DNA from: Kiloniellales bacterium
GTDB taxonomy: Bacteria > Pseudomonadota > Alphaproteobacteria > Kiloniellales > JAKSDN01
Direction of reading: 5' to 3'
DNA: 64,000 bases
Assembly (NCBI GenBank): GCA_028280455.1
Contig: JANQLT010000163.1
Span: 1 to 64,000, forward strand
Shown: positions 1 through 64,000 of the stretch, piece by piece
How the letters are laid out: each line of letters starts with the position of its first letter
Numbering within the stretch: position 1 is the stretch's first letter
Notes under the pieces: model-generated
What the model was told of the DNA's origin: nothing
Database searches by the model: none
The model's input: the letters and a program-made list of their open reading frames with translations, nothing else
Made by a program: the position numbers and the translations under genes

Positions 1-60
1 CCGCTCCCCCTCCCGGCCACCCAATAGGATACTGCCGTGGGTGGCCGGGAGGGGGAGCGG
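1..60. repeat. Perfect 23-bp inverted repeat (hairpin)
   Basis: Bases 1-23 and 38-60 are exact reverse complements, separated by a 14-base spacer (24-37). The arms are very GC-rich, so the transcript would fold into a strong hairpin. It sits just downstream of the acyltransferase gene that ends at 96, and its right arm runs into the interspersed repeat copy at 50-95. A transcription terminator or a palindromic extragenic element are both possible; there is no clear T-run. Confidence 0.8.
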
Positions 61-95
61 GCCGGTGCCGTGATTCCGCGTGAGCGGAAAACGCT
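50..95 (-). repeat. Interspersed 46-bp repeat, copy 1
   Basis: These 46 bases recur without mismatch at 9654-9699 and, in inverted and slightly diverged form, at about 63197-63242. The unit contains a small hairpin (TTCCGC, tetraloop, GCGGAA) followed by a run of As, so read in the other direction it is a hairpin preceded by Ts. Here it directly abuts the stop codon of the acyltransferase gene. The position suggests a 3'-end processing, terminator or REP-like element. Confidence 0.75.
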
Positions 96-863
96 TTAGT
101 CGAGGCGCAGGCGGCCGTTGTCGGTGCCGACGTTCCAGAACTGCTCGTTGTGCGCCTGGGAAGCCTCGAGCAGGTCCTTGATGGCGGCGAAGCAGGGCTG
201 GCGATGGCCGTGGTAGTCGACCAGCGGACCGATCGGCTCGAAGCTGAGGCCGAAGCGCCGGATGAGCCGGATCAGGGCCGGCTCCATGACCGCGAAGAGA
301 TGGGTGATGCGCTGCTCGATGCTCATCAGCAGGCAGGCCCGCAAGAGCCCGAGCGTGATGAAGGGGAGCTGGCGTCGGCTGACCTCGCTGTCGGCGGCGG
401 CGTCGCCCCAAGTCGTGTCCGCGAAGCGCTCTTCGCCGAGACGCCGGCGATAGCGCTTGGAGACGGCGAAGCGGGAGATCTCGGCGCAATGGGCGAGGTC
501 GAAAGGCCCGGCCGTTTGGATCAGCTCGACCGGGCAGACCCGCTCGATGGGCAGGCTGTCCTCCGGCCGCTCCGGGTCCGGCAGGATCAGCCGGACCGCG
601 CCGCTGACCATGCCGCTCGGCCGGTGCAGCAGGAGACTGTGAACCGAATGGCTGTCGAACTCGTCGGTCTCCAGGCCGTCGGGATTCTCGGCCGGATCCT
701 CGAAGGCGTTCTCGACGCAATAGACCTGATAGCGGAGCCGAAAGGCCTCTTCCAAGAGCGCGGGCGAGTCGACGAGCACGACCTTGAACCAATGGTCAAA
801 GCCGGGAGGGTCATCCGCTGCGGCTCGCGGCTCGGCCGCGAGATGGCTGCTTTGTAGTGGCAT
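96..863 (-). CDS. PEP-CTERM/exosortase system-associated acyltransferase
   Basis: The 255-residue product resembles the GNAT-like acyltransferases found next to exosortase (PEP-CTERM) loci, which are related to acyl-homoserine-lactone and N-acyl amino acid synthases. The N-terminal segment around residues 38-60 (EEAFRLRYQVYCVENAFE) carries the R-x-x-V-Y signature of that fold, and residues 75-135 (SGAVRLILPD, EISRFAVSKRYRRR) match the central acyl-donor core. No signal peptide is visible, so a cytoplasmic enzyme is expected. It is transcribed alone, away from the glmS group. Its acyl donor and acceptor cannot be read from the sequence. Family assignment is good; the role in protein sorting is inferred from the family and from prsT 5 kb away. 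Confidence 0.85.
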   Translation of the reverse strand: MPLQSSHLAAEPRAAADDPPGFDHWFKVVLVDSPALLEEAFRLRYQVYCVENAFEDPAENPDGLETDEFDSHSVHSLLLHRPSGMVSGAVRLILPDPERPEDSLPIERVCPVELIQTAGPFDLAHCAEISRFAVSKRYRRRLGEERFADTTWGDAAADSEVSRRQLPFITLGLLRACLLMSIEQRITHLFAVMEPALIRLIRRFGLSFEPIGPLVDYHGHRQPCFAAIKDLLEASQAHNEQFWNVGTDNGRLRLD

Positions 864-1008
864 CGACGACGTCTAGCGCTCGTTCTTTCGGGGCAAGAAC
901 GACCCTAAAGTGGCAGTTATTTACAATCATTAAATCGAATGATTGACGAAGTATGAACGTCGCGCGGCGGCCGGAGAGACCGCATGGCGGCCGGGAAGCC
1001 GTGCTGCG

Positions 1009-2003
1009 TCAGCGGCTGCGCAGGTAGTCCGAGGACTCGAAGGACAGCCTGGCGAGCTCCCGGGACCGCGGAAAGAGCTCGCGGGCCTTGCCGTCCGGCT
1101 CGAGATGGGGATGCGCGTAGAGATCGCGGATCTTCTCGATGTAGCGGATGGTCTCCGGGAAGGGCGGCACGCCGGCATAGGCCAGGACCCTGTTCTCGCC
1201 GGCGTTGTAGCCGGCGAGGGCCAGCTTGAGGTCGCCCTTGAAGTGATCCAGCAGCCAGCGCAGGTACTCGCTGCCGGCGCGGACGTTCTCGGAGGGATCG
1301 AAGACGTCCTTGACGCCGAAGCGGTCCGCGGTGGCGGGAATGAGCTGCATCAGGCCCATGGCCGACTTGTGCGAGACGGCCTTGGATTGGAAGCCCGACT
1401 CGACCGCGATGACGGCGAGCACCAGATAGGGGTCGAGGTCGAACTCGTTCGCCCAGAGCTGCGCCAGGTCCTTGACCTCGTCCGGCGCGCGGCGATCCAG
1501 CTCCTCGACGCTCTGCACCTGCCACTGGTCCTGCGGACAGTCCCGCTCGACGTCGGTCGCGGCCTTGGAAAGCGTCTTCAGCAGGTTGCGGCTGGTGCGA
1601 TGGCCGCGCTCGGCGGCGATCTTCAGCCAGGTTGCCGCCATGTCGTCGTCGCGCTCGACGCCGCGGGCGTTGAGATACATCCAGCCGAGATGGTAGGCCG
1701 CGCTGGCCGAGCCCTCGTGGGCCAGGGCGCAGTAGAGCTCGCGGGCCACGGCGAAGTCGCGCTCCAGGCCCTCGCCGTGCTCGTAGCGGCGGGCCAGGGC
1801 CAAACGGGCGTCGGACTCGTGCGAGCGCGGGGCGACGTTGCCGCGCGGCTCGACATAGACCTCGGTCACCGACACCAGGCGATCGCCGGCTACCTGCAGA
1901 GACATGGCGGCGGCCCCGCCGGAGAGCGCGGCGGCAAGCGCCGCGCCGAGGATCGGAACCGACAGGGCGCGCGGCCAGCGGCGGGCTATGGCGGGGCCGC
2001 GGA

Positions 2004-2007
<4 letters not shown>
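1009..2007 (-). CDS. Lytic murein transglycosylase with SEL1 repeats
   Basis: The 332-residue protein has a signal peptide (residues about 14-34, ending GGAAA), a SEL1/TPR-like helical region (about 66-140, with ALARRYEHGEG and AAYHLGWMYLNARGV) and a C-terminal SLT transglycosylase domain (about 190-310). The catalytic glutamate lies in IAVESGFQ, followed by AVSHKSAMGLMQL and AGYNAGENRV, the standard family motifs. It should cleave peptidoglycan glycan strands in the periplasm, giving 1,6-anhydromuropeptides. The ATG overlaps the glmS stop codon by 4 bases, so the two are translationally coupled. Pairing an amino-sugar supply enzyme with a murein hydrolase fits cell-wall remodelling. Confidence 0.9.
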
Positions 2008-3827
<1,820 letters not shown>

Positions 3828-3912
3828 GCCGATTTGCAATCATTCAATTTTCCCTGAAGCTGCATGATAGCAGATCGCCTTCGGGGCTATAACGTTGGAA
3901 CTATTAATGGAT

Positions 3913-5220
3913 TTAATGAACGCCGGGACCGGCGCCGCTGTCCCGGCCGGCCTTGGACGGCAGCGCCGAGCCGGGCAGCAGGCGACGCACCGCCAGGAAG
4001 ACAAGCCCGCCCACGCCGATGCCCAGGGCGTTGACGTAGAAGTCCGACAGGCTGGTCGAGCGCGTCGCCAGGAAGAGCTGCAGGAACTCCGAGGAGACCG
4101 AGTAGAAGAGGACGAAGGCCAGTATCGGTGCGACGGCATGGCGCCTGAAGGTCAGCAGCGAGACGAAGGCGAGCAGGAGGAACATCGAGAAATGGGCGAC
4201 CTGCTTGAAACGCAGGCCCTCGAAGAAACCGTCGCCGCCGCGCCGGCCGAGATACCGCACTTCCTGGCCGCGTCTCGGCTCTCTTTGCGCCTCCGACGAC
4301 CGCCGGCTCTCGGCCTGGCCGCCGGCTGAGTCGTCGCGGGCCGTCGGCTCGCTCGTCTCGTCACCCTCCGACCGCGCCTCCGGCTCCGGCGCTCGCGCCC
4401 GCTCTTCCTCGGCGGGCGCGCTTTCGAATTGCGGTGGCGGCTCGGCGGGATCGGTCAGCGCGGCGTAGGTGCTCTCGACCAGATGGACGATCCGGCCGTA
4501 GTAGGGCTGCGGCATGACGATGGCCGCCGTGGCCAGCGCGAACAGCAGGACCAGGGCCGCCTTCGGCAGCTTGCGGCCGTCGAGCCGGATCAGCCGCCAG
4601 GCGCCGTAGGCGAAGAAGGCCAGCCAGAGACCGACCACGAGAGTGCGCAGGCCGAGGAACAGCGGCCGCTCGTAGAGCGGCACCAGGGTGATCTCGCGCA
4701 GACCCAGACGACCGGCGCGACCGGCGTTGTAGACCATGAGGCGGATCGCCTCGGTGGCCTCGTGCAGCGGAAAGACGCGGCTCTCGCGGCCCCAGGGCTG
4801 GTCCTCGTCGAGCAGCATCACGCGCTTCGGCCAGTAGCCGATCGTTCGCATGCGATCGCCGATACTGAAGATCAGCACGCCGACGCGCTGCCAATGGTCG
4901 TCGCCGGGCCGCAGCGTCTCGATCCGCAGGTCGGCTTCGACGCGCACGTGGCTGAAGGGCTTGGAGCGCCGCAACAGCGTCATCACGTAGGGCACGCCGC
5001 GGGAGTCGCCGGCATCGAGCAGCAGGCCGCCGCCCTCCGCCGCCGGGGCTTCGGAGACGCCCTGCGGGCTGACCACCCAGATACTCGGCACCTTGTCCGG
5101 CGGGGTGATGGTCAGGCTGTCGTCGCGTGTCTCGAAGCGCCAGGGCAGCTCGAGGACCGCGAAGGTCGCCAGACAGAGCAACGCGACCGCCAGGCCGTGG
5201 CGCAGCAGCGTCGAGATCAT
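3913..5220 (-). CDS. VanZ-domain membrane protein
   Basis: The 435-residue protein has an N-terminal membrane segment (residues about 7-25), a periplasmic region of some 180 residues, two further membrane segments (about 205-245), a long charged acidic linker rich in E, R, A and P (about 270-335), and a C-terminal VanZ-like four-helix domain (about 340-425). The VanZ signature is present: HFSMFLLLAF, then SSEFLQLFL, then SLSDFYVNALGIGVG. VanZ domains occur in membrane proteins next to polysaccharide and exosortase genes; no reaction is established. The periplasmic part looks like a beta-sandwich but I do not recognise it. The gene lies 85 bases upstream of glmS and may be co-transcribed with it. 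Confidence 0.8.
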   Translation of the reverse strand: MISTLLRHGLAVALLCLATFAVLELPWRFETRDDSLTITPPDKVPSIWVVSPQGVSEAPAAEGGGLLLDAGDSRGVPYVMTLLRRSKPFSHVRVEADLRIETLRPGDDHWQRVGVLIFSIGDRMRTIGYWPKRVMLLDEDQPWGRESRVFPLHEATEAIRLMVYNAGRAGRLGLREITLVPLYERPLFLGLRTLVVGLWLAFFAYGAWRLIRLDGRKLPKAALVLLFALATAAIVMPQPYYGRIVHLVESTYAALTDPAEPPPQFESAPAEEERARAPEPEARSEGDETSEPTARDDSAGGQAESRRSSEAQREPRRGQEVRYLGRRGGDGFFEGLRFKQVAHFSMFLLLAFVSLLTFRRHAVAPILAFVLFYSVSSEFLQLFLATRSTSLSDFYVNALGIGVGGLVFLAVRRLLPGSALPSKAGRDSGAGPGVH

Positions 5221-5280
5221 GCCTGTTGGGCTGGGCAGGGTGGAGCCTCGGCGGCGTTGAGGTGTCGAGCAGGCGCCTGG

Positions 5281-5353
5281 TAGGCGGGGGAAGGACTCGA
5301 ACCTCCAACCTCTTCCATGTAGTGGAAGCGCTCTGCCATTGAGCTACCCGCCT
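5281..5353 (-). tRNA. tRNA-like gene (nominal Val-UAC), non-canonical
   Basis: On the minus strand the segment has a perfect 7-bp acceptor stem (complement of 5347-5353 with 5282-5288), U8/A9, a 4-bp D stem, a 5-bp anticodon stem, a T arm with the TTCGAGT loop, discriminator A and a genome-encoded CCA (complement of 5278-5280). Two features are abnormal. The base before the anticodon is C instead of the near-universal U33, giving loop ACTACAT with UAC in the anticodon position. There is also one extra base between the T stem and the acceptor stem (5289). It could be a pseudo-tRNA, a divergent tRNA or a tRNA mimic. Confidence 0.6.
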
Positions 5354-5422
5354 GCCGAGCCGGCCGAGACACTAGATCAGCTTGCCGCGCATGCCCAGGT
5401 GCCAGGGGTCGGGCGATGGCGC

Positions 5423-8257
5423 TCAGTTGGCTTCCAGCCTCTGCATCAGGGCCTGGGCGGCATCGGCCGAGGCGAACTCGCGGTTCTCGGAGAGGATCCG
5501 CGTCAGCAGGCTCTTGGCTTCCTGCCGCTTGCCCGTCTGCTCGAGCGCGGCGGCGAAATGGTAGGCGATGTCGGGATCGTCCGGCGCCCTTTCGAGGGCA
5601 TCCGCCAGGATGCTCTTGGCCCGCTCGAGCTCGCCGCGGTTGAGCAGGATCCAGCCGAGCGTGTCCATGATGGCCGGCTCCGAGGGCGCCGAGGCCAGCG
5701 CCTGCTCGGCATAGGCGACGTCCCGGCGGTCGTCCTTCTTGTGGAACAGCCAGGCCAGGTTGTTCAGCAGGACCGGGTCCTGGGGCCGCTCGACCAGAAG
5801 CACCTCGTACTGATAGATCGCCTCGTCGTAGAAGCCCTCGTCGAGCAGGCGGCCCGCCAGGTACATGCGCGCCTGCGCGTCGCGCGGCCGCTGGTTGACC
5901 CAGTTCAGGAGGTCGGTCATGGGCGTTACGGGATCGCCGCTGGCCGCCCAACGGGCTTCGTAGAGCGCGATGGCGAGATCGCCGGTCTGGATCCTGTTCC
6001 AGGCTTTCTCGTAGGCCTCCAGGGCCTCGGCGGGCCGCCCCATACGCATCAGCACGCGCCCCTCGACCTGGTCGACGGCGGGCGCGCCCGGGAAGGCGTC
6101 GCGCATGGCCTCGACGTAGGTCAGGGCGACGCTGCCCTTGTCGTCTTCCAGCTCCAGGTCGATCAGCCGCAGATAGGCGGTGAGCTGGGTCTTGTCGGCC
6201 TGCAGCACCTGGAAGAGCTGGTCCTTCGCCAGGCTGCGGTCGCCGCGGCCCAGGTGGATCTCCGACAGGCGATAGCGGTGCAGCGGCTCCTTGGGCTGCA
6301 TCTCGATCAGCCGGCCGAGCAGCGGCAGGGCTTCGTCGTCCTTGCCGCGCCGAATCAGCACCTCGGCCTGCATGCCGAGGGCGCGCGGGTCTTCGTGAAA
6401 GGCCGTAGCGGTCTGCTCCGCCTGCTCCTGCGCCGCCTCGAGGTCGCCGCCGTCGATGAACAGCCGGGTCAGGGCCAGGCGCGGCTCGACCAGGCCGGGC
6501 GCCGCCGAGACGGTCTTCCTCAGCCAGCCTGCCGCTTTGGCCGTCTCGCCGGCCTGCCGCTCGATCTCGGCCAGCAGCAACATGGCGTCGATGTTGTTCG
6601 GGCTCTGCTGCAGCACGGCCTCGGAGAGCGCCCGGGCGCTGTCCGCCTCGCCGTCGCGCAGATGCAGGCGCGCCAGGTTGTTCCGGGCGGGCAGGAAGCC
6701 CGGCGCCATCTCGATCACCCGCTCGAAGGCGAGGCGCGCCTTGGGCAGGTCGCCGAGGCCGAAATGGGCTCCGCCCTGGATGTAGAGCGCCAGCGGGCTC
6801 TCGCTGTCCCGCGCCATGAGCTGCTCGGCCACCGCCAGCGCTTCCGGATAGGCCTCCGATTGCAGACTGGCGAGGCCCTTGAGGAAGCTCAGAAGGACCT
6901 GCTCGCCGGACGGCCCCTCGCCGCCGGCCGCCTCGCCGACCGGCTCGTCGAGGTAGCCCAGGGCGAGCTGGCCGAAGGCAAGCTGCATGACCGAGCGCAG
7001 GTTGCCGGGCGCCATCTCCAGCGCCCTTTCCAGCGCGCCGGTCGCGGTGGCGTAGTCCTCCAAATGCAGGTAGGCGCTGCCGAGCAGAAGGTAGAGCTGC
7101 GGGTCGTCGGTGATCTGCCGGCTGGCCTTCTCCAGCAGCGCCGCCGCCTCGGCCGCTGCCCCCTGCTTGATCAAGGTGGCGGCCAGCAGCTTCTGGCCGG
7201 GCCGCGAGCTGGGCACCAGCTTTAGCAGGCGCGAGAGTATCGCGCGGCTCTGTTCGAGCTCCTCCAGCGCGTAGTGCAGCGTGGCCCGGAACAGGAGGGC
7301 CGGCGGGTAGTTCTCGAGCTGCGGCCCGAGGTTGAGCAGGGCCGAGCGGGCCTCCTCGAACTTCTGCTGCCGCGCCAGGATCACCGCATCGAGGTACTCG
7401 ACCATCGGGTGCTGCACCGAGCGCGAGCGCATGGCCTCGATCTCGATCTTGGCGAGGGCGTCCTCGTTGAGGTCGATCAGCACGGTGATGCGACCGAGAC
7501 GCGCGGCGATGCCGTCGGGCGCCACGGCCAGCGCCCTGTCGAAATTGGCCATGGCGCGCTCTGTGTCGCCGGCCAGGCGGCGCAGCTCGCCCTTGAGCAG
7601 GAGCGCGCGCACCAGGGTCTCGTCGAGCGCCAGGGCGCGGTCGACCTGCCGCTCCGCCTCGCCATGCTCCCGCATGGCCGAGAGGATCTCGGCGAGCCGC
7701 ACGAAGGTGCGCGGATCCTGCGGGCTGAGCAGCGTCGCGCGGCCCAGGGCGTCGGCCGCTTCCTCGTTGCGGTTCAGGCCGTAGAGCGCCTCGCCGCGCA
7801 GGATCGCGGCCTCGGTCGCTTGCTCGTCCGCGGCCGGGTTGCGGTCCAGTTCCGCCAGCACCTCCTCGTAGCGGCCCTGCAGCAGCCTGGCGTAGCCGAG
7901 ATCGATCCGGAGCTGCTCCTCGGGAATGCCGAGCTGAGCCGCGGCCCGGAACTCCTTCTCCGCCGAGTGCCCGTCGCCCAGCTCGACGTAGATCTCGCCC
8001 AGCAGGGCCCGCGCCTCGCCGAAGTCGGGATCCTGCTGCAGCGCGTTCTTGAGCTGGATCTTGGCCGCCTCGAGATTGCCGGCGGCGCGGTGGTCGAGCG
8101 CCTCCTGGAGATAGGCCAGGGCCTCCGGTGCCGGCTGGTTCGCCGCTGCGCTCGTCGGCGCCGCCAGCGCGAGCAGGGCGGCGAGCGCGAGCGCCGCCAG
8201 GGGGCTGCGGCTGAGGGTGCGCCCGGTCGTCTGTCTCGGGCCCTGAAAGCCTATCAT
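5423..8257 (-). CDS. prsT: PEP-CTERM system TPR-repeat protein PrsT
   Basis: The product is 944 residues: a signal peptide (about 15-40, ending APTSAAA) followed by TPR-type helical hairpins over almost the whole length, for example AYLQEALDHRAAGNLEAAKIQ and DPDIAYHFAAALEQTGKRQEA. Length and architecture match PrsT, the large periplasmic TPR protein encoded in exosortase A/PEP-CTERM loci, where it is thought to scaffold export or assembly of extracellular polysaccharide and sorted proteins. A lipobox cysteine is not obvious, so it may be soluble in the periplasm. It stands 70 bases upstream of the tRNA-like gene and has its own leader region. Another TPR scaffold such as a BcsC-like protein is the main alternative. 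Confidence 0.85.
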   Translation of the reverse strand: MIGFQGPRQTTGRTLSRSPLAALALAALLALAAPTSAAANQPAPEALAYLQEALDHRAAGNLEAAKIQLKNALQQDPDFGEARALLGEIYVELGDGHSAEKEFRAAAQLGIPEEQLRIDLGYARLLQGRYEEVLAELDRNPAADEQATEAAILRGEALYGLNRNEEAADALGRATLLSPQDPRTFVRLAEILSAMREHGEAERQVDRALALDETLVRALLLKGELRRLAGDTERAMANFDRALAVAPDGIAARLGRITVLIDLNEDALAKIEIEAMRSRSVQHPMVEYLDAVILARQQKFEEARSALLNLGPQLENYPPALLFRATLHYALEELEQSRAILSRLLKLVPSSRPGQKLLAATLIKQGAAAEAAALLEKASRQITDDPQLYLLLGSAYLHLEDYATATGALERALEMAPGNLRSVMQLAFGQLALGYLDEPVGEAAGGEGPSGEQVLLSFLKGLASLQSEAYPEALAVAEQLMARDSESPLALYIQGGAHFGLGDLPKARLAFERVIEMAPGFLPARNNLARLHLRDGEADSARALSEAVLQQSPNNIDAMLLLAEIERQAGETAKAAGWLRKTVSAAPGLVEPRLALTRLFIDGGDLEAAQEQAEQTATAFHEDPRALGMQAEVLIRRGKDDEALPLLGRLIEMQPKEPLHRYRLSEIHLGRGDRSLAKDQLFQVLQADKTQLTAYLRLIDLELEDDKGSVALTYVEAMRDAFPGAPAVDQVEGRVLMRMGRPAEALEAYEKAWNRIQTGDLAIALYEARWAASGDPVTPMTDLLNWVNQRPRDAQARMYLAGRLLDEGFYDEAIYQYEVLLVERPQDPVLLNNLAWLFHKKDDRRDVAYAEQALASAPSEPAIMDTLGWILLNRGELERAKSILADALERAPDDPDIAYHFAAALEQTGKRQEAKSLLTRILSENREFASADAAQALMQRLEAN

Positions 8258-8768
8258 TGAGTCCTGCTTTTACTGCGATTTCGACGAAGCCGGCGGATGG
8301 TGCCGCATGCTGTCATGTTCTATGCCAAGTATACCGCGTTCCGGCCGCATCGTCAGGCACCATACCGGCCTGAAGGCTCTGAAATGGCGAGGAATTGAGC
8401 CGCGGCGGCGCAGCCGGGCCTGTCCTGAGTCGGCGGCGCGCGGGGTCGCCGGGCCGCAGGCCGCCGCCGCCAAGGAGGCAGGATCAAGATTAACCAAGGA
8501 CCAGGGGAATTCTTGAATCACTATTCAACGAATTAACGGATTTTCTCCATTGTTGTTTCCCTCCGGTCCCTGGACCGACCCCCGCTCGACGGCCTGTCGC
8601 TGCGCCCTCACGCCACCTTGAGCGGCGAAAACCCTCCGAATTTCGAGGTTTATGGTGGAATTCCGTGGCCTGGAGGAAGCCCTGGCGGCCATCAGGCTAG
8701 GCAAGGCACGGGCAGTCGGACTACACTAGTTTCTTCGCGGTAGTCGAATGTAATCAGCGGAATTTGCC
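8258..8768. other. 511-bp intergenic region between divergent genes
   Basis: This gap separates prsT (minus) from the secreted protein gene at 8769 (plus), so it must hold both promoters. No convincing coding frame is seen. The part from about 8485 to 8565 is AT-rich compared with the surroundings and contains the perfect palindrome at 8513-8528. I could not identify a clear -35/-10 pair or a sigma-54 site. Confidence 0.5.
8513..8528. promoter_or_regulatory. Palindrome TTGAAT-CACT-ATTCAA, candidate operator
   Basis: Two 6-base arms are exact inverted repeats around a 4-base centre, inside the AT-rich part of the divergent prsT / secreted-protein intergenic region. This size and symmetry suit a dimeric regulator. 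No regulator gene lies next to it, so the binding protein is unknown. Confidence 0.35.
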
Positions 8769-9647
8769 GTGATTCGAACGCAGGCTCTTGCTGGCTTTTT
8801 CGCGGCAACGGCGTCCCTCCTCATGGCGGGACCCGCGATGGCGATGCCGCTCAACGAGCTCGAGAGCCAGCCGAATGCGTCGTCCCCCTCGGCGGCGCAG
8901 AGCGAGCCTGGCTGGCCCGACGACCAGCGGTTGCGGCCTGTCGCGTCCGTCGGATCGGGCGAGCTGACCAGCGGCTTCGACATCGGCCTGACCGACCAGG
9001 GGCTGACCCAGAACTGGCTGCGCGTTCGGATGCACAGCGGCAGCGCGAGCGATTGGGCGCCGCTCTTGACCTCGGGCCTGCCCGACCGGTTCGCGTTGGA
9101 AGACATGGAGGCGCGAGTCGAAGCCGACGGCAGCCAGATCACGGTCGACGAGCTGACCAGGCGCTTCTTGAAGCAGGAGGCCCGGGCCGGGCGGAGCCCG
9201 ATCAGCTTGAGCATCCCCGGCGCAGACGGTGACGGCGCGGGTGTCGATCTCGGCCTCAACATGGTGCGCAGCCTGCTGGACCACAAAATGGATCGCGAGC
9301 TGGCCCTGACGGCGCTGTCGCACACGCTCGAGATCAGGGAGTTCCTGCTGAGAGTGTCGGCCTCCGATCAGGTCCGAGACTACGAGACGGTGGTCGGCTC
9401 GAACAGCGCACGGCGGAGCAGCACGGCGGCGGCCGCGACACCGCAGAGCGACAACAGCCAGCAGAAGACCTACGCCTCACCCGAGCTGGGTCAAATTCAA
9501 CGCGAGAACGAAGGCTCCGTGATCGACTCCCTGACGGAGTTCGTCATGGAGTTCCTGGTCGATATCCGGACGATCTTCTTCTTCGGCGGCTCTCTGTTTC
9601 TCATTCTGCTGCTCTCTTTCGCGGTCTCGCGCTGGAGCAGAGCCTAG
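8769..9647 (+). CDS. Secreted protein with C-terminal membrane anchor, unknown function
   Basis: The 292-residue product starts at GTG and opens with a clear signal peptide (IRTQALAGFFAATASLLMAG, cleavage after AMA at about residue 25). The middle part is acidic and serine-rich with predicted helices (about 110-210) and a low-complexity linker (about 215-245). The C-terminus is a single hydrophobic segment (FFFGGSLFLILLLSFAV) closed by the basic tail SRWSRA. That layout resembles a sorting signal (hydrophobic helix plus basic tail) but no PEP or other tripeptide motif precedes the helix, so simple membrane anchoring is more likely. I do not recognise the family. It ends just before the second repeat copy. 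Confidence 0.7.
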   Translation: MIRTQALAGFFAATASLLMAGPAMAMPLNELESQPNASSPSAAQSEPGWPDDQRLRPVASVGSGELTSGFDIGLTDQGLTQNWLRVRMHSGSASDWAPLLTSGLPDRFALEDMEARVEADGSQITVDELTRRFLKQEARAGRSPISLSIPGADGDGAGVDLGLNMVRSLLDHKMDRELALTALSHTLEIREFLLRVSASDQVRDYETVVGSNSARRSSTAAAATPQSDNSQQKTYASPELGQIQRENEGSVIDSLTEFVMEFLVDIRTIFFFGGSLFLILLLSFAVSRWSRA

Positions 9648-9653
9648 TCCGGT

Positions 9654-9699
9654 AGGGGGAGCGGGCCGGTGCCGTGATTCCGCGTGAGCGGAAAACGCT
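9654..9699 (-). repeat. Interspersed 46-bp repeat, copy 2
   Basis: This copy is identical over 46 bases to copy 1 at 50-95 and in the same orientation. It lies between the converging ends of the secreted-protein gene (9647) and the nucleotidyltransferase gene (9707), in a gap of only 59 bases, so it could terminate transcription from either side through its internal TTCCGC/GCGGAA hairpin. Confidence 0.75.
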
Positions 9700-9706
9700 C
9701 TAGCGC

Positions 9707-10792
9707 TTAGCTCGCCGAAAGGCCGGGCACGGCCCCGCGGACGCGGAACCAAGCCTTGATCGACAGGTGGCGCAGCAGCAGCAAGGGCGGCATGCGTAGC
9801 CAGTGGGAGCGAACGTAGAGGCAGCCGAAGGCGGCCTTGGCGATCAAGCTGTGCCGGTGGCGCGGCCGGGGTGTCAGGGTGGTCCGCCCGAGCCAGCCCA
9901 TCAGCAGCGCGATCGGCGCCGGCGGCGCGAAACGCGCCGCGGCATCGCGGCTCGCTTGCGGCACCGGCGTGTCGAGCAGGGCGGTCGTGAAGCCGAGCAT
10001 GTAGTAGTGGACGCGGCCGAGCCCGTGCAGCTCGGCGCGGCTCTCGAGCTCCGACCAGAAGGCCGCCTCGCCGCCGAACTGGATCAAGAGGTCGTGCAGG
10101 TCGACCAGGTCCCGGAAGCCCATGCGGAAGTCTTCGTTGATCAGGTGCACCGCCGCATGCAGCACCATGTCGGCGGGGCAGAGGACTTTCTGGCCGTCCT
10201 CGGTCTCGCGGGCCGCGTTCCACAGCGCCTCGACCTTCGGGCTGACCCGGCTGGTCGGCGGCGCGATGGTGTGGTGCACGTCGGTCGCCATCTCGCGCTC
10301 GGGATGCCAGAGCGGGGCGATCTCGTGCATCCAGGTCTCGTAGTAGTGGACGTCGTAGGCGCGGGTGATGGCCATGGTCCAGCCCGCGGCGAACAGCGAA
10401 TCGCGGACCTGCGAGATCTGGTCGCGCGGCACCATGATGTCGAGGTCGCTGGCCAGCCGGCCCCGCGCCATGGGCAGGTCGAGCGCCAGATAGGCGCTGC
10501 CCTTGAGCAGCAGCAAGGGCACCGGGGTGTCGCGCAAGGCGCGGGAGACCCGGTTCATCTCGAAGCGGATACGGGTCTGGTTGAACTCGGCTTGCACCAG
10601 GCCGTCGTGCAGCAGGTTGCGCGCTCGCTCGGGGATCGCGTCCAGCAAGCCCGCGGCCTCGAGGGCGACGTAGAGGCGGGCGACCAGCACCTCGCGCTCG
10701 GCCTGGCGGATCAGCTCGTTCCACTGCCCCTTGCTCAGGCGCGTCAGGCTGGCGGGGTCCTTGATGGCCGTGAGCAGAAGCGGCTCGGTCAC
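9707..10792 (-). CDS. Nucleotidyltransferase family protein of the HprK-related cassette
   Basis: The product (361 residues from a GTG at 10792) matches the uncharacterised nucleotidyltransferase family PF14907. The active-site strand and loop are visible: PVPLLLLKGSAYLA followed by RLASDLDIMVP with the paired aspartates that bind metal and NTP. The GTG overlaps the TGA of the upstream kinase gene (GTGA), which argues for this start over an upstream ATG at 10894 and for translational coupling. Relatives of this family tailor lasso peptides alongside HprK-like kinases, and others sit in exopolysaccharide loci. Here it should add a nucleotide or similar group to a small molecule or peptide; the substrate is unknown. 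Confidence 0.85.
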   Translation of the reverse strand: MTEPLLLTAIKDPASLTRLSKGQWNELIRQAEREVLVARLYVALEAAGLLDAIPERARNLLHDGLVQAEFNQTRIRFEMNRVSRALRDTPVPLLLLKGSAYLALDLPMARGRLASDLDIMVPRDQISQVRDSLFAAGWTMAITRAYDVHYYETWMHEIAPLWHPEREMATDVHHTIAPPTSRVSPKVEALWNAARETEDGQKVLCPADMVLHAAVHLINEDFRMGFRDLVDLHDLLIQFGGEAAFWSELESRAELHGLGRVHYYMLGFTTALLDTPVPQASRDAAARFAPPAPIALLMGWLGRTTLTPRPRHRHSLIAKAAFGCLYVRSHWLRMPPLLLLRHLSIKAWFRVRGAVPGLSAS

Positions 10793-11727
10793 GACGCCAG
10801 GGCCTCCCGCTCCGGCTTGGCCGCCGCCAGCAGCTCGTCGAGCGTCGCGATCGCCTCCTCGTTGTCGCTGTATTCGAGGTGATAGATGTCGCAACGCTCG
10901 ACCACCCGGGTCAGGGTCTCGAAAGCCGTCTGGCCGAGCAGCAGGTAGTTCACGGCGTTGTCGATCAGCCGCATGAAGGCTTCGGATTTCTCGACCGGCT
11001 GGACCTTCAGGGCGGCGCCCCGCTTGAAGGCCGGGAAGATGACCAGGGCCGGCAGGCAGGTCTCGTTGAGCGCCGTCAGGCTCTCGCCCTGGCTGCGCAG
11101 GTAGGACAGCGAGCCCTTGATGGTGCCGTCATAGCGCCGGCTGAGCCTTTCGGCGCCGCCGGCATCGGCGATGATCCTGATCGACTCGTTCTTCAGCGAG
11201 ATCGGCCGCGGGCTGGCCTGCAGGCGCCCGTCGCTGCCGCGCAGGATCGCGAACTCGTCCGAGAGCAGGCGCCAGCCGGCCAGGGACAGCAGGGCGCTGA
11301 GCGTGCTCTTGCCGGTGCCGGAGGGCGCCGGGAAGATCGCCGCCCGGTCGCCGCGCCCCATGACGGCGGCGTGCAGCAGCAGGTAGCGGGATATCTGCGA
11401 GGCGACGCACCAGTTGAGCGCCGACTCGAGCAGCGGGTAGGCCAGGTCCCGCGGCATCGGCTCGAAGGGGTCGAGGTCGTCGATGTAGGCGCAGACGTTC
11501 TGCCGGACATAGCGGCGCAGCGGCGAGGGCGGGGCGATCCGCACGAAGAAGTCGCAGATCTCGGTTTCCGTCTCGACCGGGAACTCGGCGTAGAGCTCGG
11601 CGACCTGCTGGGCGAGCTGGTCCACGTCCGTGCGCAGGTTCGCGCGAAAGGAGCCGATATCGAGGTTGATACCGGGACCCTTGAGCAGCGAGGAGAGCGT
11701 CTCGGACGGCAGGTCCTTGAGGATCAT
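10789..11727 (-). CDS. HprK-related kinase A
   Basis: The 312-residue protein is a relative of the C-terminal half of HPr kinase/phosphorylase. A Walker A loop is clear (FPAPSGTGKSTLSALL, about residues 133-148) after LLHAAVMGRG, and the following WRLLSDEFAIL aligns with the HprK nucleotide-binding region. The HPr-binding signature typical of true HprK is not apparent, and no HPr gene is nearby. It overlaps the PqqD-like gene upstream (ATGA at 11724-11727) and the nucleotidyltransferase downstream (GTGA), making one translationally coupled unit. By analogy with lasso-peptide kinases it may phosphorylate a peptide, possibly the Lys-rich product at 12068-12469. That substrate is inference. Confidence 0.85.
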   Translation of the reverse strand: MILKDLPSETLSSLLKGPGINLDIGSFRANLRTDVDQLAQQVAELYAEFPVETETEICDFFVRIAPPSPLRRYVRQNVCAYIDDLDPFEPMPRDLAYPLLESALNWCVASQISRYLLLHAAVMGRGDRAAIFPAPSGTGKSTLSALLSLAGWRLLSDEFAILRGSDGRLQASPRPISLKNESIRIIADAGGAERLSRRYDGTIKGSLSYLRSQGESLTALNETCLPALVIFPAFKRGAALKVQPVEKSEAFMRLIDNAVNYLLLGQTAFETLTRVVERCDIYHLEYSDNEEAIATLDELLAAAKPEREALAS

Positions 11728-12026
11728 TCGGGGGCCGGCTCGATGATGCCGAGGTCGTCCAATTTGCCGAGAATCTGCGACACAGCCTTGTCGAGCTCGG
11801 AATCGTTGTCAACTTCGAGAAAACGCGCGAGCTGCGCCCGGGCTTCGTCCCGCGTCGCCTGGCCCTCGTCGATCACCTTGAGGACCTCCGCCACGGCGAC
11901 GTCGAGGAGCTGGGTGTCGCCGGACAGCGGGTGGTAGATCACCATATCGCCGTCCCAGTCGCGCCAAAGCAGCTTGTCGCGGCCGCAAACCCGCCAATGT
12001 GTCTTGGGGTCGTCGAACTTTCGCAA
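11724..12026 (-). CDS. PqqD-family peptide chaperone of the HPr-rel-A system
   Basis: This 100-residue protein has the PqqD/RRE (precursor-peptide recognition) fold pattern: a beta-rich N-terminus (WRDWDGDMVIYHPLSGDTQLLD) followed by helices (VAEVLKVIDEGQATRDEARAQLARFL). PqqD-like proteins bind the leader of a ribosomal peptide and present it to a modifying enzyme. The apparent start is TTG at 12026, with no better ATG in frame. It is the first member of the coupled trio with the HprK-related kinase, and 41 bases downstream of the small Lys-rich gene. This pairing matches the HPr-rel-A families described from other genomes, whose product is unknown. Confidence 0.85.
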   Translation of the reverse strand: MRKFDDPKTHWRVCGRDKLLWRDWDGDMVIYHPLSGDTQLLDVAVAEVLKVIDEGQATRDEARAQLARFLEVDNDSELDKAVSQILGKLDDLGIIEPAPE

Positions 12027-12067
12027 TGGGGCCTTACGTCGTGCGACGCTCTATGGGCGCTGCAGCC

Positions 12068-12469
12068 TCAGATCTTCTTCGACTTCGACTTGCAGACTAG
12101 GCTGACGAAGGTCTTCTTGCCCTTGTCCTTGGTCTTGTCCTTGCCCTTCTTGCCGGTCTTCGTGCCGCTCTTCTTGCCCTTGTCCTTCTTCACCTTGACG
12201 GCCACGGTGACGCAGAGCGAGCGGCCGGCGCCGGACTTCTTGTCCTTCATGCCGCCGCCGTCTTCCCAGTCCCAACCGTCGTCGGCGAAGGCCTTGCGGC
12301 TGACCGACATAATCAACGGCAACGATGCCGCACCACCTGCCAGGAAGCGGCGGCGTGCAGAAAGCCTCTTGCGCTCGGCCGGCGTCAAAGCAGTCACCTG
12401 CTCAGAGCCCGGCAGCTCCTTGCCGCCTTCAGGCTCTTGGTTGTCGCCGTCCATCTGGTCCCCAGCCAT
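12068..12469 (-). CDS. Lys-rich protein with Tat-like signal; candidate substrate of the cassette
   Basis: The 133-residue product begins with an acidic segment (1-30), then a twin-arginine-like signal (SARRRFLAGGAASLPLIM, about 38-55) with a likely cleavage after RKAFA, then a short DGWDWEDGGG segment and an extremely basic C-terminal half made of K, G, T and D (KDKGKKSGTKTGKKGKDK and similar). Two cysteines flank the basic stretch (SLCVTV and SLVCKS), each in a short beta-like stretch. It is the first gene of the cassette with the PqqD-like protein, kinase and nucleotidyltransferase. I recognise no family. Placement and composition suggest an exported, modified small protein or precursor, which remains unproven. 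Confidence 0.65.
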   Translation of the reverse strand: MAGDQMDGDNQEPEGGKELPGSEQVTALTPAERKRLSARRRFLAGGAASLPLIMSVSRKAFADDGWDWEDGGGMKDKKSGAGRSLCVTVAVKVKKDKGKKSGTKTGKKGKDKTKDKGKKTFVSLVCKSKSKKI

Positions 12470-12526
12470 GCAGCCACCCAGTCAGGAGTTAAAAAAGACC
12501 CAAATTCTTCCCTATTATCACTTGAG

Positions 12527-12555
12527 AGTATAGCCGCGGTCTCTGCACGGCACAA
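12527..12555 (-). promoter_or_regulatory. Candidate sigma-70 promoter for the Lys-rich/PqqD/HprK cassette
   Basis: On the minus strand TTGTGC (12555-12550) and TATACT (12532-12527) are separated by 17 bases, the ideal spacing, about 58 bases upstream of the ATG at 12469. The -10 matches the consensus at five of six positions and the -35 has the TTG core. It is read by eye only. Confidence 0.4.
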
Positions 12556-12680
12556 TCACTCAAGTCTTAAGGAGCTTAAGCCGCGTCCAGTTCGGGGTCA
12601 ATTTATCTTTTTGTGACGGGGGGTTAGCGGAGCCCCTCCTTTGACACACGGCGAGCTCCCGGCTCGGCCGCGGGTTTTTC

Positions 12681-12709
12681 GACTGGGCCCGGCCGAGTCC
12701 GGCCCAGTC
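12681..12709. repeat. Inverted repeat GACTGGGCC / GGCCCAGTC
   Basis: Two perfect 9-base arms (12681-12689 and 12701-12709) flank an 11-base loop between the divergent Lys-rich and beta-helix genes. A T-run lies on its left side only, so it is not a standard terminator for the plus strand. It could be a regulator site or an mRNA leader hairpin. Confidence 0.5.
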
Positions 12710-12951
12710 AGGCTCGCTTTAATTCAAAGGATTGGCGAGGGCGAAATTGCGGGCATTTGGCCATAAGGCCCTAAATCCAAGGGCCAGAACCCTATTTCGG
12801 GCCGGGAAATATAAAGGATCTTAACCATAATACTTATTTCATTGCCTCCAATGGCGCGCGCGCGGAAGCTCGCTCCGCCGGCCCCAGCGAGCGGGCCGAG
12901 CGTGCCGAGCCGGGCCGCCGCCGCCCGCTTTTGATCGGGAGACCGCCGCAG

Positions 12952-14733
12952 ATGTCCCGCCCGCCGCCGCGGCCCCTCGCGACGAGGGCCGCCCTTGCCG
13001 CTCTGGCGGCCGTCTCCCTCTTCGCCGGTGCCGCGGTCGCGGAGGAGGGGGCGGTGCAGCCCGGCGAGATTCTCATCGAGCCGGCGACGCCGCAGGCCCT
13101 GGGCTTTCGCTGGACCGTGGCGGGCGATGCCGACGGCGATGCCAGCGTCTCTCTCTCCTATCGCCCGGCGGGGGACGGTCGTTGGCGGCGCGGCCCCGAC
13201 CTCTTTCGGGTCGGCCTGCAGAGCCGCCAGCCGAAGCGCCGGCCCCGCGCCAGCGTTCAGTTCTCGGGCAGTCTGGTCGGCCTCCGACCAGATACGGAAT
13301 ACGAGCTACGGTTGCATTTGCGCGACCCGGACGGCGGCGGCCTGCAGCGCTCGATGACGCTGAAGACCGCCGGCTGGCCGCTGCTGCCCGAGGGCCTGCG
13401 CCGGCGCCACGTCGTGCCGCGGGCCGAAGCCGGCACCGATGCCGGGCAGGGCACGCGCGAGTCGCCCTTCAGGGGCCTGGCGGCGGCGCTGGCGGCGGCC
13501 AGGCCGGGCGATCTGCTGGCGCTGGCCCCCGGCGTCTATCGCCCGGAGGCCCCCCTGCACCTGCCGTCCGGGACCGCGGATCGGCCGATCGTCGTGCAGG
13601 GGGAAGGGCCGGGCGCGGTCGTGCTCGACGGCGGCGGGGGCAAGGTCCTGCTCAACCTGTCGGACCGGGAGCAGCTCTGGGTCAGATCGCTGCTGTTGAG
13701 AAACGCCCAGACTCTGATCCTCGCCAACCGGGCCCGGCACCTGGTCGTGCAGGGCAACCGCTTCGAGGTCGAGCACGCCGGCTATGTCTCCAACGGCGCG
13801 GTGCGGGACGAGAGCCTCGGGCACTTCCTGCTCGACAACCAGTTCCGCGGCCCGACCCGCTGGCCGCGCTCGAAGGGTATCGAGCACATCTTCGGCCTGG
13901 CGCTCTCGGGCTCGGGCCACGTGGTCGCCCACAACCTGATGGAGGACCTGGGCGATTGCATTCGCGGCGCCTGGGCCTACGGGGGCCATGGCCTGCTCTC
14001 CGCGAGCGACATCCACCACAACGACCTGGTGGCCTGCACCGACGACGGCATCGAGGTGGACCACGCCGACGCCAACGTCCGGGTCTTCGGCAATCGGATC
14101 ACCAACAGCTTCGCGGCGATCTCCCTGCAGCCGATCTTCGGCGGCCCCGTCTATCTCTACCGCAACCGGATCTACAACACGCTCTACGCGCCCTTCAAAC
14201 TGCACAACAACACCGCCGGCGTCTTCATGGTCCACAACACCTCGATCCGCGCCGGCATCCCCTTCTTCATCCGCACCAGCACCGAGACCGTGCGCGACAG
14301 CCTGACCCGCAACAACCTCTTCGTCGGCACCGACGGACCGGCGCTGACCAGCACCGCCCGGATGATCGGCAACGATTTCGATGCCGACGGCTACGCCTGG
14401 CACGGCGGCCCCTTCGCCCTGTGGAACGGCGCGACCTACCCGACGGCGGCCGAGGCGCGGGCGAGCGGTCACCTCTATCGGCGTTTCGGCGCCAGCCCAT
14501 TGCAGAGCGGCGCCTTGTTCGCCGAAGCGGTCTTGCCGCTGAGGGACCAGGCCCGCCGCTTCGCCGGGGCCGACAATCGGCCGCTGCTGGCCGCGGATAG
14601 CCCGGCCCTCGACCGCGGCGTGCCGCTCCCCGGCTTCAACGACGACTTCCTCGGCGCGGCGCCGGACCTCGGCTGCTGCGAGCAGGGGGCGGCGCTGCCG
14701 GCCGTCGGCCCGCGGCCGCCCTACGGGCCGTGA
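12952..14733 (+). CDS. Secreted right-handed parallel beta-helix protein
   Basis: The start at the ATG at 12952 is preceded by GGGAG ten bases upstream; an in-frame TTG at 12931 is less likely. The 593-residue product has a signal peptide (about 1-30), an FnIII-like beta-sandwich domain (about 35-130, with ASVSLSYRPAGDGRW and LRPDTEYELRLHL), and a right-handed beta-helix (about 145-480) that starts with the ESPFRGLAAALAAARPGDLLALAPGVY type motif seen in DUF1565/pectate-lyase-like proteins. Such proteins bind or cleave acidic polysaccharides outside the cell. In this context it may act on the exported glycan. Catalytic residues cannot be assigned. Confidence 0.8.
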   Translation: MSRPPPRPLATRAALAALAAVSLFAGAAVAEEGAVQPGEILIEPATPQALGFRWTVAGDADGDASVSLSYRPAGDGRWRRGPDLFRVGLQSRQPKRRPRASVQFSGSLVGLRPDTEYELRLHLRDPDGGGLQRSMTLKTAGWPLLPEGLRRRHVVPRAEAGTDAGQGTRESPFRGLAAALAAARPGDLLALAPGVYRPEAPLHLPSGTADRPIVVQGEGPGAVVLDGGGGKVLLNLSDREQLWVRSLLLRNAQTLILANRARHLVVQGNRFEVEHAGYVSNGAVRDESLGHFLLDNQFRGPTRWPRSKGIEHIFGLALSGSGHVVAHNLMEDLGDCIRGAWAYGGHGLLSASDIHHNDLVACTDDGIEVDHADANVRVFGNRITNSFAAISLQPIFGGPVYLYRNRIYNTLYAPFKLHNNTAGVFMVHNTSIRAGIPFFIRTSTETVRDSLTRNNLFVGTDGPALTSTARMIGNDFDADGYAWHGGPFALWNGATYPTAAEARASGHLYRRFGASPLQSGALFAEAVLPLRDQARRFAGADNRPLLAADSPALDRGVPLPGFNDDFLGAAPDLGCCEQGAALPAVGPRPPYGP

Positions 14734-14880
14734 GCGACCGGCAGTAAATCGCCGAGCGGGCTTGGACTCTGCTATGATCTGCAAGCGGAAATTCACACAT
14801 TTGGAAAATGGTCAGACAGTCGGGATAGGGTCCTTCAGGCCGGACGAGGCGCCGGCCCGGACCGGGACGCCACGGAAAAG

Positions 14881-15516
14881 ATGCGGAATTTCAAGCTGAT
14901 CAAGCGCGACGTCGACGTCGGCCCGCTGCTCGAGGAGATCAAAGCCAACGGCGATATGTGGGATGCCGACCCCACGCGCACGTCGCTGCTGCCCCACCGC
15001 GAGACCCGCACCATCATCCTGCGCAGCCATACCGAGCCGGCTAGCGCGGACAAAGCCTATCGGGAGCGCTTTCCGGGCTGCTGGACCTACATCGGCCGGC
15101 CGACAACGGTCGCGCACAAGTTCCCCCTGGCCTGCGCGTTCGTGGAGGGCTTCGCCAGAAGCGTTGCCGGTGTCCTGGGCCGCGTCGCCCTGGTCAATCT
15201 CGCGCCCCAAGGCACGGTCTATCCCCACATCGACGAGGGCAACTACTACCGAATCCGCTCGCGCTACCATCTCGTCCTGCAGTCCGCCGCCGGAAGCCGC
15301 CTCAATACCGGCGGCCACGGGATCACCATGCAGGAGGGCGAGCTTTGGTGGTTCAACAACAGGATCATGCACCACGCTCACAACCACTCCGACCAGGATC
15401 GGATCCATATCATCATCGACCTGGCGTCGCCCGAATCCCTGGTGACGGCCGGCTACCGCTTCTCGCGCAATCGCGCGGCGGACCTCTACCGCGCGCTGCG
15501 CCGACGCGTCGCCTGA
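14881..15516 (+). CDS. Aspartyl/asparaginyl beta-hydroxylase family oxygenase
   Basis: The 211-residue protein matches the Fe(II)/2-oxoglutarate AspH family. The iron ligands are seen as H116-x-D118 (YPHIDEGNYY) and a distal histidine at 164 or 165 (RIMHHAHN), with R174 (DRIHIIID) positioned to bind 2-oxoglutarate, and the typical GELWWFNN strand. It lacks a signal peptide, so it acts in the cytoplasm. It stands 21 bases upstream of the first ATP-grasp gene, so the three plus-strand genes likely form one operon. Hydroxylation of an amino acid or of a peptide-bound Asp/Asn/Pro is expected; the substrate is unknown. Confidence 0.85.
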   Translation: MRNFKLIKRDVDVGPLLEEIKANGDMWDADPTRTSLLPHRETRTIILRSHTEPASADKAYRERFPGCWTYIGRPTTVAHKFPLACAFVEGFARSVAGVLGRVALVNLAPQGTVYPHIDEGNYYRIRSRYHLVLQSAAGSRLNTGGHGITMQEGELWWFNNRIMHHAHNHSDQDRIHIIIDLASPESLVTAGYRFSRNRAADLYRALRRRVA

Positions 15517-15537
15517 CCTGGGGTCTTCCCAGGCTCG

Positions 15538-16803
15538 ATGTCACAGAGCAAGCAAGCGATAGACCAGGGATCGATCCTCCTCGTCGGCAACTACCGGCCG
15601 AGCTTGCCCGTCGCGCGATCGCTGTCGACGGCCGGCTATCGGGTGGTTCTCGCGCGCGACGGCTTCTCCGCCGCGGAAAGGTCGCGCTTCGTCGACGAGA
15701 CCTGGCAGCCGTCGCCTTGGCGCTCCGGCTCGTACGATTTCGTCGGAGAGCTGCAGCGCTTCCTCGAGCGCCGACGCGACATCGCGGCCGTCTTTCCCGT
15801 CAACCAAGCCAGGATCCTCGAGCTTCTGGCGAGCAGGGACCGCATCTCGGTACCGCTCATCACGGTCGAGCCGGAGACCGTGGCGACCTGCCTCGACAAG
15901 GTGCGCACGACGCGCATCGCGGCCGAAGTCGAGGTGCCGGTCGCGCGCTTCGCGGCCGGGTCCAGTGTCCAGGACCTCTACGACCTGGCCGACGACCTGG
16001 GCTACCCCTGCGTCGTGAAGCGCAACGACGGGATCGAGCACGGCCTGAAGGCGCTGGTCCTCGGCAACGCCAATCAGGCCCGGACCTTCGCAACGAGTTA
16101 CCCGGGCTGGTTCGACAACTTCATGGTTCAGCAGTTCGCCTGGGGCCCGCGATACAACCGCTACTTCATCGCCCACCGGGGTCGTATTCTGCGCCGCCTG
16201 GATATCAAGACGCTTCGCACGAACCAGATCGACAACACGGGCCTCGGCGTCTCCGGCGTCTCGACCGCGCCCCTGGCGGCGCTCGACGAGCCCAGCAGCC
16301 GGCTCATCGAGGCGCTGGGCTACAGCGGCATCGGCTGCCTGCAGTTCCTGGTGGACGACGTCAGGGGCACGATCGCTTTCCTCGAGATCAACCCGCGCAT
16401 AGGCGGCAACTACGCCTTCACCCAGGACTGCGGCCTCGATCAGGCCAGCGCCCTTGTCGATATCGTGCAGGGCCGCGGGCTCGAGCATTGGGCCGCACCC
16501 TTCGACTACCCGGTCGGCAAGAGATATGCCTGGGTGATGGGCGACCTCGAGGGCCTGGTGCAAAGCCTGGAGACCAGGCAGGTCAGCGGCAGGCAGGCGG
16601 TTTCCTGGTGGCTCAAGGCCGTCGCCGGCGGCCTGCGGGCGGACCACCACTTGCTCTGGCGCTGGGACGATCCCAAGCCCGCGCTCTACCTTGCCAGGCG
16701 GTCGGTTCCCAAGCTCACGCGGCGGGCCGGGCGGCAGGTCGCGCGGATCCTGGTCCATCGCTCCCGCAAGCTTGCCGGCCGGCTTACTCTGCAGGCGCGC
16801 TGA
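15538..16803 (+). CDS. ATP-grasp family ligase, paralog 1
   Basis: This 421-residue protein has the three-part ATP-grasp layout: a preATP-grasp Rossmann-like domain (ILLVGNYRPSLPVARSLSTA, about 13-32), the ATP-binding lobe (YPCVVKRNDGIEHGLKAL, about 156-173) and the metal-binding core EINPRIGGN (283-291), which holds the Glu, Asn and Arg used for Mg-ATP and acyl-phosphate chemistry. It should form an amide or ester bond from a carboxylate and an amine via acyl phosphate. It shares a collinear sequence with the next gene without visible gaps over about 400 residues, indicating a tandem duplication. The substrate is not known. Confidence 0.85.
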   Translation: MSQSKQAIDQGSILLVGNYRPSLPVARSLSTAGYRVVLARDGFSAAERSRFVDETWQPSPWRSGSYDFVGELQRFLERRRDIAAVFPVNQARILELLASRDRISVPLITVEPETVATCLDKVRTTRIAAEVEVPVARFAAGSSVQDLYDLADDLGYPCVVKRNDGIEHGLKALVLGNANQARTFATSYPGWFDNFMVQQFAWGPRYNRYFIAHRGRILRRLDIKTLRTNQIDNTGLGVSGVSTAPLAALDEPSSRLIEALGYSGIGCLQFLVDDVRGTIAFLEINPRIGGNYAFTQDCGLDQASALVDIVQGRGLEHWAAPFDYPVGKRYAWVMGDLEGLVQSLETRQVSGRQAVSWWLKAVAGGLRADHHLLWRWDDPKPALYLARRSVPKLTRRAGRQVARILVHRSRKLAGRLTLQAR

Positions 16804-16837
16804 GGGACCATGACAGCCTGCCGCTTGGTGACCTGCT

Positions 16838-18109
16838 TTGGCGCGACAGGCTGAGCCGAGCCGGCGCCAGGCCGTTCTGCTGATCGGCGACTTCCGGTCG
16901 TCGCTCGTGGTCGCGCGTCTCTTCTCCAGGGCGGGATACCGGGTCGTCGCCACGGTTTCCTCCTTCTCGGCGATACACCTGTCACGCCATGTCGACGACG
17001 ACTGGCGGCCGACGGCGAGCCCTTGGGACACGCCCCTCTTCGTCGAGGCGCTGGAGCAGTACCTTTCGGCGCATCCGGAGATCGTCGCCGTCATGCCGTT
17101 GATGCAGCCGCTCATCGTCGCGCTGCTGCCCTACAGAGACCGGCTCCCGGTTCCCCTCCTGGTGTCGAACTCCGCGGCCATCGAAGTCAGCGACGACAAG
17201 GCGCGCCTCTCGGAGCTGGCGAAACGGCTCGGGGTGCCGACGGCGCCCTTCGTCGTCGGGCGGGGCGCGCAAGAGATCGTCGGCGCCTGCGAGTCGCTGG
17301 GCTACCCTTGCGTCTTGAAGAGCAAGGCCAGCGTCGGCACCGGCGTGCCGATCGTGATCGTTCGGAGCCGGGCGCAGGCCCTGCACGTGGCCGAGCAGCT
17401 ATCGGATAGCTGCGAGGACTTCATGGTTCAGACCTTCACGCCGGGCTGGCGCTGCAATCGCTACTTCATCGCCCATCGGGGGCGCATCCTGCGCTACCTG
17501 GACATCAAGATCCTGCGCACGAACCGCTTCGACGACACCGGCCTTCTGGTGTCGGCGGTCTCGGTGGCGCCCCTGGCGAGGCTCGACGAGCCGAGCGCCC
17601 GTCTGATCGAGGCGCTCGACTACACGGGTATCGGCAACGTCCAGTACCTGATCGACGAGGCAAGCGACAAGAACTGGCTGCTCGAGGTCAACCCGCTGCT
17701 TGGGCCGTCCTTCACCCTGCCCGGCTATTGCGGCCTCGACTCGGCCTCCGCGATCGTCGACATCGCGAAGAACGACGCGCTCGACCGCTGGAGCGCCGAC
17801 TTCAGCTATCCGGCGGGCATGCGCTTCGCCTGGTTCCTGGGAGATATCGGCGGCTTGCTGCTGGCGCTCGAGCGCCGGGAGGTGACCGCCCGGCAGGCAT
17901 TGCGCTGGTTGCTGCAGGCCCTGGGCACGGGACTGCGCGCCGACTGCCACGCGAACTGGGCCTGGGACGACCCTCTGCCCGCCCTCTACATCTGCGCCAA
18001 GCGCTCGCTCCTCTTCACCGCGCGGGCCTTGCCCGGGGCGATGCGGCGCGCCGGCCGCCGCCTGACGTCCCTGTCCGCGGGGCGCCGCCCCGGCGCCGTC
18101 GGTCGATAG
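16838..18109 (+). CDS. ATP-grasp family protein, diverged paralog 2
   Basis: The 423-residue product aligns end to end with paralog 1: VLLIGDFRSSLVVARLFSRA (about 13-32), YPCVLKSKASVGTGVPIVIV (about 156-175), NRYFIAHRGRILRYLDIK in both. The metal-site block is changed: EVNPLLGPS at 283-291 in place of EINPRIGGN, so the family arginine is leucine. It may use a different substrate, or be a non-catalytic partner. No in-frame ATG exists after the TGA at 16829; the first possible start is TTG at 16838, so initiation is unusual. The gap to paralog 1 is 34 bases. Confidence 0.8.
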   Translation: MARQAEPSRRQAVLLIGDFRSSLVVARLFSRAGYRVVATVSSFSAIHLSRHVDDDWRPTASPWDTPLFVEALEQYLSAHPEIVAVMPLMQPLIVALLPYRDRLPVPLLVSNSAAIEVSDDKARLSELAKRLGVPTAPFVVGRGAQEIVGACESLGYPCVLKSKASVGTGVPIVIVRSRAQALHVAEQLSDSCEDFMVQTFTPGWRCNRYFIAHRGRILRYLDIKILRTNRFDDTGLLVSAVSVAPLARLDEPSARLIEALDYTGIGNVQYLIDEASDKNWLLEVNPLLGPSFTLPGYCGLDSASAIVDIAKNDALDRWSADFSYPAGMRFAWFLGDIGGLLLALERREVTARQALRWLLQALGTGLRADCHANWAWDDPLPALYICAKRSLLFTARALPGAMRRAGRRLTSLSAGRRPGAVGR

Positions 18110-18131
18110 TCCCGGCGCTGCCCGGCGCGGC

Positions 18132-18983
18132 TCAGGCCAGCTTGCGCTTGGCCTTTCGCATGGCCCGGATGAAGAAGTACTTCGCGCCGTCGTCCAGCTT
18201 GGAGCGGCCGTAGGGACGCACCGGCCAGCCGCGCCGCCGGAGCTTGGCGTTCAGCCGGTGCACCGCCGCCTCCCGGGCGAGCGGGCGGGAGCGGAAGGTG
18301 ACGCTGAAGGAGACCGAGACCGCCGGGCCGTTCTTCACCCAGTGCGGGCTGTGCACCGGGATGTGCAGGCCCTCGCCGGGCTGCAGGGTGAAGCGCTGGC
18401 AGGACTCGTCCAGCGCCTGCCGGTAGACGACATTGCGATGGGCGCCGCCGTAGTAGCGCTCGATATCGAGCGGGCCCAGCACGCTCTTGTCCCAGGTATG
18501 CAGGGCCTTGCTGCCGACGAGCTGCAGCAGGAAGTTGTGCTCGTCGTCGAAATGGAAAGGCGTCACCGCGCCGGGCGAGGAGAGGAAGATGTAGCCCTCG
18601 ACCTGGTGCGTGCCCGCGGCCCGCGGCTCGCTGTGCGGGGCGATCTGCCGCACGCAGTCGACCAAGAGCCGGCGGTAGTCCGGGTCGGTCTCGACGTACT
18701 TCAAGGCCACCCAGGAGCCGCTCTCGGCGATCCGCTCGATGGTCTGCTCCAGGGTCAAGCCTGTGCGCGGCGTGTGCCCGGGATCCTGGCTGACCGGCAG
18801 GTCGCCGGCGTTGAACTCGACGCAGCGTTTCGGCAGCGCCTTGCCGAGCGCGAGCAGGCGCTCGCGCTCGAACAGCGGGTGGCCGCAGAGCGCATGACCG
18901 ATCCGGAAATGCCGCTCGGGGAAGTGGGTCGAGAAGCAGGCCGCCGCCGTGTCGTCGATGATCAGGTGTCGCGCGGCGCTCAT
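18132..18983 (-). CDS. Cupin/JmjC-like Fe(II)/2-oxoglutarate oxygenase
   Basis: The 283-residue protein carries a JmjC-like double-stranded beta-helix. The iron triad is seen as H144-F-D146 (TPFHFDDEHNFLLQL) and a distal histidine at 211 or 214 (GLHIPVHSPHWV), with K159 in VGSKALHTWD suited to bind the co-substrate. A basic C-terminal tail (RMAKRK-like) may contact nucleic acid or acidic glycan. No signal peptide. It converges on the ATP-grasp genes with a 22-base gap and lies 22 bases downstream of the acyltransferase pair, so it is probably their co-transcribed third gene. Hydroxylation of a peptide or lipid-linked intermediate is plausible; the substrate is unknown. Confidence 0.8.
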   Translation of the reverse strand: MSAARHLIIDDTAAACFSTHFPERHFRIGHALCGHPLFERERLLALGKALPKRCVEFNAGDLPVSQDPGHTPRTGLTLEQTIERIAESGSWVALKYVETDPDYRRLLVDCVRQIAPHSEPRAAGTHQVEGYIFLSSPGAVTPFHFDDEHNFLLQLVGSKALHTWDKSVLGPLDIERYYGGAHRNVVYRQALDESCQRFTLQPGEGLHIPVHSPHWVKNGPAVSVSFSVTFRSRPLAREAAVHRLNAKLRRRGWPVRPYGRSKLDDGAKYFFIRAMRKAKRKLA

Positions 18984-19005
18984 CGTCGGGTCCCCGGAAG
19001 CCGGC

Positions 19006-20193
19006 TCAGCCCTTGAAGAGCGCGCGCAGGCCGAGCTGGCTGCGGGACAGCAGGTCGCGGCCGGCGCAGGCGACGCCGACGATGGGCCGGCGGTCCCGCC
19101 AGAGCCCGTTGATCATCGAGTGGTCGGGCATGGCGCAGGAATCCATCCAGTCGATCGGCGGATCGAATTCGTAGAGCTGGCGGATGTTGTCGATCTCGAG
19201 CTGCACGCCCGGCGAGTAGCGGGCGTAGTCCTCGTCGAAGGCGATCTTGAAGGCGAAGGCCGCGTGGGGCTGGGCGGCCGAGCGGAGGCTGCACTTCAGG
19301 GCGATGGGCCTGTCGTCGAGCGTCAGGGCCTGCATGATCAGCATGCCGTTCTCGGCCGTCTCGCGCAGCAGGCGGCGGAAGTAGCGCCGCCGGTCGGGCT
19401 CGGAGTCGAAGGCGTAGTCCGATTCGCCCTTCCAGCCGCTGGCCTCGACCTTCATGAACTGCTCCGTCCAGCGGTCGATGTTGTCGCCGGGGGCGAAGCT
19501 GCGGAACTCCAGCGCACCGCGCTCCGCCAGGCGGCGGCGCTGCCGGCGCAGCTCCTTGCGCTTCTTGGCGCCGACGCAGCGGCGCAGGTGCGCCTCCGCG
19601 GAGTCCCGGCGCAGGAAGAGGGCGCGCTCGATCTTCAGCAGGGACCGCTGGGCCAGGCCTTTGCTTGCGAGGCCTTGCCGCAGCGCCCGCCAGACCGGGC
19701 CGGTCTCGTTCATGATCGGCAGGTCGAAGACGGCGACGCCTTGGGGCGCGGAGGCGATCCAATCGAGCACCAGGTCGACCACCGGCGCCAGGTAGCGCGG
19801 GTCGATCAGCGGCGTGCAAAGGAAGCTGTTGTGGTGCTGATAGAGCTCGAAGCGCTGCAGCTTGCCGAAGGGGCTGCCCTCGACCAGGCCGAAGGGAACG
19901 AAACCGACCATCTCGTCATGGCCGTTCCGCTCGTCCTGGGCATAGACCAGGACGGCCAGCGCCGGGGGCGGCTCTTCCAGGCATTCCATGCCGACAAGGA
20001 AGGGCACGGGCTCGTAGAAGACGTTGGGCTCGATGGCGCGCTCGGCGAGGGCCTGCCAGGTGAGGAGGTGCTGCTTCAGGTCGCTCGCTTCGTAGGCGAT
20101 CTGCAGCGTCAGGCGCGCCGGCGGCGCCTCCGGCCTTGCCCCGCTCGTCTCGGCAGCCGACGGCTCGTCGCGACCTTGGGGCAGCAGGCTCAT
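19006..20193 (-). CDS. CelD/FemAB-type GNAT acyltransferase 1
   Basis: The 395-residue protein matches the large GNAT-like (CelD/BcsL, Acetyltransf_6) family, in which two GNAT folds are fused as in FemABX aminoacyltransferases. Visible landmarks are LRRCVGAKKRKELRRQRRRL (the long basic helix, about 210-230), the substrate strand MLIMQALTLDDRPIALKCSL (about 295-315), and YARYSPGVQLEIDNI (about 335-350). Such enzymes transfer acyl or aminoacyl groups to surface sugars or peptides. The ATG overlaps the stop of acyltransferase 2 (ATGA at 20190-20193). No signal peptide, so a cytoplasmic or membrane-peripheral site is expected. Confidence 0.8.
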   Translation of the reverse strand: MSLLPQGRDEPSAAETSGARPEAPPARLTLQIAYEASDLKQHLLTWQALAERAIEPNVFYEPVPFLVGMECLEEPPPALAVLVYAQDERNGHDEMVGFVPFGLVEGSPFGKLQRFELYQHHNSFLCTPLIDPRYLAPVVDLVLDWIASAPQGVAVFDLPIMNETGPVWRALRQGLASKGLAQRSLLKIERALFLRRDSAEAHLRRCVGAKKRKELRRQRRRLAERGALEFRSFAPGDNIDRWTEQFMKVEASGWKGESDYAFDSEPDRRRYFRRLLRETAENGMLIMQALTLDDRPIALKCSLRSAAQPHAAFAFKIAFDEDYARYSPGVQLEIDNIRQLYEFDPPIDWMDSCAMPDHSMINGLWRDRRPIVGVACAGRDLLSRSQLGLRALFKG

Positions 20194-21293
20194 TGGCGGA
20201 CCACCTTCCAGAGGCCCAGGCGGATCAGCATGCGCTTGACGGCGGTGCTGCTCAGATCGGTGGCGGCCGAGCGCAGACCGGCCAGCGTGCCCTTGTTGAA
20301 TCCGGCGATGCCCCAGAACTCGCGGCGACGGTTGACCCAGGTCCTCTTGAAGGGGTCGTCGCCGATTCCGAAGTCGATCCGCTCGACCTTGTCGACGTCG
20401 ATGACGTGGCGGAACATCTCGTAGGTCAGGAGCGTGCCGACCGAGAGCCGCGAGAAGCGCGCGTCGTAGGCCAGGCGGTAGCAGTGGGCGACGCCGGCGG
20501 TGACCATCCAGATCTGCCCGGCCGCCGGCTGGCCGTCGACATAGTAGAGCCCGAGGCGCAGCACGCCTTTCGCCGAGGCCGAGTGCAGCAGGCCCATGAT
20601 GTAGTTCTTGTCCATGGGGTGGCGGCCCTGCCAGCTCGCCACCAGGACGCGGACGTAGTCGGAGATCGCCGGCGCGAGCGGCTCGCCGCCTTGCACGAGC
20701 TGGAACTGGCCGAAGGCCTCCTTGTCCATGCGCTTGTTTCGCCGGCGTATGGTGTTGCGGAGCTGACTCGGCCGTTCGGCCATGTAGGCCTCGGCCGACT
20801 TGCCGGCGACGTCCCCGTACCAGTTGCCGAACAGGAAGTAGGCCTGGGTGATGAAGCCGTGCTTGCGCAACAGCTCGCCGACCACCTCGATGAGTCCGTC
20901 CCGCGGATCGAAGGCACCGAACTTGACGATGTCGGTACGCGCCGCGCCGCGCCCCAGCGCTTCGGCGACCTGCTCGATCACGTCGCGGCGCAGGCCGTTC
21001 TCCGGGTGGGTGTATGCCCGGTAGAGCATCTGATCGGGGTGCGCGAAGTGGATCGCGTTGGAGCGCAGAAAGCCGACCGGGCCGCTCGGGCTGATGCCGA
21101 CCGTGATGCCCTGGGGCGAGCCCGGCTCGCCCACCGCGAAGCCGCGCAGCTCGGAGCCGGGCAGCAGGCCGTGGCGCTCGAAATTCTCATAAAAGGCTCT
21201 GGATACGAAGAAATCCGACCCTTTGTCTTCGTCCAGAATTCTTAGAAATGCTTCCGGCACATGGCTCAGGCCGCGATATGCCTGGACGGTCAT
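20190..21293 (-). CDS. CelD/FemAB-type GNAT acyltransferase 2
   Basis: This 367-residue protein (ATG at 21293; an in-frame start at 21368 adds 25 basic residues with no family match) is a second Acetyltransf_6 protein. Landmarks are the basic helix RNTIRRRNKRMDKEAFGQ, LRLGLYYVDGQPAAGQIWMV, and ARFSRLSVGTLLTYEMFRHV. It is the first gene of the minus-strand trio with acyltransferase 1 and the JmjC-like oxygenase. Two different FemAB-like transferases next to two ATP-grasp enzymes suggest stepwise building of an aminoacyl or peptidyl decoration. The substrate cannot be named from the sequence. Confidence 0.8.
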   Translation of the reverse strand: MTVQAYRGLSHVPEAFLRILDEDKGSDFFVSRAFYENFERHGLLPGSELRGFAVGEPGSPQGITVGISPSGPVGFLRSNAIHFAHPDQMLYRAYTHPENGLRRDVIEQVAEALGRGAARTDIVKFGAFDPRDGLIEVVGELLRKHGFITQAYFLFGNWYGDVAGKSAEAYMAERPSQLRNTIRRRNKRMDKEAFGQFQLVQGGEPLAPAISDYVRVLVASWQGRHPMDKNYIMGLLHSASAKGVLRLGLYYVDGQPAAGQIWMVTAGVAHCYRLAYDARFSRLSVGTLLTYEMFRHVIDVDKVERIDFGIGDDPFKRTWVNRRREFWGIAGFNKGTLAGLRSAATDLSSTAVKRMLIRLGLWKVVRQ

Positions 21294-21617
21294 GGCGTTG
21301 CGCCTCGCTCTGCGCGGCGGTTCCCGGCCCCCGGTCGGAGTCGCTCGAAGGGCTCGCGGGCTTGGCAAATCGGCCCTATTTCAAGGGGTTTAGCCGCTGG
21401 ACGGCAATATCTCCCGTACGCCTTAACGCAGTCTTCACGTGCCGTACACCTTCTGCCCTGAAAATGATCCATGCTGGCTGTCGCCTTGCCGCGTAAAAAA
21501 GGTTAGGAAGACCAAGCCCATGTGCGCCGGGGAAAAGGTCCGAAAAGTGTTTTTGACAATTGCGGAGCATGACGCCCGGCGGCCCCCTCAGGCCATAGCA
21601 TAGGCGGAAAAACCTCG
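21294..21617. other. 324-bp divergent intergenic region
   Basis: This gap lies between acyltransferase 2 (minus) and the peptidoglycan-binding protein gene (plus). It is less GC-rich in its centre. A TTGACA box occurs at 21553-21558 on the plus strand, 60 bases before the ATG at 21618, but I see no -10 at the right distance. No coding frame is supported. Confidence 0.45.
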
Positions 21618-23099
21618 ATGTCAGACTCTTCGACGCCCACTCCGATCCCCTCGATCAAGCGCGTGGACAGCGATATCTCGGCGATCCGCCACGAGATCTC
21701 GCAGATCCAAGAGGTCTTGGAGCAGGTGAGCGAGATCCAGCTCCGCTCGGCCGAGATGAACAACCGGCTTCTGGAGGCGCTCGATCGGGCGACCCAGGAG
21801 CGCAGCGAGCAGACCAATCAGTTCGTCGAGCGCGATCAGTTCATCGAGCTGGTGCGCAAGACGGCACGCGAGGAGCTGACCAAGGCGCCGCCCTCGGCCC
21901 AGAAGCTGGCCGCGCCGATCGCCGCCGCGCCCTCCTTCATGGACAACTTCAAGGAGCGGCGCAGCCTGTGGCTCGCGGTTCCCCTGATCCTGGCGCTCTT
22001 CGCCTCGGCCGCGGCGGGCTATCGGCTGTTCAACGAGCCGGACGAGCCGGCTGCTGGCCTGTCCCAGAGCGAGTCCCAGGCCGAGACTCCGACGGCCGGC
22101 GAGCAGGCCGGCATGGCGGCGGCGCCGAGCGGGAGCGCTGCCGAAGCCGAGCCGGCGGCGTCCTTGTCGATGACCGAGGCGGACAGTCCTGCGCCGGAAG
22201 CGTCCGCGGCCCCCGCGACCGTAGCGACGGCGGCGCGCGACGACTCCGCGCCTCAGGAAGCCGCGCAGGGCGCGCCGATGCGCGTACAGGAGCTCGACCC
22301 CAATCCGCCGGCGGTCGCCGCGACCGAGCCGGAGACGTCGCCGGCCGTTGGCGCGCCGGAGTCGACGAACGAGGCGGCGCGCAGCGCGGCGAGCGAGGCC
22401 GGCAAGCGGCTCGGCGCGAGCGGCGGCGCTGCGAAGGACGAGCCGGCCCTGGTGGTCGAGACCACGGTGTCGCCGACCAGCTCGACCAGCCGGCTGTTCA
22501 TCCCGGCCGAAGAGCCGCCGGCGGCGGCGCCCTCCGAGCTGGCCTCCAAGCCGGGGCCGGACCTCTCCGCCCTTTGGGACCAGCGTCAGCCCCAGGCGAC
22601 GCTCGGCACGGTGGCGGCCACGGCCGCGGCCTCGAACGCCATGGAGCCGTCGGCCGGGCTGGGCGGCGCGGAGCTCCTCAGCTCGGGCACGGCCGGCACG
22701 ATCGCGCCCAGCACGCAGCCCGCCGCCGAATCGGCCGCGACGGAGCCGTTGCCGGTGCCCAAGCCGCCGGTGACGCCGCAGGTGCCCCAGCCGGCCGCGG
22801 CGGCGCCCGAAGCGGCCCCCGCGTCCTCGGCTCAAGGCGGCCAGATCGCCAGCACCACGGCGACGGTGCCCAGCGTGCCGGCCGCCCCCTCGATCCGCCC
22901 CGAGGTGGCCATGGTGCTGCAGCGAAACCTGAAGCGCCTGGGCTACTACGACGGCGAGGTGGACGGCAGCGTCGGGCCGAAGACCCGCAAGGCCATCGAG
23001 TCCTTCCAGAGCGCGATAGGCAACGAGCCGACCGGCAAGCTGTCGGCGGACGAGATGTTCCGTCTGGCGCAGGATGCGGAGCGGGCGAGCGCCCAGTAG
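21618..23099 (+). CDS. Coiled-coil membrane protein with peptidoglycan-binding domain
   Basis: The 493-residue product has an N-terminal coiled coil (about 20-65, SDISAIRHEISQIQEVLEQV), one membrane helix (about 118-136, LWLAVPLILALFASAAAGY), a long low-complexity A/P/S/E-rich stretch (about 140-430) and a C-terminal PG_binding_1 domain (about 432-490: QRNLKRLGYYDGEVDGSVGP, then TRKAIESFQ). The topology is N-in/C-out, so the terminal domain would reach the periplasmic murein across the flexible linker. Such proteins tether envelope complexes to the wall. No enzymatic domain is present. It is transcribed alone, divergent from the acyltransferase operon. Confidence 0.8.
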   Translation: MSDSSTPTPIPSIKRVDSDISAIRHEISQIQEVLEQVSEIQLRSAEMNNRLLEALDRATQERSEQTNQFVERDQFIELVRKTAREELTKAPPSAQKLAAPIAAAPSFMDNFKERRSLWLAVPLILALFASAAAGYRLFNEPDEPAAGLSQSESQAETPTAGEQAGMAAAPSGSAAEAEPAASLSMTEADSPAPEASAAPATVATAARDDSAPQEAAQGAPMRVQELDPNPPAVAATEPETSPAVGAPESTNEAARSAASEAGKRLGASGGAAKDEPALVVETTVSPTSSTSRLFIPAEEPPAAAPSELASKPGPDLSALWDQRQPQATLGTVAATAAASNAMEPSAGLGGAELLSSGTAGTIAPSTQPAAESAATEPLPVPKPPVTPQVPQPAAAAPEAAPASSAQGGQIASTTATVPSVPAAPSIRPEVAMVLQRNLKRLGYYDGEVDGSVGPKTRKAIESFQSAIGNEPTGKLSADEMFRLAQDAERASAQ

Positions 23100-23177
23100 A
23101 GGCCCTTTCGGCCCCGGAGACCCTCAAGGTCGCAAGGTCGAGTCGCGTTGGCGACCGAGCCCGGTCGCCCCGGTCGA

Positions 23178-23294
23178 TCAGGTCACGGCGGCGATCAGCG
23201 CCAGCAGTGCGACCCAGCAGCAAAGGCCGCACGCCAGCCAGACGATGAGGCTTGTTCGACCGGAGAGGGCTTCGGGGTGGGGTTCCGTGCTCAC
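23178..23294 (-). CDS. Candidate 38-residue single-span membrane protein
   Basis: A GTG-started frame on the minus strand encodes a short acidic head (STEPHPEALSGR) followed by one hydrophobic helix of about 22 residues (SLIVWLACGLCCWVALLALI) and the end AAVT. It is in the otherwise empty 357-base gap between the peptidoglycan-binding protein and manC. The hydrophobic pattern is typical of small membrane proteins, but there is only a weak ribosome-binding site and no known family. It could be spurious. Confidence 0.35.
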   Translation of the reverse strand: MSTEPHPEALSGRTSLIVWLACGLCCWVALLALIAAVT

Positions 23295-23456
23295 GGGCAA
23301 TCCACCTGTCCAAATGCTCTAGCCAAGAATCCCAGGCTGACCGTCAAAAACTAAGGTTTCGTTAAGAATATTAATGATTCGTTAAAAAGTCCATGGTTTC
23401 TCGGGGTTTGTCCACAGTTTCCTGAACCGCAAAATCCTACGAATTTGCGCCCGGGC

Positions 23457-24980
23457 TCAGCCCTTCTCGGTGCGCCCGTAGATGTCCTCGAAGCGCTCGA
23501 TGTCGTCCTCGCCGAGGTAGCTGCCGGTCTGCACCTCGATGATCTCCAGGTCCGCCTCGCCGGGATTGCGCAGGCGGTGGACGGCGCCGACGGGGATGTA
23601 GCTCGACTCGTTGACCTCGAGCCGGAAAACCTCGTCGTCGCGGGTCACCTCGGCGCTGCCGCGCACCACGACCCAGTGCTCCGAGCGGTGGCGGTGGCGC
23701 TGCAGCGAGATGCTGGCACCGGGCTTGAGGAACAGCCGCTTGACCTGGAAGCCCTCGCCGAGATCGACCCCGCGGTAGGAGCCCCAGGGCCGGTGGACCA
23801 GGCTGTGCAGATCGGTCTCCGGCCGCTCCTGCCGCTTGAGCTCCGTGACCAGGGCGCCGACGTCGGGCGCCCGATCCAGGGGGCAGACCAGGACCGCGTC
23901 GTCGGTGCAGATCACCGCCATGTCCTCGACGCCGAGCACCGCCAGCAGGCCGCGGTCGCTGCGCAGACAGCAGTTGCGCGTGTCCAGGGCGACGATGTCG
24001 CCGCGCCGGCTGTTGCCGGCCGCGTCGCGCTCCAGGATCGACCAGAGGCCCTGCCAGGAGCCGATGTCGCTCCAGCCCATGTCGACCGGCACCACGGCCG
24101 CCTTCTCGGTCTTCTCAGAGACCGCGTAGTCGATCGAGATGCTGGGGGCCGTCTCGAAGGCGCCGCGCTCCAGGCGCAGGAAGTCGATGTCGGGCTGCGC
24201 GCCCTCGATGGCGCCCCGGCAGGCGGCCAGGATGTCGGGCTGCAGGCGCTCGATCTCGGCCAGAAGCATGTCGGCGCGGAACATGTAGAGGCCGCTGTTC
24301 CAACTATAGTCGCCGGCGGCGAGGAAGGCTTCGGCGGTCTCCCGGTCCGGCTTCTCGGTGAAGCGCTCGACCCGGTAGGCGCCCTCGAGGCCCGCCCCCT
24401 CTCGACTGGTTAGGGGCTCGGCGCGGCGGATGTAGCCGAAGCCGCGCTCCGGCCGGTCCGGCGTGATCCCGAAGGTGACCAGCCAGCCCTCGCGGGCGGC
24501 CCGGGCGGCGCGCCCGGTCGCGGCCATGAAGGCCTCGGCGTCGGCGATGTGGTGGTCCGAGGGCAGCAGCAGGACGAGCTGGGCCGGGTCCCTCTCGCTC
24601 GCCAGCAGGGCGGCCACGCAGGCGGCCGGCGCGGTGTTGCGCCCGACCGGCTCGAGCACGATCCGGCCCCCCTCGGGACGGCCCCCCTCGGGACGGCCCC
24701 CCTCGGGACGGCCCACCTCGGGACGGCCCCCCTCGGGACGGCCTTGGGCGCGGGCGCCCCGGCGCAGCTCCTCGGCGACCAGGAAGCGGTGCTCCTCGTT
24801 GCAGACCACGATCGGCGGCTCGAAGGGCTGCGCCGGGCTGACCCGGGCCAGGGTCTCGGCCAGCAGCGAGCGCTCGCCGACCAAGGGCAGGAGCTGCTTG
24901 GGCAGCAGGGCGCGGGACACCGGCCAGAGGCGGGTGCCGGCGCCGCCGGAGAGGACCACCGGTGTGATGCGGTCGGTCAC
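23457..24980 (-). CDS. manC: Mannose-1-phosphate guanylyltransferase / mannose-6-phosphate isomerase
   Basis: This bifunctional type II PMI-GMP makes GDP-mannose for exopolysaccharides. The N-terminal nucleotidyltransferase signature is LSGGAGTRLWPVSRALLPKQ (about 10-30), and the C-terminal cupin isomerase domain has SISLQRHRHRSEHWVVVRG (about 425-445) and DDIERFEDIYGR at the end. The length (507 residues) exceeds the usual 470-480 because of an inserted five-residue repeat (GRPEG type) after residue about 78, encoded by 15-bp tandem repeats at 24666-24740. The apparent start is GTG at 24980. It lies upstream of the polysaccharide genes but is not overlapping any of them. Confidence 0.93.
   Translation of the reverse strand: MTDRITPVVLSGGAGTRLWPVSRALLPKQLLPLVGERSLLAETLARVSPAQPFEPPIVVCNEEHRFLVAEELRRGARAQGRPEGGRPEVGRPEGGRPEGGRPEGGRIVLEPVGRNTAPAACVAALLASERDPAQLVLLLPSDHHIADAEAFMAATGRAARAAREGWLVTFGITPDRPERGFGYIRRAEPLTSREGAGLEGAYRVERFTEKPDRETAEAFLAAGDYSWNSGLYMFRADMLLAEIERLQPDILAACRGAIEGAQPDIDFLRLERGAFETAPSISIDYAVSEKTEKAAVVPVDMGWSDIGSWQGLWSILERDAAGNSRRGDIVALDTRNCCLRSDRGLLAVLGVEDMAVICTDDAVLVCPLDRAPDVGALVTELKRQERPETDLHSLVHRPWGSYRGVDLGEGFQVKRLFLKPGASISLQRHRHRSEHWVVVRGSAEVTRDDEVFRLEVNESSYIPVGAVHRLRNPGEADLEIIEVQTGSYLGEDDIERFEDIYGRTEKG
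24666..24740. repeat. 15-bp tandem repeat, five copies, inside manC
   Basis: The unit GCCCCCCTCGGGACG is repeated five times (24666-24680, 24681-24695, 24696-24710, 24711-24725, 24726-24740); the fourth has one substitution (CCCA for CCCC). Because the unit is 15 bases, copy-number change adds or removes five residues without shifting the manC frame. It encodes GRPEG repeats in a loop of the guanylyltransferase domain. Confidence 0.9.
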
Positions 24981-25073
24981 GTCAGGCTCTTTCCGCTGGA
25001 TCGCAAGACTTTGAGGTCATTTGGGTTTTCGGCCACTAAAGATATGGTTAACGAGCTGTCCCGGCAGCGTCTC

Positions 25074-26054
25074 TCAGGCGCCGGCCAGGTGCCGCTCCCA
25101 GGCGATGGCGCTGCCGACGATGCCGTCCAGGTCCTCGTGGCGCGGCTGCCAGTCGAGGCTCTCGCGCAGCAGGCGGCAATCGGCGACCAGGGCGACCGGG
25201 TCGCCGTCCCGGCGCGGGCCGCTGCGGATCTCGATGGGCCGGCCGGCGACCCGCTGCACGCTGTCGAGCACCTCGCGCACCGAGGCGCCCCGGCCGTAGC
25301 CGCAGTTGAAGACCCGGCTCGCGCCGCCGGCTTCGAGGTAGTCGAGACCGGCGACGTGGGCGGCGGCCAGGTCGCTGACGTGGATGTAGTCGCGGATGCA
25401 GGTGCCGTCCGGCGTGTCGTAGTCCTCGCCGAAGATCTCGATGGCGGGGCGCTTGCCGACCACGACCTCGCTGGCGACCTTGATCAGGTGGGTCGCCTGC
25501 TCGCTCGACTGGCCGATGCGGCCCTGCGGGTCGGCGCCGGCGACGTTGAAGTAGCGCAGGGCCAGGTAGGTGAGGTCGTGCGCGGCGGCCGTGTCGCGCA
25601 GCATCCATTCGGTCATCAGCTTGGAGCTGCCGTAGGGGCTGACCGGCTGCGTCGGCGCCGTCTCGCTGACCGGCATCTGCTCGGGGTTGCCGTAGACCGC
25701 GGCGGTCGAGGAGAAGACGATGTGCTTCACGCCGGCCTTGCGGGCGGCCTCGATCAGGGCCCGGCTGACGCAGGTGTTGTTGCTGTAGTACCTCAAGGGG
25801 TCGGCGACGGACTCCGGCACCACGACGCTGCCCGCGAAGTGGATCACGGCGGTGACGCCGTGGCGCCGGACCAGCTCGCCGATCAAGGCGGCGTCGCCGG
25901 CATTGCCTTGCTTGAAGGTGACGTCTTCCGGCAGGTTCTCGCGGCGACCGGTGGAGAGATCGTCGAGCGCGACGACCTCGCGCCCGGCCTCCCGGCAGGC
26001 CAGCAGCGTGTGGCTGCCGATATAGCCGGCCGCCCCGGTGATCAGGATGGTCAT
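25074..26054 (-). CDS. galE: UDP-glucose 4-epimerase
   Basis: GalE interconverts UDP-glucose and UDP-galactose. The 326-residue product has the NAD-binding ITGAAGYIGSHTLLACREAG at the N-terminus, SSTAAVYGNP (about 115-125), the catalytic YGSSKLM (Y-x3-K, about 143-149) and the ALRYFNVAGAD segment. The length fits the short-chain epimerase family. It lies 93 bases upstream of manC on the same strand, so the two nucleotide-sugar enzymes may share a transcript. Isoforms acting on UDP-GlcNAc or UDP-arabinose cannot be excluded. Confidence 0.93.
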   Translation of the reverse strand: MTILITGAAGYIGSHTLLACREAGREVVALDDLSTGRRENLPEDVTFKQGNAGDAALIGELVRRHGVTAVIHFAGSVVVPESVADPLRYYSNNTCVSRALIEAARKAGVKHIVFSSTAAVYGNPEQMPVSETAPTQPVSPYGSSKLMTEWMLRDTAAAHDLTYLALRYFNVAGADPQGRIGQSSEQATHLIKVASEVVVGKRPAIEIFGEDYDTPDGTCIRDYIHVSDLAAAHVAGLDYLEAGGASRVFNCGYGRGASVREVLDSVQRVAGRPIEIRSGPRRDGDPVALVADCRLLRESLDWQPRHEDLDGIVGSAIAWERHLAGA

Positions 26055-26185
26055 GGCCTTTGCGACTCCCGCGCGACCGCGCCGACCTCAGCGCGCGACC
26101 GCGCTGCCGTCAGGGCGCACCATGCCAGCCCGGGGCGCCGATGCAAGCGCCCTTGCGCGAAAGCGATCGGACGGTCTTGAGCGTC

Positions 26186-26965
26186 TCAGGCGGCGAAGCG
26201 CTGCTCGATGTAGGCGCGGATCACCGGCATGACGTCGGGGCGCGCGAGGTCCAGGCTGTGGCCGCCCTCGTCGAAGTAGACGGTGCGCGTGCCCGCCAGG
26301 GCGCCGTAGCGGCGCTCGGCCTCCCGGAAGTCGAGCACGTCGTCGTCCTTGCAAAGCAGGAGCAGCCGCTCGATCCCGGCGTCGGCGGCCGGCTCGAGGG
26401 CGGCGTAGTCCGCCACCGTCTGCTCGGTCACGACCACCGTCTTGTCGCGCTTCTTGCTGTAGTGCGCGCCGAGGTGCTTCGTCGCGCGCGCGGCGGGGTC
26501 GGCGACCGGGTTGACCATGATCAGGCCCCTGGCGCCGATCCGGTTGGCGAAGTAGTCGGCCCAGAAGCCGCCCAGCGAGGTGCCGATCACGACGACGTCG
26601 CGGCCCCTGAGGAAGCCCTCGTAGAAGGCGTCGAACTCGGCCAGGTTGCGGGCGACGTCGAGATAGTCGTAGTTGAAGCCGACCACCGTGTGCTCGGCGC
26701 CGAAGGCTTCGTCGAGCCGGTAGTAGTTGTAGTTCGGCATGGCCGAGAGGAAGCCGTGCAGGGCGACGATGACGCTCTGCTTGTAGTCCTCGGGCGGGAC
26801 GCGGCCCTTGCTGTAGACCGTGTACTCGAAGAAGGAGCCTTGCTTGGCTGCATGGCTCCCGCGCGTGCCGAGCAGGCCGAGCGTCGCCAGGCCTGAGAGC
26901 AGGACGGCCCGCCGCCCCGGTCCTCTGCCGGCATTCGCCTTGCCCGTCTCGCGCTCTCGCCCCAT
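26186..26965 (-). CDS. Secreted YqiA/YcfP-like alpha/beta hydrolase
   Basis: The 259-residue protein has an N-terminal twin-arginine-like export signal (GRGPGRRAVLLSGLATLGLL, about 13-32), then an alpha/beta-hydrolase fold with nucleophile motif VIGTSLGGFWADYF (G-T-S-L-G-G), an oxyanion strand VIVALHGFLSAMPNYN, and the catalytic histidine in EGGHSLD near the C-terminus. The family (UPF0227-like) includes esterases of small acyl groups. Its gene starts 11 bases after the acyltransferase-3 gene stop, so it belongs to the same operon and may remove acyl groups that the transferase adds. That pairing is inference. Confidence 0.75.
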   Translation of the reverse strand: MGRERETGKANAGRGPGRRAVLLSGLATLGLLGTRGSHAAKQGSFFEYTVYSKGRVPPEDYKQSVIVALHGFLSAMPNYNYYRLDEAFGAEHTVVGFNYDYLDVARNLAEFDAFYEGFLRGRDVVVIGTSLGGFWADYFANRIGARGLIMVNPVADPAARATKHLGAHYSKKRDKTVVVTEQTVADYAALEPAADAGIERLLLLCKDDDVLDFREAERRYGALAGTRTVYFDEGGHSLDLARPDVMPVIRAYIEQRFAA

Positions 26966-26976
26966 GCCGGCCCCGC

Positions 26977-28227
26977 CTAGTACCGCTTGTGTATGAGATA
27001 GGCGAGGCAGCCGGCGAAGAACAGGGGGGCGAGCATCATCATCGGCGGGCCGAACAGGGCGACGAGCAGGCTCAGCCAGAGGTACTTCCGCCAGCCCGCG
27101 ACCTTGCGCATCACCACCAGCATGGTTGTGAAGGGGATCAGGTAGCAGAGGAACCAATAGGAATCGTTGCTGAAGGCGCGCAGCCCGGTCTGGTGCAGGC
27201 CGAGGCCCATCAGCTTGTAGATCCAGCTCTCGTTCAGGAACAGCAGGCTGTTGACGATGGTGACGACGCTGGCCGGCAGGCCGGCGGGGCCGCCCGCTTC
27301 CGGCGAGACGAACTTGGAGTTCAGGTAGTAGAGCAGCGGGTCGAGCCGGAAGCCGACGTGGTCGAGCAGGGGCACGAGGAGCAGCATCGGCAGGGCCAGG
27401 TACCAGATGCCGGTCACGCGACGGCCGATCTCGTAGAGCGCGCCGCCGCGCGCCCGGTCGATCGACATCATCGCGAAGTAGCCCGAGATCATGAAGAAGA
27501 AGGGCACCGCCCAGCGCCGCCAGTGGTCGAAGCCGGGGATCTCGAAGCTGCTGAACTGATCGAAGTTGTAGTGCCCGAAGGCGATCGAGAGGGTCGCGAC
27601 GAAGCGCACGACGCGCAGGAAGGCGCTGTGCGAGTCGGTGATCCGCAACGCCTGGCCACCAACTTGCGGAAGGGCCTCCGCGTTCGAGGCGGGCTTGCCG
27701 AGCAGACGGCCGCGGAAGCGATCGAAGGCGGGCTGCAGGCGGTTGCAGAGAAAGCCGAAGAGGATCGAGGCGCCGAGCACGAGCAGCAATAGCCGCACCT
27801 CGTGCAGCGGGTTCTGCGGGTCGTGGCCGGTGACCGCGGCGAAGAAGTAGAGCAGCGGGAAATGGATGATGAAGATCGGGATGGTGTAGGGCATCGCCAC
27901 GGCGATGGCCCTGGAGAGCCGCGGACTGACCTGGTCCGAGACGAAGATGTAGCGGGACAGCAGCAGCAGGGTGAAGAGGAAGGCCAGGTGGCCGTACTGC
28001 ATGGCCCAGCGCTTGCTCATCACCAGGTACTGGCGGACGTCGTAGTCCGCCAGGGTCTTCGACCAGGCATAGAGCAGGTCGCCCGCGCGGTAGTAGTTGA
28101 AGACCGCGTAGAGCGTCAGCGTCGCCAGCGCCAGCAGCAGGGCGACCAGCACCGAGGGGCCGGGCCGGGCGCGGGACGGCCGCTCCAGGGCCGGCGAGTC
28201 GAAGCTGCCGTGGGTCAGATCGGTCAT
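26977..28227 (-). CDS. Membrane acyltransferase-3-like protein with permuted motif order
   Basis: The 416-residue protein is hydrophobic with about ten membrane helices and carries acyltransferase-3 (OafA/NodX-like) motifs, but in the wrong order. The signature usually near the C-terminus (PYTIPIFIIHFPLLYFF) is at residues 113-129, whereas the usual N-terminal signature (RVVRFVATLSIAFGHYN, with the catalytic-type histidine) is at 205-221 and VPFFFMISGYF at 241-251. It therefore looks circularly permuted or built from two half-domains. It should move acyl groups from the cytoplasm to a periplasmic glycan. It sits between the TAXI-like protein (10-base gap) and the hydrolase. Confidence 0.7.
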   Translation of the reverse strand: MTDLTHGSFDSPALERPSRARPGPSVLVALLLALATLTLYAVFNYYRAGDLLYAWSKTLADYDVRQYLVMSKRWAMQYGHLAFLFTLLLLSRYIFVSDQVSPRLSRAIAVAMPYTIPIFIIHFPLLYFFAAVTGHDPQNPLHEVRLLLLVLGASILFGFLCNRLQPAFDRFRGRLLGKPASNAEALPQVGGQALRITDSHSAFLRVVRFVATLSIAFGHYNFDQFSSFEIPGFDHWRRWAVPFFFMISGYFAMMSIDRARGGALYEIGRRVTGIWYLALPMLLLVPLLDHVGFRLDPLLYYLNSKFVSPEAGGPAGLPASVVTIVNSLLFLNESWIYKLMGLGLHQTGLRAFSNDSYWFLCYLIPFTTMLVVMRKVAGWRKYLWLSLLVALFGPPMMMLAPLFFAGCLAYLIHKRY

Positions 28228-28236
28228 GGCGATCGC

Positions 28237-29097
28237 TCAGGGCGCCCGCGCCGCGGCGGCCTCGATGGCCTGCCGGAGCTGCCTGAAGGCGGCGGCGTCC
28301 GTCTCGGCCCAGTCCCGCCGGGCGACCAGGTAGACACCGACCGCGAAGGTCTCGACCGCCGGCTCCGCCAGGTCCTGCTGCAGGTTGGCATAGCTGCCGG
28401 CCGGCACCTGGGCCGGTTTGTAGACCATGGCGGCCATGTCCTCGGCGGCGTTGAGGTACCAGATGTCCAGGGGCACCAGCCGCAGGTCGCCGCCCTGGCT
28501 GTCCAGCGCCGGCAGGTCGCCCCGGCCCGGCGCGGCGACGCGCAGCAGGCAGCCCTTGTCGTCGCCGGCCAGCAGCGCCGGCTCGCCGGCGAGCGCCTCG
28601 CTCGGCACGGCGGCCAGGCGCCGGTCCAGGGCCTCGAGGGTCTGCCAGGTGACCCGGCTGGCGCTGTCCGCTGCGCCGACGAAGACCTTCTGGGCCCTCG
28701 GCGCCCGCAGCAGGTCCATGATGTCGCCGACGGCCGTGTCGCGGTGGCAGATTAGGTGCAGCAGCCGGTCGTATAGGTGCACCGGCTTGGCGATCATCAG
28801 GTGCTCCGGGCCCGCCTTCATGCGCTTCATGAAGAGCGCGTCGCCCTGGACCAGGGCGGCGTCGCAGTCGCCGGCCGCCAGGCGGCCGAGGCTCTGCATC
28901 GCGCCGCGGGTCTCGAGCAGGCGCGGCGCCGGGCTGTCCTCCGGCCAGGCCCGCAGGGCCTCGGCGACCACGTCGCGGAGGCCCTCGCCCGCCTGGCCGC
29001 CGCAGACCCGGGGCGTCCGCGACTCCGCCCAAACGGCGGCCGCGCCGGCGGTCAGCAGGGCCGTGACGAGGACGGCGAGGCGGTGGCGTCGGGGCAC
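28237..29097 (-). CDS. TAXI-like periplasmic solute-binding protein
   Basis: The product resembles the TAXI family of TRAP solute-binding proteins: the C-terminal segment VPAGSYANLQQDLAEPAVE and AVGVYLVARRDW matches the family end motif, and GDCDAALVQGDAL the ligand-sensing loop. The start chosen is GTG at 29097, giving a signal peptide (RHRLAVLVTALLTAGAAAV); a GTG at 29202 would add 35 residues that look non-secretory. No TRAP permease is adjacent, so it may work as a standalone sensor or partner of the acyltransferase operon it leads. The ligand is unknown. Confidence 0.6.
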   Translation of the reverse strand: MPRRHRLAVLVTALLTAGAAAVWAESRTPRVCGGQAGEGLRDVVAEALRAWPEDSPAPRLLETRGAMQSLGRLAAGDCDAALVQGDALFMKRMKAGPEHLMIAKPVHLYDRLLHLICHRDTAVGDIMDLLRAPRAQKVFVGAADSASRVTWQTLEALDRRLAAVPSEALAGEPALLAGDDKGCLLRVAAPGRGDLPALDSQGGDLRLVPLDIWYLNAAEDMAAMVYKPAQVPAGSYANLQQDLAEPAVETFAVGVYLVARRDWAETDAAAFRQLRQAIEAAAARAP

Positions 29098-29386
29098 GGC
29101 GAAACCCGGGGCAGCAGAGGTCGGACAGGGGGCGCGGCGCTTCCAGGCCGAAGCCGAAGCTAGACCCTTAAGTCGTTCGCCGGCCGCCCATAGCCGAGTC
29201 ACACTTTGGTGAGACGGGTCACGGCCCTGCGAGATAGTCTCGAAGGCCCTCTCGGCCTAAGGAGCAGAAAAGGTGGGTTTTCGAGGCGCGCTTAACCATG
29301 CCGGCCCCGTCCGGGACTTCGTTGCATAGCTGGCATGCAGCGCCAAGGGAGCGCGCTTCACCCACGACCGGCGCCTTCAAGGCGCG

Positions 29387-30148
29387 CTAGTCCGCAATTA
29401 CGATCCGTACGCCGGCGTCGGCCAGCGCGTGGCGCAGGTCGTCGCCGGGCCGGCTGTCGGTGACGAGGATGTCGATGTCGGAGAGCGCGCAGACACGGAC
29501 CAGCGTCTGCTGATCGAACTTCGAGCCGTCCAGCACGGCAATGCGGGTGCGCGACTGCCTGAGCAGCGCGTTGCAGAACTCGGAGTCGCGCAGGTCGTAG
29601 TTCGTCAGGCCAGCCGTGGCGCTGATCGAGCCGGCCGAGATGACGCCATACTGCACGGTGAACTGGCGGACGAAATCGATTGCCGCGTTGCCCAGGGCGG
29701 CGCCGTCGTCGATGCGCAGCTCGCCGCCGGCGAGATAGATGCGATGGTGCTGGCGGCTCGCCATGATGCGGGCGATCTCCACCGAGTTGGTGACCACCGT
29801 CAGGCCGGCGCGCTCGCAAATCCGGCGGGCGACGTAGTTCATCGTGCTGCCGGTCTCGATCATCAGCGACGCCCCGTCGTCTATCAGCTCGAAGGTGGCG
29901 CGCGCCATCCGCTCCTTCGCCTCGGCGTTCTCGCGCATGCGCGCCTGAAACGACGGCTCCTGCATGCTGTTCGGCAGCATGACGTTGCCGTGCAGCTTGA
30001 GGACCTGCCCACTGTCGGCCAGCGGCCGCAGATCCCGGCGAATGGTCTCGAGGGAAACGCCGAAGGTCTCGGCAAGCTCCGAGATCCCGCAGGACCCGCG
30101 CTCCCGGACCAGCTCGAGGATCTTGGGCTGCCGTTTCGAGTAACGCAT
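29387..30148 (-). CDS. DeoR/GlpR-family transcriptional repressor
   Basis: The 253-residue protein (ATG at 30148 with AGGAGG upstream; a GTG at 30172 would add 8 residues) has the DeoR winged-helix motif (SKRQPKILELVRERGSCGIS and SLETIRRDLRPLADSGQVLK, about 3-50) and the C-terminal DeoRC sugar-phosphate sensing domain with ETGSTMNYVA and AISATAGL-like turns. These repressors usually respond to a phosphorylated sugar or other small metabolite. It is divergent from the DUF1989-GcvT gene with a 311-base gap, and is the natural candidate to control it and the adjacent quaternary-amine transport genes. Confidence 0.88.
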   Translation of the reverse strand: MRYSKRQPKILELVRERGSCGISELAETFGVSLETIRRDLRPLADSGQVLKLHGNVMLPNSMQEPSFQARMRENAEAKERMARATFELIDDGASLMIETGSTMNYVARRICERAGLTVVTNSVEIARIMASRQHHRIYLAGGELRIDDGAALGNAAIDFVRQFTVQYGVISAGSISATAGLTNYDLRDSEFCNALLRQSRTRIAVLDGSKFDQQTLVRVCALSDIDILVTDSRPGDDLRHALADAGVRIVIAD

Positions 30149-30363
30149 CGTTGGGGAAACCTCCTCTCTCACGCGCCCGTCCTCCTATCAAAGGGGGACT
30201 CTAGAGACAATCGCCGAGTTTCTTCGATTTTCTCAAGAATGTTGCTAAATGCTCGATGTAAAAGCTCGATGTCTACAAGCATTGTCGTAGTATTCTAGCG
30301 CTATGGCCAAGCATATGTTCCTGCTTCCGCGGTCTCCTCGCTTCTTGCCCGTCATGAGGCCTA

Positions 30364-30394
30364 TTGACAGTCGGGCAGTTTAAAACCACATAAT
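30364..30394 (+). promoter_or_regulatory. Candidate promoter and operator for the DUF1989-GcvT gene
   Basis: TTGACA at 30364-30369 and CATAAT at 30389-30394 (19-base spacer, one longer than ideal) precede the GTG at 30460. The motif AAAACCACATA (30382-30392) overlaps the spacer and -10. The same 11-mer is found at 38236-38246 upstream of the permease gene, so it may be a shared regulator site. Confidence 0.4.
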
Positions 30395-30459
30395 ACCCCA
30401 TAATCAGGCGAATTACCAATCATCGTTGGGATGTTCTGCGGCGAATAGGGGAAACAGGG

Positions 30460-32811
30460 GTGCGGCAGGATTTCTTGGCGGCGCGGCGATCGGGCAGAGC
30501 CCGAAGACCGGGGTTCGCGACATTGCCGCCGGGCACGGAGCGCTACCGGATTCCCGGCGGCGGCCTGATCGCCGTGGAGGTCGAGCCGGGCGACCGTCTG
30601 ACGCTCGCCGACCCGGAGGGCCGCCAGAGCGGCGAGCTCTGCGCCTTCACGGCCGGCGGCGCCCCGGACCCGGGTGCGCTCGGCGACGCTCCGTTGCACG
30701 AGGCGGCTGGGCTCAAGCGGCTGCTTTCGCGTGACTGTGACGTGAGCCGCGCGACGAAGTCTGCCCTCGAATCCAGGCGATTGGCGATTGCCGAGGCGCG
30801 GGCCTACCGCTGTTTCGGGCCGGACTCGCCGGCCGGTGAAAGCCGTGAGTTCGAGGCCGAGACGCGCGCGCAGCTTATCGTCTGCGCGCCGGCTCTGCAG
30901 ATGTCCCCGGAAGGCGGGACGCCGCCGACGGATCTCGTCCTCACGTTGCGCCGCGCCGCGGTGAAGAGCCCTGCCGAGATGAGCTTGCCGGCTCCCCTGG
31001 CGGAGCCGCGCGCCGAGTTTCGCGTCGATGTCGCCTCCGCCCTGGCATACGAGGTGAGAGCCGGCGACTACATCCAGATCATCGACGTCGCCGGTCAGCA
31101 GTGTTCCGATTTCCTCGCTTTCGACGCCGCCAAGCTGGAGCGGGGCATCGAGCGGAGTCTGGATGCGACCACCACCCGAACCCTGATGGGCGCGAGCTAT
31201 CCGAGCCCGGGTCTGCATTCGCGCTTCTACGACCAGGACATGGAGGCGCTGGTCACGGTGGTGCAGGACACGGTCGGCCGCCACGACACTTTCGGCCTGG
31301 CTTGCAGCGCCCGCTACTACGAGGACGCGGGCTATCCCGGCCACGCGAACTGCAGCGACAACTTCAATCGCACCCTCGCGCCGTTCGAGATCCCGGCGCG
31401 CAAGGGCTGGGCTGCGCTGAACCTCTTCTTCAATTCCGGGGTCGACGGGCTCAACCAGCTCCATTTCGACGAGCCCTGGTCGCGCGCCGGGGACTACGTG
31501 CTGTTTCAGGCGTCCAAGGACCTGGTCTGCGCCAGCTCGGCCTGTCCGGACGACATCTCCCCCGCGAACGCCTGGCAGCTTACGGATATCCACGTCCGGA
31601 TCTATCCGCAGCAGAAAGTCCTCGCCAAAGGAGTGGGCTTCCGCATGACACCCGACGCCGAGACCCGACTGACGAAAGAGACCGCCTTTCATCCCCGCAC
31701 CTCGCGCCTGACTCGGGACTTCGTCGAGTACCGCGGCTACTGGCTGCCGAACAGCTACACTTCTGAAGGCGCCGTCGCCGAGTACTTCGCCTGTCGGGAG
31801 CGGGCGGCCATCCTCGATCTCTCGGCCCTGCGCAAGTTCGAGGTCTTCGGGCCGGACGCAGAGACCCTGTTGCAGCTCGCCCTGACGCGCGACGTGCGCC
31901 GCCTGTCGATCGGGCAGGTAAGCTACGCGAGCCTCTGCTACGAGAGCGGCGGGCTGCTCGACGACGGCACGGTCTTTCGCTTGGGGCCGGACCAGTTCCG
32001 CTGGATCGGCGGCGAAGACTACGGCGGCATCTGGCTCAGGCAGCTCGCCGAGCGGCACGGCCTGCAAGCCTGGGTCAAGTCCAGCACCGAGCAGCTCCAC
32101 AACGTCGCGCTTCAAGGACCGATCAGCCGCGAGATCCTCGGCAGGGTGCTTTGGACGCCGCCGACGCAGCCGACGGTCGAGGAGCTGTCGTGGTTCCGCT
32201 TCACGATCGGGCGCATCGGCGGCGCGAACGGGATAAGCGTGGTTGTCTCGCGCACGGGCTACACCGGCGAGCTGGGCTTCGAGGTCTGGTGCCATCCGGA
32301 CCAGGCTCCCGCCGTGTGGGATGCGCTCTGGCAGGCCGGCCAGCCGGACGGTCTCTCGCCTCTCGGCCTGGAGGCGCTGGACATGCTGCGCATCGAGGCG
32401 GGCCTGGTCTTCGCCGGCATCGACTTCGACGACCAGACGACGCCCTTCGAATCGGCGATCGGCTTCACCGTCCCGGCGAGCAAGACCGAGGACTACGTCG
32501 GCAGGGCCAGTCTCGAAGCCCAACGGGCGCGCCCGCCGCGGCGCCTGGTGGGCCTGCAGGTGCTGGGCAGCGAAAGCGCGACCGCAGGAGACTGCGTGCA
32601 TGTCGGACGCGAGCAGGTGGGCCAGGTGACCAGCGCCGCGCGCTCACCGCTCTTGAAGACGAGCATCGCCCTTGGCCGCCTGAAGGCCGGCTTCGCCGAG
32701 GCCGGCACCGAGGTTCAGATCGGCAAGCTGGACGGCCACCGCAAGCAGCTTCCGGCGCGCGTCGTGGCACTGCCTTTCTACGACCCGGAGAAAGTGCGGG
32801 TTCGTTCCTAG
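30460..32811 (+). CDS. DUF1989-GcvT fusion protein, predicted one-carbon-transfer enzyme
   Basis: The 783-residue product starts at GTG. Residues about 25-150 look like a partial DUF1989 (urea-carboxylase-associated) domain (GGGLIAVEVEPGDRLTLADP). Residues about 185-385 form a full one: GDYIQIIDVAGQQCSDFLAF, SRFYDQDMEALVTVVQDTVG, GYPGHANCSDNFN. Residues about 400-780 are a GcvT aminomethyltransferase-like domain (ILDLSALRKFEVFGPDAETL, TGYTGELGFEVW, GLEALDMLRIEAGL, and IALGRLKAGF near the C-terminus). GcvT-type domains pass a methyl or methylene group to tetrahydrofolate; DUF1989 proteins include carboxyguanidine deiminase subunits. Its neighbours suggest catabolism of a quaternary amine or guanidino compound. 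Confidence 0.85.
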   Translation: MRQDFLAARRSGRARRPGFATLPPGTERYRIPGGGLIAVEVEPGDRLTLADPEGRQSGELCAFTAGGAPDPGALGDAPLHEAAGLKRLLSRDCDVSRATKSALESRRLAIAEARAYRCFGPDSPAGESREFEAETRAQLIVCAPALQMSPEGGTPPTDLVLTLRRAAVKSPAEMSLPAPLAEPRAEFRVDVASALAYEVRAGDYIQIIDVAGQQCSDFLAFDAAKLERGIERSLDATTTRTLMGASYPSPGLHSRFYDQDMEALVTVVQDTVGRHDTFGLACSARYYEDAGYPGHANCSDNFNRTLAPFEIPARKGWAALNLFFNSGVDGLNQLHFDEPWSRAGDYVLFQASKDLVCASSACPDDISPANAWQLTDIHVRIYPQQKVLAKGVGFRMTPDAETRLTKETAFHPRTSRLTRDFVEYRGYWLPNSYTSEGAVAEYFACRERAAILDLSALRKFEVFGPDAETLLQLALTRDVRRLSIGQVSYASLCYESGGLLDDGTVFRLGPDQFRWIGGEDYGGIWLRQLAERHGLQAWVKSSTEQLHNVALQGPISREILGRVLWTPPTQPTVEELSWFRFTIGRIGGANGISVVVSRTGYTGELGFEVWCHPDQAPAVWDALWQAGQPDGLSPLGLEALDMLRIEAGLVFAGIDFDDQTTPFESAIGFTVPASKTEDYVGRASLEAQRARPPRRLVGLQVLGSESATAGDCVHVGREQVGQVTSAARSPLLKTSIALGRLKAGFAEAGTEVQIGKLDGHRKQLPARVVALPFYDPEKVRVRS

Positions 32812-33205
32812 AGCGGAGCCACGCGATTGGGCGCAAGCCCTTCGCGATTCCGCCTGACCTCGCGAATCCGTTCCAACGGTCGAATAGCCCGGCTGCGCGT
32901 AACGACCTTTGCCGGTGCTGCGGCGCCCTCGGGCGGGGTGGTGCTCAAATGCGGCTTTCCGCCGGATCGGAGATGCCGAAGATGTGGTCTTGCGTGATTT
33001 TAGTTGGAGTTTCTGTGTATTTATGATACAAAAATGTGGCAATTGTTGGCGGTTGGTGAGGGGCGCGCTCATGTTAGCGGGGCGGAGCCTCACGCCGGCC
33101 CGGCAACAAGGTCGAGCGGCTCCACAGGGAGCGAACCGCAGAAAAAGACCGGGGATCCCTCGGCCCGCGACCTGCGCGAGGGACGCCAGTCTCAGGAGGC
33201 TGACA
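32812..33205. other. 394-bp leader region between GcvT-fusion gene and binding-protein gene
   Basis: The first 40 bases contain a hairpin (CGCGA at 32822 with TCGCG at 32842 around GGGC/GCCC) suitable as a terminator of the fusion gene, without a T-run. The AT-rich part at about 32995-33050 should hold the promoter of the binding-protein gene, and includes ATGTGG (33035-33040), which is shared with the upstream regions of the two flanking genes. No riboswitch is recognised and no coding frame is convincing. Confidence 0.45.
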
Positions 33206-34210
33206 ATGAAAGAGCGTTCCACGACAGAGTCTTCCAAGAGGATCGGCAAGCTTGGCTCGGCGGCGCTGGCCGGCCTGTTCAGTGCTGCCGTCATGACCGC
33301 CGGGGTCGCCAACGGCGCCGCGCCGGAGTCGAGCGACCCGATCAAGATCGTGCTCAACAACTGGACCAGCCAGGTCGTGCTGGCCAACGTCACCGCCGAG
33401 CTCTTCAAGAAGCTCGGCTACAACGTCGAGCTGGTGCCGTCGGACAACCAGCTACAGTTCGCCGGCATGGCGAACGGCGATCTCCACGTCCAGGTGGAGG
33501 TTTGGGAAGGCACGCACAAGACGAACTTCGAGAAGTTCGTCGGCACCGGCAATCTCCTGGATGTGGGCAAGCACGATGCCATCACCCGCGAGGAGTGGTG
33601 GTACCCGACCTACATGGAAGAGCGTTGCCCCGGCCTGCCCGATTGGGAAGCGCTGAACAAATGCGCCGAGGCTTTCGCGACCGCGGAGACCAAGCCCAAG
33701 GGGCGCTACCTGGGCGGCCCGATCGACTGGGGCAAGCACCACAACGAGCGGGTGCAAGCGCTGGGCATGGACTTCGTCGTCGTCAACGCCGGCCAGGCTT
33801 CGACCTTGTGGGCCGAGCTGGACGCCGCCTATCGGAACGACGAGCCGATCGTGCTGTTCAACTGGACACCGAACTGGGTCGAGGCCCGCTACAAGGGGCG
33901 CTTCGTCGATTTCCCGGACTACGATCCGAAATGTCTCAGCGATCCGAGCTGGGGCATGAACGCGGACCTGGCCTACGACTGCGGCGCTCCCAAGAAGGGC
34001 TGGCTGAAGAAGGCCGCCTGGGCGGGCATGGAGGAGAAGTACCCGGTGGCCCTCGGTCTGCTCCAGCGCATCAGCTTCACCAACGCGCAGATCGCCGATG
34101 CGGCCGCGCTGGTCGACGTCGACAATCTCAGCCCGGAGGACGCGGCGGCGAAGTGGCTCGAGACCAATCGAAGCGTTTGGGAAGCCTGGATCTCAGGCGC
34201 GACGGACTGA
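33206..34210 (+). CDS. Glycine betaine/choline-type ABC transporter substrate-binding protein
   Basis: The ATG at 33206 follows AGGAGG by six bases. The 334-residue product has a signal peptide (about 1-34) and an OpuAC fold: KIVLNNWTSQVVLANVTAEL, then NGDLHVQVEVWEGTH, then NWTPNWVEARY. Tryptophans and tyrosines in these segments form the aromatic cage that binds trimethylammonium groups in this family, as in choline-binding ChoX. Extra cysteines (EERCPGLPDWEALNKC) match the choline/ergothioneine-type subfamily. It should feed the fused permease encoded convergently at 36181-38163. No ATPase gene is seen nearby. The actual ligand is inferred, not shown. Confidence 0.9.
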   Translation: MKERSTTESSKRIGKLGSAALAGLFSAAVMTAGVANGAAPESSDPIKIVLNNWTSQVVLANVTAELFKKLGYNVELVPSDNQLQFAGMANGDLHVQVEVWEGTHKTNFEKFVGTGNLLDVGKHDAITREEWWYPTYMEERCPGLPDWEALNKCAEAFATAETKPKGRYLGGPIDWGKHHNERVQALGMDFVVVNAGQASTLWAELDAAYRNDEPIVLFNWTPNWVEARYKGRFVDFPDYDPKCLSDPSWGMNADLAYDCGAPKKGWLKKAAWAGMEEKYPVALGLLQRISFTNAQIADAAALVDVDNLSPEDAAAKWLETNRSVWEAWISGATD

Positions 34211-34286
34211 TACCGAGCCCGCGATGGGCGCAACTCATCGCGGCTTGGCACAACAAGCGCTCCTCCCGATCTCATCTCCCTGCCTC

Positions 34287-34318
34287 GGGCGCCCGGTTCT
34301 CCGGGCGCCCTTTCTCTT
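34287..34318 (+). terminator. Rho-independent terminator of the binding-protein gene
   Basis: A perfect 10-bp stem (GGGCGCCCGG with CCGGGCGCCC at 34287-34296 and 34301-34310) around a TTCT loop is followed by TTTCTCTT. It ends one base before the group II intron begins at 34319, which is the preferred insertion position of class C introns. Confidence 0.9.
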
Positions 34319-36152
34319 GTGCGCCCAGCATGGGCGCACTTCCGTGGGTGCAAGTCCCACCACGAGCTGGTCACGGCGAGTGAAGTGAAGCGCAACTGCA
34401 TGAGGGCGACCGAGTGTGGGGAGGAAGCGTGGAGCGAAACTGCGCGCCGATGGACAAGAACCGGATAGGAGGCGCGGCGGACCAGGGCGAGCGGGCAAGA
34501 AACCGCGAAGCTCTCGTGGCCAAGTGGAAGTGGCGTAAATCCGGCGGCGGTGCAGTGAAGGAGTGCGTTCTTACCTGGGGAGATCTCGCCTTGTGCCTGA
34601 AAGGGCGACGGTGTCGAGCCGGAGCGAGAAGTCAGCAGAGGCCATAGTAGCCGGCGAGGGTCTTGCGGGCGAAGGGCCGACCGAGGAGAAGTGTTCGCCG
34701 TCATGACGATACGATCGGCACCGCGTCAGATGCCCGCGCCAGCGGGGCGGTCCGGGGTTGGAGGCGGTGAAGCCGGCTCTGAACCGGACAGCGACGAAGC
34801 CGACCGTCCGCGCCACGAGCCGACGGACACAGGGCCAGGGTTGCTTCACGCGGCCCTGGCGCGAGAGAACCTGCAACGGGCCTGGAAACGGGTGCGGTCC
34901 AACAAGGGTGCTGCCGGGATCGACGGTCTGGACATCGACCAGACCGCCACCTGGCTGCGCACGGCGTGGCCCGGCATCCGGGATCAACTGGTTGCAGGGA
35001 CGTACCGGCCGCAGCCGGTGCGACGGGTGACGATCCCGAAGCCTGACGGTGGCGAGCGTGCGCTCGGCATCCCGACGGTGACGGATCGTCTGATCCAGCA
35101 GGCACTGCTGCAAGTGCTGCAACCGATCCTTGATCCGACCTTCAGCGACCACAGCTACGGCTTCCGGCCGGGCCGGTGCGCGCATGATGCGGTCCTTGCG
35201 GCTCAGTCTTACGTGCAAGCGGGCCGCCGGACCGTGGTGGATGTGGATCTGGAGGCATTCTTCGACCGGGTGAACCACGACATCCTGATCGACCGCCTCG
35301 GGAAACGGATCGGAGATGCCGGCATGCTCCGGCTGATCCGGGCCTACCTGACCAGCGGGATCATGGACCATGGCGTGGTCCGGGAGCGATACCAGGGGAC
35401 GCCGCAAGGCGGGCCGCTGTCGCCGCTCCTGGCGAATGTCCTGCTCGACGAGGTGGACAAGGAGCTGGAACGCCGGGGCCATCGCTTCGTGCGCTACGCT
35501 GACGATGCGAACGTCTATGTCCGCAGCCGGAAGGCGGGCGACCGGGTGATGGCGCTGCTTCGGCGGCTCTACGGCAAGCTGCGCTTGACGGTCAACGAGA
35601 CCAAGAGCGCGGTGGCCAGTGTGTTCGGCCGCAAGTTCCTGGGCTTCACCTTCTGGGTGGCGCCGGGAGGCCTGGTCAAACGCAAGGTCGCGGCCAAGCC
35701 GTTGCAGACGTTCAAGCAGCAAATCCGGCGTCTGACCCGCCGGTCGGGCGGTCGCAGCCTGCAGCAGGTCGTCGAGCGCTTGCGCGCTTACGTTCTGGGC
35801 TGGAAAGCCTACTTCCGGCTGGCGCAGACACCGGGGGTCTTCAAAGACCTGGAGCAGTGGATGCGCCACCGCTTGCGGGCCATCCAGCTCAAGCAGTGGA
35901 AGCGCGGCAAGACCATCTACAGGCAACTCATGGCGCTGGGGGCGAACCCCGACGTAGCGCGACGGGTGGCGGCGAACAGCCGCCGCTGGTGGTGCAACAG
36001 CGGCAAGCTTCTCAACGCCGTGCTGACCCTGGACTGGTCCGACAAGCTGGGACTACCCCGTCTCGCCTGACCTCAACTCCTCGAACCGCCCGGTGCGGAC
36101 CCGCATGCCGGGTGGTGTGGCAGGGGAGCGATCCATCAGGATCGCCCCCTAT
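34319..36152 (+). mobile_element. Group IIC intron with intron-encoded reverse transcriptase
   Basis: The element begins with GTGCG at 34319 directly after the terminator hairpin of the binding-protein gene and ends at about 36152. The 5' part contains typical domain I helices (GTGCGCCC with GGGCGCAC, CGTGGG with CCCACC). Domain V is recognised at about 36083-36117 (GAACCGCCCGGTGCGG with a GCCGGGTGGT return strand), followed by domain VI hairpin (GGGGAGCGATCC / GGATCGCCCCC). Its length, ORF type without an endonuclease domain and target next to a terminator all agree with class C. The 3' boundary is estimated to within a few bases. Confidence 0.85.
34691..36070 (+). CDS. ltrA: Group II intron reverse transcriptase/maturase
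   Basis: The 459-residue protein has all RT blocks: YRPQPVRRVTIPKPDGGERA (RT1-2), SYGFRPGRCAHDAV, VDVDLEAFFDRVNHD (RT3 with the first Asp), GTPQGGPLSPLLANV and the catalytic RYADDANVYVRS (YADD). Domain X/thumb follows (RLRAYVLGWKAYFRLAQTP), with a C-terminal NSRRWWCNSGKLLNAV motif of the class C type. There is no HNH endonuclease domain. It reverse-transcribes and splices the surrounding intron. The start may be GTG at 34691 or ATG at 34703; GAGGAG precedes both. Intact frame, so the element may still move. Confidence 0.95.
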   Translation: MFAVMTIRSAPRQMPAPAGRSGVGGGEAGSEPDSDEADRPRHEPTDTGPGLLHAALARENLQRAWKRVRSNKGAAGIDGLDIDQTATWLRTAWPGIRDQLVAGTYRPQPVRRVTIPKPDGGERALGIPTVTDRLIQQALLQVLQPILDPTFSDHSYGFRPGRCAHDAVLAAQSYVQAGRRTVVDVDLEAFFDRVNHDILIDRLGKRIGDAGMLRLIRAYLTSGIMDHGVVRERYQGTPQGGPLSPLLANVLLDEVDKELERRGHRFVRYADDANVYVRSRKAGDRVMALLRRLYGKLRLTVNETKSAVASVFGRKFLGFTFWVAPGGLVKRKVAAKPLQTFKQQIRRLTRRSGGRSLQQVVERLRAYVLGWKAYFRLAQTPGVFKDLEQWMRHRLRAIQLKQWKRGKTIYRQLMALGANPDVARRVAANSRRWWCNSGKLLNAVLTLDWSDKLGLPRLA

Positions 36153-36180
36153 GCCGATTGGGCCGAAACCGGCAAGGCGA

Positions 36181-38163
36181 TTAGGCGAGGCCGAGGGCTT
36201 GCTTGCGCTGCTCGCTCCAGCGGCCGATCAGCCGGTCGGAGATGATGCCGATGAAGGCGATGCAGAGCCCGGCCATCACGCCGCCGCCGATGTCGCTGTA
36301 GGAAAGCGCCAGGAGTATGTCGCGGCCGAGGTCCTGGGTGCCGATCAGCGCGGCGATGATCACCATGAAGAGGGCGAACATGATGGTCTGGTTCAGGCCC
36401 AGCAGGATCTCCGGCAGGGCGACCGGTAGCTGCACCCGCCAGAGCATCTGCCGGCGCGTACAGCCGACCGACACGGCGGCTTCGATCAGCGCCTCCGGGA
36501 CGTTCCTCAGGCCCAGGTTCGTGTAGCGGATGATCGGGATGACGGCCCAGATCACCACCGCCATGACCGCGGCGATGTCGCCGACCTTGAAGAGCATGAC
36601 CACGGGGATGAGGTAGACGAATGACGGGAAGGTCTGGAAGGTGTCGCACCAGATCGTGATCGCCGTGTTGGCGCGGGGGTTGCTGGCCGCCAGGATGCCG
36701 ATGGGCACGCCGATGATCACGCAGAGCAAGACCGATATGGTGACCAGGTAGGCGGTCAGCACCGTCGCCGGCCAATAGCCGGCGGTCACGATGACCAGCA
36801 GCAGCCCGGCGACCAGGCTCGCCAGGCGCCAGCCGCCGAGCCGATAGCCGAGCATCGCGAAGAAGAGCACGACGACCGGCCAAGGCAGCCACTGGTAGGT
36901 CTTCTTGACCGGCAGGAAGACGTAGATGACCAGGAAGTCCCGCACCACCTTGATCGTGTCGTGAAGGCCGTCGGTCACGCTACGGATCAAGCCGTCCCAG
37001 AAGGCCGCCGTCGAGAGAGTCCAGCTTTCCGGAAAGCTCTGCAGGGCGGCCAGCTTCGGCGAGAGCGCGAAGCTCAGCAGCAGGGCGCCGGCGGCGAGCA
37101 GCAGATGGAGGTTGCGGGCCGCCCAATGGGCATCCTTGTGCCGCAGCCAGGGCGCCTCCGTGGCATAGGCCTGGCTCAGGCGATCCAGCACGATGGCGAT
37201 CACGACGATCGCGAGCCCTTGCTCCAGGGCCTGGCCCAGCTTCAGGTTCTGCAACGAGAAGAGCAGCTCGTAGCCGAGGCCCTTGACGCCGATCAGCGAG
37301 GCGATGACCACCATGCTGAGGGTCTGCATGATCACCTGGTTGAGCCCGACCATGAGGGTCGGGCGCGCATAGGGCAGCTCGACCTTCAGGAGCTGCTGCC
37401 GGGGCGTGGTGCCGGCCATGATGCCGGCTTCCAGGACCTCGTTCGGCACGCGCTTCAGGCCGAGGATCGTGCAGCGGACCATGGGCGGTATCGCGAAGAT
37501 GATGGTCGCGATGACGCCTGCCGCCGTGCCGATGCCGAAGAAGAAGACCACCGGCACGAAGTAGGCGTAGTGCGGGATGCTCTGCATCAGGTCCATGACG
37601 GTGGCGATGATGGCTTCGAGCCAGGCGCGCCGTGTCGCCAGGATGCCGAGCAGCAACCCGGTGACCGCGGCCAGGGGGACGCAGACCAGGACGACGGAGA
37701 GCGTCCACATCGCGCCCTCCCACTGGCCGAAGACCGCCAGATAGAGAACCCCGCCCGCTGCCAGCGCGGCCAGGCGCCAGCCCTTGATGTAGTGGCCGGC
37801 GAGCGCGGCCAGGATGGCCAGCGCGAGCCAGGACACGCGCAGGCTGTCTTCCGGCCCGAAGCCGGAGACCAGCGCCGCCTCCATCCAGCCGAGCGGCCAG
37901 TCCATCAGCCAGGCGATGCCGCGGGTCAGCTCCTTGAAGGTGAAGAGACCCAGGTCGAAGGAGAAGATCATCCAGTTCGCCGCCTGGTCGAGCCAGCGGG
38001 CGAGGGGCAGGGTCCAGGCCTTGGGGTAGTCCGTGGCCCAGGGCAGCGCCTCGCGCGCCAGCAGGATCAGCAGGATGGCGCCGGCCGTCGCCCAGGTCGC
38101 GACCCGCGCGGCGTCCAGACGGAGGGCTGGGCGAACGTCGATTTCCCGGACAGCCAAAAGCAA
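36181..38163 (-). CDS. Fused tandem permease of a betaine/choline ABC transporter
   Basis: The 660-residue protein contains two ProW/OpuAB-like permease domains in one chain, each with the EAA-type coupling loop: EAGIMAGTTPRQQLLKVELP in the first half and EAAVSVGCTRRQMLWRVQLP in the second. Each half has about five to six membrane helices; the chain would form a complete pore alone. The apparent start is TTG at 38163; no in-frame ATG lies near. It converges on the binding-protein gene and probably serves as its permease. The ATP-binding subunit is absent from the window and must be supplied from elsewhere or lost. Confidence 0.9.
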   Translation of the reverse strand: MLLAVREIDVRPALRLDAARVATWATAGAILLILLAREALPWATDYPKAWTLPLARWLDQAANWMIFSFDLGLFTFKELTRGIAWLMDWPLGWMEAALVSGFGPEDSLRVSWLALAILAALAGHYIKGWRLAALAAGGVLYLAVFGQWEGAMWTLSVVLVCVPLAAVTGLLLGILATRRAWLEAIIATVMDLMQSIPHYAYFVPVVFFFGIGTAAGVIATIIFAIPPMVRCTILGLKRVPNEVLEAGIMAGTTPRQQLLKVELPYARPTLMVGLNQVIMQTLSMVVIASLIGVKGLGYELLFSLQNLKLGQALEQGLAIVVIAIVLDRLSQAYATEAPWLRHKDAHWAARNLHLLLAAGALLLSFALSPKLAALQSFPESWTLSTAAFWDGLIRSVTDGLHDTIKVVRDFLVIYVFLPVKKTYQWLPWPVVVLFFAMLGYRLGGWRLASLVAGLLLVIVTAGYWPATVLTAYLVTISVLLCVIIGVPIGILAASNPRANTAITIWCDTFQTFPSFVYLIPVVMLFKVGDIAAVMAVVIWAVIPIIRYTNLGLRNVPEALIEAAVSVGCTRRQMLWRVQLPVALPEILLGLNQTIMFALFMVIIAALIGTQDLGRDILLALSYSDIGGGVMAGLCIAFIGIISDRLIGRWSEQRKQALGLA

Positions 38164-38235
38164 GTCGCCTGCGCTGGAGGTGGACCTCGAGTCAGTTTGT
38201 GGAGGTTAGCGGGCAGATTGCATATGTTGCAACAG

Positions 38236-38246
38236 AAAACCACATA
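38236..38246. promoter_or_regulatory. Shared 11-mer AAAACCACATA upstream of the permease gene
   Basis: This motif is also found at 30382-30392 before the DUF1989-GcvT gene, and its core (ATGTGG on the other strand) at 33035-33040 before the binding-protein gene. It is 73 bases upstream of the permease start, in an AT-rich patch typical of a promoter. A common regulator such as the adjacent DeoR protein might bind it; this is inference from sequence similarity alone. Confidence 0.3.
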
Positions 38247-38408
38247 TTCAGTCAAAAACACCACGCATCGATCCGGCCGACCGGCAGCCGGGTCCCGTTT
38301 CGGCTTGTCTCGGGGGAGGCGCGCTCGAGCGCGCAGCGGTGCCGTCCGCGGCTGCTATCGGGCGAGCGGTGGTCCGGGGCGGCGAGACAGTCCCGCGGCG
38401 CGGCTCCG

Positions 38409-39674
38409 TCAGAGCAGCGCCAGCGAGAACCAGGGCACGTAGCTGACCAGCAGGGTCACGGCGATGGCGACGAAATAGAAGGGCGGCAGCTCGGCGATGG
38501 TGTTGCCGAGGCGGTTGCCGGCGATCGACGTGGAGATGAAGAGGGTGGTGCCGACCGGCGGCGTGTAGAGGCCGATCGAGAGGTTGAGCACCATCATGAC
38601 GCCGAGCTGCACCGGGCTCAGGCCGATGACGCCGGCGATCTCGCCGAAGATCGGCGTCAGCAGCAGGATCGCGGCCGGCAGGTCGAGGAAGGTGCCGATC
38701 AGCAGCATCAGGACGTTCATGGCCAGGACGATGGCCCAGGGCTCCTTGAGCGTCGCCAGCACCCACTCGGCCAGCTCGATGGGGATGCGCTCCAGGGTCA
38801 GGATCCACTGGATCAGGCTCGAGGCCATGATGATCAGCATGACCGCGCCGGTCACCACGCCGGCGTCGATGATGGCGCGGTAGATGCTCTTGAGGCTGAG
38901 GTCGCGGTAGACGACGTGGCCGACGACCAGGGCGTAGGCGACGGCCATGACCGAGACCTCGGTCGGCGTGGCGATGCCGAAGCGCAGGGTGGCGATGACG
39001 AAGACCGGCATCAGCACGGCCGGCAGGGACTTGGCCAGGGTCGCCAGGAAGCGGCGTCCGGCGCCGGCCTCGAGGGCCAGCGGAATGCCGCGCAGGCTGG
39101 CGAGCAGCCAGCAGAGCAGCAGCATGCTGAAGACCAGCATCACGGCCGGCACGATGCCGGCGATGAAGAGGTCGAGGATCGAGGTCTCCGAGACCAGGCC
39201 GTAGATGATCAGCGGGATCGAGGGCGGGATCAGCACGGATATGGTCGAGGAGGAGGCGTTGACCGCGGCGGCGAAGCCGGCCGGATAGCCCTCGCGCTTC
39301 TGCACGGGGATCAGCGCGTTGCCGAGGGCCGTCGCGTCGGCCACGGCCGAGCCGGAGACGCCGCCGAAGATCATCGAGCCGAGCACGCTGACCTGGGCCA
39401 GGCCGCCGCGTAGCCGGCCGACGCAGGCCTTGGCGAAGTCGATCAGGCTGCGCCCGAAGCTGCCCGACATCATCAGGTTGCCGGCCAGGATGAAGAAGGG
39501 GATCGCCAACATCGGGAAGTCCTGGGTCGGCGAATAGAGCCGCTGGGCGGTGATCAGGATCGGCACCCGCCCCTCGATCATCACGGCGCCGCCGGCGGCG
39601 ATCAGCAGCGCGTGCGCCACCGGCACCGCCAGCAGCAGCAGCACCGGGAAGATCACCGCGAGCAGCAGGCTCAT
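38409..39674 (-). CDS. dctM: TRAP transporter large permease subunit (DctM)
   Basis: The 421-residue integral membrane protein has the DctM layout with about 12 hydrophobic spans, including FPMLAIPFFILAGNLMM, MIFGGVSGSAVADATALGNA and SSTISVLIPPSIPLIIYGLV, all typical of the large subunit. It moves the substrate with Na+ in concert with DctQ and DctP. Its ATG overlaps the DctQ stop (ATGA at 39671-39674). Together with the transketolase and SDR genes upstream it forms a catabolic operon transcribed from about 44 kb downward. Confidence 0.95.
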   Translation of the reverse strand: MSLLLAVIFPVLLLLAVPVAHALLIAAGGAVMIEGRVPILITAQRLYSPTQDFPMLAIPFFILAGNLMMSGSFGRSLIDFAKACVGRLRGGLAQVSVLGSMIFGGVSGSAVADATALGNALIPVQKREGYPAGFAAAVNASSSTISVLIPPSIPLIIYGLVSETSILDLFIAGIVPAVMLVFSMLLLCWLLASLRGIPLALEAGAGRRFLATLAKSLPAVLMPVFVIATLRFGIATPTEVSVMAVAYALVVGHVVYRDLSLKSIYRAIIDAGVVTGAVMLIIMASSLIQWILTLERIPIELAEWVLATLKEPWAIVLAMNVLMLLIGTFLDLPAAILLLTPIFGEIAGVIGLSPVQLGVMMVLNLSIGLYTPPVGTTLFISTSIAGNRLGNTIAELPPFYFVAIAVTLLVSYVPWFSLALL

Positions 39675-40231
39675 GGCGCGGCGCCCGCCGGCGGCTGCGC
39701 CGCCGCTTCCGGCGCCAGCAGGGTGCGGCAGAGGCCGATCAGCGCGGTCAGGCCGATCGCGGCGTAGCCGTAGAGCAGGGCCATGTAGCCCCAGCCTTCA
39801 CTGATCCCGGTCTCGGCCAGATGGCTGTCCCAGGAGCTGACCATCATGACCCAGCCGGCCTGGACCACGACCAGCGACATGGCGGCGATCAGCAGGTCGA
39901 TGAGCGCGCGGATGGCGCGCCGCAGCCCGGGGCCGGCGATCCTCAGGATCAGGTCGACGGCGATGTGCTGGCCGCGCTGGGCGGCGAGCACCGCGCCGCA
40001 GATCACCAGCCAGGGAAAGAGGATCGCCGGCAGCTCGTAGGCGCCGGCCACGCCGCTGGAGAAGGCGTAGCGCAGCACGACGTTCATGAAGATCGCGCCG
40101 AACAGCACGACCGTGATGACCACCAGAATGCCCTTGGAAACCAGGGCGATGGCCGCTTCCAGTCTGTCGATAAGGCGAAGCGCGGGGCCGCCGGGCCCCG
40201 CGCTTTCCGCTTCAGGCTGCGTTTGCGTCAC
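39671..40231 (-). CDS. dctQ: TRAP transporter small permease subunit (DctQ)
   Basis: The 186-residue product starts at GTG 40231, which overlaps the dctP stop (GTGA). It has four membrane spans and the family motifs MNVVLRYAFSSGVAGAYELP and VLAAQRGQHIAVDLI. DctQ is needed for stable DctM function in TRAP transport. Its frame is open far upstream, but the matching family region begins here, and overlap with both neighbours supports the choice. Confidence 0.9.
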   Translation of the reverse strand: MTQTQPEAESAGPGGPALRLIDRLEAAIALVSKGILVVITVVLFGAIFMNVVLRYAFSSGVAGAYELPAILFPWLVICGAVLAAQRGQHIAVDLILRIAGPGLRRAIRALIDLLIAAMSLVVVQAGWVMMVSSWDSHLAETGISEGWGYMALLYGYAAIGLTALIGLCRTLLAPEAAAQPPAGAAP

Positions 40232-41223
40232 TTGGCCTTCGCGGCGGCCGCTTCCTTGGTCAGCAGGGCGACGAAGTCCGGGAACTTGCCTTTCCAGGAC
40301 TCGTAGACCGCGGCCGTGGCGTCGACGAAGGGCTGCTTGTCGACCTCCTGGAAGTTGCCGCCTTCCTGCTTGATGACGGTGACCAGGCGCTCGTTGTCGA
40401 TCAGGTTGCGGCCGCGCTGATACCAGCCGGCTTCGGCGACGGCCCGGCCGACGGCGTCGCGGTGCGCGTCGGAGAGGCCGTTCCACCAGGCGGCGTTGGC
40501 GATCAGCGGCGTGCCCTCGTACTTGTGGCCGGTCATCGAGATGTGCGTGGTGATCTCGTGCAGCTTGGCCGAGTGGATGTTGGTGAGCGGGTTCTCCTGC
40601 GCCTCGAAGGTGCCGGTCTTCAAGGCGGTTGGCAACTCGCTCCAGGCCAGGGGCGCCGGGTTGGCGCCGAGGGCCTTGAAGATGTCGAGGGTCATGGGAT
40701 CCGGGGGCGTGCGGATCTTCAGGCCCTCGACATCGGCAGGCGACTTGATCGGGCCATCGACGGTGGTGATGTGGCGCACGCCGTTGTCCCACCAGCCGAT
40801 GATCACGAAGCCCTTCTTCTCGGCGCGGGCGGAGAGCTCGGCGCCGACCGGTCCGTCGAGCGTGACCCAGGCGTCGGGCAGCTCGTTGAAGAGGAAGGGC
40901 AGGCCGAGGGTCGCCACCTCGGGCACCACCTGCGAGAAGGCGCCCTGGGAGTTGGCGGTCATCTGGATAGTGCCGACCTTGACCGACTGGATCATCTCGG
41001 CGTCGTCGCCCAGGCTGGCGGAGCCGGCGACGTTGACGGTGATGTCGCCGCCGCTGTAGCGCTCGACCAGCTCGGCGAACATCTCGGCGGCGTCGGAGCG
41101 CGGGTTGCCGGGATTGGCGCCGTGGGCCAGGACGATCTCGTCGGCTGCGGCGACGCCGCTGCCCATCAGCAGCGCCGCGGCGGCGATGGCCGTTAGCCTC
41201 CGGCCGGATCTGCTCGTCGTCAT
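40228..41223 (-). CDS. dctP: TRAP transporter solute-binding protein (DctP family)
   Basis: The ATG at 41223 is preceded by GGAGGAG, and the 331-residue product begins with a signal peptide (about 1-26, ending VAAA). Family motifs are EIVLAHGANPGNPRSDAAEMF, SADVEGLKIRTPPDPM (the conserved LKIR arginine that salt-bridges the substrate carboxylate) and NPAPLAWSELPTALKTGTFEAQ. A carboxylate-bearing ligand such as a sugar acid is therefore likely. The gene is 77 bases downstream of the transketolase C-subunit gene, giving space for a secondary promoter or processing site. Confidence 0.93.
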   Translation of the reverse strand: MTTSRSGRRLTAIAAAALLMGSGVAAADEIVLAHGANPGNPRSDAAEMFAELVERYSGGDITVNVAGSASLGDDAEMIQSVKVGTIQMTANSQGAFSQVVPEVATLGLPFLFNELPDAWVTLDGPVGAELSARAEKKGFVIIGWWDNGVRHITTVDGPIKSPADVEGLKIRTPPDPMTLDIFKALGANPAPLAWSELPTALKTGTFEAQENPLTNIHSAKLHEITTHISMTGHKYEGTPLIANAAWWNGLSDAHRDAVGRAVAEAGWYQRGRNLIDNERLVTVIKQEGGNFQEVDKQPFVDATAAVYESWKGKFPDFVALLTKEAAAAKAK

Positions 41224-41300
41224 AGGGTTCTCCTCCCATCTCGTTGTTGGGCCCGGCGCTCGCCTGCCGGGCGCGGTTCGGCGGTCGTGCCGCCCTGGAG

Positions 41301-42350
41301 TCACGCCTCGCTTCGCAGGCTCTCGCGCAGGCGCTGCGCGATGCCCGCGCCGTCCATGCCGTAGTGCCGATAGAGGTGGGTCGGCGGCCCGAGAATCGAA
41401 TAGCTGTCGGGCAGGCCGATGCGGGTCACCTTGGCGCCGACGCCGTGGTCGGCCAGCACGTCGGCGACCGCGCTGGCGAAGCCGCCGGTGACGTTGTGCT
41501 CTTCGGCGGTGAAGAGGCGGCCGTGGCGCTTCGCCGCCTCGAGGATCGGCGTCTCGTCGATCGGCCGGATCGAGTACATGTCGAGCACCTCGACCTCGAT
41601 TCCCTCGCGGGCGAGCAGCTCAGCCGCCTCCAGCGCGAAGGCGACCTCGACGCCGATCGCCAGGATGGTGGCGTGCTTGCCCTCGCGCAGGCGGTTCGAG
41701 CCGCCGATCCGCCAGGCCGGCGGCTCGGCATAGACCGGCGTCTCCCGGCCGCGGCCGCAGCGGAAGTAGATCGGCCCCTCGTGGTCGATGGTGGACGTGA
41801 GCGCCGCCTCGATGGCGTTGGCGTCGCAGGGCGCCATCAGCACCAGGTTGGCCAGGGCGCGCAGGGCGCCGATGTCCTCGTTGCAGTGGTGCGAGGTGCC
41901 GTAGAAGCCCATGGCGATGCCCGAGTGGGTGCCGACCAGGCGGACCTTGAGGTTCGGGTAGCAGATGTCGTTGCGGATGTTCTCCAGGCCCATCAGGGCG
42001 AGGAAGAAGGAGTAGTTGGAGATCACCGGCAGCCAGCCCGTGGTGGCCAGGCCGGCGGCCGCGCCGATCATGTTCCGCTCGGCGATGCCGAAGTTGAAGT
42101 AGCGCTCCGGGTAGCGGCGGCCGAAATCGACGACCTGGGTCGGCCGGCCGAGGTCGGCGGTGCAGACGACGATGTCGTCGTGGCCCCGCTCGGCCAGCTT
42201 GATCAGCGTGCGGCCGGTCGAGAGCTGGGTCGAGAGCGCCAGCGAGCCGGCCATGTCCCAGGACGTCGCGTCGAAGTCGAGGGTGACGGTGCTGTCCTCG
42301 GGAATTGTCCGCGCCCGGCTGCGCTCGTCGTAGAGGTCGGTCGCGCTCAT
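41301..42350 (-). CDS. Transketolase C-terminal subunit
   Basis: The 349-residue protein comprises the pyrimidine-binding and C-terminal domains of transketolase: FNFGIAERNMIGAAAGLATT with the catalytic Glu that activates thiamine diphosphate, FGGYCP-like MGFYGTSHHCNEDIGALR, and LLAREGIEVEVLDMYSIRPI. The ATG at 42350 overlaps the N-subunit stop (ATGA). Split two-subunit transketolases are widespread in bacterial catabolic operons, including those acting on branched sugars (apulose-4-phosphate) and sulfo-sugars. The natural ketose donor here is unknown. Confidence 0.93.
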   Translation of the reverse strand: MSATDLYDERSRARTIPEDSTVTLDFDATSWDMAGSLALSTQLSTGRTLIKLAERGHDDIVVCTADLGRPTQVVDFGRRYPERYFNFGIAERNMIGAAAGLATTGWLPVISNYSFFLALMGLENIRNDICYPNLKVRLVGTHSGIAMGFYGTSHHCNEDIGALRALANLVLMAPCDANAIEAALTSTIDHEGPIYFRCGRGRETPVYAEPPAWRIGGSNRLREGKHATILAIGVEVAFALEAAELLAREGIEVEVLDMYSIRPIDETPILEAAKRHGRLFTAEEHNVTGGFASAVADVLADHGVGAKVTRIGLPDSYSILGPPTHLYRHYGMDGAGIAQRLRESLRSEA

Positions 42351-43198
42351 GGCATCAGACCCTTCTCGATCTCGGCCAGGGCGCGGGCCTTGTCGGCCGG
42401 GCCCAGGAAGCCGAGGTGCCATTGCCAGGTGCCTTCCATGAAGCTGACGCCCTTGCCGGCCACGGTGTCGGCCAGCACCACGCTCGGCCGACCGTCCGGC
42501 CGGTTCAGCGCCTCGTCGAGGGCCGCGAAGGTGCGGCTCAGGTCGTGGCCGTCGGCCAGCTCCAGCACGCGCCAGCCGAAGGCGCTCCACTTGGCCTCCA
42601 GCGGGCGGGTATCCATGATCTCCGCGGTCTCGCCGTCGGAGCCGACCTTGTTGATGTCGACGATGCCGACCAGGTTCTCGAGGCCGTAGTTCGGCGCCGA
42701 GATCGCCGCCTCCCAGACCTGGCCCTCGGTCATCTCGCCGTCGCCCATCAGGCAGACCACGCGCGCCGGCGAGCCGCGCCGCTTGAGCCCGGCGGCCATG
42801 CCGACGGAGACCGAGAGGTTGTGGCCGATGGAGCCGGAGGAGAAGTCGACGCCCGGCACCTTGACCATGTCGGGGTGGTCGCCGAGCGGGCTGCCGAGGC
42901 GCGTGTAGTCCTTCAGCCAGTCGGTCTCGAAGAAGCCCAGGTCGGCCAGCACGGGATAGAGCGCGATGGCGGCGTGGCCCTTGCCCATGGTGAAGCGGTC
43001 GCGGTCCGGCCAGCGCGGCTCGTCCGACTTGACGTGCAGCAGGCGGTAGTAGAGCACCGCCAGGAGCTCGGCGATCGAGAAGGCCGAGCCGTAGTGGCCG
43101 GAGCCGCAGACGTCGGTCTGCTCGACGACGGCGCGCCGGATCAGCTTGGCCTTCTCGGCGAGCCTATCGTTGCTGGCTTCGTGCGGCGGTCTCGGCAT
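42347..43198 (-). CDS. Transketolase N-terminal subunit
   Basis: The 283-residue protein is the thiamine-diphosphate pyrophosphate-binding half: VDVCGSGHYGSAFSIAELLA-like start, then HAAIALYPVLADLGF, then VCLMGDGEMTEGQVWEAAIS (the G-D-G motif with Asp and Asn-type ligands for Mg). It lies 24 bases after the SDR gene and overlaps the C-subunit, forming a translationally coupled pair. It should assemble with the product of the next gene into an alpha2-beta2 enzyme. Confidence 0.93.
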   Translation of the reverse strand: MPRPPHEASNDRLAEKAKLIRRAVVEQTDVCGSGHYGSAFSIAELLAVLYYRLLHVKSDEPRWPDRDRFTMGKGHAAIALYPVLADLGFFETDWLKDYTRLGSPLGDHPDMVKVPGVDFSSGSIGHNLSVSVGMAAGLKRRGSPARVVCLMGDGEMTEGQVWEAAISAPNYGLENLVGIVDINKVGSDGETAEIMDTRPLEAKWSAFGWRVLELADGHDLSRTFAALDEALNRPDGRPSVVLADTVAGKGVSFMEGTWQWHLGFLGPADKARALAEIEKGLMP

Positions 43199-43222
43199 CG
43201 GCGGTCGTCCTCTCCTCTCGCG

Positions 43223-43969
43223 TCAGTGGATGTGCATGCCGCCGTTGACGTCGATGGTCGCGCCGGTGACGTAGGCGGCGAGGTCGGACGCCAGGAACAG
43301 GCAGATGTCGGCGACGTCTTCCGGCTGGCCGACGCGGCCGAGCGGGATCCCCTTGAGGATCTCGGTCTTGCGCTCGGCGGTCAGCAGGCCGCCGGTGATG
43401 TCGGTCTCGATCAGCCCGGGCGTCACGGCGTTGACGCGGATGCCGTGCGGCCCGAGCTCGCGGGCCATGGCGCGCATCAGGCCGAGGATGCCGGCCTTGG
43501 CGGCGCTGTAGTGGGGCCCGCCGAAGATGCCGCCGCCGCGCTGCGCCGAGACGCTGGAGACGCAGATGATCGTGCCGGCCTTGCGGTCCTTCATCGCCGG
43601 CACGACGGCCTGGGAGAGCTGCAGGGTGCCGCGCAGGTTGACCCCGGTGACGGCGTCGTAGTCGCCCGGCGCGATGTCCAGCAGCTTCAGGGGCTGGGTG
43701 ATGCCGGCGTTGTTGACCAGGATGTCGATCGGGCCGAGCCGCCCGGCGATGGTCTCGACGGCCGCGCGGCAGGCCTGCGGGTCGACCACGTCGCAAGCCA
43801 GGCCGAGGTGGCCTTCGCCGAGGCTCTCGGCGGCCGCTGCGGCGGCGCTGTCGTCCAGATCCAGGATGGCGACCTTGGCGCCGCGGGCCGCCATGGCGCG
43901 GGCGGTCGCCAAGCCGATGCCCCGTTTCGAGGCCGCGCCGCTGATCGCGGCAACCTTGCCGTCGAGCAT
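43223..43969 (-). CDS. SDR family NAD(P)-dependent oxidoreductase
   Basis: The 248-residue short-chain dehydrogenase has the cofactor loop GAASKRGIGLATARAMAARG (about 9-28), NNAGITQP (about 87-94), catalytic Ser in SVSAQRGG, the Y-x3-K pair in HYSAAKAGILG and the PGLIETDITGG segment after the active site. It probably oxidises a polyol or reduces a keto-sugar before the transketolase step. As the first gene of the operon its promoter lies in the 150-base gap shared with the divergent LysR gene. Confidence 0.92.
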   Translation of the reverse strand: MLDGKVAAISGAASKRGIGLATARAMAARGAKVAILDLDDSAAAAAAESLGEGHLGLACDVVDPQACRAAVETIAGRLGPIDILVNNAGITQPLKLLDIAPGDYDAVTGVNLRGTLQLSQAVVPAMKDRKAGTIICVSSVSAQRGGGIFGGPHYSAAKAGILGLMRAMARELGPHGIRVNAVTPGLIETDITGGLLTAERKTEILKGIPLGRVGQPEDVADICLFLASDLAAYVTGATIDVNGGMHIH

Positions 43970-44119
43970 CGATCCTCCCTGGTCGCGGACGGGGGCCTTC
44001 GTGAGGAGGTGAGGGTCGCCCGGCCGGTGCTTCTTGCTTGCTCAAGAGCTAGGCCGCGGCGCTTTCCAGGACAAACGCGAAGTTCTACTCTTTAGATGAA
44101 GGAATTTCAGGAGTCGCCG

Positions 44120-45043
44120 ATGCCCATGCGTCCCACCATGCGCGGCCTGACCGCCTTCGATGCCGTGATGCGGACCGGTAGCTTCGCGGCAGCGGCGAGC
44201 GAACTCAACATCACGGCCTCGGCGGTTTCCCACAGAATCAAGGCCCTGGAGAGCTATCTGGGGCTGTCACTGTTTAATCGAGTTCATCGACAGGCGACCC
44301 CGAGCGAGGCCGCCGTCGAGTATCACGGGCACATCGGCCGGGCCTTCGCCGACATCGAGCGGGCCACCGTCCGGCTGGTCTCGATGAGCCGCGAGGACGC
44401 GCTTTTCGTCCATGCCGCGCCGACCTTCGCCACCCAGTGGCTGATGCCTCGGCTCAGCGGTTTCTTCCAGGCGCATCCCGAGCTTGATGTCCGGGTCACC
44501 GCGACGCCGCAGCCGGCCGACCCGGAGAAGGACGACATCGACGTCGACATCCGCTACGGCGACCGCTACGGGCCGGGCATCGTCGCCGAGCCGCTTTGCG
44601 AGGAGCAGGTTCTGCCGCTGGTCAGCCCGGCCCTGCTGTCGGAGGGCGGCCCGCGGGGCCTCGACCTGCTGCAACGGGAGACGCTGATCCACTCGACCAA
44701 GTGCCTGGTGCAGTGGTCGGACTGGCTGGCGCGCTTCGCCCCGTCGCTGGCGCTCGACCTCTCGCGCGGGCCGAAGTTCGACCGCTCCTTCCTGTCGATC
44801 GGCACGGCCAAGGACGGCCTCGGCGTCTGCCTGGAGAGCACGCTGCTCACTTTCCACGATCTCGAAAGCGGCGCCCTGCTGCCGCTCTTCGGCCAGCAGG
44901 GAATCCCGATCAAGGCGCACTACCTGGCGGTGCCGCGCCACAAGCAGGGCCTCGAGAAGATCCGGCATTTCCGGCGCTGGCTGCGCGCGGAGCTGGAGCG
45001 CGCCTCGCACTGGGTCACGCCGCTGCTCGCGGACAGCCGCTAG
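44120..45043 (+). CDS. LysR-family regulator (GcvA-like)
   Basis: The start at 44120 is favoured because CAGGAG lies six bases upstream; an ATG at 44096 is also in frame. The 307-residue product has an N-terminal winged helix (FDAVMRTGSFAAAASELNIT, SHRIKALESYLGLSLFNRV) and a substrate-binding domain typical of GcvA-like proteins (FATQWLMPRLSGFFQAHPEL). It is divergent from the SDR-transketolase-TRAP operon and should control it in response to a sugar derivative. Its end overlaps the converging DUF1343 gene by 4 bases. Confidence 0.9.
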   Translation: MPMRPTMRGLTAFDAVMRTGSFAAAASELNITASAVSHRIKALESYLGLSLFNRVHRQATPSEAAVEYHGHIGRAFADIERATVRLVSMSREDALFVHAAPTFATQWLMPRLSGFFQAHPELDVRVTATPQPADPEKDDIDVDIRYGDRYGPGIVAEPLCEEQVLPLVSPALLSEGGPRGLDLLQRETLIHSTKCLVQWSDWLARFAPSLALDLSRGPKFDRSFLSIGTAKDGLGVCLESTLLTFHDLESGALLPLFGQQGIPIKAHYLAVPRHKQGLEKIRHFRRWLRAELERASHWVTPLLADSR

Positions 45044-46254
45044 CTGGCGGGTCGGTAGCGCAGGAAGCGCTCGCGCTCTTCGCGCCAGGACTCCTCGTCC
45101 GGCGTCGCCAGCGCATCGAGATCCGCGGGCGTGGCGCCGGCGTCGTCGACCCAGTCGCGCAGCAGCGGGCCGCCGTTGATGACGTCGATGGCCAGCTTGT
45201 CGTTCTCGTATTCGTAGGGGAAGTCGCGCCACAGCGGGTAGTCCGGCCGGAGCGCGCGCAGCGCCTTGAAGGCGAGGGCCTGGAGGCGCCAGGGCCGGAA
45301 GGCCTCGTGGTCGTAGCCCGGGCCCTCGGTATGGATTTGCAGGCCGTGACAAAGCGCGCCGACGTGCTTGTGGAAGGTCGGCTCGAACCAGCAGTCGCGC
45401 AGGCGGCAGCCGGCCAGCCAGTCCGGTGCCAGCTCCTGCATGCGCGCGAGCAGGGCGCGGGCGTCGATGTCCGGCGCGCCGAAGAGCTCCAGCGGGCGCG
45501 TGGTGCCGCGGCCCTCGGAGAGCGTGGTGCCTTCGAGCATGACCGTGCCGGCGTAGGCGCGGGCCATCCAGAGGTTCGGTGCGTTGGGGCTGGGGTTGAT
45601 CCAGTCCCTGATGCCGAGCGGCCAGCCGTGGCCCGGCGCCGCCTGCGGGTTCCAGCCCTGCATCTCGACGACGCGATAGTCGAGATCGAGGCCGAGCGTC
45701 GCGACGAACCAGGCGCCCAGCTCGCCGAGCGTCAGGCCGTGGCGCATCGGCAGGGGGCCGGCGCCGACGAAGGACTCCCAGCCCGTGCGCAGGCGCAGGC
45801 CCTCGACGGGCCGGCCGACCGGGTTGGGCCGGTCGAGGACCCAGACGGCCTTGCCGTGCCGGGCGGCCGCTTCCAGGACGTAGCGCAGGCTGGTGACGAA
45901 GGTGTAGATGCGGCAGCCGAGGTCCTGCAGGTCGACCAGCAGGACGTCGAAGCGCTCCATCATGGCATCCGTCGGCCGCCGCACCTCGCCGTAGAGCGAG
46001 AAGACCGGGATGCCATGCAGCGGATCCTGGTAGTCCGGCGACTCGATCATGTTGTCCTGCTTGTCGCCGCGCAGGCCGTGCTGCGGCCCGAAGGCGGCCG
46101 TCAGATCGATGTCGTCGAGGGCCGCCAGGGCGTCGAGCGAATGCGTCAGATCCTGCGTCACCGAGGCAGGGTGAGCGAGCAGGGCGACGCGCCGGCCTTG
46201 CAGGGGCCCGCGCAGATCCGGCTCGGCGAGGAGGCGATCGATGCCGAAGATCAT
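45040..46254 (-). CDS. DUF1343/NamZ-family exo-beta-N-acetylmuramidase-like protein
   Basis: The 404-residue protein matches the DUF1343 family, of which NamZ is an exo-acting N-acetylmuramidase releasing MurNAc from peptidoglycan fragments. Landmarks are GRRVALLAHPASVT, AAFGPQHGLRGDKQDNMIES, FDVLLVDLQDLGCRIYTFV and AVWVLDRPNPVGRPVEGL. I see no signal peptide at this start, so a cytoplasmic role in muropeptide recycling is likely. The gene ends against the LysR gene and starts 24 bases after the ACC deaminase gene stop, suggesting a shared transcript. Confidence 0.9.
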   Translation of the reverse strand: MIFGIDRLLAEPDLRGPLQGRRVALLAHPASVTQDLTHSLDALAALDDIDLTAAFGPQHGLRGDKQDNMIESPDYQDPLHGIPVFSLYGEVRRPTDAMMERFDVLLVDLQDLGCRIYTFVTSLRYVLEAAARHGKAVWVLDRPNPVGRPVEGLRLRTGWESFVGAGPLPMRHGLTLGELGAWFVATLGLDLDYRVVEMQGWNPQAAPGHGWPLGIRDWINPSPNAPNLWMARAYAGTVMLEGTTLSEGRGTTRPLELFGAPDIDARALLARMQELAPDWLAGCRLRDCWFEPTFHKHVGALCHGLQIHTEGPGYDHEAFRPWRLQALAFKALRALRPDYPLWRDFPYEYENDKLAIDVINGGPLLRDWVDDAGATPADLDALATPDEESWREERERFLRYRPAS

Positions 46255-46278
46255 AGCCGCTCCGCACCCGGCAACACG

Positions 46279-47295
46279 TCATCCCTCCTTGAACGAAGAC
46301 GAGTAAGCGCTCAGCGCCGGGACGCCGCCGAGATGGATGTAGAGCAGCTTCGTCCGAGGCGCGAACGCGCCCCGCCGGACCAGGTCGACGAGCGCTTGCA
46401 GCGACTTTCCCTCATAGACGGGATCCGTGACCATCCCCTCGAGCCGGGCGCCGAGACGGATGGCCTCCAGCGTTTCGTCCGACGGCACGCCGTAGGCAGG
46501 ATAGGCATAGTCTTCCAGAAAGGTGATGTCGGACTCCTCGATGGGCTGGGGCAGGTCGATCAAGTCGGCCGTGCGCTCCGCGATCTGTCGAACCATTGCC
46601 TTCGTGTCCCCCGGGCGGGCCGTGACGTCAATGCCCAGGACCTGCGAGGATCGCCCGTCCTGCTTGAAGCCCACGACCATGCCCGCTTGCGTGCTTGCGG
46701 AGGCGGAAGCTACAACGATGCTGTCGAACGCGACGCCCAGTTGGCTTTCCTGCGCGCGCAGCTCCTCGGCAAAGCCTACGTAACCCAGGCCACCCAGTCG
46801 ATGGTCCGACGCACCGGCCGGGATCGGGTAGGGCTTGCCGCCCTCGCGGCGAACATCATCTATGGCCTTCTCCCAGCTCTCCTTGATGGCGATGCTGAAG
46901 TCCTCTTTCGAGAACAGAACCTCTGCGCCCATGATGCGCGAGAGTTGGACGTTACCGACGCGATCGTAGACGGCGTCGTGCCATTCGACCCAGCTTCCTT
47001 GGATCAGCCGGCATTTCAAGCCTAGCTTGGCCGCCACCGCGGCGACCTGGCGGGTATGGTTGGACTGCACGCCGCCGATCGACACCAGGGTGTCCGCCTC
47101 CGAGGCCAGGATGTCCGGCACGAGGTACTCGAGCTTGCGCAACTTATTGCCGCCGAAGGCGAGGCCGGAGTTGCAGTCTTCCCGCTTGGCCCAGATCTCG
47201 ATCGCGCCGCCGAGAGCCTCTGACAGGCGCGGCAAGGGCTCCAGCGGCGTGGGGCCGAAGGTCAGCGGATAGCGCTCGAATCGCTCGAGGTTCAT
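46279..47295 (-). CDS. acdS: 1-aminocyclopropane-1-carboxylate deaminase
   Basis: AcdS opens ACC to 2-oxobutyrate and ammonia with PLP. The 338-residue length is exactly that of the family. The PLP lysine lies in [15 protein letters not shown], the substrate-carboxylate serine in [15 protein letters not shown], and the specificity glutamate in [15 protein letters not shown]-cysteine desulfhydrases have Ser there, so ACC deaminase is preferred. The PLP phosphate loop reads [10 protein letters not shown] where VTGSTQAG is common. It lowers plant ethylene in root-associated bacteria, or provides nitrogen from ACC-like compounds. It lies 7 bases after the HpaB-like gene stop. Confidence 0.9.
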
Positions 47296-47302
47296 GGCCG
47301 CC

Positions 47303-48859
47303 TCAGTGGTCGTGGGTTTCGAGCGCTGGACTGAGCGACCTGTCGGCCTGAACCCGGTCGGGCACCTGACAGCCAGTCACGCAGCAACGCCCCGGCTGCT
47401 TGGACACGCGCTCGCCTACGTCCAAGACGCCACGGTCGAGCAGACGATCGACCAGATCGACGCGCTCCATCACCGGATAGTTCCGCCAGATCTCCCGCTT
47501 CATGGCCTCGGGCGAGCCGCCGCCATGGAGCGAGATGATCGAGTACCAGCCCCCCTGGTGCGACGCCGTGAGGTCCTCGATCAGACGCGAGACTTCGAGG
47601 CGCTTCTCCGCGGGAAAGTCGGATCTGCCGCCTAGGACCTCTGACAAGGCGGCGCGCGTCTCGGGATTGTGGTCCTCGTCCGGTCCGGGCAGGGCCACGA
47701 TCATGCCGCCCGAGACGTAGTGAGCGACCCGGTGCATGTCGTAGATCTTGGTGGCCAGAAGCAGTTTGCCGATGTTGGAGAACACCGGGTCCGGCATGAC
47801 CGAGCCGGCCGGATCGGCCGTGCAGTAGACGGATGCCGCGATCCCGCAAGCGAAGAAGCTCTCGGTGATGGTGATGAGCTCGACCATGGCGTCGCGTATG
47901 TGTCCGTGCCGGCCGATGTCCAAGCCGTTGGCTTCGCTGACCAGCGCGCCGGCACCGATCAGCAAATCACCGAAGCCCGCCCGCGCGCCGATGCAGGAGT
48001 GACGGTGGTGCGTCGCATAGGACGTCGTCAGGAAGCCGCCTTCCTCGCACTCGCCGTCCAGAAAGACGCAGTCGTTCGGCACGAAGACGTCTTCGAAGAT
48101 CACCACGCCCGTCGACTGACCGAACTTCGCCGAGAACTTGGCGGCGGCCTCGCGGGGGCGTCCGGCCGGGCGGGTGACGATTGTCACGCCCTCGGCATCG
48201 ACCGGCACGGCACAGCAGACGGCGAAGGCCGCATCTTCCGGTCTGTGCGTGCGGCAGGGCATGACCAGAAACTCATGCATATAGGGCGCGCCCGTGACGA
48301 TCGCCTTGGTGCCGGAGATGACGATCCCATCCGGTCGCCGATCCTTCACGTGCACGTAGACATCGGGGTTGGTCTGCTGGCCCGGGCGCAGCGATCGATC
48401 GCCCTTGGCATCCGTCATCGCGACCCCGAGGGTCAGGTCCTCGTCCTGCACGCGGTGCAGGTATCCGAGGAACCTATCGTGATAGTCCGTGCCCTGGGCG
48501 TCATCGGTTCGCTTCGTCGCCTGAAAGATCGCGTTGAGCGCGTCATGCGACAGGTAGCGCTGCGCGCAGCCGACTTCGCGGCAGACCAGGCGCGTGGCCT
48601 CCAGTTTCGTCAGCAGGTCTTCCGAGGTCTCGTTGATGTGCAACATCCGATTGACGGTCTGGCCGGACGTGCCCTGTCGCGCGGTCAAGAGCGAGCGATG
48701 TGCTTCGTGGTGGGCGAAGTCATAGGTCGAGGCGACGGCGGCTATGCCCGGCTCCAGCAGCGGCTCATCCGCAACGCTCTCGATCCGTTCCCCGTTTAAG
48801 AAGACCCGAGGCGCGTAGCGGCGCAGCGAGTCCCGGTAGCCCTGTCCATCCAGCAGCAT
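47303..48859 (-). CDS. HpaB/AbfD-family flavoprotein (4-hydroxyphenylacetate hydroxylase-like)
   Basis: The ATG at 48859 has GGAGG five bases upstream, better than the in-frame TTG at 48871. The 518-residue protein belongs to the acyl-CoA-dehydrogenase-like HpaB group, with [40 protein letters not shown] and [19 protein letters not shown]. In the related 4-hydroxybutyryl-CoA dehydratase the last block carries a [4Fe-4S] ligand (HRQSYGGC); here that cysteine is alanine while another cysteine lies three residues earlier. A flavin-dependent monooxygenase is more likely than a dehydratase. It leads the operon with acdS and the muramidase-like gene; the substrate is unknown. Confidence 0.8.
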
Positions 48860-48885
48860 GTCTGCCTCCAATTCAACGCTTGCTC

Positions 48886-48914
48886 ACAAGAATGAACAGT
48901 GTTAAATTTCTTGT
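48886..48914. promoter_or_regulatory. Inverted repeat ACAAGAA-N15-TTCTTGT, candidate TetR operator
   Basis: Seven-base arms at 48886-48892 and 48908-48914 form a perfect inverted repeat in the 75-base gap between the HpaB-like gene and the TetR gene. It overlaps the predicted promoters on both strands, the standard arrangement for an autoregulating TetR repressor. Confidence 0.55.
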
Positions 48915-48917
48915 CAA
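48889..48917 (-). promoter_or_regulatory. Sigma-70-type promoter of the HpaB-like operon
   Basis: On the minus strand TTGACA (48917-48912) and CATTCT (48894-48889) are separated by exactly 17 bases. Transcription would begin near 48882, leaving a leader of about 23 bases with the GGAGG site. The box is covered by the inverted repeat at 48886-48914. Confidence 0.6.
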
Positions 48918-48934
48918 GACGTTTAGGAATCGCC

Positions 48935-49597
48935 ATGAAAAGCCCGGCAAAGTCCACTCTTGCAAGCAGTCGGCGACGAGAGGCGGTCGCGGATTTGAAG
49001 CGTTCACTGATTCTCGAGGCCGCGCGCGCGGTCTTCGAGACCGAGGGTCTGGACGGCGCCAGTCTGCGGGCCATCGCCATGAAGGCCGGCTACACGCCCG
49101 CGGCTCTCTACACGCACTTCGCCTCGAAGGAGGAGATCTACGCGGAGCTGCTGGCCTCTTCCCTTGCCAAGCTACGGTCGCGGGTCGAAGACGCGGTCGC
49201 GGACGTCGAGGCGCCGGACAGACAGATCCGGGCCGCGGCTCTGGCGTTCTTCGATTTCTATGCGGAAAACCCCCGCGATCTCGATCTTGGCTTCTATCTG
49301 TTCCGGGGTGGCATGCGACCCCAGGGACTCGGGCGAGAGCGCGACGAGGCGCTCAACGGTGCCCTGGAGGCCACGCTAGCGCCCATCGGGAGAGCCGCAA
49401 GAGCCTCGGGCACAAGTGCCAAGGACTCGAGGCGCCTCATGGCGACGATTTTCGCGCACGCGGTAGGGCTGCTCTTGCTGACGCACACCCACCGGATACG
49501 GATGTTCGGCGTGGCGCCTCGTGCGGCAATGATCGCTTACTTGGAGGACGTCGTTCCCAAGACGGGCGGCAGAGTCGCGGTAAAGCCGTCGGCATGA
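48935..49597 (+). CDS. TetR-family transcriptional regulator
   Basis: The start at ATG 48935 is preceded by AGGAA; a GTG at 48899 would begin inside the operator. The 220-residue product has the TetR helix-turn-helix (LEAARAVFETEGLDGASLRA, IAMKAGYTPAALYTHFASKE, about 27-65) and a ligand-binding domain with no recognised subfamily. It diverges from the HpaB-like operon with a 75-base gap holding both promoters and a 29-base inverted repeat, so repression of that operon and of itself is likely. Its 3' end overlaps the DOMON-like gene by 61 bases. Confidence 0.88.
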   Translation: MKSPAKSTLASSRRREAVADLKRSLILEAARAVFETEGLDGASLRAIAMKAGYTPAALYTHFASKEEIYAELLASSLAKLRSRVEDAVADVEAPDRQIRAAALAFFDFYAENPRDLDLGFYLFRGGMRPQGLGRERDEALNGALEATLAPIGRAARASGTSAKDSRRLMATIFAHAVGLLLLTHTHRIRMFGVAPRAAMIAYLEDVVPKTGGRVAVKPSA

Positions 49598-50127
49598 TGG
49601 AAGTCCGGTTTGCCCGGCGGATGTGCGAGCGCCCAATAGGACATGCCGCCGTCCAGTTCTTCGATCACCGCCGCGATGCCGAGCTGCCAGGGCTCATGGC
49701 GCGGCAGGCCGCCGATCGCTAGCGACGCGTGCAGCGCGAAGCGGTCCCTTGCTACGCGTGGCTCGATCCGCGGCGGGCTGACGTCCTGCGCGACCTGCAT
49801 GCCCTCCCGATAGGCTTGGAAGCGGTAGGCGGCCCAAGCGCTCGAGGGTGCGAAATTGAGCTCGTAGTAAGCCGTGCCGGTCGTCGCCCGAACGAAGGCT
49901 TCGAAGCAGGTCGTGCGCCACAGGCCGTCGCGGCGCTGCGGACCATCGAGCGGCGCTAGCCGCAGACCGTCGATCCGGCCGATCACTTCGTAGGTGAGTC
50001 GCAATCGGCCGGAGTCTTGTCGCAAGGCCTCTACCGCGATGGCTGCCACGGCCGTGCATTGAGCGTGGCTGTGCAGCCGGAGTCGCGACGTGACCGTTCC
50101 TGTGGGGAGAGGGCTTCGAGTCTCCAT
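49537..50127 (-). CDS. DOMON-like domain protein
   Basis: The 196-residue protein matches the DOMON-like family of Proteobacteria, a beta-sandwich related to heme- or sugar-binding DOMON domains. Landmarks are GRLRLTYEVIGRIDGLRL, DGLWRTTCFEAFV, YYELNFAPSSAWAAYRF and YWALAHPPGKPDFHHADGF; the FEAF and FAPS motifs recur in the family. No signal peptide is visible. Function is not established. Its 3' end overlaps the converging TetR gene by 61 bases, and it starts 14 bases after the oxyR stop, so it may be transcribed with oxyR. Confidence 0.75.
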   Translation of the reverse strand: METRSPLPTGTVTSRLRLHSHAQCTAVAAIAVEALRQDSGRLRLTYEVIGRIDGLRLAPLDGPQRRDGLWRTTCFEAFVRATTGTAYYELNFAPSSAWAAYRFQAYREGMQVAQDVSPPRIEPRVARDRFALHASLAIGGLPRHEPWQLGIAAVIEELDGGMSYWALAHPPGKPDFHHADGFTATLPPVLGTTSSK

Positions 50128-50138
50128 CGTGACCGTAA

Positions 50139-53396
<3,258 letters not shown>

Positions 53397-53420
53397 GCGT
53401 CAGTCTGCTTCGTCAAGGAG

Positions 53421-53456
53421 AACGGCGTCTCGAGCCTGCTCGGGACGCCGTTTTCG
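53421..53456. terminator. Bidirectional terminator after katG
   Basis: AACGGCGTC (53421-53429) pairs with GACGCCGTT (53444-53452), and an inner CGAG/CTCG extends the stem; a TTTT run follows on the plus strand. It lies between katG and the converging LysR gene and could serve both. Confidence 0.8.
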
Positions 53457-53476
53457 ATTCCGGGCGGCGACGTCTC

Positions 53477-54421
53477 TCATCTCTTCCCCGTGGCCGCGGA
53501 CAGCGGGGTCTCCAGCTCGATGCCGTTGCGCGCGACGACGTCGGCGGTGACCTGCAGGAAGTGGTCGATGGTCGAGACCTTGGCGCGGCGCTCGCGGTGC
53601 CAGGTCGCCAGGGTGTCGATCTGCGGCAGGGCCTCGCGCAGCGGCTTGACGACGATGCCCCTGATGAAGTGCAGCCACTCGCTGTCGACGTAGAGCGTGA
53701 TACCCATCTCCGCCGCCACCAAGCCCATGATGCCGTCGCCGTGCTCGGCCTCCTGGATGATACGCGGCTGGAAGCCGTGGCGCCGGCAGAGGTCCCTGAT
53801 GATCCGGTGATAGATCCGCCAGGTCTCCCAGCGGCCCATGATGAAATACTCGTTGGCGAGGTCGGCGACCGACAGGGCCTTCTGCGCGGCCAGCCGATGA
53901 GACGACGGCAGCACGCAGACCAAGCGCTCCTTGCGCACGATGATCTGGTCCAGGTCGCTATGGTGGGAGGGCCCGGTATGGAAGGCGACCTCCAGGGCGC
54001 CGTCGAGCACCATGCTCAGCATCTCCGGCGTCGGCGAGTCGACCAGCTTGACGTCGACCTCGGGATAGGCCGCGCGGAACTGGCGCACCGTCTCCGGCAG
54101 GAGGCCGCTGATGGCGAAGTCGTTGAAGCCGACGCGGACCTCGCCGGTGATTCCGCTCTGCACCCGCCGGGCCAGATCGACCGCGTCGTCGAGGCTCTCC
54201 AGGATCGCCTGCGAGCGGGAGAGAAAGGCCCGGCCCGCCTCGGTCAGGCTGGTGACGCGGGTGGTGCGCTCGAAGAGCGTGACGCCGGCCTCCTCCTCCA
54301 GGTGCTTGATGGTCCGGCTGAGGGCCGGCTGGGCGACGCCGATCCGTTCCGACGCGCCGCGAAAGCTGAGCTCCTCGGCGACGGCGCAGAAGGCCTTCAG
54401 GTGTCGCAGCTCGATTCGCAT
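53477..54421 (-). CDS. LysR-family regulator of the dipeptide-uptake operon
   Basis: The 314-residue product has the LysR winged helix (LRHLKAFCAVAEELSFRGAS, QPALSRTIKHLEEEAGVTLF) and effector-binding domain (GEVRVGFNDFAISGLLPETV). It diverges from the oligopeptide-binding protein gene with a 124-base gap containing an AT-rich segment (54422-54480), so it likely governs the whole 54.5-62 kb operon. The effector is unknown; a peptide breakdown product is a reasonable guess. Confidence 0.9.
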   Translation of the reverse strand: MRIELRHLKAFCAVAEELSFRGASERIGVAQPALSRTIKHLEEEAGVTLFERTTRVTSLTEAGRAFLSRSQAILESLDDAVDLARRVQSGITGEVRVGFNDFAISGLLPETVRQFRAAYPEVDVKLVDSPTPEMLSMVLDGALEVAFHTGPSHHSDLDQIIVRKERLVCVLPSSHRLAAQKALSVADLANEYFIMGRWETWRIYHRIIRDLCRRHGFQPRIIQEAEHGDGIMGLVAAEMGITLYVDSEWLHFIRGIVVKPLREALPQIDTLATWHRERRAKVSTIDHFLQVTADVVARNGIELETPLSAATGKR

Positions 54422-54545
54422 TGATGCTTCTCAAGCATTAATTCATGCCTAACTGATATTTGAGAATACACATTATGGCTCCTACCTTGCCAGCCTTGAT
54501 CGCCGCTCAAGTGCGATGAGGCAACGGACGGACAGGGAGCAGCGC

Positions 54546-56069
54546 ATGACCTGGAATGCGAGAATTCTCTTGGCCGCAGCGGCTTTGGTGCTGGCTGCGC
54601 AAGGCGCCAAGGCGGACAAGGCCGACGACACCCTGAGGATCGGCTGGGGCGTCGACGGCGTCATGGTCAACGCCGACAACTACTACGGCGCCACGCGGTC
54701 GGGCATCTGGTTCACCGCCATGGTTTGGGACACGCTGATCTACCGCGACCCCACCTCGGGCGAGTACCTGCCGAACCTGGCCAGCGGCTGGAACTGGATC
54801 GACGACACCACCCTCGAGCTGACGCTCCGCGAGGGCGTCACCTTCCACAACGGCGAGCCCTTCGACGCCGACGATGTCGTCTACACCTACAACACGGTCT
54901 CCGCGCCCGACAGCGGCGTGAAGTTCCAGCGGATCGTCAACTGGATCGACAAGACCGAGAAGGTCGATGCCACGACCGTGCGGATCCACAGCAAGGGCCC
55001 CTTCCCGCAGGCCCTTGAGTTCCTCGCCGGGCCGATGCCGGTCTACCCCAACGAGTACTACGCCGAGGTCGGGACCGAAGGCATGTCCAACAAGCCGATC
55101 GGCACGGGCCCCTACAAGGTCGTCAGCATGAAGCCGGGCGAGGAGTACACCCTGGTGCGCAACGACGGCTACACCTGGGGCGGCCCGAAGGGGATGGCCA
55201 AGATCAAGAACGTCGTGATCCGCGAGATCCCGGACGTGCAGACCCAGGTGGCCGAGCTCCTGGCCGGCGGCATCGACGTCACCGCCGACCTGACGCCCGA
55301 CCTCGTGGCCAAGCTTCAGGGTCGGCCGGGCGTCACCGCCGAGATGGCCGAGACCCTGCGGATCTTCTACCTGGGCATGGATGCCGCCGGGCGCACCAAC
55401 AGCGATCCGACCAAGAACCCGAAGGTTCGCCAGGCGATCAGCCACGCCGTCAATCGACAGGCCATCGTCGACAACCTCCTGGGCGGCGCGCCGAGAGTCG
55501 TCAACACGCCTTGCCATCCCTTGCAGTTCGGCTGCGACGAGTCGATGGCCAGGGTCTACGACTACGATCCGGGCAAGGCCAAGGCCCTGCTGACCGAGGC
55601 CGGCTATGGAGACGGCTTCACCATCGACCTCTACGCCGAAGCGCCGGCCCACGAGGCCGAGGCCATCATGGGCGACCTGGCGAAGGTCGGCATCCAAACG
55701 AAACTGCACCGCCTGCCTTGGGAGGCCTTTCGCGACGCGCAGGTGGCCAACAAGGTGCCCCTGTGGCTGGCCAACTGGGGCTCCTATTCCCTGGCGGATG
55801 CCGCGGCCAGTGTCAGCGTCTTCTTCAACGGCAGCGAGGACGACTTCGCCCAGGACACGGACGTCATGGAGTGGCTCAAGCAGGCCGACACCAACACCGA
55901 CCCGGCGACCCGCAAAAAGCTCTACGGCAAGGCCATCGCGCGGATCACCGAGCAAGCCTACATCTTGCCGACCTTCAGCGGTGTTCGGAGCTACGGCTGG
56001 GATTCCGAGCTGAACTTCACGCCCTACGCGGACGAGATCCCGCGCTTCTACGAGTACAGCTGGAAATAG
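54546..56069 (+). CDS. ABC transporter substrate-binding protein, peptide family 5
   Basis: The ATG at 54546 follows GGGAGCAGCGC. The 507-residue protein has a signal peptide (about 1-23, ending GAKA) and the SBP_bac_5 fold: TYNTVSAPDSGVKFQRIVNW, PIGTGPYKVVSMKPGEEYTL, KNPKVRQAISHAVNRQAIVD and the C-terminal LPTFSGVRSYGWDSELNF. It should bind a dipeptide or similar compound in the periplasm and deliver it to the DppB/DppC-like permease encoded downstream. Confidence 0.93.
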   Translation: MTWNARILLAAAALVLAAQGAKADKADDTLRIGWGVDGVMVNADNYYGATRSGIWFTAMVWDTLIYRDPTSGEYLPNLASGWNWIDDTTLELTLREGVTFHNGEPFDADDVVYTYNTVSAPDSGVKFQRIVNWIDKTEKVDATTVRIHSKGPFPQALEFLAGPMPVYPNEYYAEVGTEGMSNKPIGTGPYKVVSMKPGEEYTLVRNDGYTWGGPKGMAKIKNVVIREIPDVQTQVAELLAGGIDVTADLTPDLVAKLQGRPGVTAEMAETLRIFYLGMDAAGRTNSDPTKNPKVRQAISHAVNRQAIVDNLLGGAPRVVNTPCHPLQFGCDESMARVYDYDPGKAKALLTEAGYGDGFTIDLYAEAPAHEAEAIMGDLAKVGIQTKLHRLPWEAFRDAQVANKVPLWLANWGSYSLADAAASVSVFFNGSEDDFAQDTDVMEWLKQADTNTDPATRKKLYGKAIARITEQAYILPTFSGVRSYGWDSELNFTPYADEIPRFYEYSWK

Positions 56070-56130
56070 CCCGACGACGTGACGGCGGCGCGCCTGCTCG
56101 ACGGGCGCGCCGCGCCGTGGAGCTTGCGCC

Positions 56131-57126
56131 ATGTTACCTGAGAGCCAACTGGGCCCCGGGGCGCTGCACAGCGATGCCCTGGTCTGCGATACGACCTTGC
56201 CCTGGACCGACTATGGGCGCGCGGAGCACCGGGCACAGACCCTGCCGCGCATGGTCGAGAACGGCGTCGATTTCGTCTCCCTGACCCTCGCGTCCGATTC
56301 CGAGTCCACGCTCGAGGTCCTGAAGGCCATCGCCCGGGAGCGCCGCAGCTTCCTGTCGCAGCCGGCGCTCTATCGTCTCGTCGAGAGCGTGGACGACGTC
56401 CTCGCGGCGAAGCGGGACAAGCGGCTCGCCCTCTCCTTCAACCTGCAGGGGACCAACGCGCTGGACGGCGACCTCAACATGGTCGAGGTCTTCTACAAGC
56501 TGGGCGTCCGGCATATGCTGCTCGCCTACAACCACCGGAACAGGGTCGGCGACGGCTGTCACGAGCCCGGCGACCGCGGCCTCACCGCCTTCGGGCGGGA
56601 GCTGGTGCAGGAGATGAACCGGGTCGGCATGATCGTCGATTGCAGCCATACCGGCCACCGGACCTCGATGGACGCCATGGAGGTCTCCAGCGCGCCGGTG
56701 ATCTTCTCGCACTCCAACCCGCGCGCGCTTTGGCAGCACGACCGCAACATCGGCGACGACCTGGCCCGGGCCAGCGCGGCGAGCGGCGGGGTCGTGGGCG
56801 TGGTCGGCGTCGGTATCTTCATGGGCGAGAACGATTCGGCGACCTCGACCCTGGTGCGTCAGATCGACTACTACGCCGAGCTGATCGGCACAGAGCACAT
56901 CTGCCTCGGTCTGGACTACGTCTACGACGTCGAGGAGATGCAGCGCTACATGTCGGAGGTGAAGTCGCCGGCGAGCGGCAACTACGACAAGATGACCGCC
57001 TTCTTCCAGCCCGAGCAGCTCCCGGAGCTGACCGAGGCGCTGCTCGCCGGCGGCTATTCCGAGACGGCGGTGCGCGGAATCCTCGGGGAGAACTTCCTCC
57101 GGGTCGCACGCGCCGTCTGGCGATAG
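56131..57126 (+). CDS. Membrane-dipeptidase family protein with changed zinc ligands (1)
   Basis: The 331-residue protein matches the renal-dipeptidase (M19) fold: LALSFNLQGTNALDGDLNMV, VRHMLLAYNHRNRVGDGCHE, GMIVDCSHTGHRTSMDAME, PVIFSHSNPRALWQHDRNIGD and a C-terminal FLRVARAVW. Two family metal features are missing. The N-terminal H-x-D is replaced by a CDTTLPW sequence, and the bridging Glu (usually in the E-G-G type motif) is Gln in NLQG. The C-terminal histidines remain. It may be an inactive sensor or have another reaction. It lies between the binding protein and the permease. Confidence 0.8.
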   Translation: MLPESQLGPGALHSDALVCDTTLPWTDYGRAEHRAQTLPRMVENGVDFVSLTLASDSESTLEVLKAIARERRSFLSQPALYRLVESVDDVLAAKRDKRLALSFNLQGTNALDGDLNMVEVFYKLGVRHMLLAYNHRNRVGDGCHEPGDRGLTAFGRELVQEMNRVGMIVDCSHTGHRTSMDAMEVSSAPVIFSHSNPRALWQHDRNIGDDLARASAASGGVVGVVGVGIFMGENDSATSTLVRQIDYYAELIGTEHICLGLDYVYDVEEMQRYMSEVKSPASGNYDKMTAFFQPEQLPELTEALLAGGYSETAVRGILGENFLRVARAVWR

Positions 57127-57142
57127 CGCGCCGACGCCGCGC

Positions 57143-58060
57143 ATGCTGCCGTTCGTCGCCAAGCGGCTGGTCAGCGCCCTTCTGACCTTGCTGCTGGTCT
57201 CGGTCCTGACCTTCTCCCTGGCCCATCTCGCGGGCGATCCGGCCATCGCCGTCGCCGGCCGGGAAGCCTCGGCAGAGGATATCGAGCGCATCCGCGCCTA
57301 CTACGGCTTCGACCGCCCGATCGTCGTGCAGTACCTCTCCTGGTGCGCCAAGGCCGCCGTCGGCGACTTCGGCATGTCCTACCACTATCAGCAAGCGGTC
57401 TCGGACATGCTCGTCGCGCGTCTGCCGATCACGCTGTCGCTCGGCATCGCCGCGCTCGCCTTCGCCCTGGTCCTGTCCCTGCCCCTGGGCGTTCTGGCGG
57501 CGATCCGCCGCGGCTCGCTGATCGACCGGCTCTGTCTCTTCCTCGCCGTCGTCGGCCAGGCCATGCCGACCTTCTGGCTGGCGCTGCTGATGATCGTGTA
57601 CTTCTCCCTGACGCTGCAATGGCTGCCGGTCTCGGGCAACAGTAGCTGGCTGAACTTCGTCATGCCGACCATCGCCCTCGGCTACTTCGCCACGCCGGCG
57701 CTCATGCGGCTGACTCGGGCCGGCATGATCGACGCCTTGGAGTCCGACTATGTCCGCACCGCCTGGGCGAAGGGCCTGCGGCCTTTCACGGTGTTGTTCA
57801 GGCACGCCCTGCGCAACGTCATGATCCCCATCGTCTCGGTCTCGGCCGTGCAGCTCGGCGCCATGCTCGCCGGCTCGATCGTCGTCGAGCAGATCTTCGC
57901 GCTGCAAGGCATCGGCTGGCTCGGCTACGACGCCACGGTGCGCTCCGACCTGCCCGTCGTGCAGGCCATCACCCTGATCATCGCCGCCTTCTACGTGCTG
58001 CTCACCCTGGCCGCCGATCTGATCAACGCGGCCCTCGATCCGCGCATCAGGGTGACCTGA
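57143..58060 (+). CDS. Dipeptide ABC transporter permease (DppB-like)
   Basis: The 305-residue protein has six membrane spans in the DppB/OppB layout. It starts FVAKRLVSALLTLLLVSVLT, contains the EAA-type loop TAWAKGLRPFTVLFRHALRN with the conserved G, and AGSIVVEQIFALQGIGWLGY near the C-terminus. It forms a heterodimeric pore with the product of the next gene, which begins 4 bases after its stop. Confidence 0.93.
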   Translation: MLPFVAKRLVSALLTLLLVSVLTFSLAHLAGDPAIAVAGREASAEDIERIRAYYGFDRPIVVQYLSWCAKAAVGDFGMSYHYQQAVSDMLVARLPITLSLGIAALAFALVLSLPLGVLAAIRRGSLIDRLCLFLAVVGQAMPTFWLALLMIVYFSLTLQWLPVSGNSSWLNFVMPTIALGYFATPALMRLTRAGMIDALESDYVRTAWAKGLRPFTVLFRHALRNVMIPIVSVSAVQLGAMLAGSIVVEQIFALQGIGWLGYDATVRSDLPVVQAITLIIAAFYVLLTLAADLINAALDPRIRVT

Positions 58061-58064
58061 GCCG

Positions 58065-58961
58065 ATGAGCGCGGGCAACGAAAGCAACGCGGCCATCGAC
58101 GAAGCCCGCGCCTTTCGGCGCTTCCTGCGCCGGGCCGCGCGCAACGGCAGCGCCCTGACGGGCGGTCTCGTGCTGCTCCTGGTCCTCCTCGTCGCCCTTG
58201 CGGCACCGCTGCTCGCGCCCTACGACCCCTATGCGCACGACCTCTCCCGGCGGCTGCTGCCGCCCCTGTTCTATCCTGGCCACGACCCGGCCCATCTCCT
58301 CGGCACGGACGGCTTCGGACGCGACTATCTGTCGCGGCTGATCTACGGCGCGCGGGTCTCGCTGCTGATCGGCATCTCGGTCATGCTGATCTCCGGCCTG
58401 ATCGGCACCGTCCTGGGGCTGCTCGCCGGCTACTTCGGCGGCCGCATCGACCAGGTCATCATGTTCGTCATCAACACCCGGCTCGCGCTGCCGGTGTTCC
58501 TCGTGGCCATGGCGGTGGTCGTGGTGCTCGGCGCCTCGCTCTGGGGCACGATCATCACGCTCGGGCTGTTTCTTTGGGATCGCTTCGCGGTCGTCGTGCG
58601 CAGCGCCACGCAGCAGATCGCCAGCCAGGACTACGTGACCGCCGCCAGGTCCATCGGCTGCTCGCACCGCCAGATCCTCCTGGGCGAGATTCTGCCCAAC
58701 CTGATGAACGCCGTGGTGGTCGTCGGCACCATCGAGATGGCCTATGCGATCCTGCTGGAGGCGGCGCTGTCGTTCCTCGGCTTCGGGGTTCAGGAGCCGA
58801 CCCCCTCCTGGGGCCTGATGCTGGCCCAGGCCCGCCAGTATCTCTTCTTCGACGCCTGGCTGCTCTACATCCCCGGCGCCGCGCTGTTTCTCGTCGTGCT
58901 CTGCATCAACCTCTTCGGCGACGGCCTGCGGGACCTGCTGGGCATGGGAGAGGACACGTGA
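58065..58961 (+). CDS. Dipeptide ABC transporter permease (DppC-like)
   Basis: The 298-residue protein matches DppC/OppC: a cytoplasmic N-terminus, then VLLLVLLVALAAPLLAPYDP, HLLGTDGFGRDYLSRLIYGA, the coupling helix AARSIGCSHRQILLGEILPN and the end motif LFGDGLRDLLG. The stop overlaps the GTG start of the first ATPase (GTGA), keeping stoichiometry tight. It pairs with the DppB-like subunit. Confidence 0.93.
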   Translation: MSAGNESNAAIDEARAFRRFLRRAARNGSALTGGLVLLLVLLVALAAPLLAPYDPYAHDLSRRLLPPLFYPGHDPAHLLGTDGFGRDYLSRLIYGARVSLLIGISVMLISGLIGTVLGLLAGYFGGRIDQVIMFVINTRLALPVFLVAMAVVVVLGASLWGTIITLGLFLWDRFAVVVRSATQQIASQDYVTAARSIGCSHRQILLGEILPNLMNAVVVVGTIEMAYAILLEAALSFLGFGVQEPTPSWGLMLAQARQYLFFDAWLLYIPGAALFLVVLCINLFGDGLRDLLGMGEDT

Positions 58962-59953
58962 GCGCCCTGCTGGAGGTCCGTGACCTGCACGTCGAGATTC
59001 CGACCTCGGCCGGGCTGGTCAGGGCCGTGCGCGGCGTCAGCTTCGCCGTCGACAAGGGGGAGATCCTCTGCGTCGTGGGCGAATCGGGCTGCGGAAAGTC
59101 CCTGACCTCCCTGGCCGTGATGGGGCTGCTGCCGCGGCGCGCGCGGCGCCGCGCCGCCGTCATGCGCTTCGCCGACCAGGATTTGGCCGGCGCCGGCCCC
59201 GCTCGGCTTGGCGAGCTGCGCGGCGATCGCATGGCGATGATCTTTCAGGACCCCATGACGTCGCTCAATCCGGTGCTCACGATCGGCGATCAGTTGATGG
59301 AGGTCTACCGCCGGCACCGGGAAGGCGGTCGCGAGGCCGCGCGCGCCAGGGCGATCGAGCTCTTGGAGACCGCCGGTGTGCCGGCGCCGGCGCAGCGCCT
59401 GGAGCAGTACCCGCACCAGCTTTCGGGCGGCCTGCGGCAGCGGGTGATGATCGCCATGGCCTTGATGTGCGAGCCGGACCTGCTGATCGCCGACGAGCCG
59501 ACGACGGCGCTCGACGTCACCATCCAGGCCCAGGTTCTGTCCCTGCTCAAGCGCCTGCAGCGCGACCTCGGCCTGGCCGTCATCCTGGTGACCCACGATC
59601 TGGGCGTCGTCGCCCGCATGGCCGACCGCGTGCTGGTCATGTACGCCGGCGAGATCGTCGAGCAGGCGACGGCGGCGGAGCTCTTCTCCCGTCCCTGTCA
59701 CCCCTACACCCAAGGCCTGATGCGCTGCCTGCCGGGCCAGGCCGGCAGCGCGCGGCTAGGCACGATCCCCGGCATGGTGCCCAACATGACCGGCGCCTTT
59801 GCCGGCTGCTGCTTCGTCGAGCGTTGCGCCTATGCGACCGCCGATTGCCGGCAAGGCGGAAGGGAGCTGGTGTCGCTGACGCCGAGCCATGCCTACCGCT
59901 GTCTCTTGCCGGCGCAGGAGTCCCTGGGCCATTTGCGGAGCCCCGCGTCATGA
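58958..59953 (+). CDS. Dipeptide ABC transporter ATPase (DppD-like)
   Basis: The 331-residue ATPase begins at GTG 58958. Walker A is VVGESGCGKSLTSLAVMG, the signature is QLSGGLRQRVMIAMAL and Walker B is LLIADEPTTALDVTIQ. The C-terminal oligopeptide/dipeptide extension contains cysteine residues (CCFVERCAYATADCRQGG) typical of the subfamily. It powers peptide import together with the DppF-like ATPase, whose ATG overlaps its stop (ATGA). Confidence 0.95.
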   Translation: MSALLEVRDLHVEIPTSAGLVRAVRGVSFAVDKGEILCVVGESGCGKSLTSLAVMGLLPRRARRRAAVMRFADQDLAGAGPARLGELRGDRMAMIFQDPMTSLNPVLTIGDQLMEVYRRHREGGREAARARAIELLETAGVPAPAQRLEQYPHQLSGGLRQRVMIAMALMCEPDLLIADEPTTALDVTIQAQVLSLLKRLQRDLGLAVILVTHDLGVVARMADRVLVMYAGEIVEQATAAELFSRPCHPYTQGLMRCLPGQAGSARLGTIPGMVPNMTGAFAGCCFVERCAYATADCRQGGRELVSLTPSHAYRCLLPAQESLGHLRSPAS

Positions 59954-60945
59954 CGGTCGCGATCGAAGCGCGCGACCTGCACCGCAGCTATCGGCTCAGC
60001 CGCGGGGCCTGGGGCGCCGGCGCGCGCGTGCAAGCGGTCTCGGGCGTTTCCTTCCAGGTCGAGCGCGGCAGCGTGCTCGGCCTGGTCGGGGAGTCCGGCT
60101 GCGGCAAGTCGACGCTGGCGCGCCTGCTGCTCGGCCTCGAGCAGCCCAATGCCGGCCAGGTCCTGATCGACGGCCGGCCGGTGGCCGAGATGGGCCGTCT
60201 GGAACGGGCGCGAAAGATCCAGATCGTGTTCCAGGACCCGAACTCCTCGCTCAATCCGCGCAAGAGCGTGCTGTCCATCCTGACCATGCCGCTGCGGGTC
60301 CACGGCCTGGGCAGCCGGCAGGAGCGCGAGCGCCGCGCCGCCGAGGTCATGGACCAGGTGGGCCTGCCGAGACGCCTCCTGCAGAGCCGCCCCAGCGGCT
60401 TGTCGGGTGGCCAGCGCCAGCGGGTCGCCATCGCCCGGGCCCTGATCGTGCGGCCGGAGATCCTGATCTGCGACGAGCCGACCTCGGCCTTGGACGTCTC
60501 CGTGCAAGCCCAGATCCTCAACCTGCTCCAGGACCTGCGCGCCGAGCTCGGCCTGACCTACATCGTGATCTCGCACAACCTGGCGGTCATCGAGCACATG
60601 GCCACGCGGGTCGCCGTCATGTATCTCGGGCGCCTGGTGGAGGAGAACGCAACCGCCGCGCTCTTTTCCTCGCCCCGGCATCCCTACACCGCGGCCCTGC
60701 TCGCCTCCGTGCTGACGCCCGACCCGGCCCTGGGCCTTCCCGAGACGGACCTCGGCGGCGACTTCCCCAATCCCCTGGCGCCGCCGGAGGGCTGCCGCTT
60801 TCACCCGCGCTGCCCGCAGGCCATGGCGGCCTGTTCGCGGCAGGCGCCCGCACCGCTTCGCTGCGGCGAGGGTCTCGTCGAGTGCCACCTCTACGGCGGG
60901 TCCGGCGCCGGAAAGCAAGAAAGCGTTGGCTCCCATGCCCGGTGA
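59950..60945 (+). CDS. Dipeptide ABC transporter ATPase (DppF-like)
   Basis: The 331-residue ATPase has Walker A LVGESGCGKSTLARLLLG, signature GLSGGQRQRVAIARAL and Walker B ILICDEPTSALDVSVQ, and the DppF-type C-terminus (EGCRFHPRCPQAMAACSRQA). It completes the transporter with a second nucleotide-binding subunit. Its 3' end overlaps the following dipeptidase gene, so all five genes from 56131 onward should be on one transcript. Confidence 0.95.
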   Translation: MTVAIEARDLHRSYRLSRGAWGAGARVQAVSGVSFQVERGSVLGLVGESGCGKSTLARLLLGLEQPNAGQVLIDGRPVAEMGRLERARKIQIVFQDPNSSLNPRKSVLSILTMPLRVHGLGSRQERERRAAEVMDQVGLPRRLLQSRPSGLSGGQRQRVAIARALIVRPEILICDEPTSALDVSVQAQILNLLQDLRAELGLTYIVISHNLAVIEHMATRVAVMYLGRLVEENATAALFSSPRHPYTAALLASVLTPDPALGLPETDLGGDFPNPLAPPEGCRFHPRCPQAMAACSRQAPAPLRCGEGLVECHLYGGSGAGKQESVGSHAR

Positions 60946-61942
60946 CAGCTTCGCTCGGCTCTATGCGGATCTCATCGTCTGGGATGCCCACGCCTGCCTG
61001 CCGCTGGTCCCGGGGCAGGACATGTCGGCCCTGGAGCGCCACCGCGCCGCGGGGGCCAGCTTCGTCCACGTCAACGTCGGCATGGACTACAACCCCTTGC
61101 CGCAGATCATGCGGGTCATCGCCGGCTATCGCCGCTGGCTCGAGGAGCACGCGGATCGCTTCCTGCTGGCGGAGACGGTCGAGGACGTCCGCCGAGCCAA
61201 GCGTGACGGCCGCCTGGCGGTGGCCTTCGACCTGGAAGGCTCGATGATGCTGCAGGGCGACCTCGACATGCTGGACCTGTTCCACGATGTCGGCGTGCGC
61301 CAGATGCACCTCGCCTACAACCGCAACAACGCCGTGGCCGGCGGATGCCACGACCGCGACGGCGGCTTGAGCCCGCTCGGCCGCGGGGTCGTCCGCCGCA
61401 TCAACGAGCTGGGCATCATCATGGACTGCTCGCACATGGGGCTCCGCAGCAGTCTCGAGGTGATGGAGATCTCGACGCGCCCCGTCGTCTTCTCGCATTC
61501 CAACGTGAAGGCCCTGCGGGACCATCCGCGCAACATCACGGACGAGCAGATCGAAGCCTGCGCGGGCAGCGACGGCGTGGTCGGCATCTGCGGGATCGGG
61601 CCCTTCCTGGGGGACGACGAGATCTCCACCGAGCGCTTGCTGCGCCACGTCGACTACGTCGCCGAGCGCGTCGGCCCGCGGCACGTCGGCCTGGGCCTCG
61701 ACTACGTCTTCGACCAGACCCACGACGAGATGCCGGCCGGCCAGGCGCAGGACTACTGGTACCCCGAGACGCAGGGCTATGACCTGCAAGGCATGCAGAT
61801 CAAGCCGCCGGAGCACCTGCCCGAGATCGCCGGCGCGCTGCTCGATCGGGGCTACGAGCCCGAAGAGGTGCGAGCGGTCATGGGCGGCAACTTCCTGCGG
61901 GTCGCCGAGGCGACTTGGTCGGCCGCGAAAGGTCCGGTCTAG
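60935..61942 (+). CDS. Membrane-dipeptidase family protein with H-x-C metal motif (2)
   Basis: This 335-residue M19-family protein starts at ATG 60935 (TTG 60926 is an alternative), overlapping the ATPase gene by 11 bases. Family motifs are intact except one: LVWDAHACLPL has Cys where the second zinc-ligand Asp (D-x-H-x-D) is expected. The bridging Glu is kept (AFDLEGSMMLQGDLD), as are DCSHMGLRSSLEVMEIS and PVVFSHSNVKAL. A QDYWYPETQGYDLQGMQ insertion precedes the C-terminus. It likely hydrolyses a dipeptide or related amide taken up by the transporter, possibly with altered metal use. Confidence 0.85.
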   Translation: MPGDSFARLYADLIVWDAHACLPLVPGQDMSALERHRAAGASFVHVNVGMDYNPLPQIMRVIAGYRRWLEEHADRFLLAETVEDVRRAKRDGRLAVAFDLEGSMMLQGDLDMLDLFHDVGVRQMHLAYNRNNAVAGGCHDRDGGLSPLGRGVVRRINELGIIMDCSHMGLRSSLEVMEISTRPVVFSHSNVKALRDHPRNITDEQIEACAGSDGVVGICGIGPFLGDDEISTERLLRHVDYVAERVGPRHVGLGLDYVFDQTHDEMPAGQAQDYWYPETQGYDLQGMQIKPPEHLPEIAGALLDRGYEPEEVRAVMGGNFLRVAEATWSAAKGPV

Positions 61943-62373
61943 GCGAGGCGTCGCGCGCCGACAGCACTTCGGATGTCGGCCTGCTCTCCGTCGCGCCGAT
62001 GATGGATTGGACGAGAAACTCAAGTATTGCAGATAGTTAGTCGACGGCCTATGCGCAGCCAGTGGCGATCCTTCCACCTGGGTAGCCTTCGGCTTTTCTG
62101 TCAGCAAGAAGACCGGCTTCAAGCGACGTGGCATCTGGCCATGAGACATTCCCCGACGTTTTGAGGTCGAGCCTGCGCGCCTGCCGATCTCGCTCGCTGC
62201 ATGGAAGCTCGGCCATTCCGGATCGAGGCTTGCTACCTGTTCCGTTGGACCGGGAACTGAATCCGTCGGTCTGAGTCCCGCTTGCATGCTCATGGCCGAT
62301 ACTTGACAGGACGCAACGCCCTATGGCTCCCTGCGCCCATACCTTTCCACACCTTCCAAGACCATTTCTCGGC
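61943..62373. other. 431-bp intergenic region
   Basis: Between the second dipeptidase gene and the IclR gene there is no convincing coding frame. A short AT-rich piece is found at about 62005-62045. The rest looks like coding-type sequence with stops in all frames and may be a decayed gene fragment, but no family could be recognised. Confidence 0.4.
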
Positions 62374-63195
62374 ATGAGCAACGCCAGACGTCAGCCGCGG
62401 TCGAAGCTTGTCCGGGATGCGGTCGGGCCCAGGAACGGTCGGACGAAAATGGGTGGCTCCTCGCCGACGGCGAAGATGTTTGCCGTCCTTGACGTTCTTG
62501 CCGAGCGCGGCAGTGCACGGCTGACCGATATTGCCTTGGCGCTCGACGTGCCCAAGACCACTCTCCACCACACCGTTGCACAACTGGAGGATTTGGGGCT
62601 GTTGCAGCGAGAGCTCGGTGGCCGACAGCTCACTATCGCGCCGCGGCTGGCCAAGCTGTCGTCCGACATACTCGGTGCGGCGATGCGGCATGCGCCGCGC
62701 CACGCCATACTCGAGAGACTGGCCGCAAGCCTGGGCGAGAGTTGCAGTCTCGGCATTCGCGTCGGCCACCGGACCGTCTATCTCGACGATGTGACCGGTT
62801 CCTCGCCTCTGGCATTCAATTTCCAGACGGGCAGTCACGTTCCCCTCTACTGCACGTCTACGGGAAAGCTCTTCTTGGCCCGCATGACGGCGGCGGAGCT
62901 GGACCGCTATCTGAAGAGCGAGCCGCTGGTGCAACACACGCCGCGAACCATCACGGACCCAGATCACTTGCGCGCGGTCGTTGCCGAAATCGCCGAAAGC
63001 GGCTTCGCCTGCTCGGACGATGAGTTCGTGCTCGGCGTTGTCGGCGCCGCCGTTCCCGTGGTCGACAGACAAGGTCGATTGCTGGCGGGCCTGACCGTCT
63101 CCATACCGGGGGTGCGGATGTCCTTTTCCGACCTGCCCAAGCTGCGGTCGGCTCTCGACTCTGCTGCCGAGAACCTCGCGCAGACTTTCGACTAA
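62374..63195 (+). CDS. IclR-family transcriptional regulator
   Basis: The protein (273 residues from ATG 62374; 62323 and 62449 are also possible) has the IclR winged helix (TAKMFAVLDVLAERGSARLT, DIALALDVPKTTLHHTVAQL) and effector domain (SCSLGIRVGHRTVYLDDVTG, CTSTGKLFLARM, SGFACSDDEFVLGVVGAAVP). IclR regulators often control aromatic or amino-acid catabolic genes. It precedes the aminotransferase gene by 261 bases on the same strand, and a TTCG/CGAA element in that gap could be its operator. The repeat copy 3 adjoins its stop. Confidence 0.88.
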   Translation: MSNARRQPRSKLVRDAVGPRNGRTKMGGSSPTAKMFAVLDVLAERGSARLTDIALALDVPKTTLHHTVAQLEDLGLLQRELGGRQLTIAPRLAKLSSDILGAAMRHAPRHAILERLAASLGESCSLGIRVGHRTVYLDDVTGSSPLAFNFQTGSHVPLYCTSTGKLFLARMTAAELDRYLKSEPLVQHTPRTITDPDHLRAVVAEIAESGFACSDDEFVLGVVGAAVPVVDRQGRLLAGLTVSIPGVRMSFSDLPKLRSALDSAAENLAQTFD

Positions 63196-63196
63196 G

Positions 63197-63242
63197 GCGT
63201 TTTCCGCTCGCGCGGACTCGCGGCACCGGCCCGCTCCCCTCC
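63197..63242 (+). repeat. Interspersed 46-bp repeat, copy 3 (inverted, diverged)
   Basis: This is the reverse complement of the copies at 50-95 and 9654-9699 with a few substitutions. It starts two bases after the IclR stop codon. In all three copies the same strand direction follows the upstream gene's stop (TTTTCCGC...GCGGA), consistent with a role in transcript ends. Confidence 0.65.
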
Positions 63243-63345
63243 CACCGAAAGCAGATCCACTGCCCTGCGCCGTCTCCAAGCCGGCCGCGAATCCGGCCGT
63301 TTTCGCCTGCCGCGGCCGAAATGCCTGCCCGGGCGAAAAAGGGGT

Positions 63346-63394
63346 TTGACATATAGTTCGAAAAATAGCTACGAATCATATCATAATATCGAAC
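63346..63394 (+). promoter_or_regulatory. AT-rich promoter region with TTCG/CGAA repeats before the aminotransferase gene
   Basis: TTGACA lies at 63346-63351 in a markedly AT-rich segment. TTCG (63357-63360) and CGAA (63372-63375) form an inverted pair 11 bases apart, and GTTCGA (63356-63361) recurs inverted as TCGAAC (63389-63394). These may be sites for the adjacent IclR protein. No clear -10 is seen at 17 bases. Confidence 0.35.
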
Positions 63395-63456
63395 AAAACT
63401 GAGGCGATGCGGTCCGATCCCTCGTGTCGTCGCACTGTGACGGTGGAGCATCAGGC

Positions 63457-64000
63457 GTGACTGATCATCTCGAAACGGCGTTCTCCTTTTCCAACCGGCA
63501 TAAGGACCTGATGGCGCGCGATGCCGAGCACGTGCTCGGGTGGCGTTATGAGCCGCGCGTTGTCTTCGAACGCGGCGAGGGCGTGAAGCTCTTCGATGTC
63601 GACGGCAACGAGTACTACGACCTGAGCTCCGGCATGATGTGCCTGGTGCTCGGCCACGCTCACCCCGAGCTCGTCGAGACGATCAAGGACATGGCGGGGC
63701 GTTTCGTGCACCAGTCGTCCTGGTACACCAATCCCTGGGCGATCGAGCTGGCGGAGCTGATCGCCTCGACGCTTCCCGACGGTCTCGATGTCATCAACTT
63801 CGCCGTCACGGGCTCCGAGGCGAACGAGATCGCCATGCGGATGGCGCTCGGCGCCACCGGCGGGTTCGACATCTGCTCGGTCGTGCGCGGCCTTCACGGC
63901 GGCTCGCTGGCCGCCGAGGCCGTCACATCGGTCGGCGGCGCCCGCAAACGCGGCCTCGGTCCGTTGAGCATGCCGGCGCGCTCAAACAGCATCGTTCCAG
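63457..64000 (+). CDS. Dialkylglycine-decarboxylase-like class III aminotransferase (partial)
   Basis: The frame opens at GTG 63457 with GGAG nine bases upstream and runs off the window edge after about 181 residues. It matches the N-terminal half of class III PLP aminotransferases. The closest pattern is 2,2-dialkylglycine decarboxylase: VFERGEGVKLFDVDGNEYYD, LSSGMMCLVLGHAHPELVET, FAVTGSEANEIAMRMALGAT and GLHGGSLAAEAV. The PLP lysine lies beyond the edge, so completeness cannot be checked. It could act on a 2,2-disubstituted amino acid or as an ordinary omega-transaminase. Confidence 0.8.
   Translation, partial: MTDHLETAFSFSNRHKDLMARDAEHVLGWRYEPRVVFERGEGVKLFDVDGNEYYDLSSGMMCLVLGHAHPELVETIKDMAGRFVHQSSWYTNPWAIELAELIASTLPDGLDVINFAVTGSEANEIAMRMALGATGGFDICSVVRGLHGGSLAAEAVTSVGGARKRGLGPLSMPARSNSIVP

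Follow-up and report, generated by a model that had tools for sequence, protein, structure and literature searches.

The nearest characterised system to the locus described here is that of the linear polyphosphorylated peptides (LPPs) of Bacillota, reported in 2026 (Popov et al. 2026, PMC13381572). The two are alike in having a discrete RiPP recognition element (RRE), an HprK-like kinase and an NTP-transferase, in dispensing with a lasso cyclase, in their genomic context (LPP genes lie at capsular polysaccharide loci, which we count as a likeness), and in the form of the precursors, which in LPPs are 35-200 aa long with a conserved N-terminus and a highly variable C-terminus, similar to the small proteins found here. 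LPP loci also encode an SpI-like peptidase dedicated to the leader, which reads YxxPxVLxHQ, and an MsbA-like transporter. Our cassette, which lacks all three, has a twin-arginine signal and protein-sized folded cargo and belongs to Pseudomonadota; the main text of the LPP paper makes no mention of Proteobacteria, PqqD, twin-arginine signals or exosortases.

A similar enzyme set tailors the paeninodin- and pseudomycoidin-type lasso peptides (PadeK, ThcoK, SyanK, PsmK/PsmN), where an RRE, an HprK-like kinase and a "nucleotidyltransferase" act on a precursor serine, and homologous kinase and nucleotidyltransferase (NTase) pairs yield phospho- and hexosyl-phospho-serine on lasso precursors (PMC9266682). 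Unlike these, the cassette has no macrolactam cyclase, B2 protease, [YW]xxP leader or short lasso core. In NCBIfam, the "HPr-rel-A system" consists of models that name only a kinase (TIGR04352) and a PqqD chaperone (TIGR04353), although their comment fields might hold more. The cassette is common in Pseudomonadota, yet no paper in the literature searched names or treats it; to the NCBIfam pair we add descriptions of a substrate family, of an NTase partner and of a Tat-type leader.

Gene content and predicted enzymes

The window is the whole 64,000-nucleotide stretch of DNA that was analysed, and open reading frame calls place the cassette in it as four minus-strand genes running from 12469 to 9707 (Table 1). 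The original prediction had described such a unit, and all four frames, their strand and both overlaps were recovered, with an ATGA at 11727-11724 joining the PqqD stop to the kinase start and a GTGA at 10792-10789 joining the kinase stop to the NTase start, while 41 nt separate the end of the small gene from the TTG start of PqqD. Its three family assignments also held, since each protein exceeds the cut-off of its model, so that the window pair passes both curated HPr-rel-A cut-offs. Among the scanned neighbours, about 10 kb around the cassette, we saw no lasso cyclase or leader protease, in agreement with the earlier claim, and no SpI-like leader peptidase or MsbA-like transporter. We rejected a lasso peptide cluster because neither the cyclase nor B2 is among these neighbours, and strict LPP membership because we detected neither an SpI peptidase nor a transporter nor a YxxP leader, retaining the statement that the cassette works like an LPP system.

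Table 1. Coordinates of the cassette, parts of its first product and context genes in the window
Feature	Position	Strand	Evidence
Small exported protein, candidate substrate, 133 aa, first cassette gene	12068..12469	-	ORF, GC3 0.86, leader homology
Putative Tat-type signal/leader core, residues 39-62, RRRFLAGGAASLPLIMSVSRKAFA	12284..12355	-	Sequence; RR in 116/117 aligned leaders; TatC
Predicted mature part, residues 63-133	12071..12283	-	71 aa, 22 Lys, Cys86 and Cys126
PqqD-like RiPP-recognition-element protein, 100 aa, TTG start	11724..12026	-	TIGR04353, 54.8 bits (cut-off 35); AF2; Foldseek
HprK-related kinase A, 312 aa	10789..11727	-	TIGR04352, 303.9 bits (cut-off 200); HprK/P alignment
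PF14907 nucleotidyltransferase-fold protein, 361 aa, GTG start	9707..10792	-	PF14907, 160.7 bits (cut-off 31.2); motifs
PrsT, XrtA/PEP-CTERM system TPR protein; context, outside cassette	5423..8257	-	TIGR02917, 586 bits
PEP-CTERM/exosortase-associated acyltransferase; context	96..863	-	TIGR03694, 257.8 bits

The catalytic motifs of both enzymes appear to be retained, with one substitution in the kinase. In the kinase, H119, the P-loop K140 and D157 align with HprK/P structures (1jb1, 2qmh, 1ko7), position 158 is a glutamate where HprK has a second aspartate, and H119, K140, D157 and E158 are invariant in 11 kinase homologues. Judging from the homologues PadeK, ThcoK, SyanK, PsmK and LppK (PMC9266682, PMC13381572), the kinase would phosphorylate its substrate. 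The NTase keeps the KG...DxD motif and a third conserved aspartate, as do 118 homologues. Because PsmN, its closest characterised homologue, is required for the hexoses on phospho-serine (PMC9266682), glycosylation is no less likely than nucleotidylation. The PqqD-like protein is predicted to adopt an RRE fold (AF2 model, pLDDT 92), with the lasso RREs TbiB1 (5v1u/5v1v) and 6jx3 and PqqD (5sxy) as top Foldseek matches, and the model resembles lasso RREs solved as crystals with bound leader peptides. The [YW]xxP motif of lasso and LPP leaders is present in only 2 of 117 leaders here, and is missing from that of the window, so the binding mode would have to differ.

A constant leader with variable cargo

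To compare the locus across genomes we used 131 kinase loci from GTDB genomes, many of them from related species and some from Massilia or Pseudoduganella isolates (L042-L046, L079, L087). In about 123 of these there is a small ORF whose twin-arginine leader is homologous to that of the window protein, almost always directly 5' of PqqD, and this co-occurrence of kinase and PqqD genes with a similar small protein strongly supports the substrate role that the original prediction had assigned to it; the refuting outcome which that prediction had set, in which kinase and PqqD homologues never accompany such a protein, did not occur. The leader profile matches upstream of the kinase in 119 loci; three further loci have leader-type small ORFs that the profile did not catch (L157, L170 and L171), one has its leader-homologous ORF downstream of the NTase (L025), and a recognisable small ORF is absent from a few (L058, L150, L154, L181, L182 and L187). 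The order of the other genes is similarly conserved, with PqqD immediately 5' of the kinase in 116/131 loci and the NTase immediately 3' of it in 118/131. Loci of these kinds had also supplied the training set of the leader profile, which we therefore cross-validated; it recovers 39/51 and 70/80 loci versus 3/3901 and 0/7956 other ORFs. The twin arginine is kept in 116 of 117 aligned leaders, with AxA-like ends, in a set picked with the leader profile. With the kinase controlled for, leader and PqqD co-vary (partial r = 0.45), a comparison that the original prediction had proposed; with PqqD controlled for, so do the mature part and the kinase (partial correlation 0.56), both values being inflated by shared ancestry.

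Behind this constant leader the cargo is variable, with mature parts that sort into about 15 types unrelated in sequence. No Pfam or NCBIfam family was assigned to 42 representative small proteins, apart from two isolated weak matches. In the largest type, of 81 loci, the single residue conserved in 100% of sequences is a serine immediately after the signal, and a second serine is conserved at 98%, both being invariant in a 42-row subset; the serine that LppK phosphorylates, Ser3 of the LPP core, also adjoins the leader (PMC13381572). The AF2 model of this type places both serines in a low-confidence segment ahead of a folded domain some 130 residues long (mostly at pLDDT >90), for which a comparison with solved structures in the PDB gave no match (best E 4.9). 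When the profile of this type was run against 398 Pseudomonadota genomes, all 11 leader-containing matches adjoin the kinase, and the 2 leaderless matches lie as domains within larger proteins, in genomes that lack the kinase. Separately, a C-terminal motif, [ST]C[WFYVIL]xS, recurs across families (9/15 non-beta representatives versus 0.2 expected), which we take as a lead only, because the pattern was picked after inspection.

The small protein of the window matches no Pfam or NCBIfam model and has no second copy in its own genome. Its GC content by codon position (0.54/0.47/0.86) is that of the genome's coding profile, and homologues of its leader occur in small ORFs at the corresponding position of other loci (phmmer 2e-6 against that of locus L024; leader-profile score 33 bits). 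It includes ARRRFLAGGAASLPLIMSVSRKAFA, an RRxFL motif with an AxA-type end, and it has the sequence features of a Tat substrate, namely the twin-arginine motif, a hydrophobic stretch and the AxA-type end (RRRFLAGGAASLPLIMSVSRKAFA); the genome encodes TatC. The description of a 133-residue protein with a twin-arginine signal, a basic tail and two cysteines proved accurate (RRRFL, 22 Lys in 71 residues, C86 and C126), but the lysine-rich character is peculiar to this genome, and we dropped it as a defining feature of the system because the other cargo types are not lysine-rich. The mature sequence is unique to this protein and lacks two motifs seen in other types, the serine motif at the N-terminus and [ST]CxxS at the C-terminus; S79, S84, S128 and S130 are candidate acceptors by analogy with the invariant serines of other groups. 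The protein ends in ...FVSLVCKSKSKKI, with no PEP motif and no transmembrane segment, and we rejected a PEP-CTERM substrate because it has no PEP tail.

Proposed mechanism, alternatives and genomic context

We consider it likely that the cassette is a leader-guided protein-modification system, acting through RRE, kinase and NTase ahead of Tat export, and the reading that fits best is a Gram-negative analogue of the LPP pathway in which the leader may double as a Tat signal and the substrates are protein-sized. The PqqD-like protein, as a discrete RRE, would bind the N-terminal leader; the kinase would phosphorylate, or perhaps polyphosphorylate, a precursor serine in the cytoplasm; and the PF14907 enzyme would then modify the phosphate, most likely with a sugar and possibly with a nucleotide. 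With the leader also serving as a twin-arginine signal, the ATP-dependent steps would be completed before exit through Tat, and signal peptidase would then cut off the leader. Modification ahead of export is plausible from the twin-arginine signals on the substrates and the TatC in the genome. In this proposal the cassette has no dedicated peptidase or transporter because Tat and signal peptidase would serve. The mature cargo would vary by lineage, and the product probably has its role on the cell surface, frequently in hosts of an exosortase-A/exopolysaccharide system. The original statement that such a system has no described product stands where Pseudomonadota are concerned, although in Bacillota a close analogue has been described in the LPP pathway.

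The enzymes might instead modify another molecule, such as an exopolysaccharide intermediate, a lipid carrier or another protein, with the small protein only an exported partner. This view draws on the genomic association with XrtA/PEP-CTERM (exosortase) exopolysaccharide systems: the kinase, which 61 of the 398 Pseudomonadota genomes sampled encode above the family cut-off, occurs in 25/35 XrtA-positive versus 36/363 other genomes (odds ratio 22.7, phylogeny uncorrected). In the window, PrsT marks an apparent exopolysaccharide-type neighbourhood, along with the exosortase acyltransferase and ManC, and XrtA itself sits on another contig of the same assembly. However, 30 of the 61 kinase-positive genomes have no XrtA-like match, and the cassette includes a recognition element of a leader-binding fold, whose co-varying partner, the leader, is the sole constant feature of otherwise unrelated proteins; we therefore regard this alternative as unlikely.

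An ordinary RiPP pathway, in which an unlinked protease trims the mature part to a short peptide and the signal is a leader rather than a Tat signal, would account for an enzyme set like that of paeninodin-type lasso and LPP clusters, and LPP precursors do reach 200 aa. The missing protease, cyclase and transporter, the folded domain modelled for the largest cargo type and the near-invariant RR with AxA-like ends speak against it and make it quite improbable. Least credible is regulation of the HPr type, with the kinase sensing carbon metabolism and no relation between it and the small exported protein, an idea that we hardly entertain: the kinase is remotely homologous to HPr kinase/phosphorylase, but clear similarity is restricted to about 45 residues around the P-loop, the small protein is present in more than 90% of kinase loci, and neither PqqD nor the NTase has a role in HPr regulation.

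Leader-guided modification of the exported protein could also be part of something broader. A general Gram-negative route for phospho-glycosylation of folded Tat-exported proteins, in which the RRE reads the Tat signal, the kinase makes phospho-serine and PF14907 adds a sugar, is a tentative and rather doubtful extension; the sugar might tie the protein to exopolysaccharide, and many unrelated surface proteins could be plugged in behind one leader. The recurrence of the cassette with very different cargo proteins across many proteobacteria points to a widespread, unstudied modification of exported proteins. If true, leader-guided post-translational modification would not be confined to small peptide natural products but would take in exported, protein-sized cargo of Gram-negative bacteria, a substrate would be at hand for "HprK-related kinase A" with its PqqD partner, and phospho-(glyco)protein modification would be testably linked to the biology of exopolysaccharides and exosortases. 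Among close relatives, the kinase exceeds the cut-off in one of seven genomes of the family, the window's own, and the locus therefore looks patchily distributed.

The cassette and its small protein

The original prediction, that four minus-strand genes form one tightly coupled unit, is borne out in the ORFs, their order, the family matches, and the ATGA and GTGA overlaps that join the PqqD, kinase and nucleotidyltransferase (NTase) genes. The stop codon of the small gene is separated from the downstream PqqD gene by 41 nt. The family models give no match for the small protein, and the composition of its gene is of the coding type, with a GC3 of 0.86 against 0.54 and 0.47 at codon positions 1 and 2. 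Its N-terminus (RRRFLAGGAASLPLIMSVSRKAFA) fits a twin-arginine signal, and TatC is encoded in the window's own genome.

Cassette genes in the window, with matches from the family-model search
Product	Coordinates	Strand	Remark	Family match
Small protein, 133 aa	12469-12068	minus	first gene in transcription order	
PqqD-like protein	12026-11724	minus	TTG start	TIGR04353, 'HPr-rel-A system PqqD family peptide chaperone', 54.8 bits
Kinase	11727-10789	minus		TIGR04352, HprK-related kinase A, 303.9 bits
Nucleotidyltransferase-fold protein	10792-9707	minus	GTG start	PF14907, 160.7 bits

Pairing of the small gene with kinase loci

We gathered kinase loci blind to the small gene, by searching genomes across whole classes and phyla and by scanning GTDB once with a kinase alignment. 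Among the 131 resulting loci, in which related species are over-represented and counts are not independent events, PqqD lies directly upstream of the kinase in 116, the NTase gene directly downstream in 118, and a profile of the RR leader finds a small ORF upstream in 119. Three further small ORFs were added by inspection (L157, L170 and L171), and at one locus (L025:794-1021) the leader-bearing ORF, of 75 aa and Pro-rich in its mature part, is found 3' of the NTase gene, rather than in the usual upstream position 5' of PqqD. The proposed substrate role presupposed that kinase and PqqD homologues occur with a similar small protein, and about 123 of the 131 loci have one. Of the remaining loci, one stops at a contig edge (L099) and one scores under the family cut-off (L037). 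Two kinase copies (L182 and L150) have no PqqD, NTase or small gene detectable nearby, and an EPS glycosyltransferase-like gene (by eye) sits beside the former.

As a control for circularity, the data were halved, and a leader profile built from either half was applied to the other. This recovered 39 of 51 loci against 3 of 3901 unrelated ORFs in one direction and 70 of 80 against 0 of 7956 in the other. When 398 Pseudomonadota genomes were searched with a profile built from the largest cargo family, 13 matches resulted; all 11 that include the leader adjoin the kinase, and the other two, without leader, form the C-terminal domain of larger proteins whose genomes lack the kinase. Cassettes with leader-bearing small ORFs also occur in MAGs labelled Acidobacteria and Planctomycetaceae (L098:3666-4028 and L108:5538-5753), which suggests spread past Pseudomonadota or mis-binning.

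Leaders, cargo types and candidate acceptor serines

The small proteins fall into about 15 groups, whose mature parts have no recognisable similarity from one group to another. The common leader type reads S-R-R-[RK]-[FL]-x-K-x-G, followed by a hydrophobic stretch and T-L-x-S-x-P-x-x-A; only 2 of 117 have the [YW]xxP motif that leaders of lasso peptides and LPPs (linear polyphosphorylated peptides) carry.

In the largest cargo group (81 loci, mostly Betaproteobacteria), one Ser is 100% conserved and a second 98%, both just past the signal in the context C-x-[ST]-P-S-G-F-x-S-G-N-x-S, and they are the sole invariant columns in a 42-row subset. AlphaFold places both in a low-confidence N-terminal segment ahead of a confident domain, with pLDDT mostly above 90 in blocks past residue 60. 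This domain (L047 5075-5647 and 80 other loci) belongs to no Pfam or NCBIfam family, its model has no match in the PDB, and a new fold is possible. The C-T-[PL]-G-Y-W-K...LLNA...GCPL domain of this cargo type is also found at the C-terminus of larger proteins with neither leader nor cassette (L194 1-1896, L197 1411-2277).

Two features are invariant in the gammaproteobacterial and sphingomonad groups: a Ser a few residues ahead of the first Cys, and C-x-x-S close to the C-terminus. The C-terminal pattern [ST]C[WFYVIL]xS, picked post hoc, is present in 9 of 15 non-beta representatives, where shuffling predicts 0.2. The window's small protein matches neither the N-terminal Ser pattern nor this C-terminal one exactly; its candidate acceptors are S79 and S84 near C86, and S128 and S130 after C126.

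Proposed recognition and modification, and surroundings

The model of the window's PqqD-like protein (pLDDT 92) best matches TbiB1 with bound lasso leaders (5v1u, 5v1v), then 6jx3 (lasso B1 with leader) and PqqD 5sxy, so that the protein is predicted to have the fold of a RiPP recognition element (RRE). A kinase profile aligns with HprK/P (1jb1, 2qmh, 1ko7) in the region that holds the catalytic His, the P-loop Lys and the catalytic Asp, but the residue after this Asp is Glu rather than the Asp of HprK/P; H119, K140, D157 and E158 are invariant across 11 homologues. The NTase DxD and third Asp are kept in 118 homologues. Over 99 loci, a partial Mantel analysis, which does not fully remove shared ancestry, shows the leader tracking PqqD beyond the kinase (0.45) and the mature part tracking the kinase beyond PqqD (0.56; reverse 0.27). 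RRE-leader and kinase-core recognition would give this pattern, although shared ancestry may contribute and the leader also tracks the NTase beyond the kinase (0.43).

In paeninodin-type clusters a precursor Ser is phosphorylated by HprK-like kinases, and hexoses on that phospho-Ser require the NTase-like partner PsmN (review PMC9266682); core Ser3 of Bacillota LPPs is polyphosphorylated by an HprK-like kinase (PMC13381572). By analogy with both, the small protein would be phosphorylated and then further decorated in the cytoplasm, with PqqD and the leader as guides. Tat exports proteins after folding and maturation in the cytoplasm, which would remove the cassette's need for its own protease and transporter; we infer that the leader itself is the Tat-type signal that replaces them.

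The trio of RRE, HprK-like kinase and NTP-transferase is common to the cassette and the LPP family (2026, PMC13381572), whose precursors have 35-200 aa and whose clusters carry their own signal-peptidase-like protease and transporter, whereas the cassette has a Tat-type leader instead. LPPs are a described analogue, and the kinase and PqqD already have names in NCBIfam, so the cassette has been noticed before. In the literature searched, what appears undescribed is the family of substrates with its Tat-type leader, the range of cargo types and the distribution among Pseudomonadota.

LPPs lie at capsule loci (PMC13381572) and the cassette near envelope genes, so it is a reasonable guess that the two share a role at the cell-surface matrix. 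Envelope genes of the window include those for the exosortase-system TPR protein PrsT, an exosortase-associated acyltransferase and ManC, and exosortase A (XrtA) sits on another contig of the same genome. Across 398 genomes the kinase occurs in 25 of 35 XrtA-positive genomes against 36 of 363 others (odds ratio 22.7, uncorrected for phylogeny). Convergent to the cassette, a plus-strand gene (8769-9647) encodes a protein that matches no family and, by eye, has a signal peptide and a TM segment at its C-terminus. A PF05118 Asp/Asn beta-hydroxylase, two paralogous ATP-grasp proteins, a JmjC_2 protein and two FemAB-like GNATs are grouped at 14881-21368, possibly as another modification or surface-polymer gene set.
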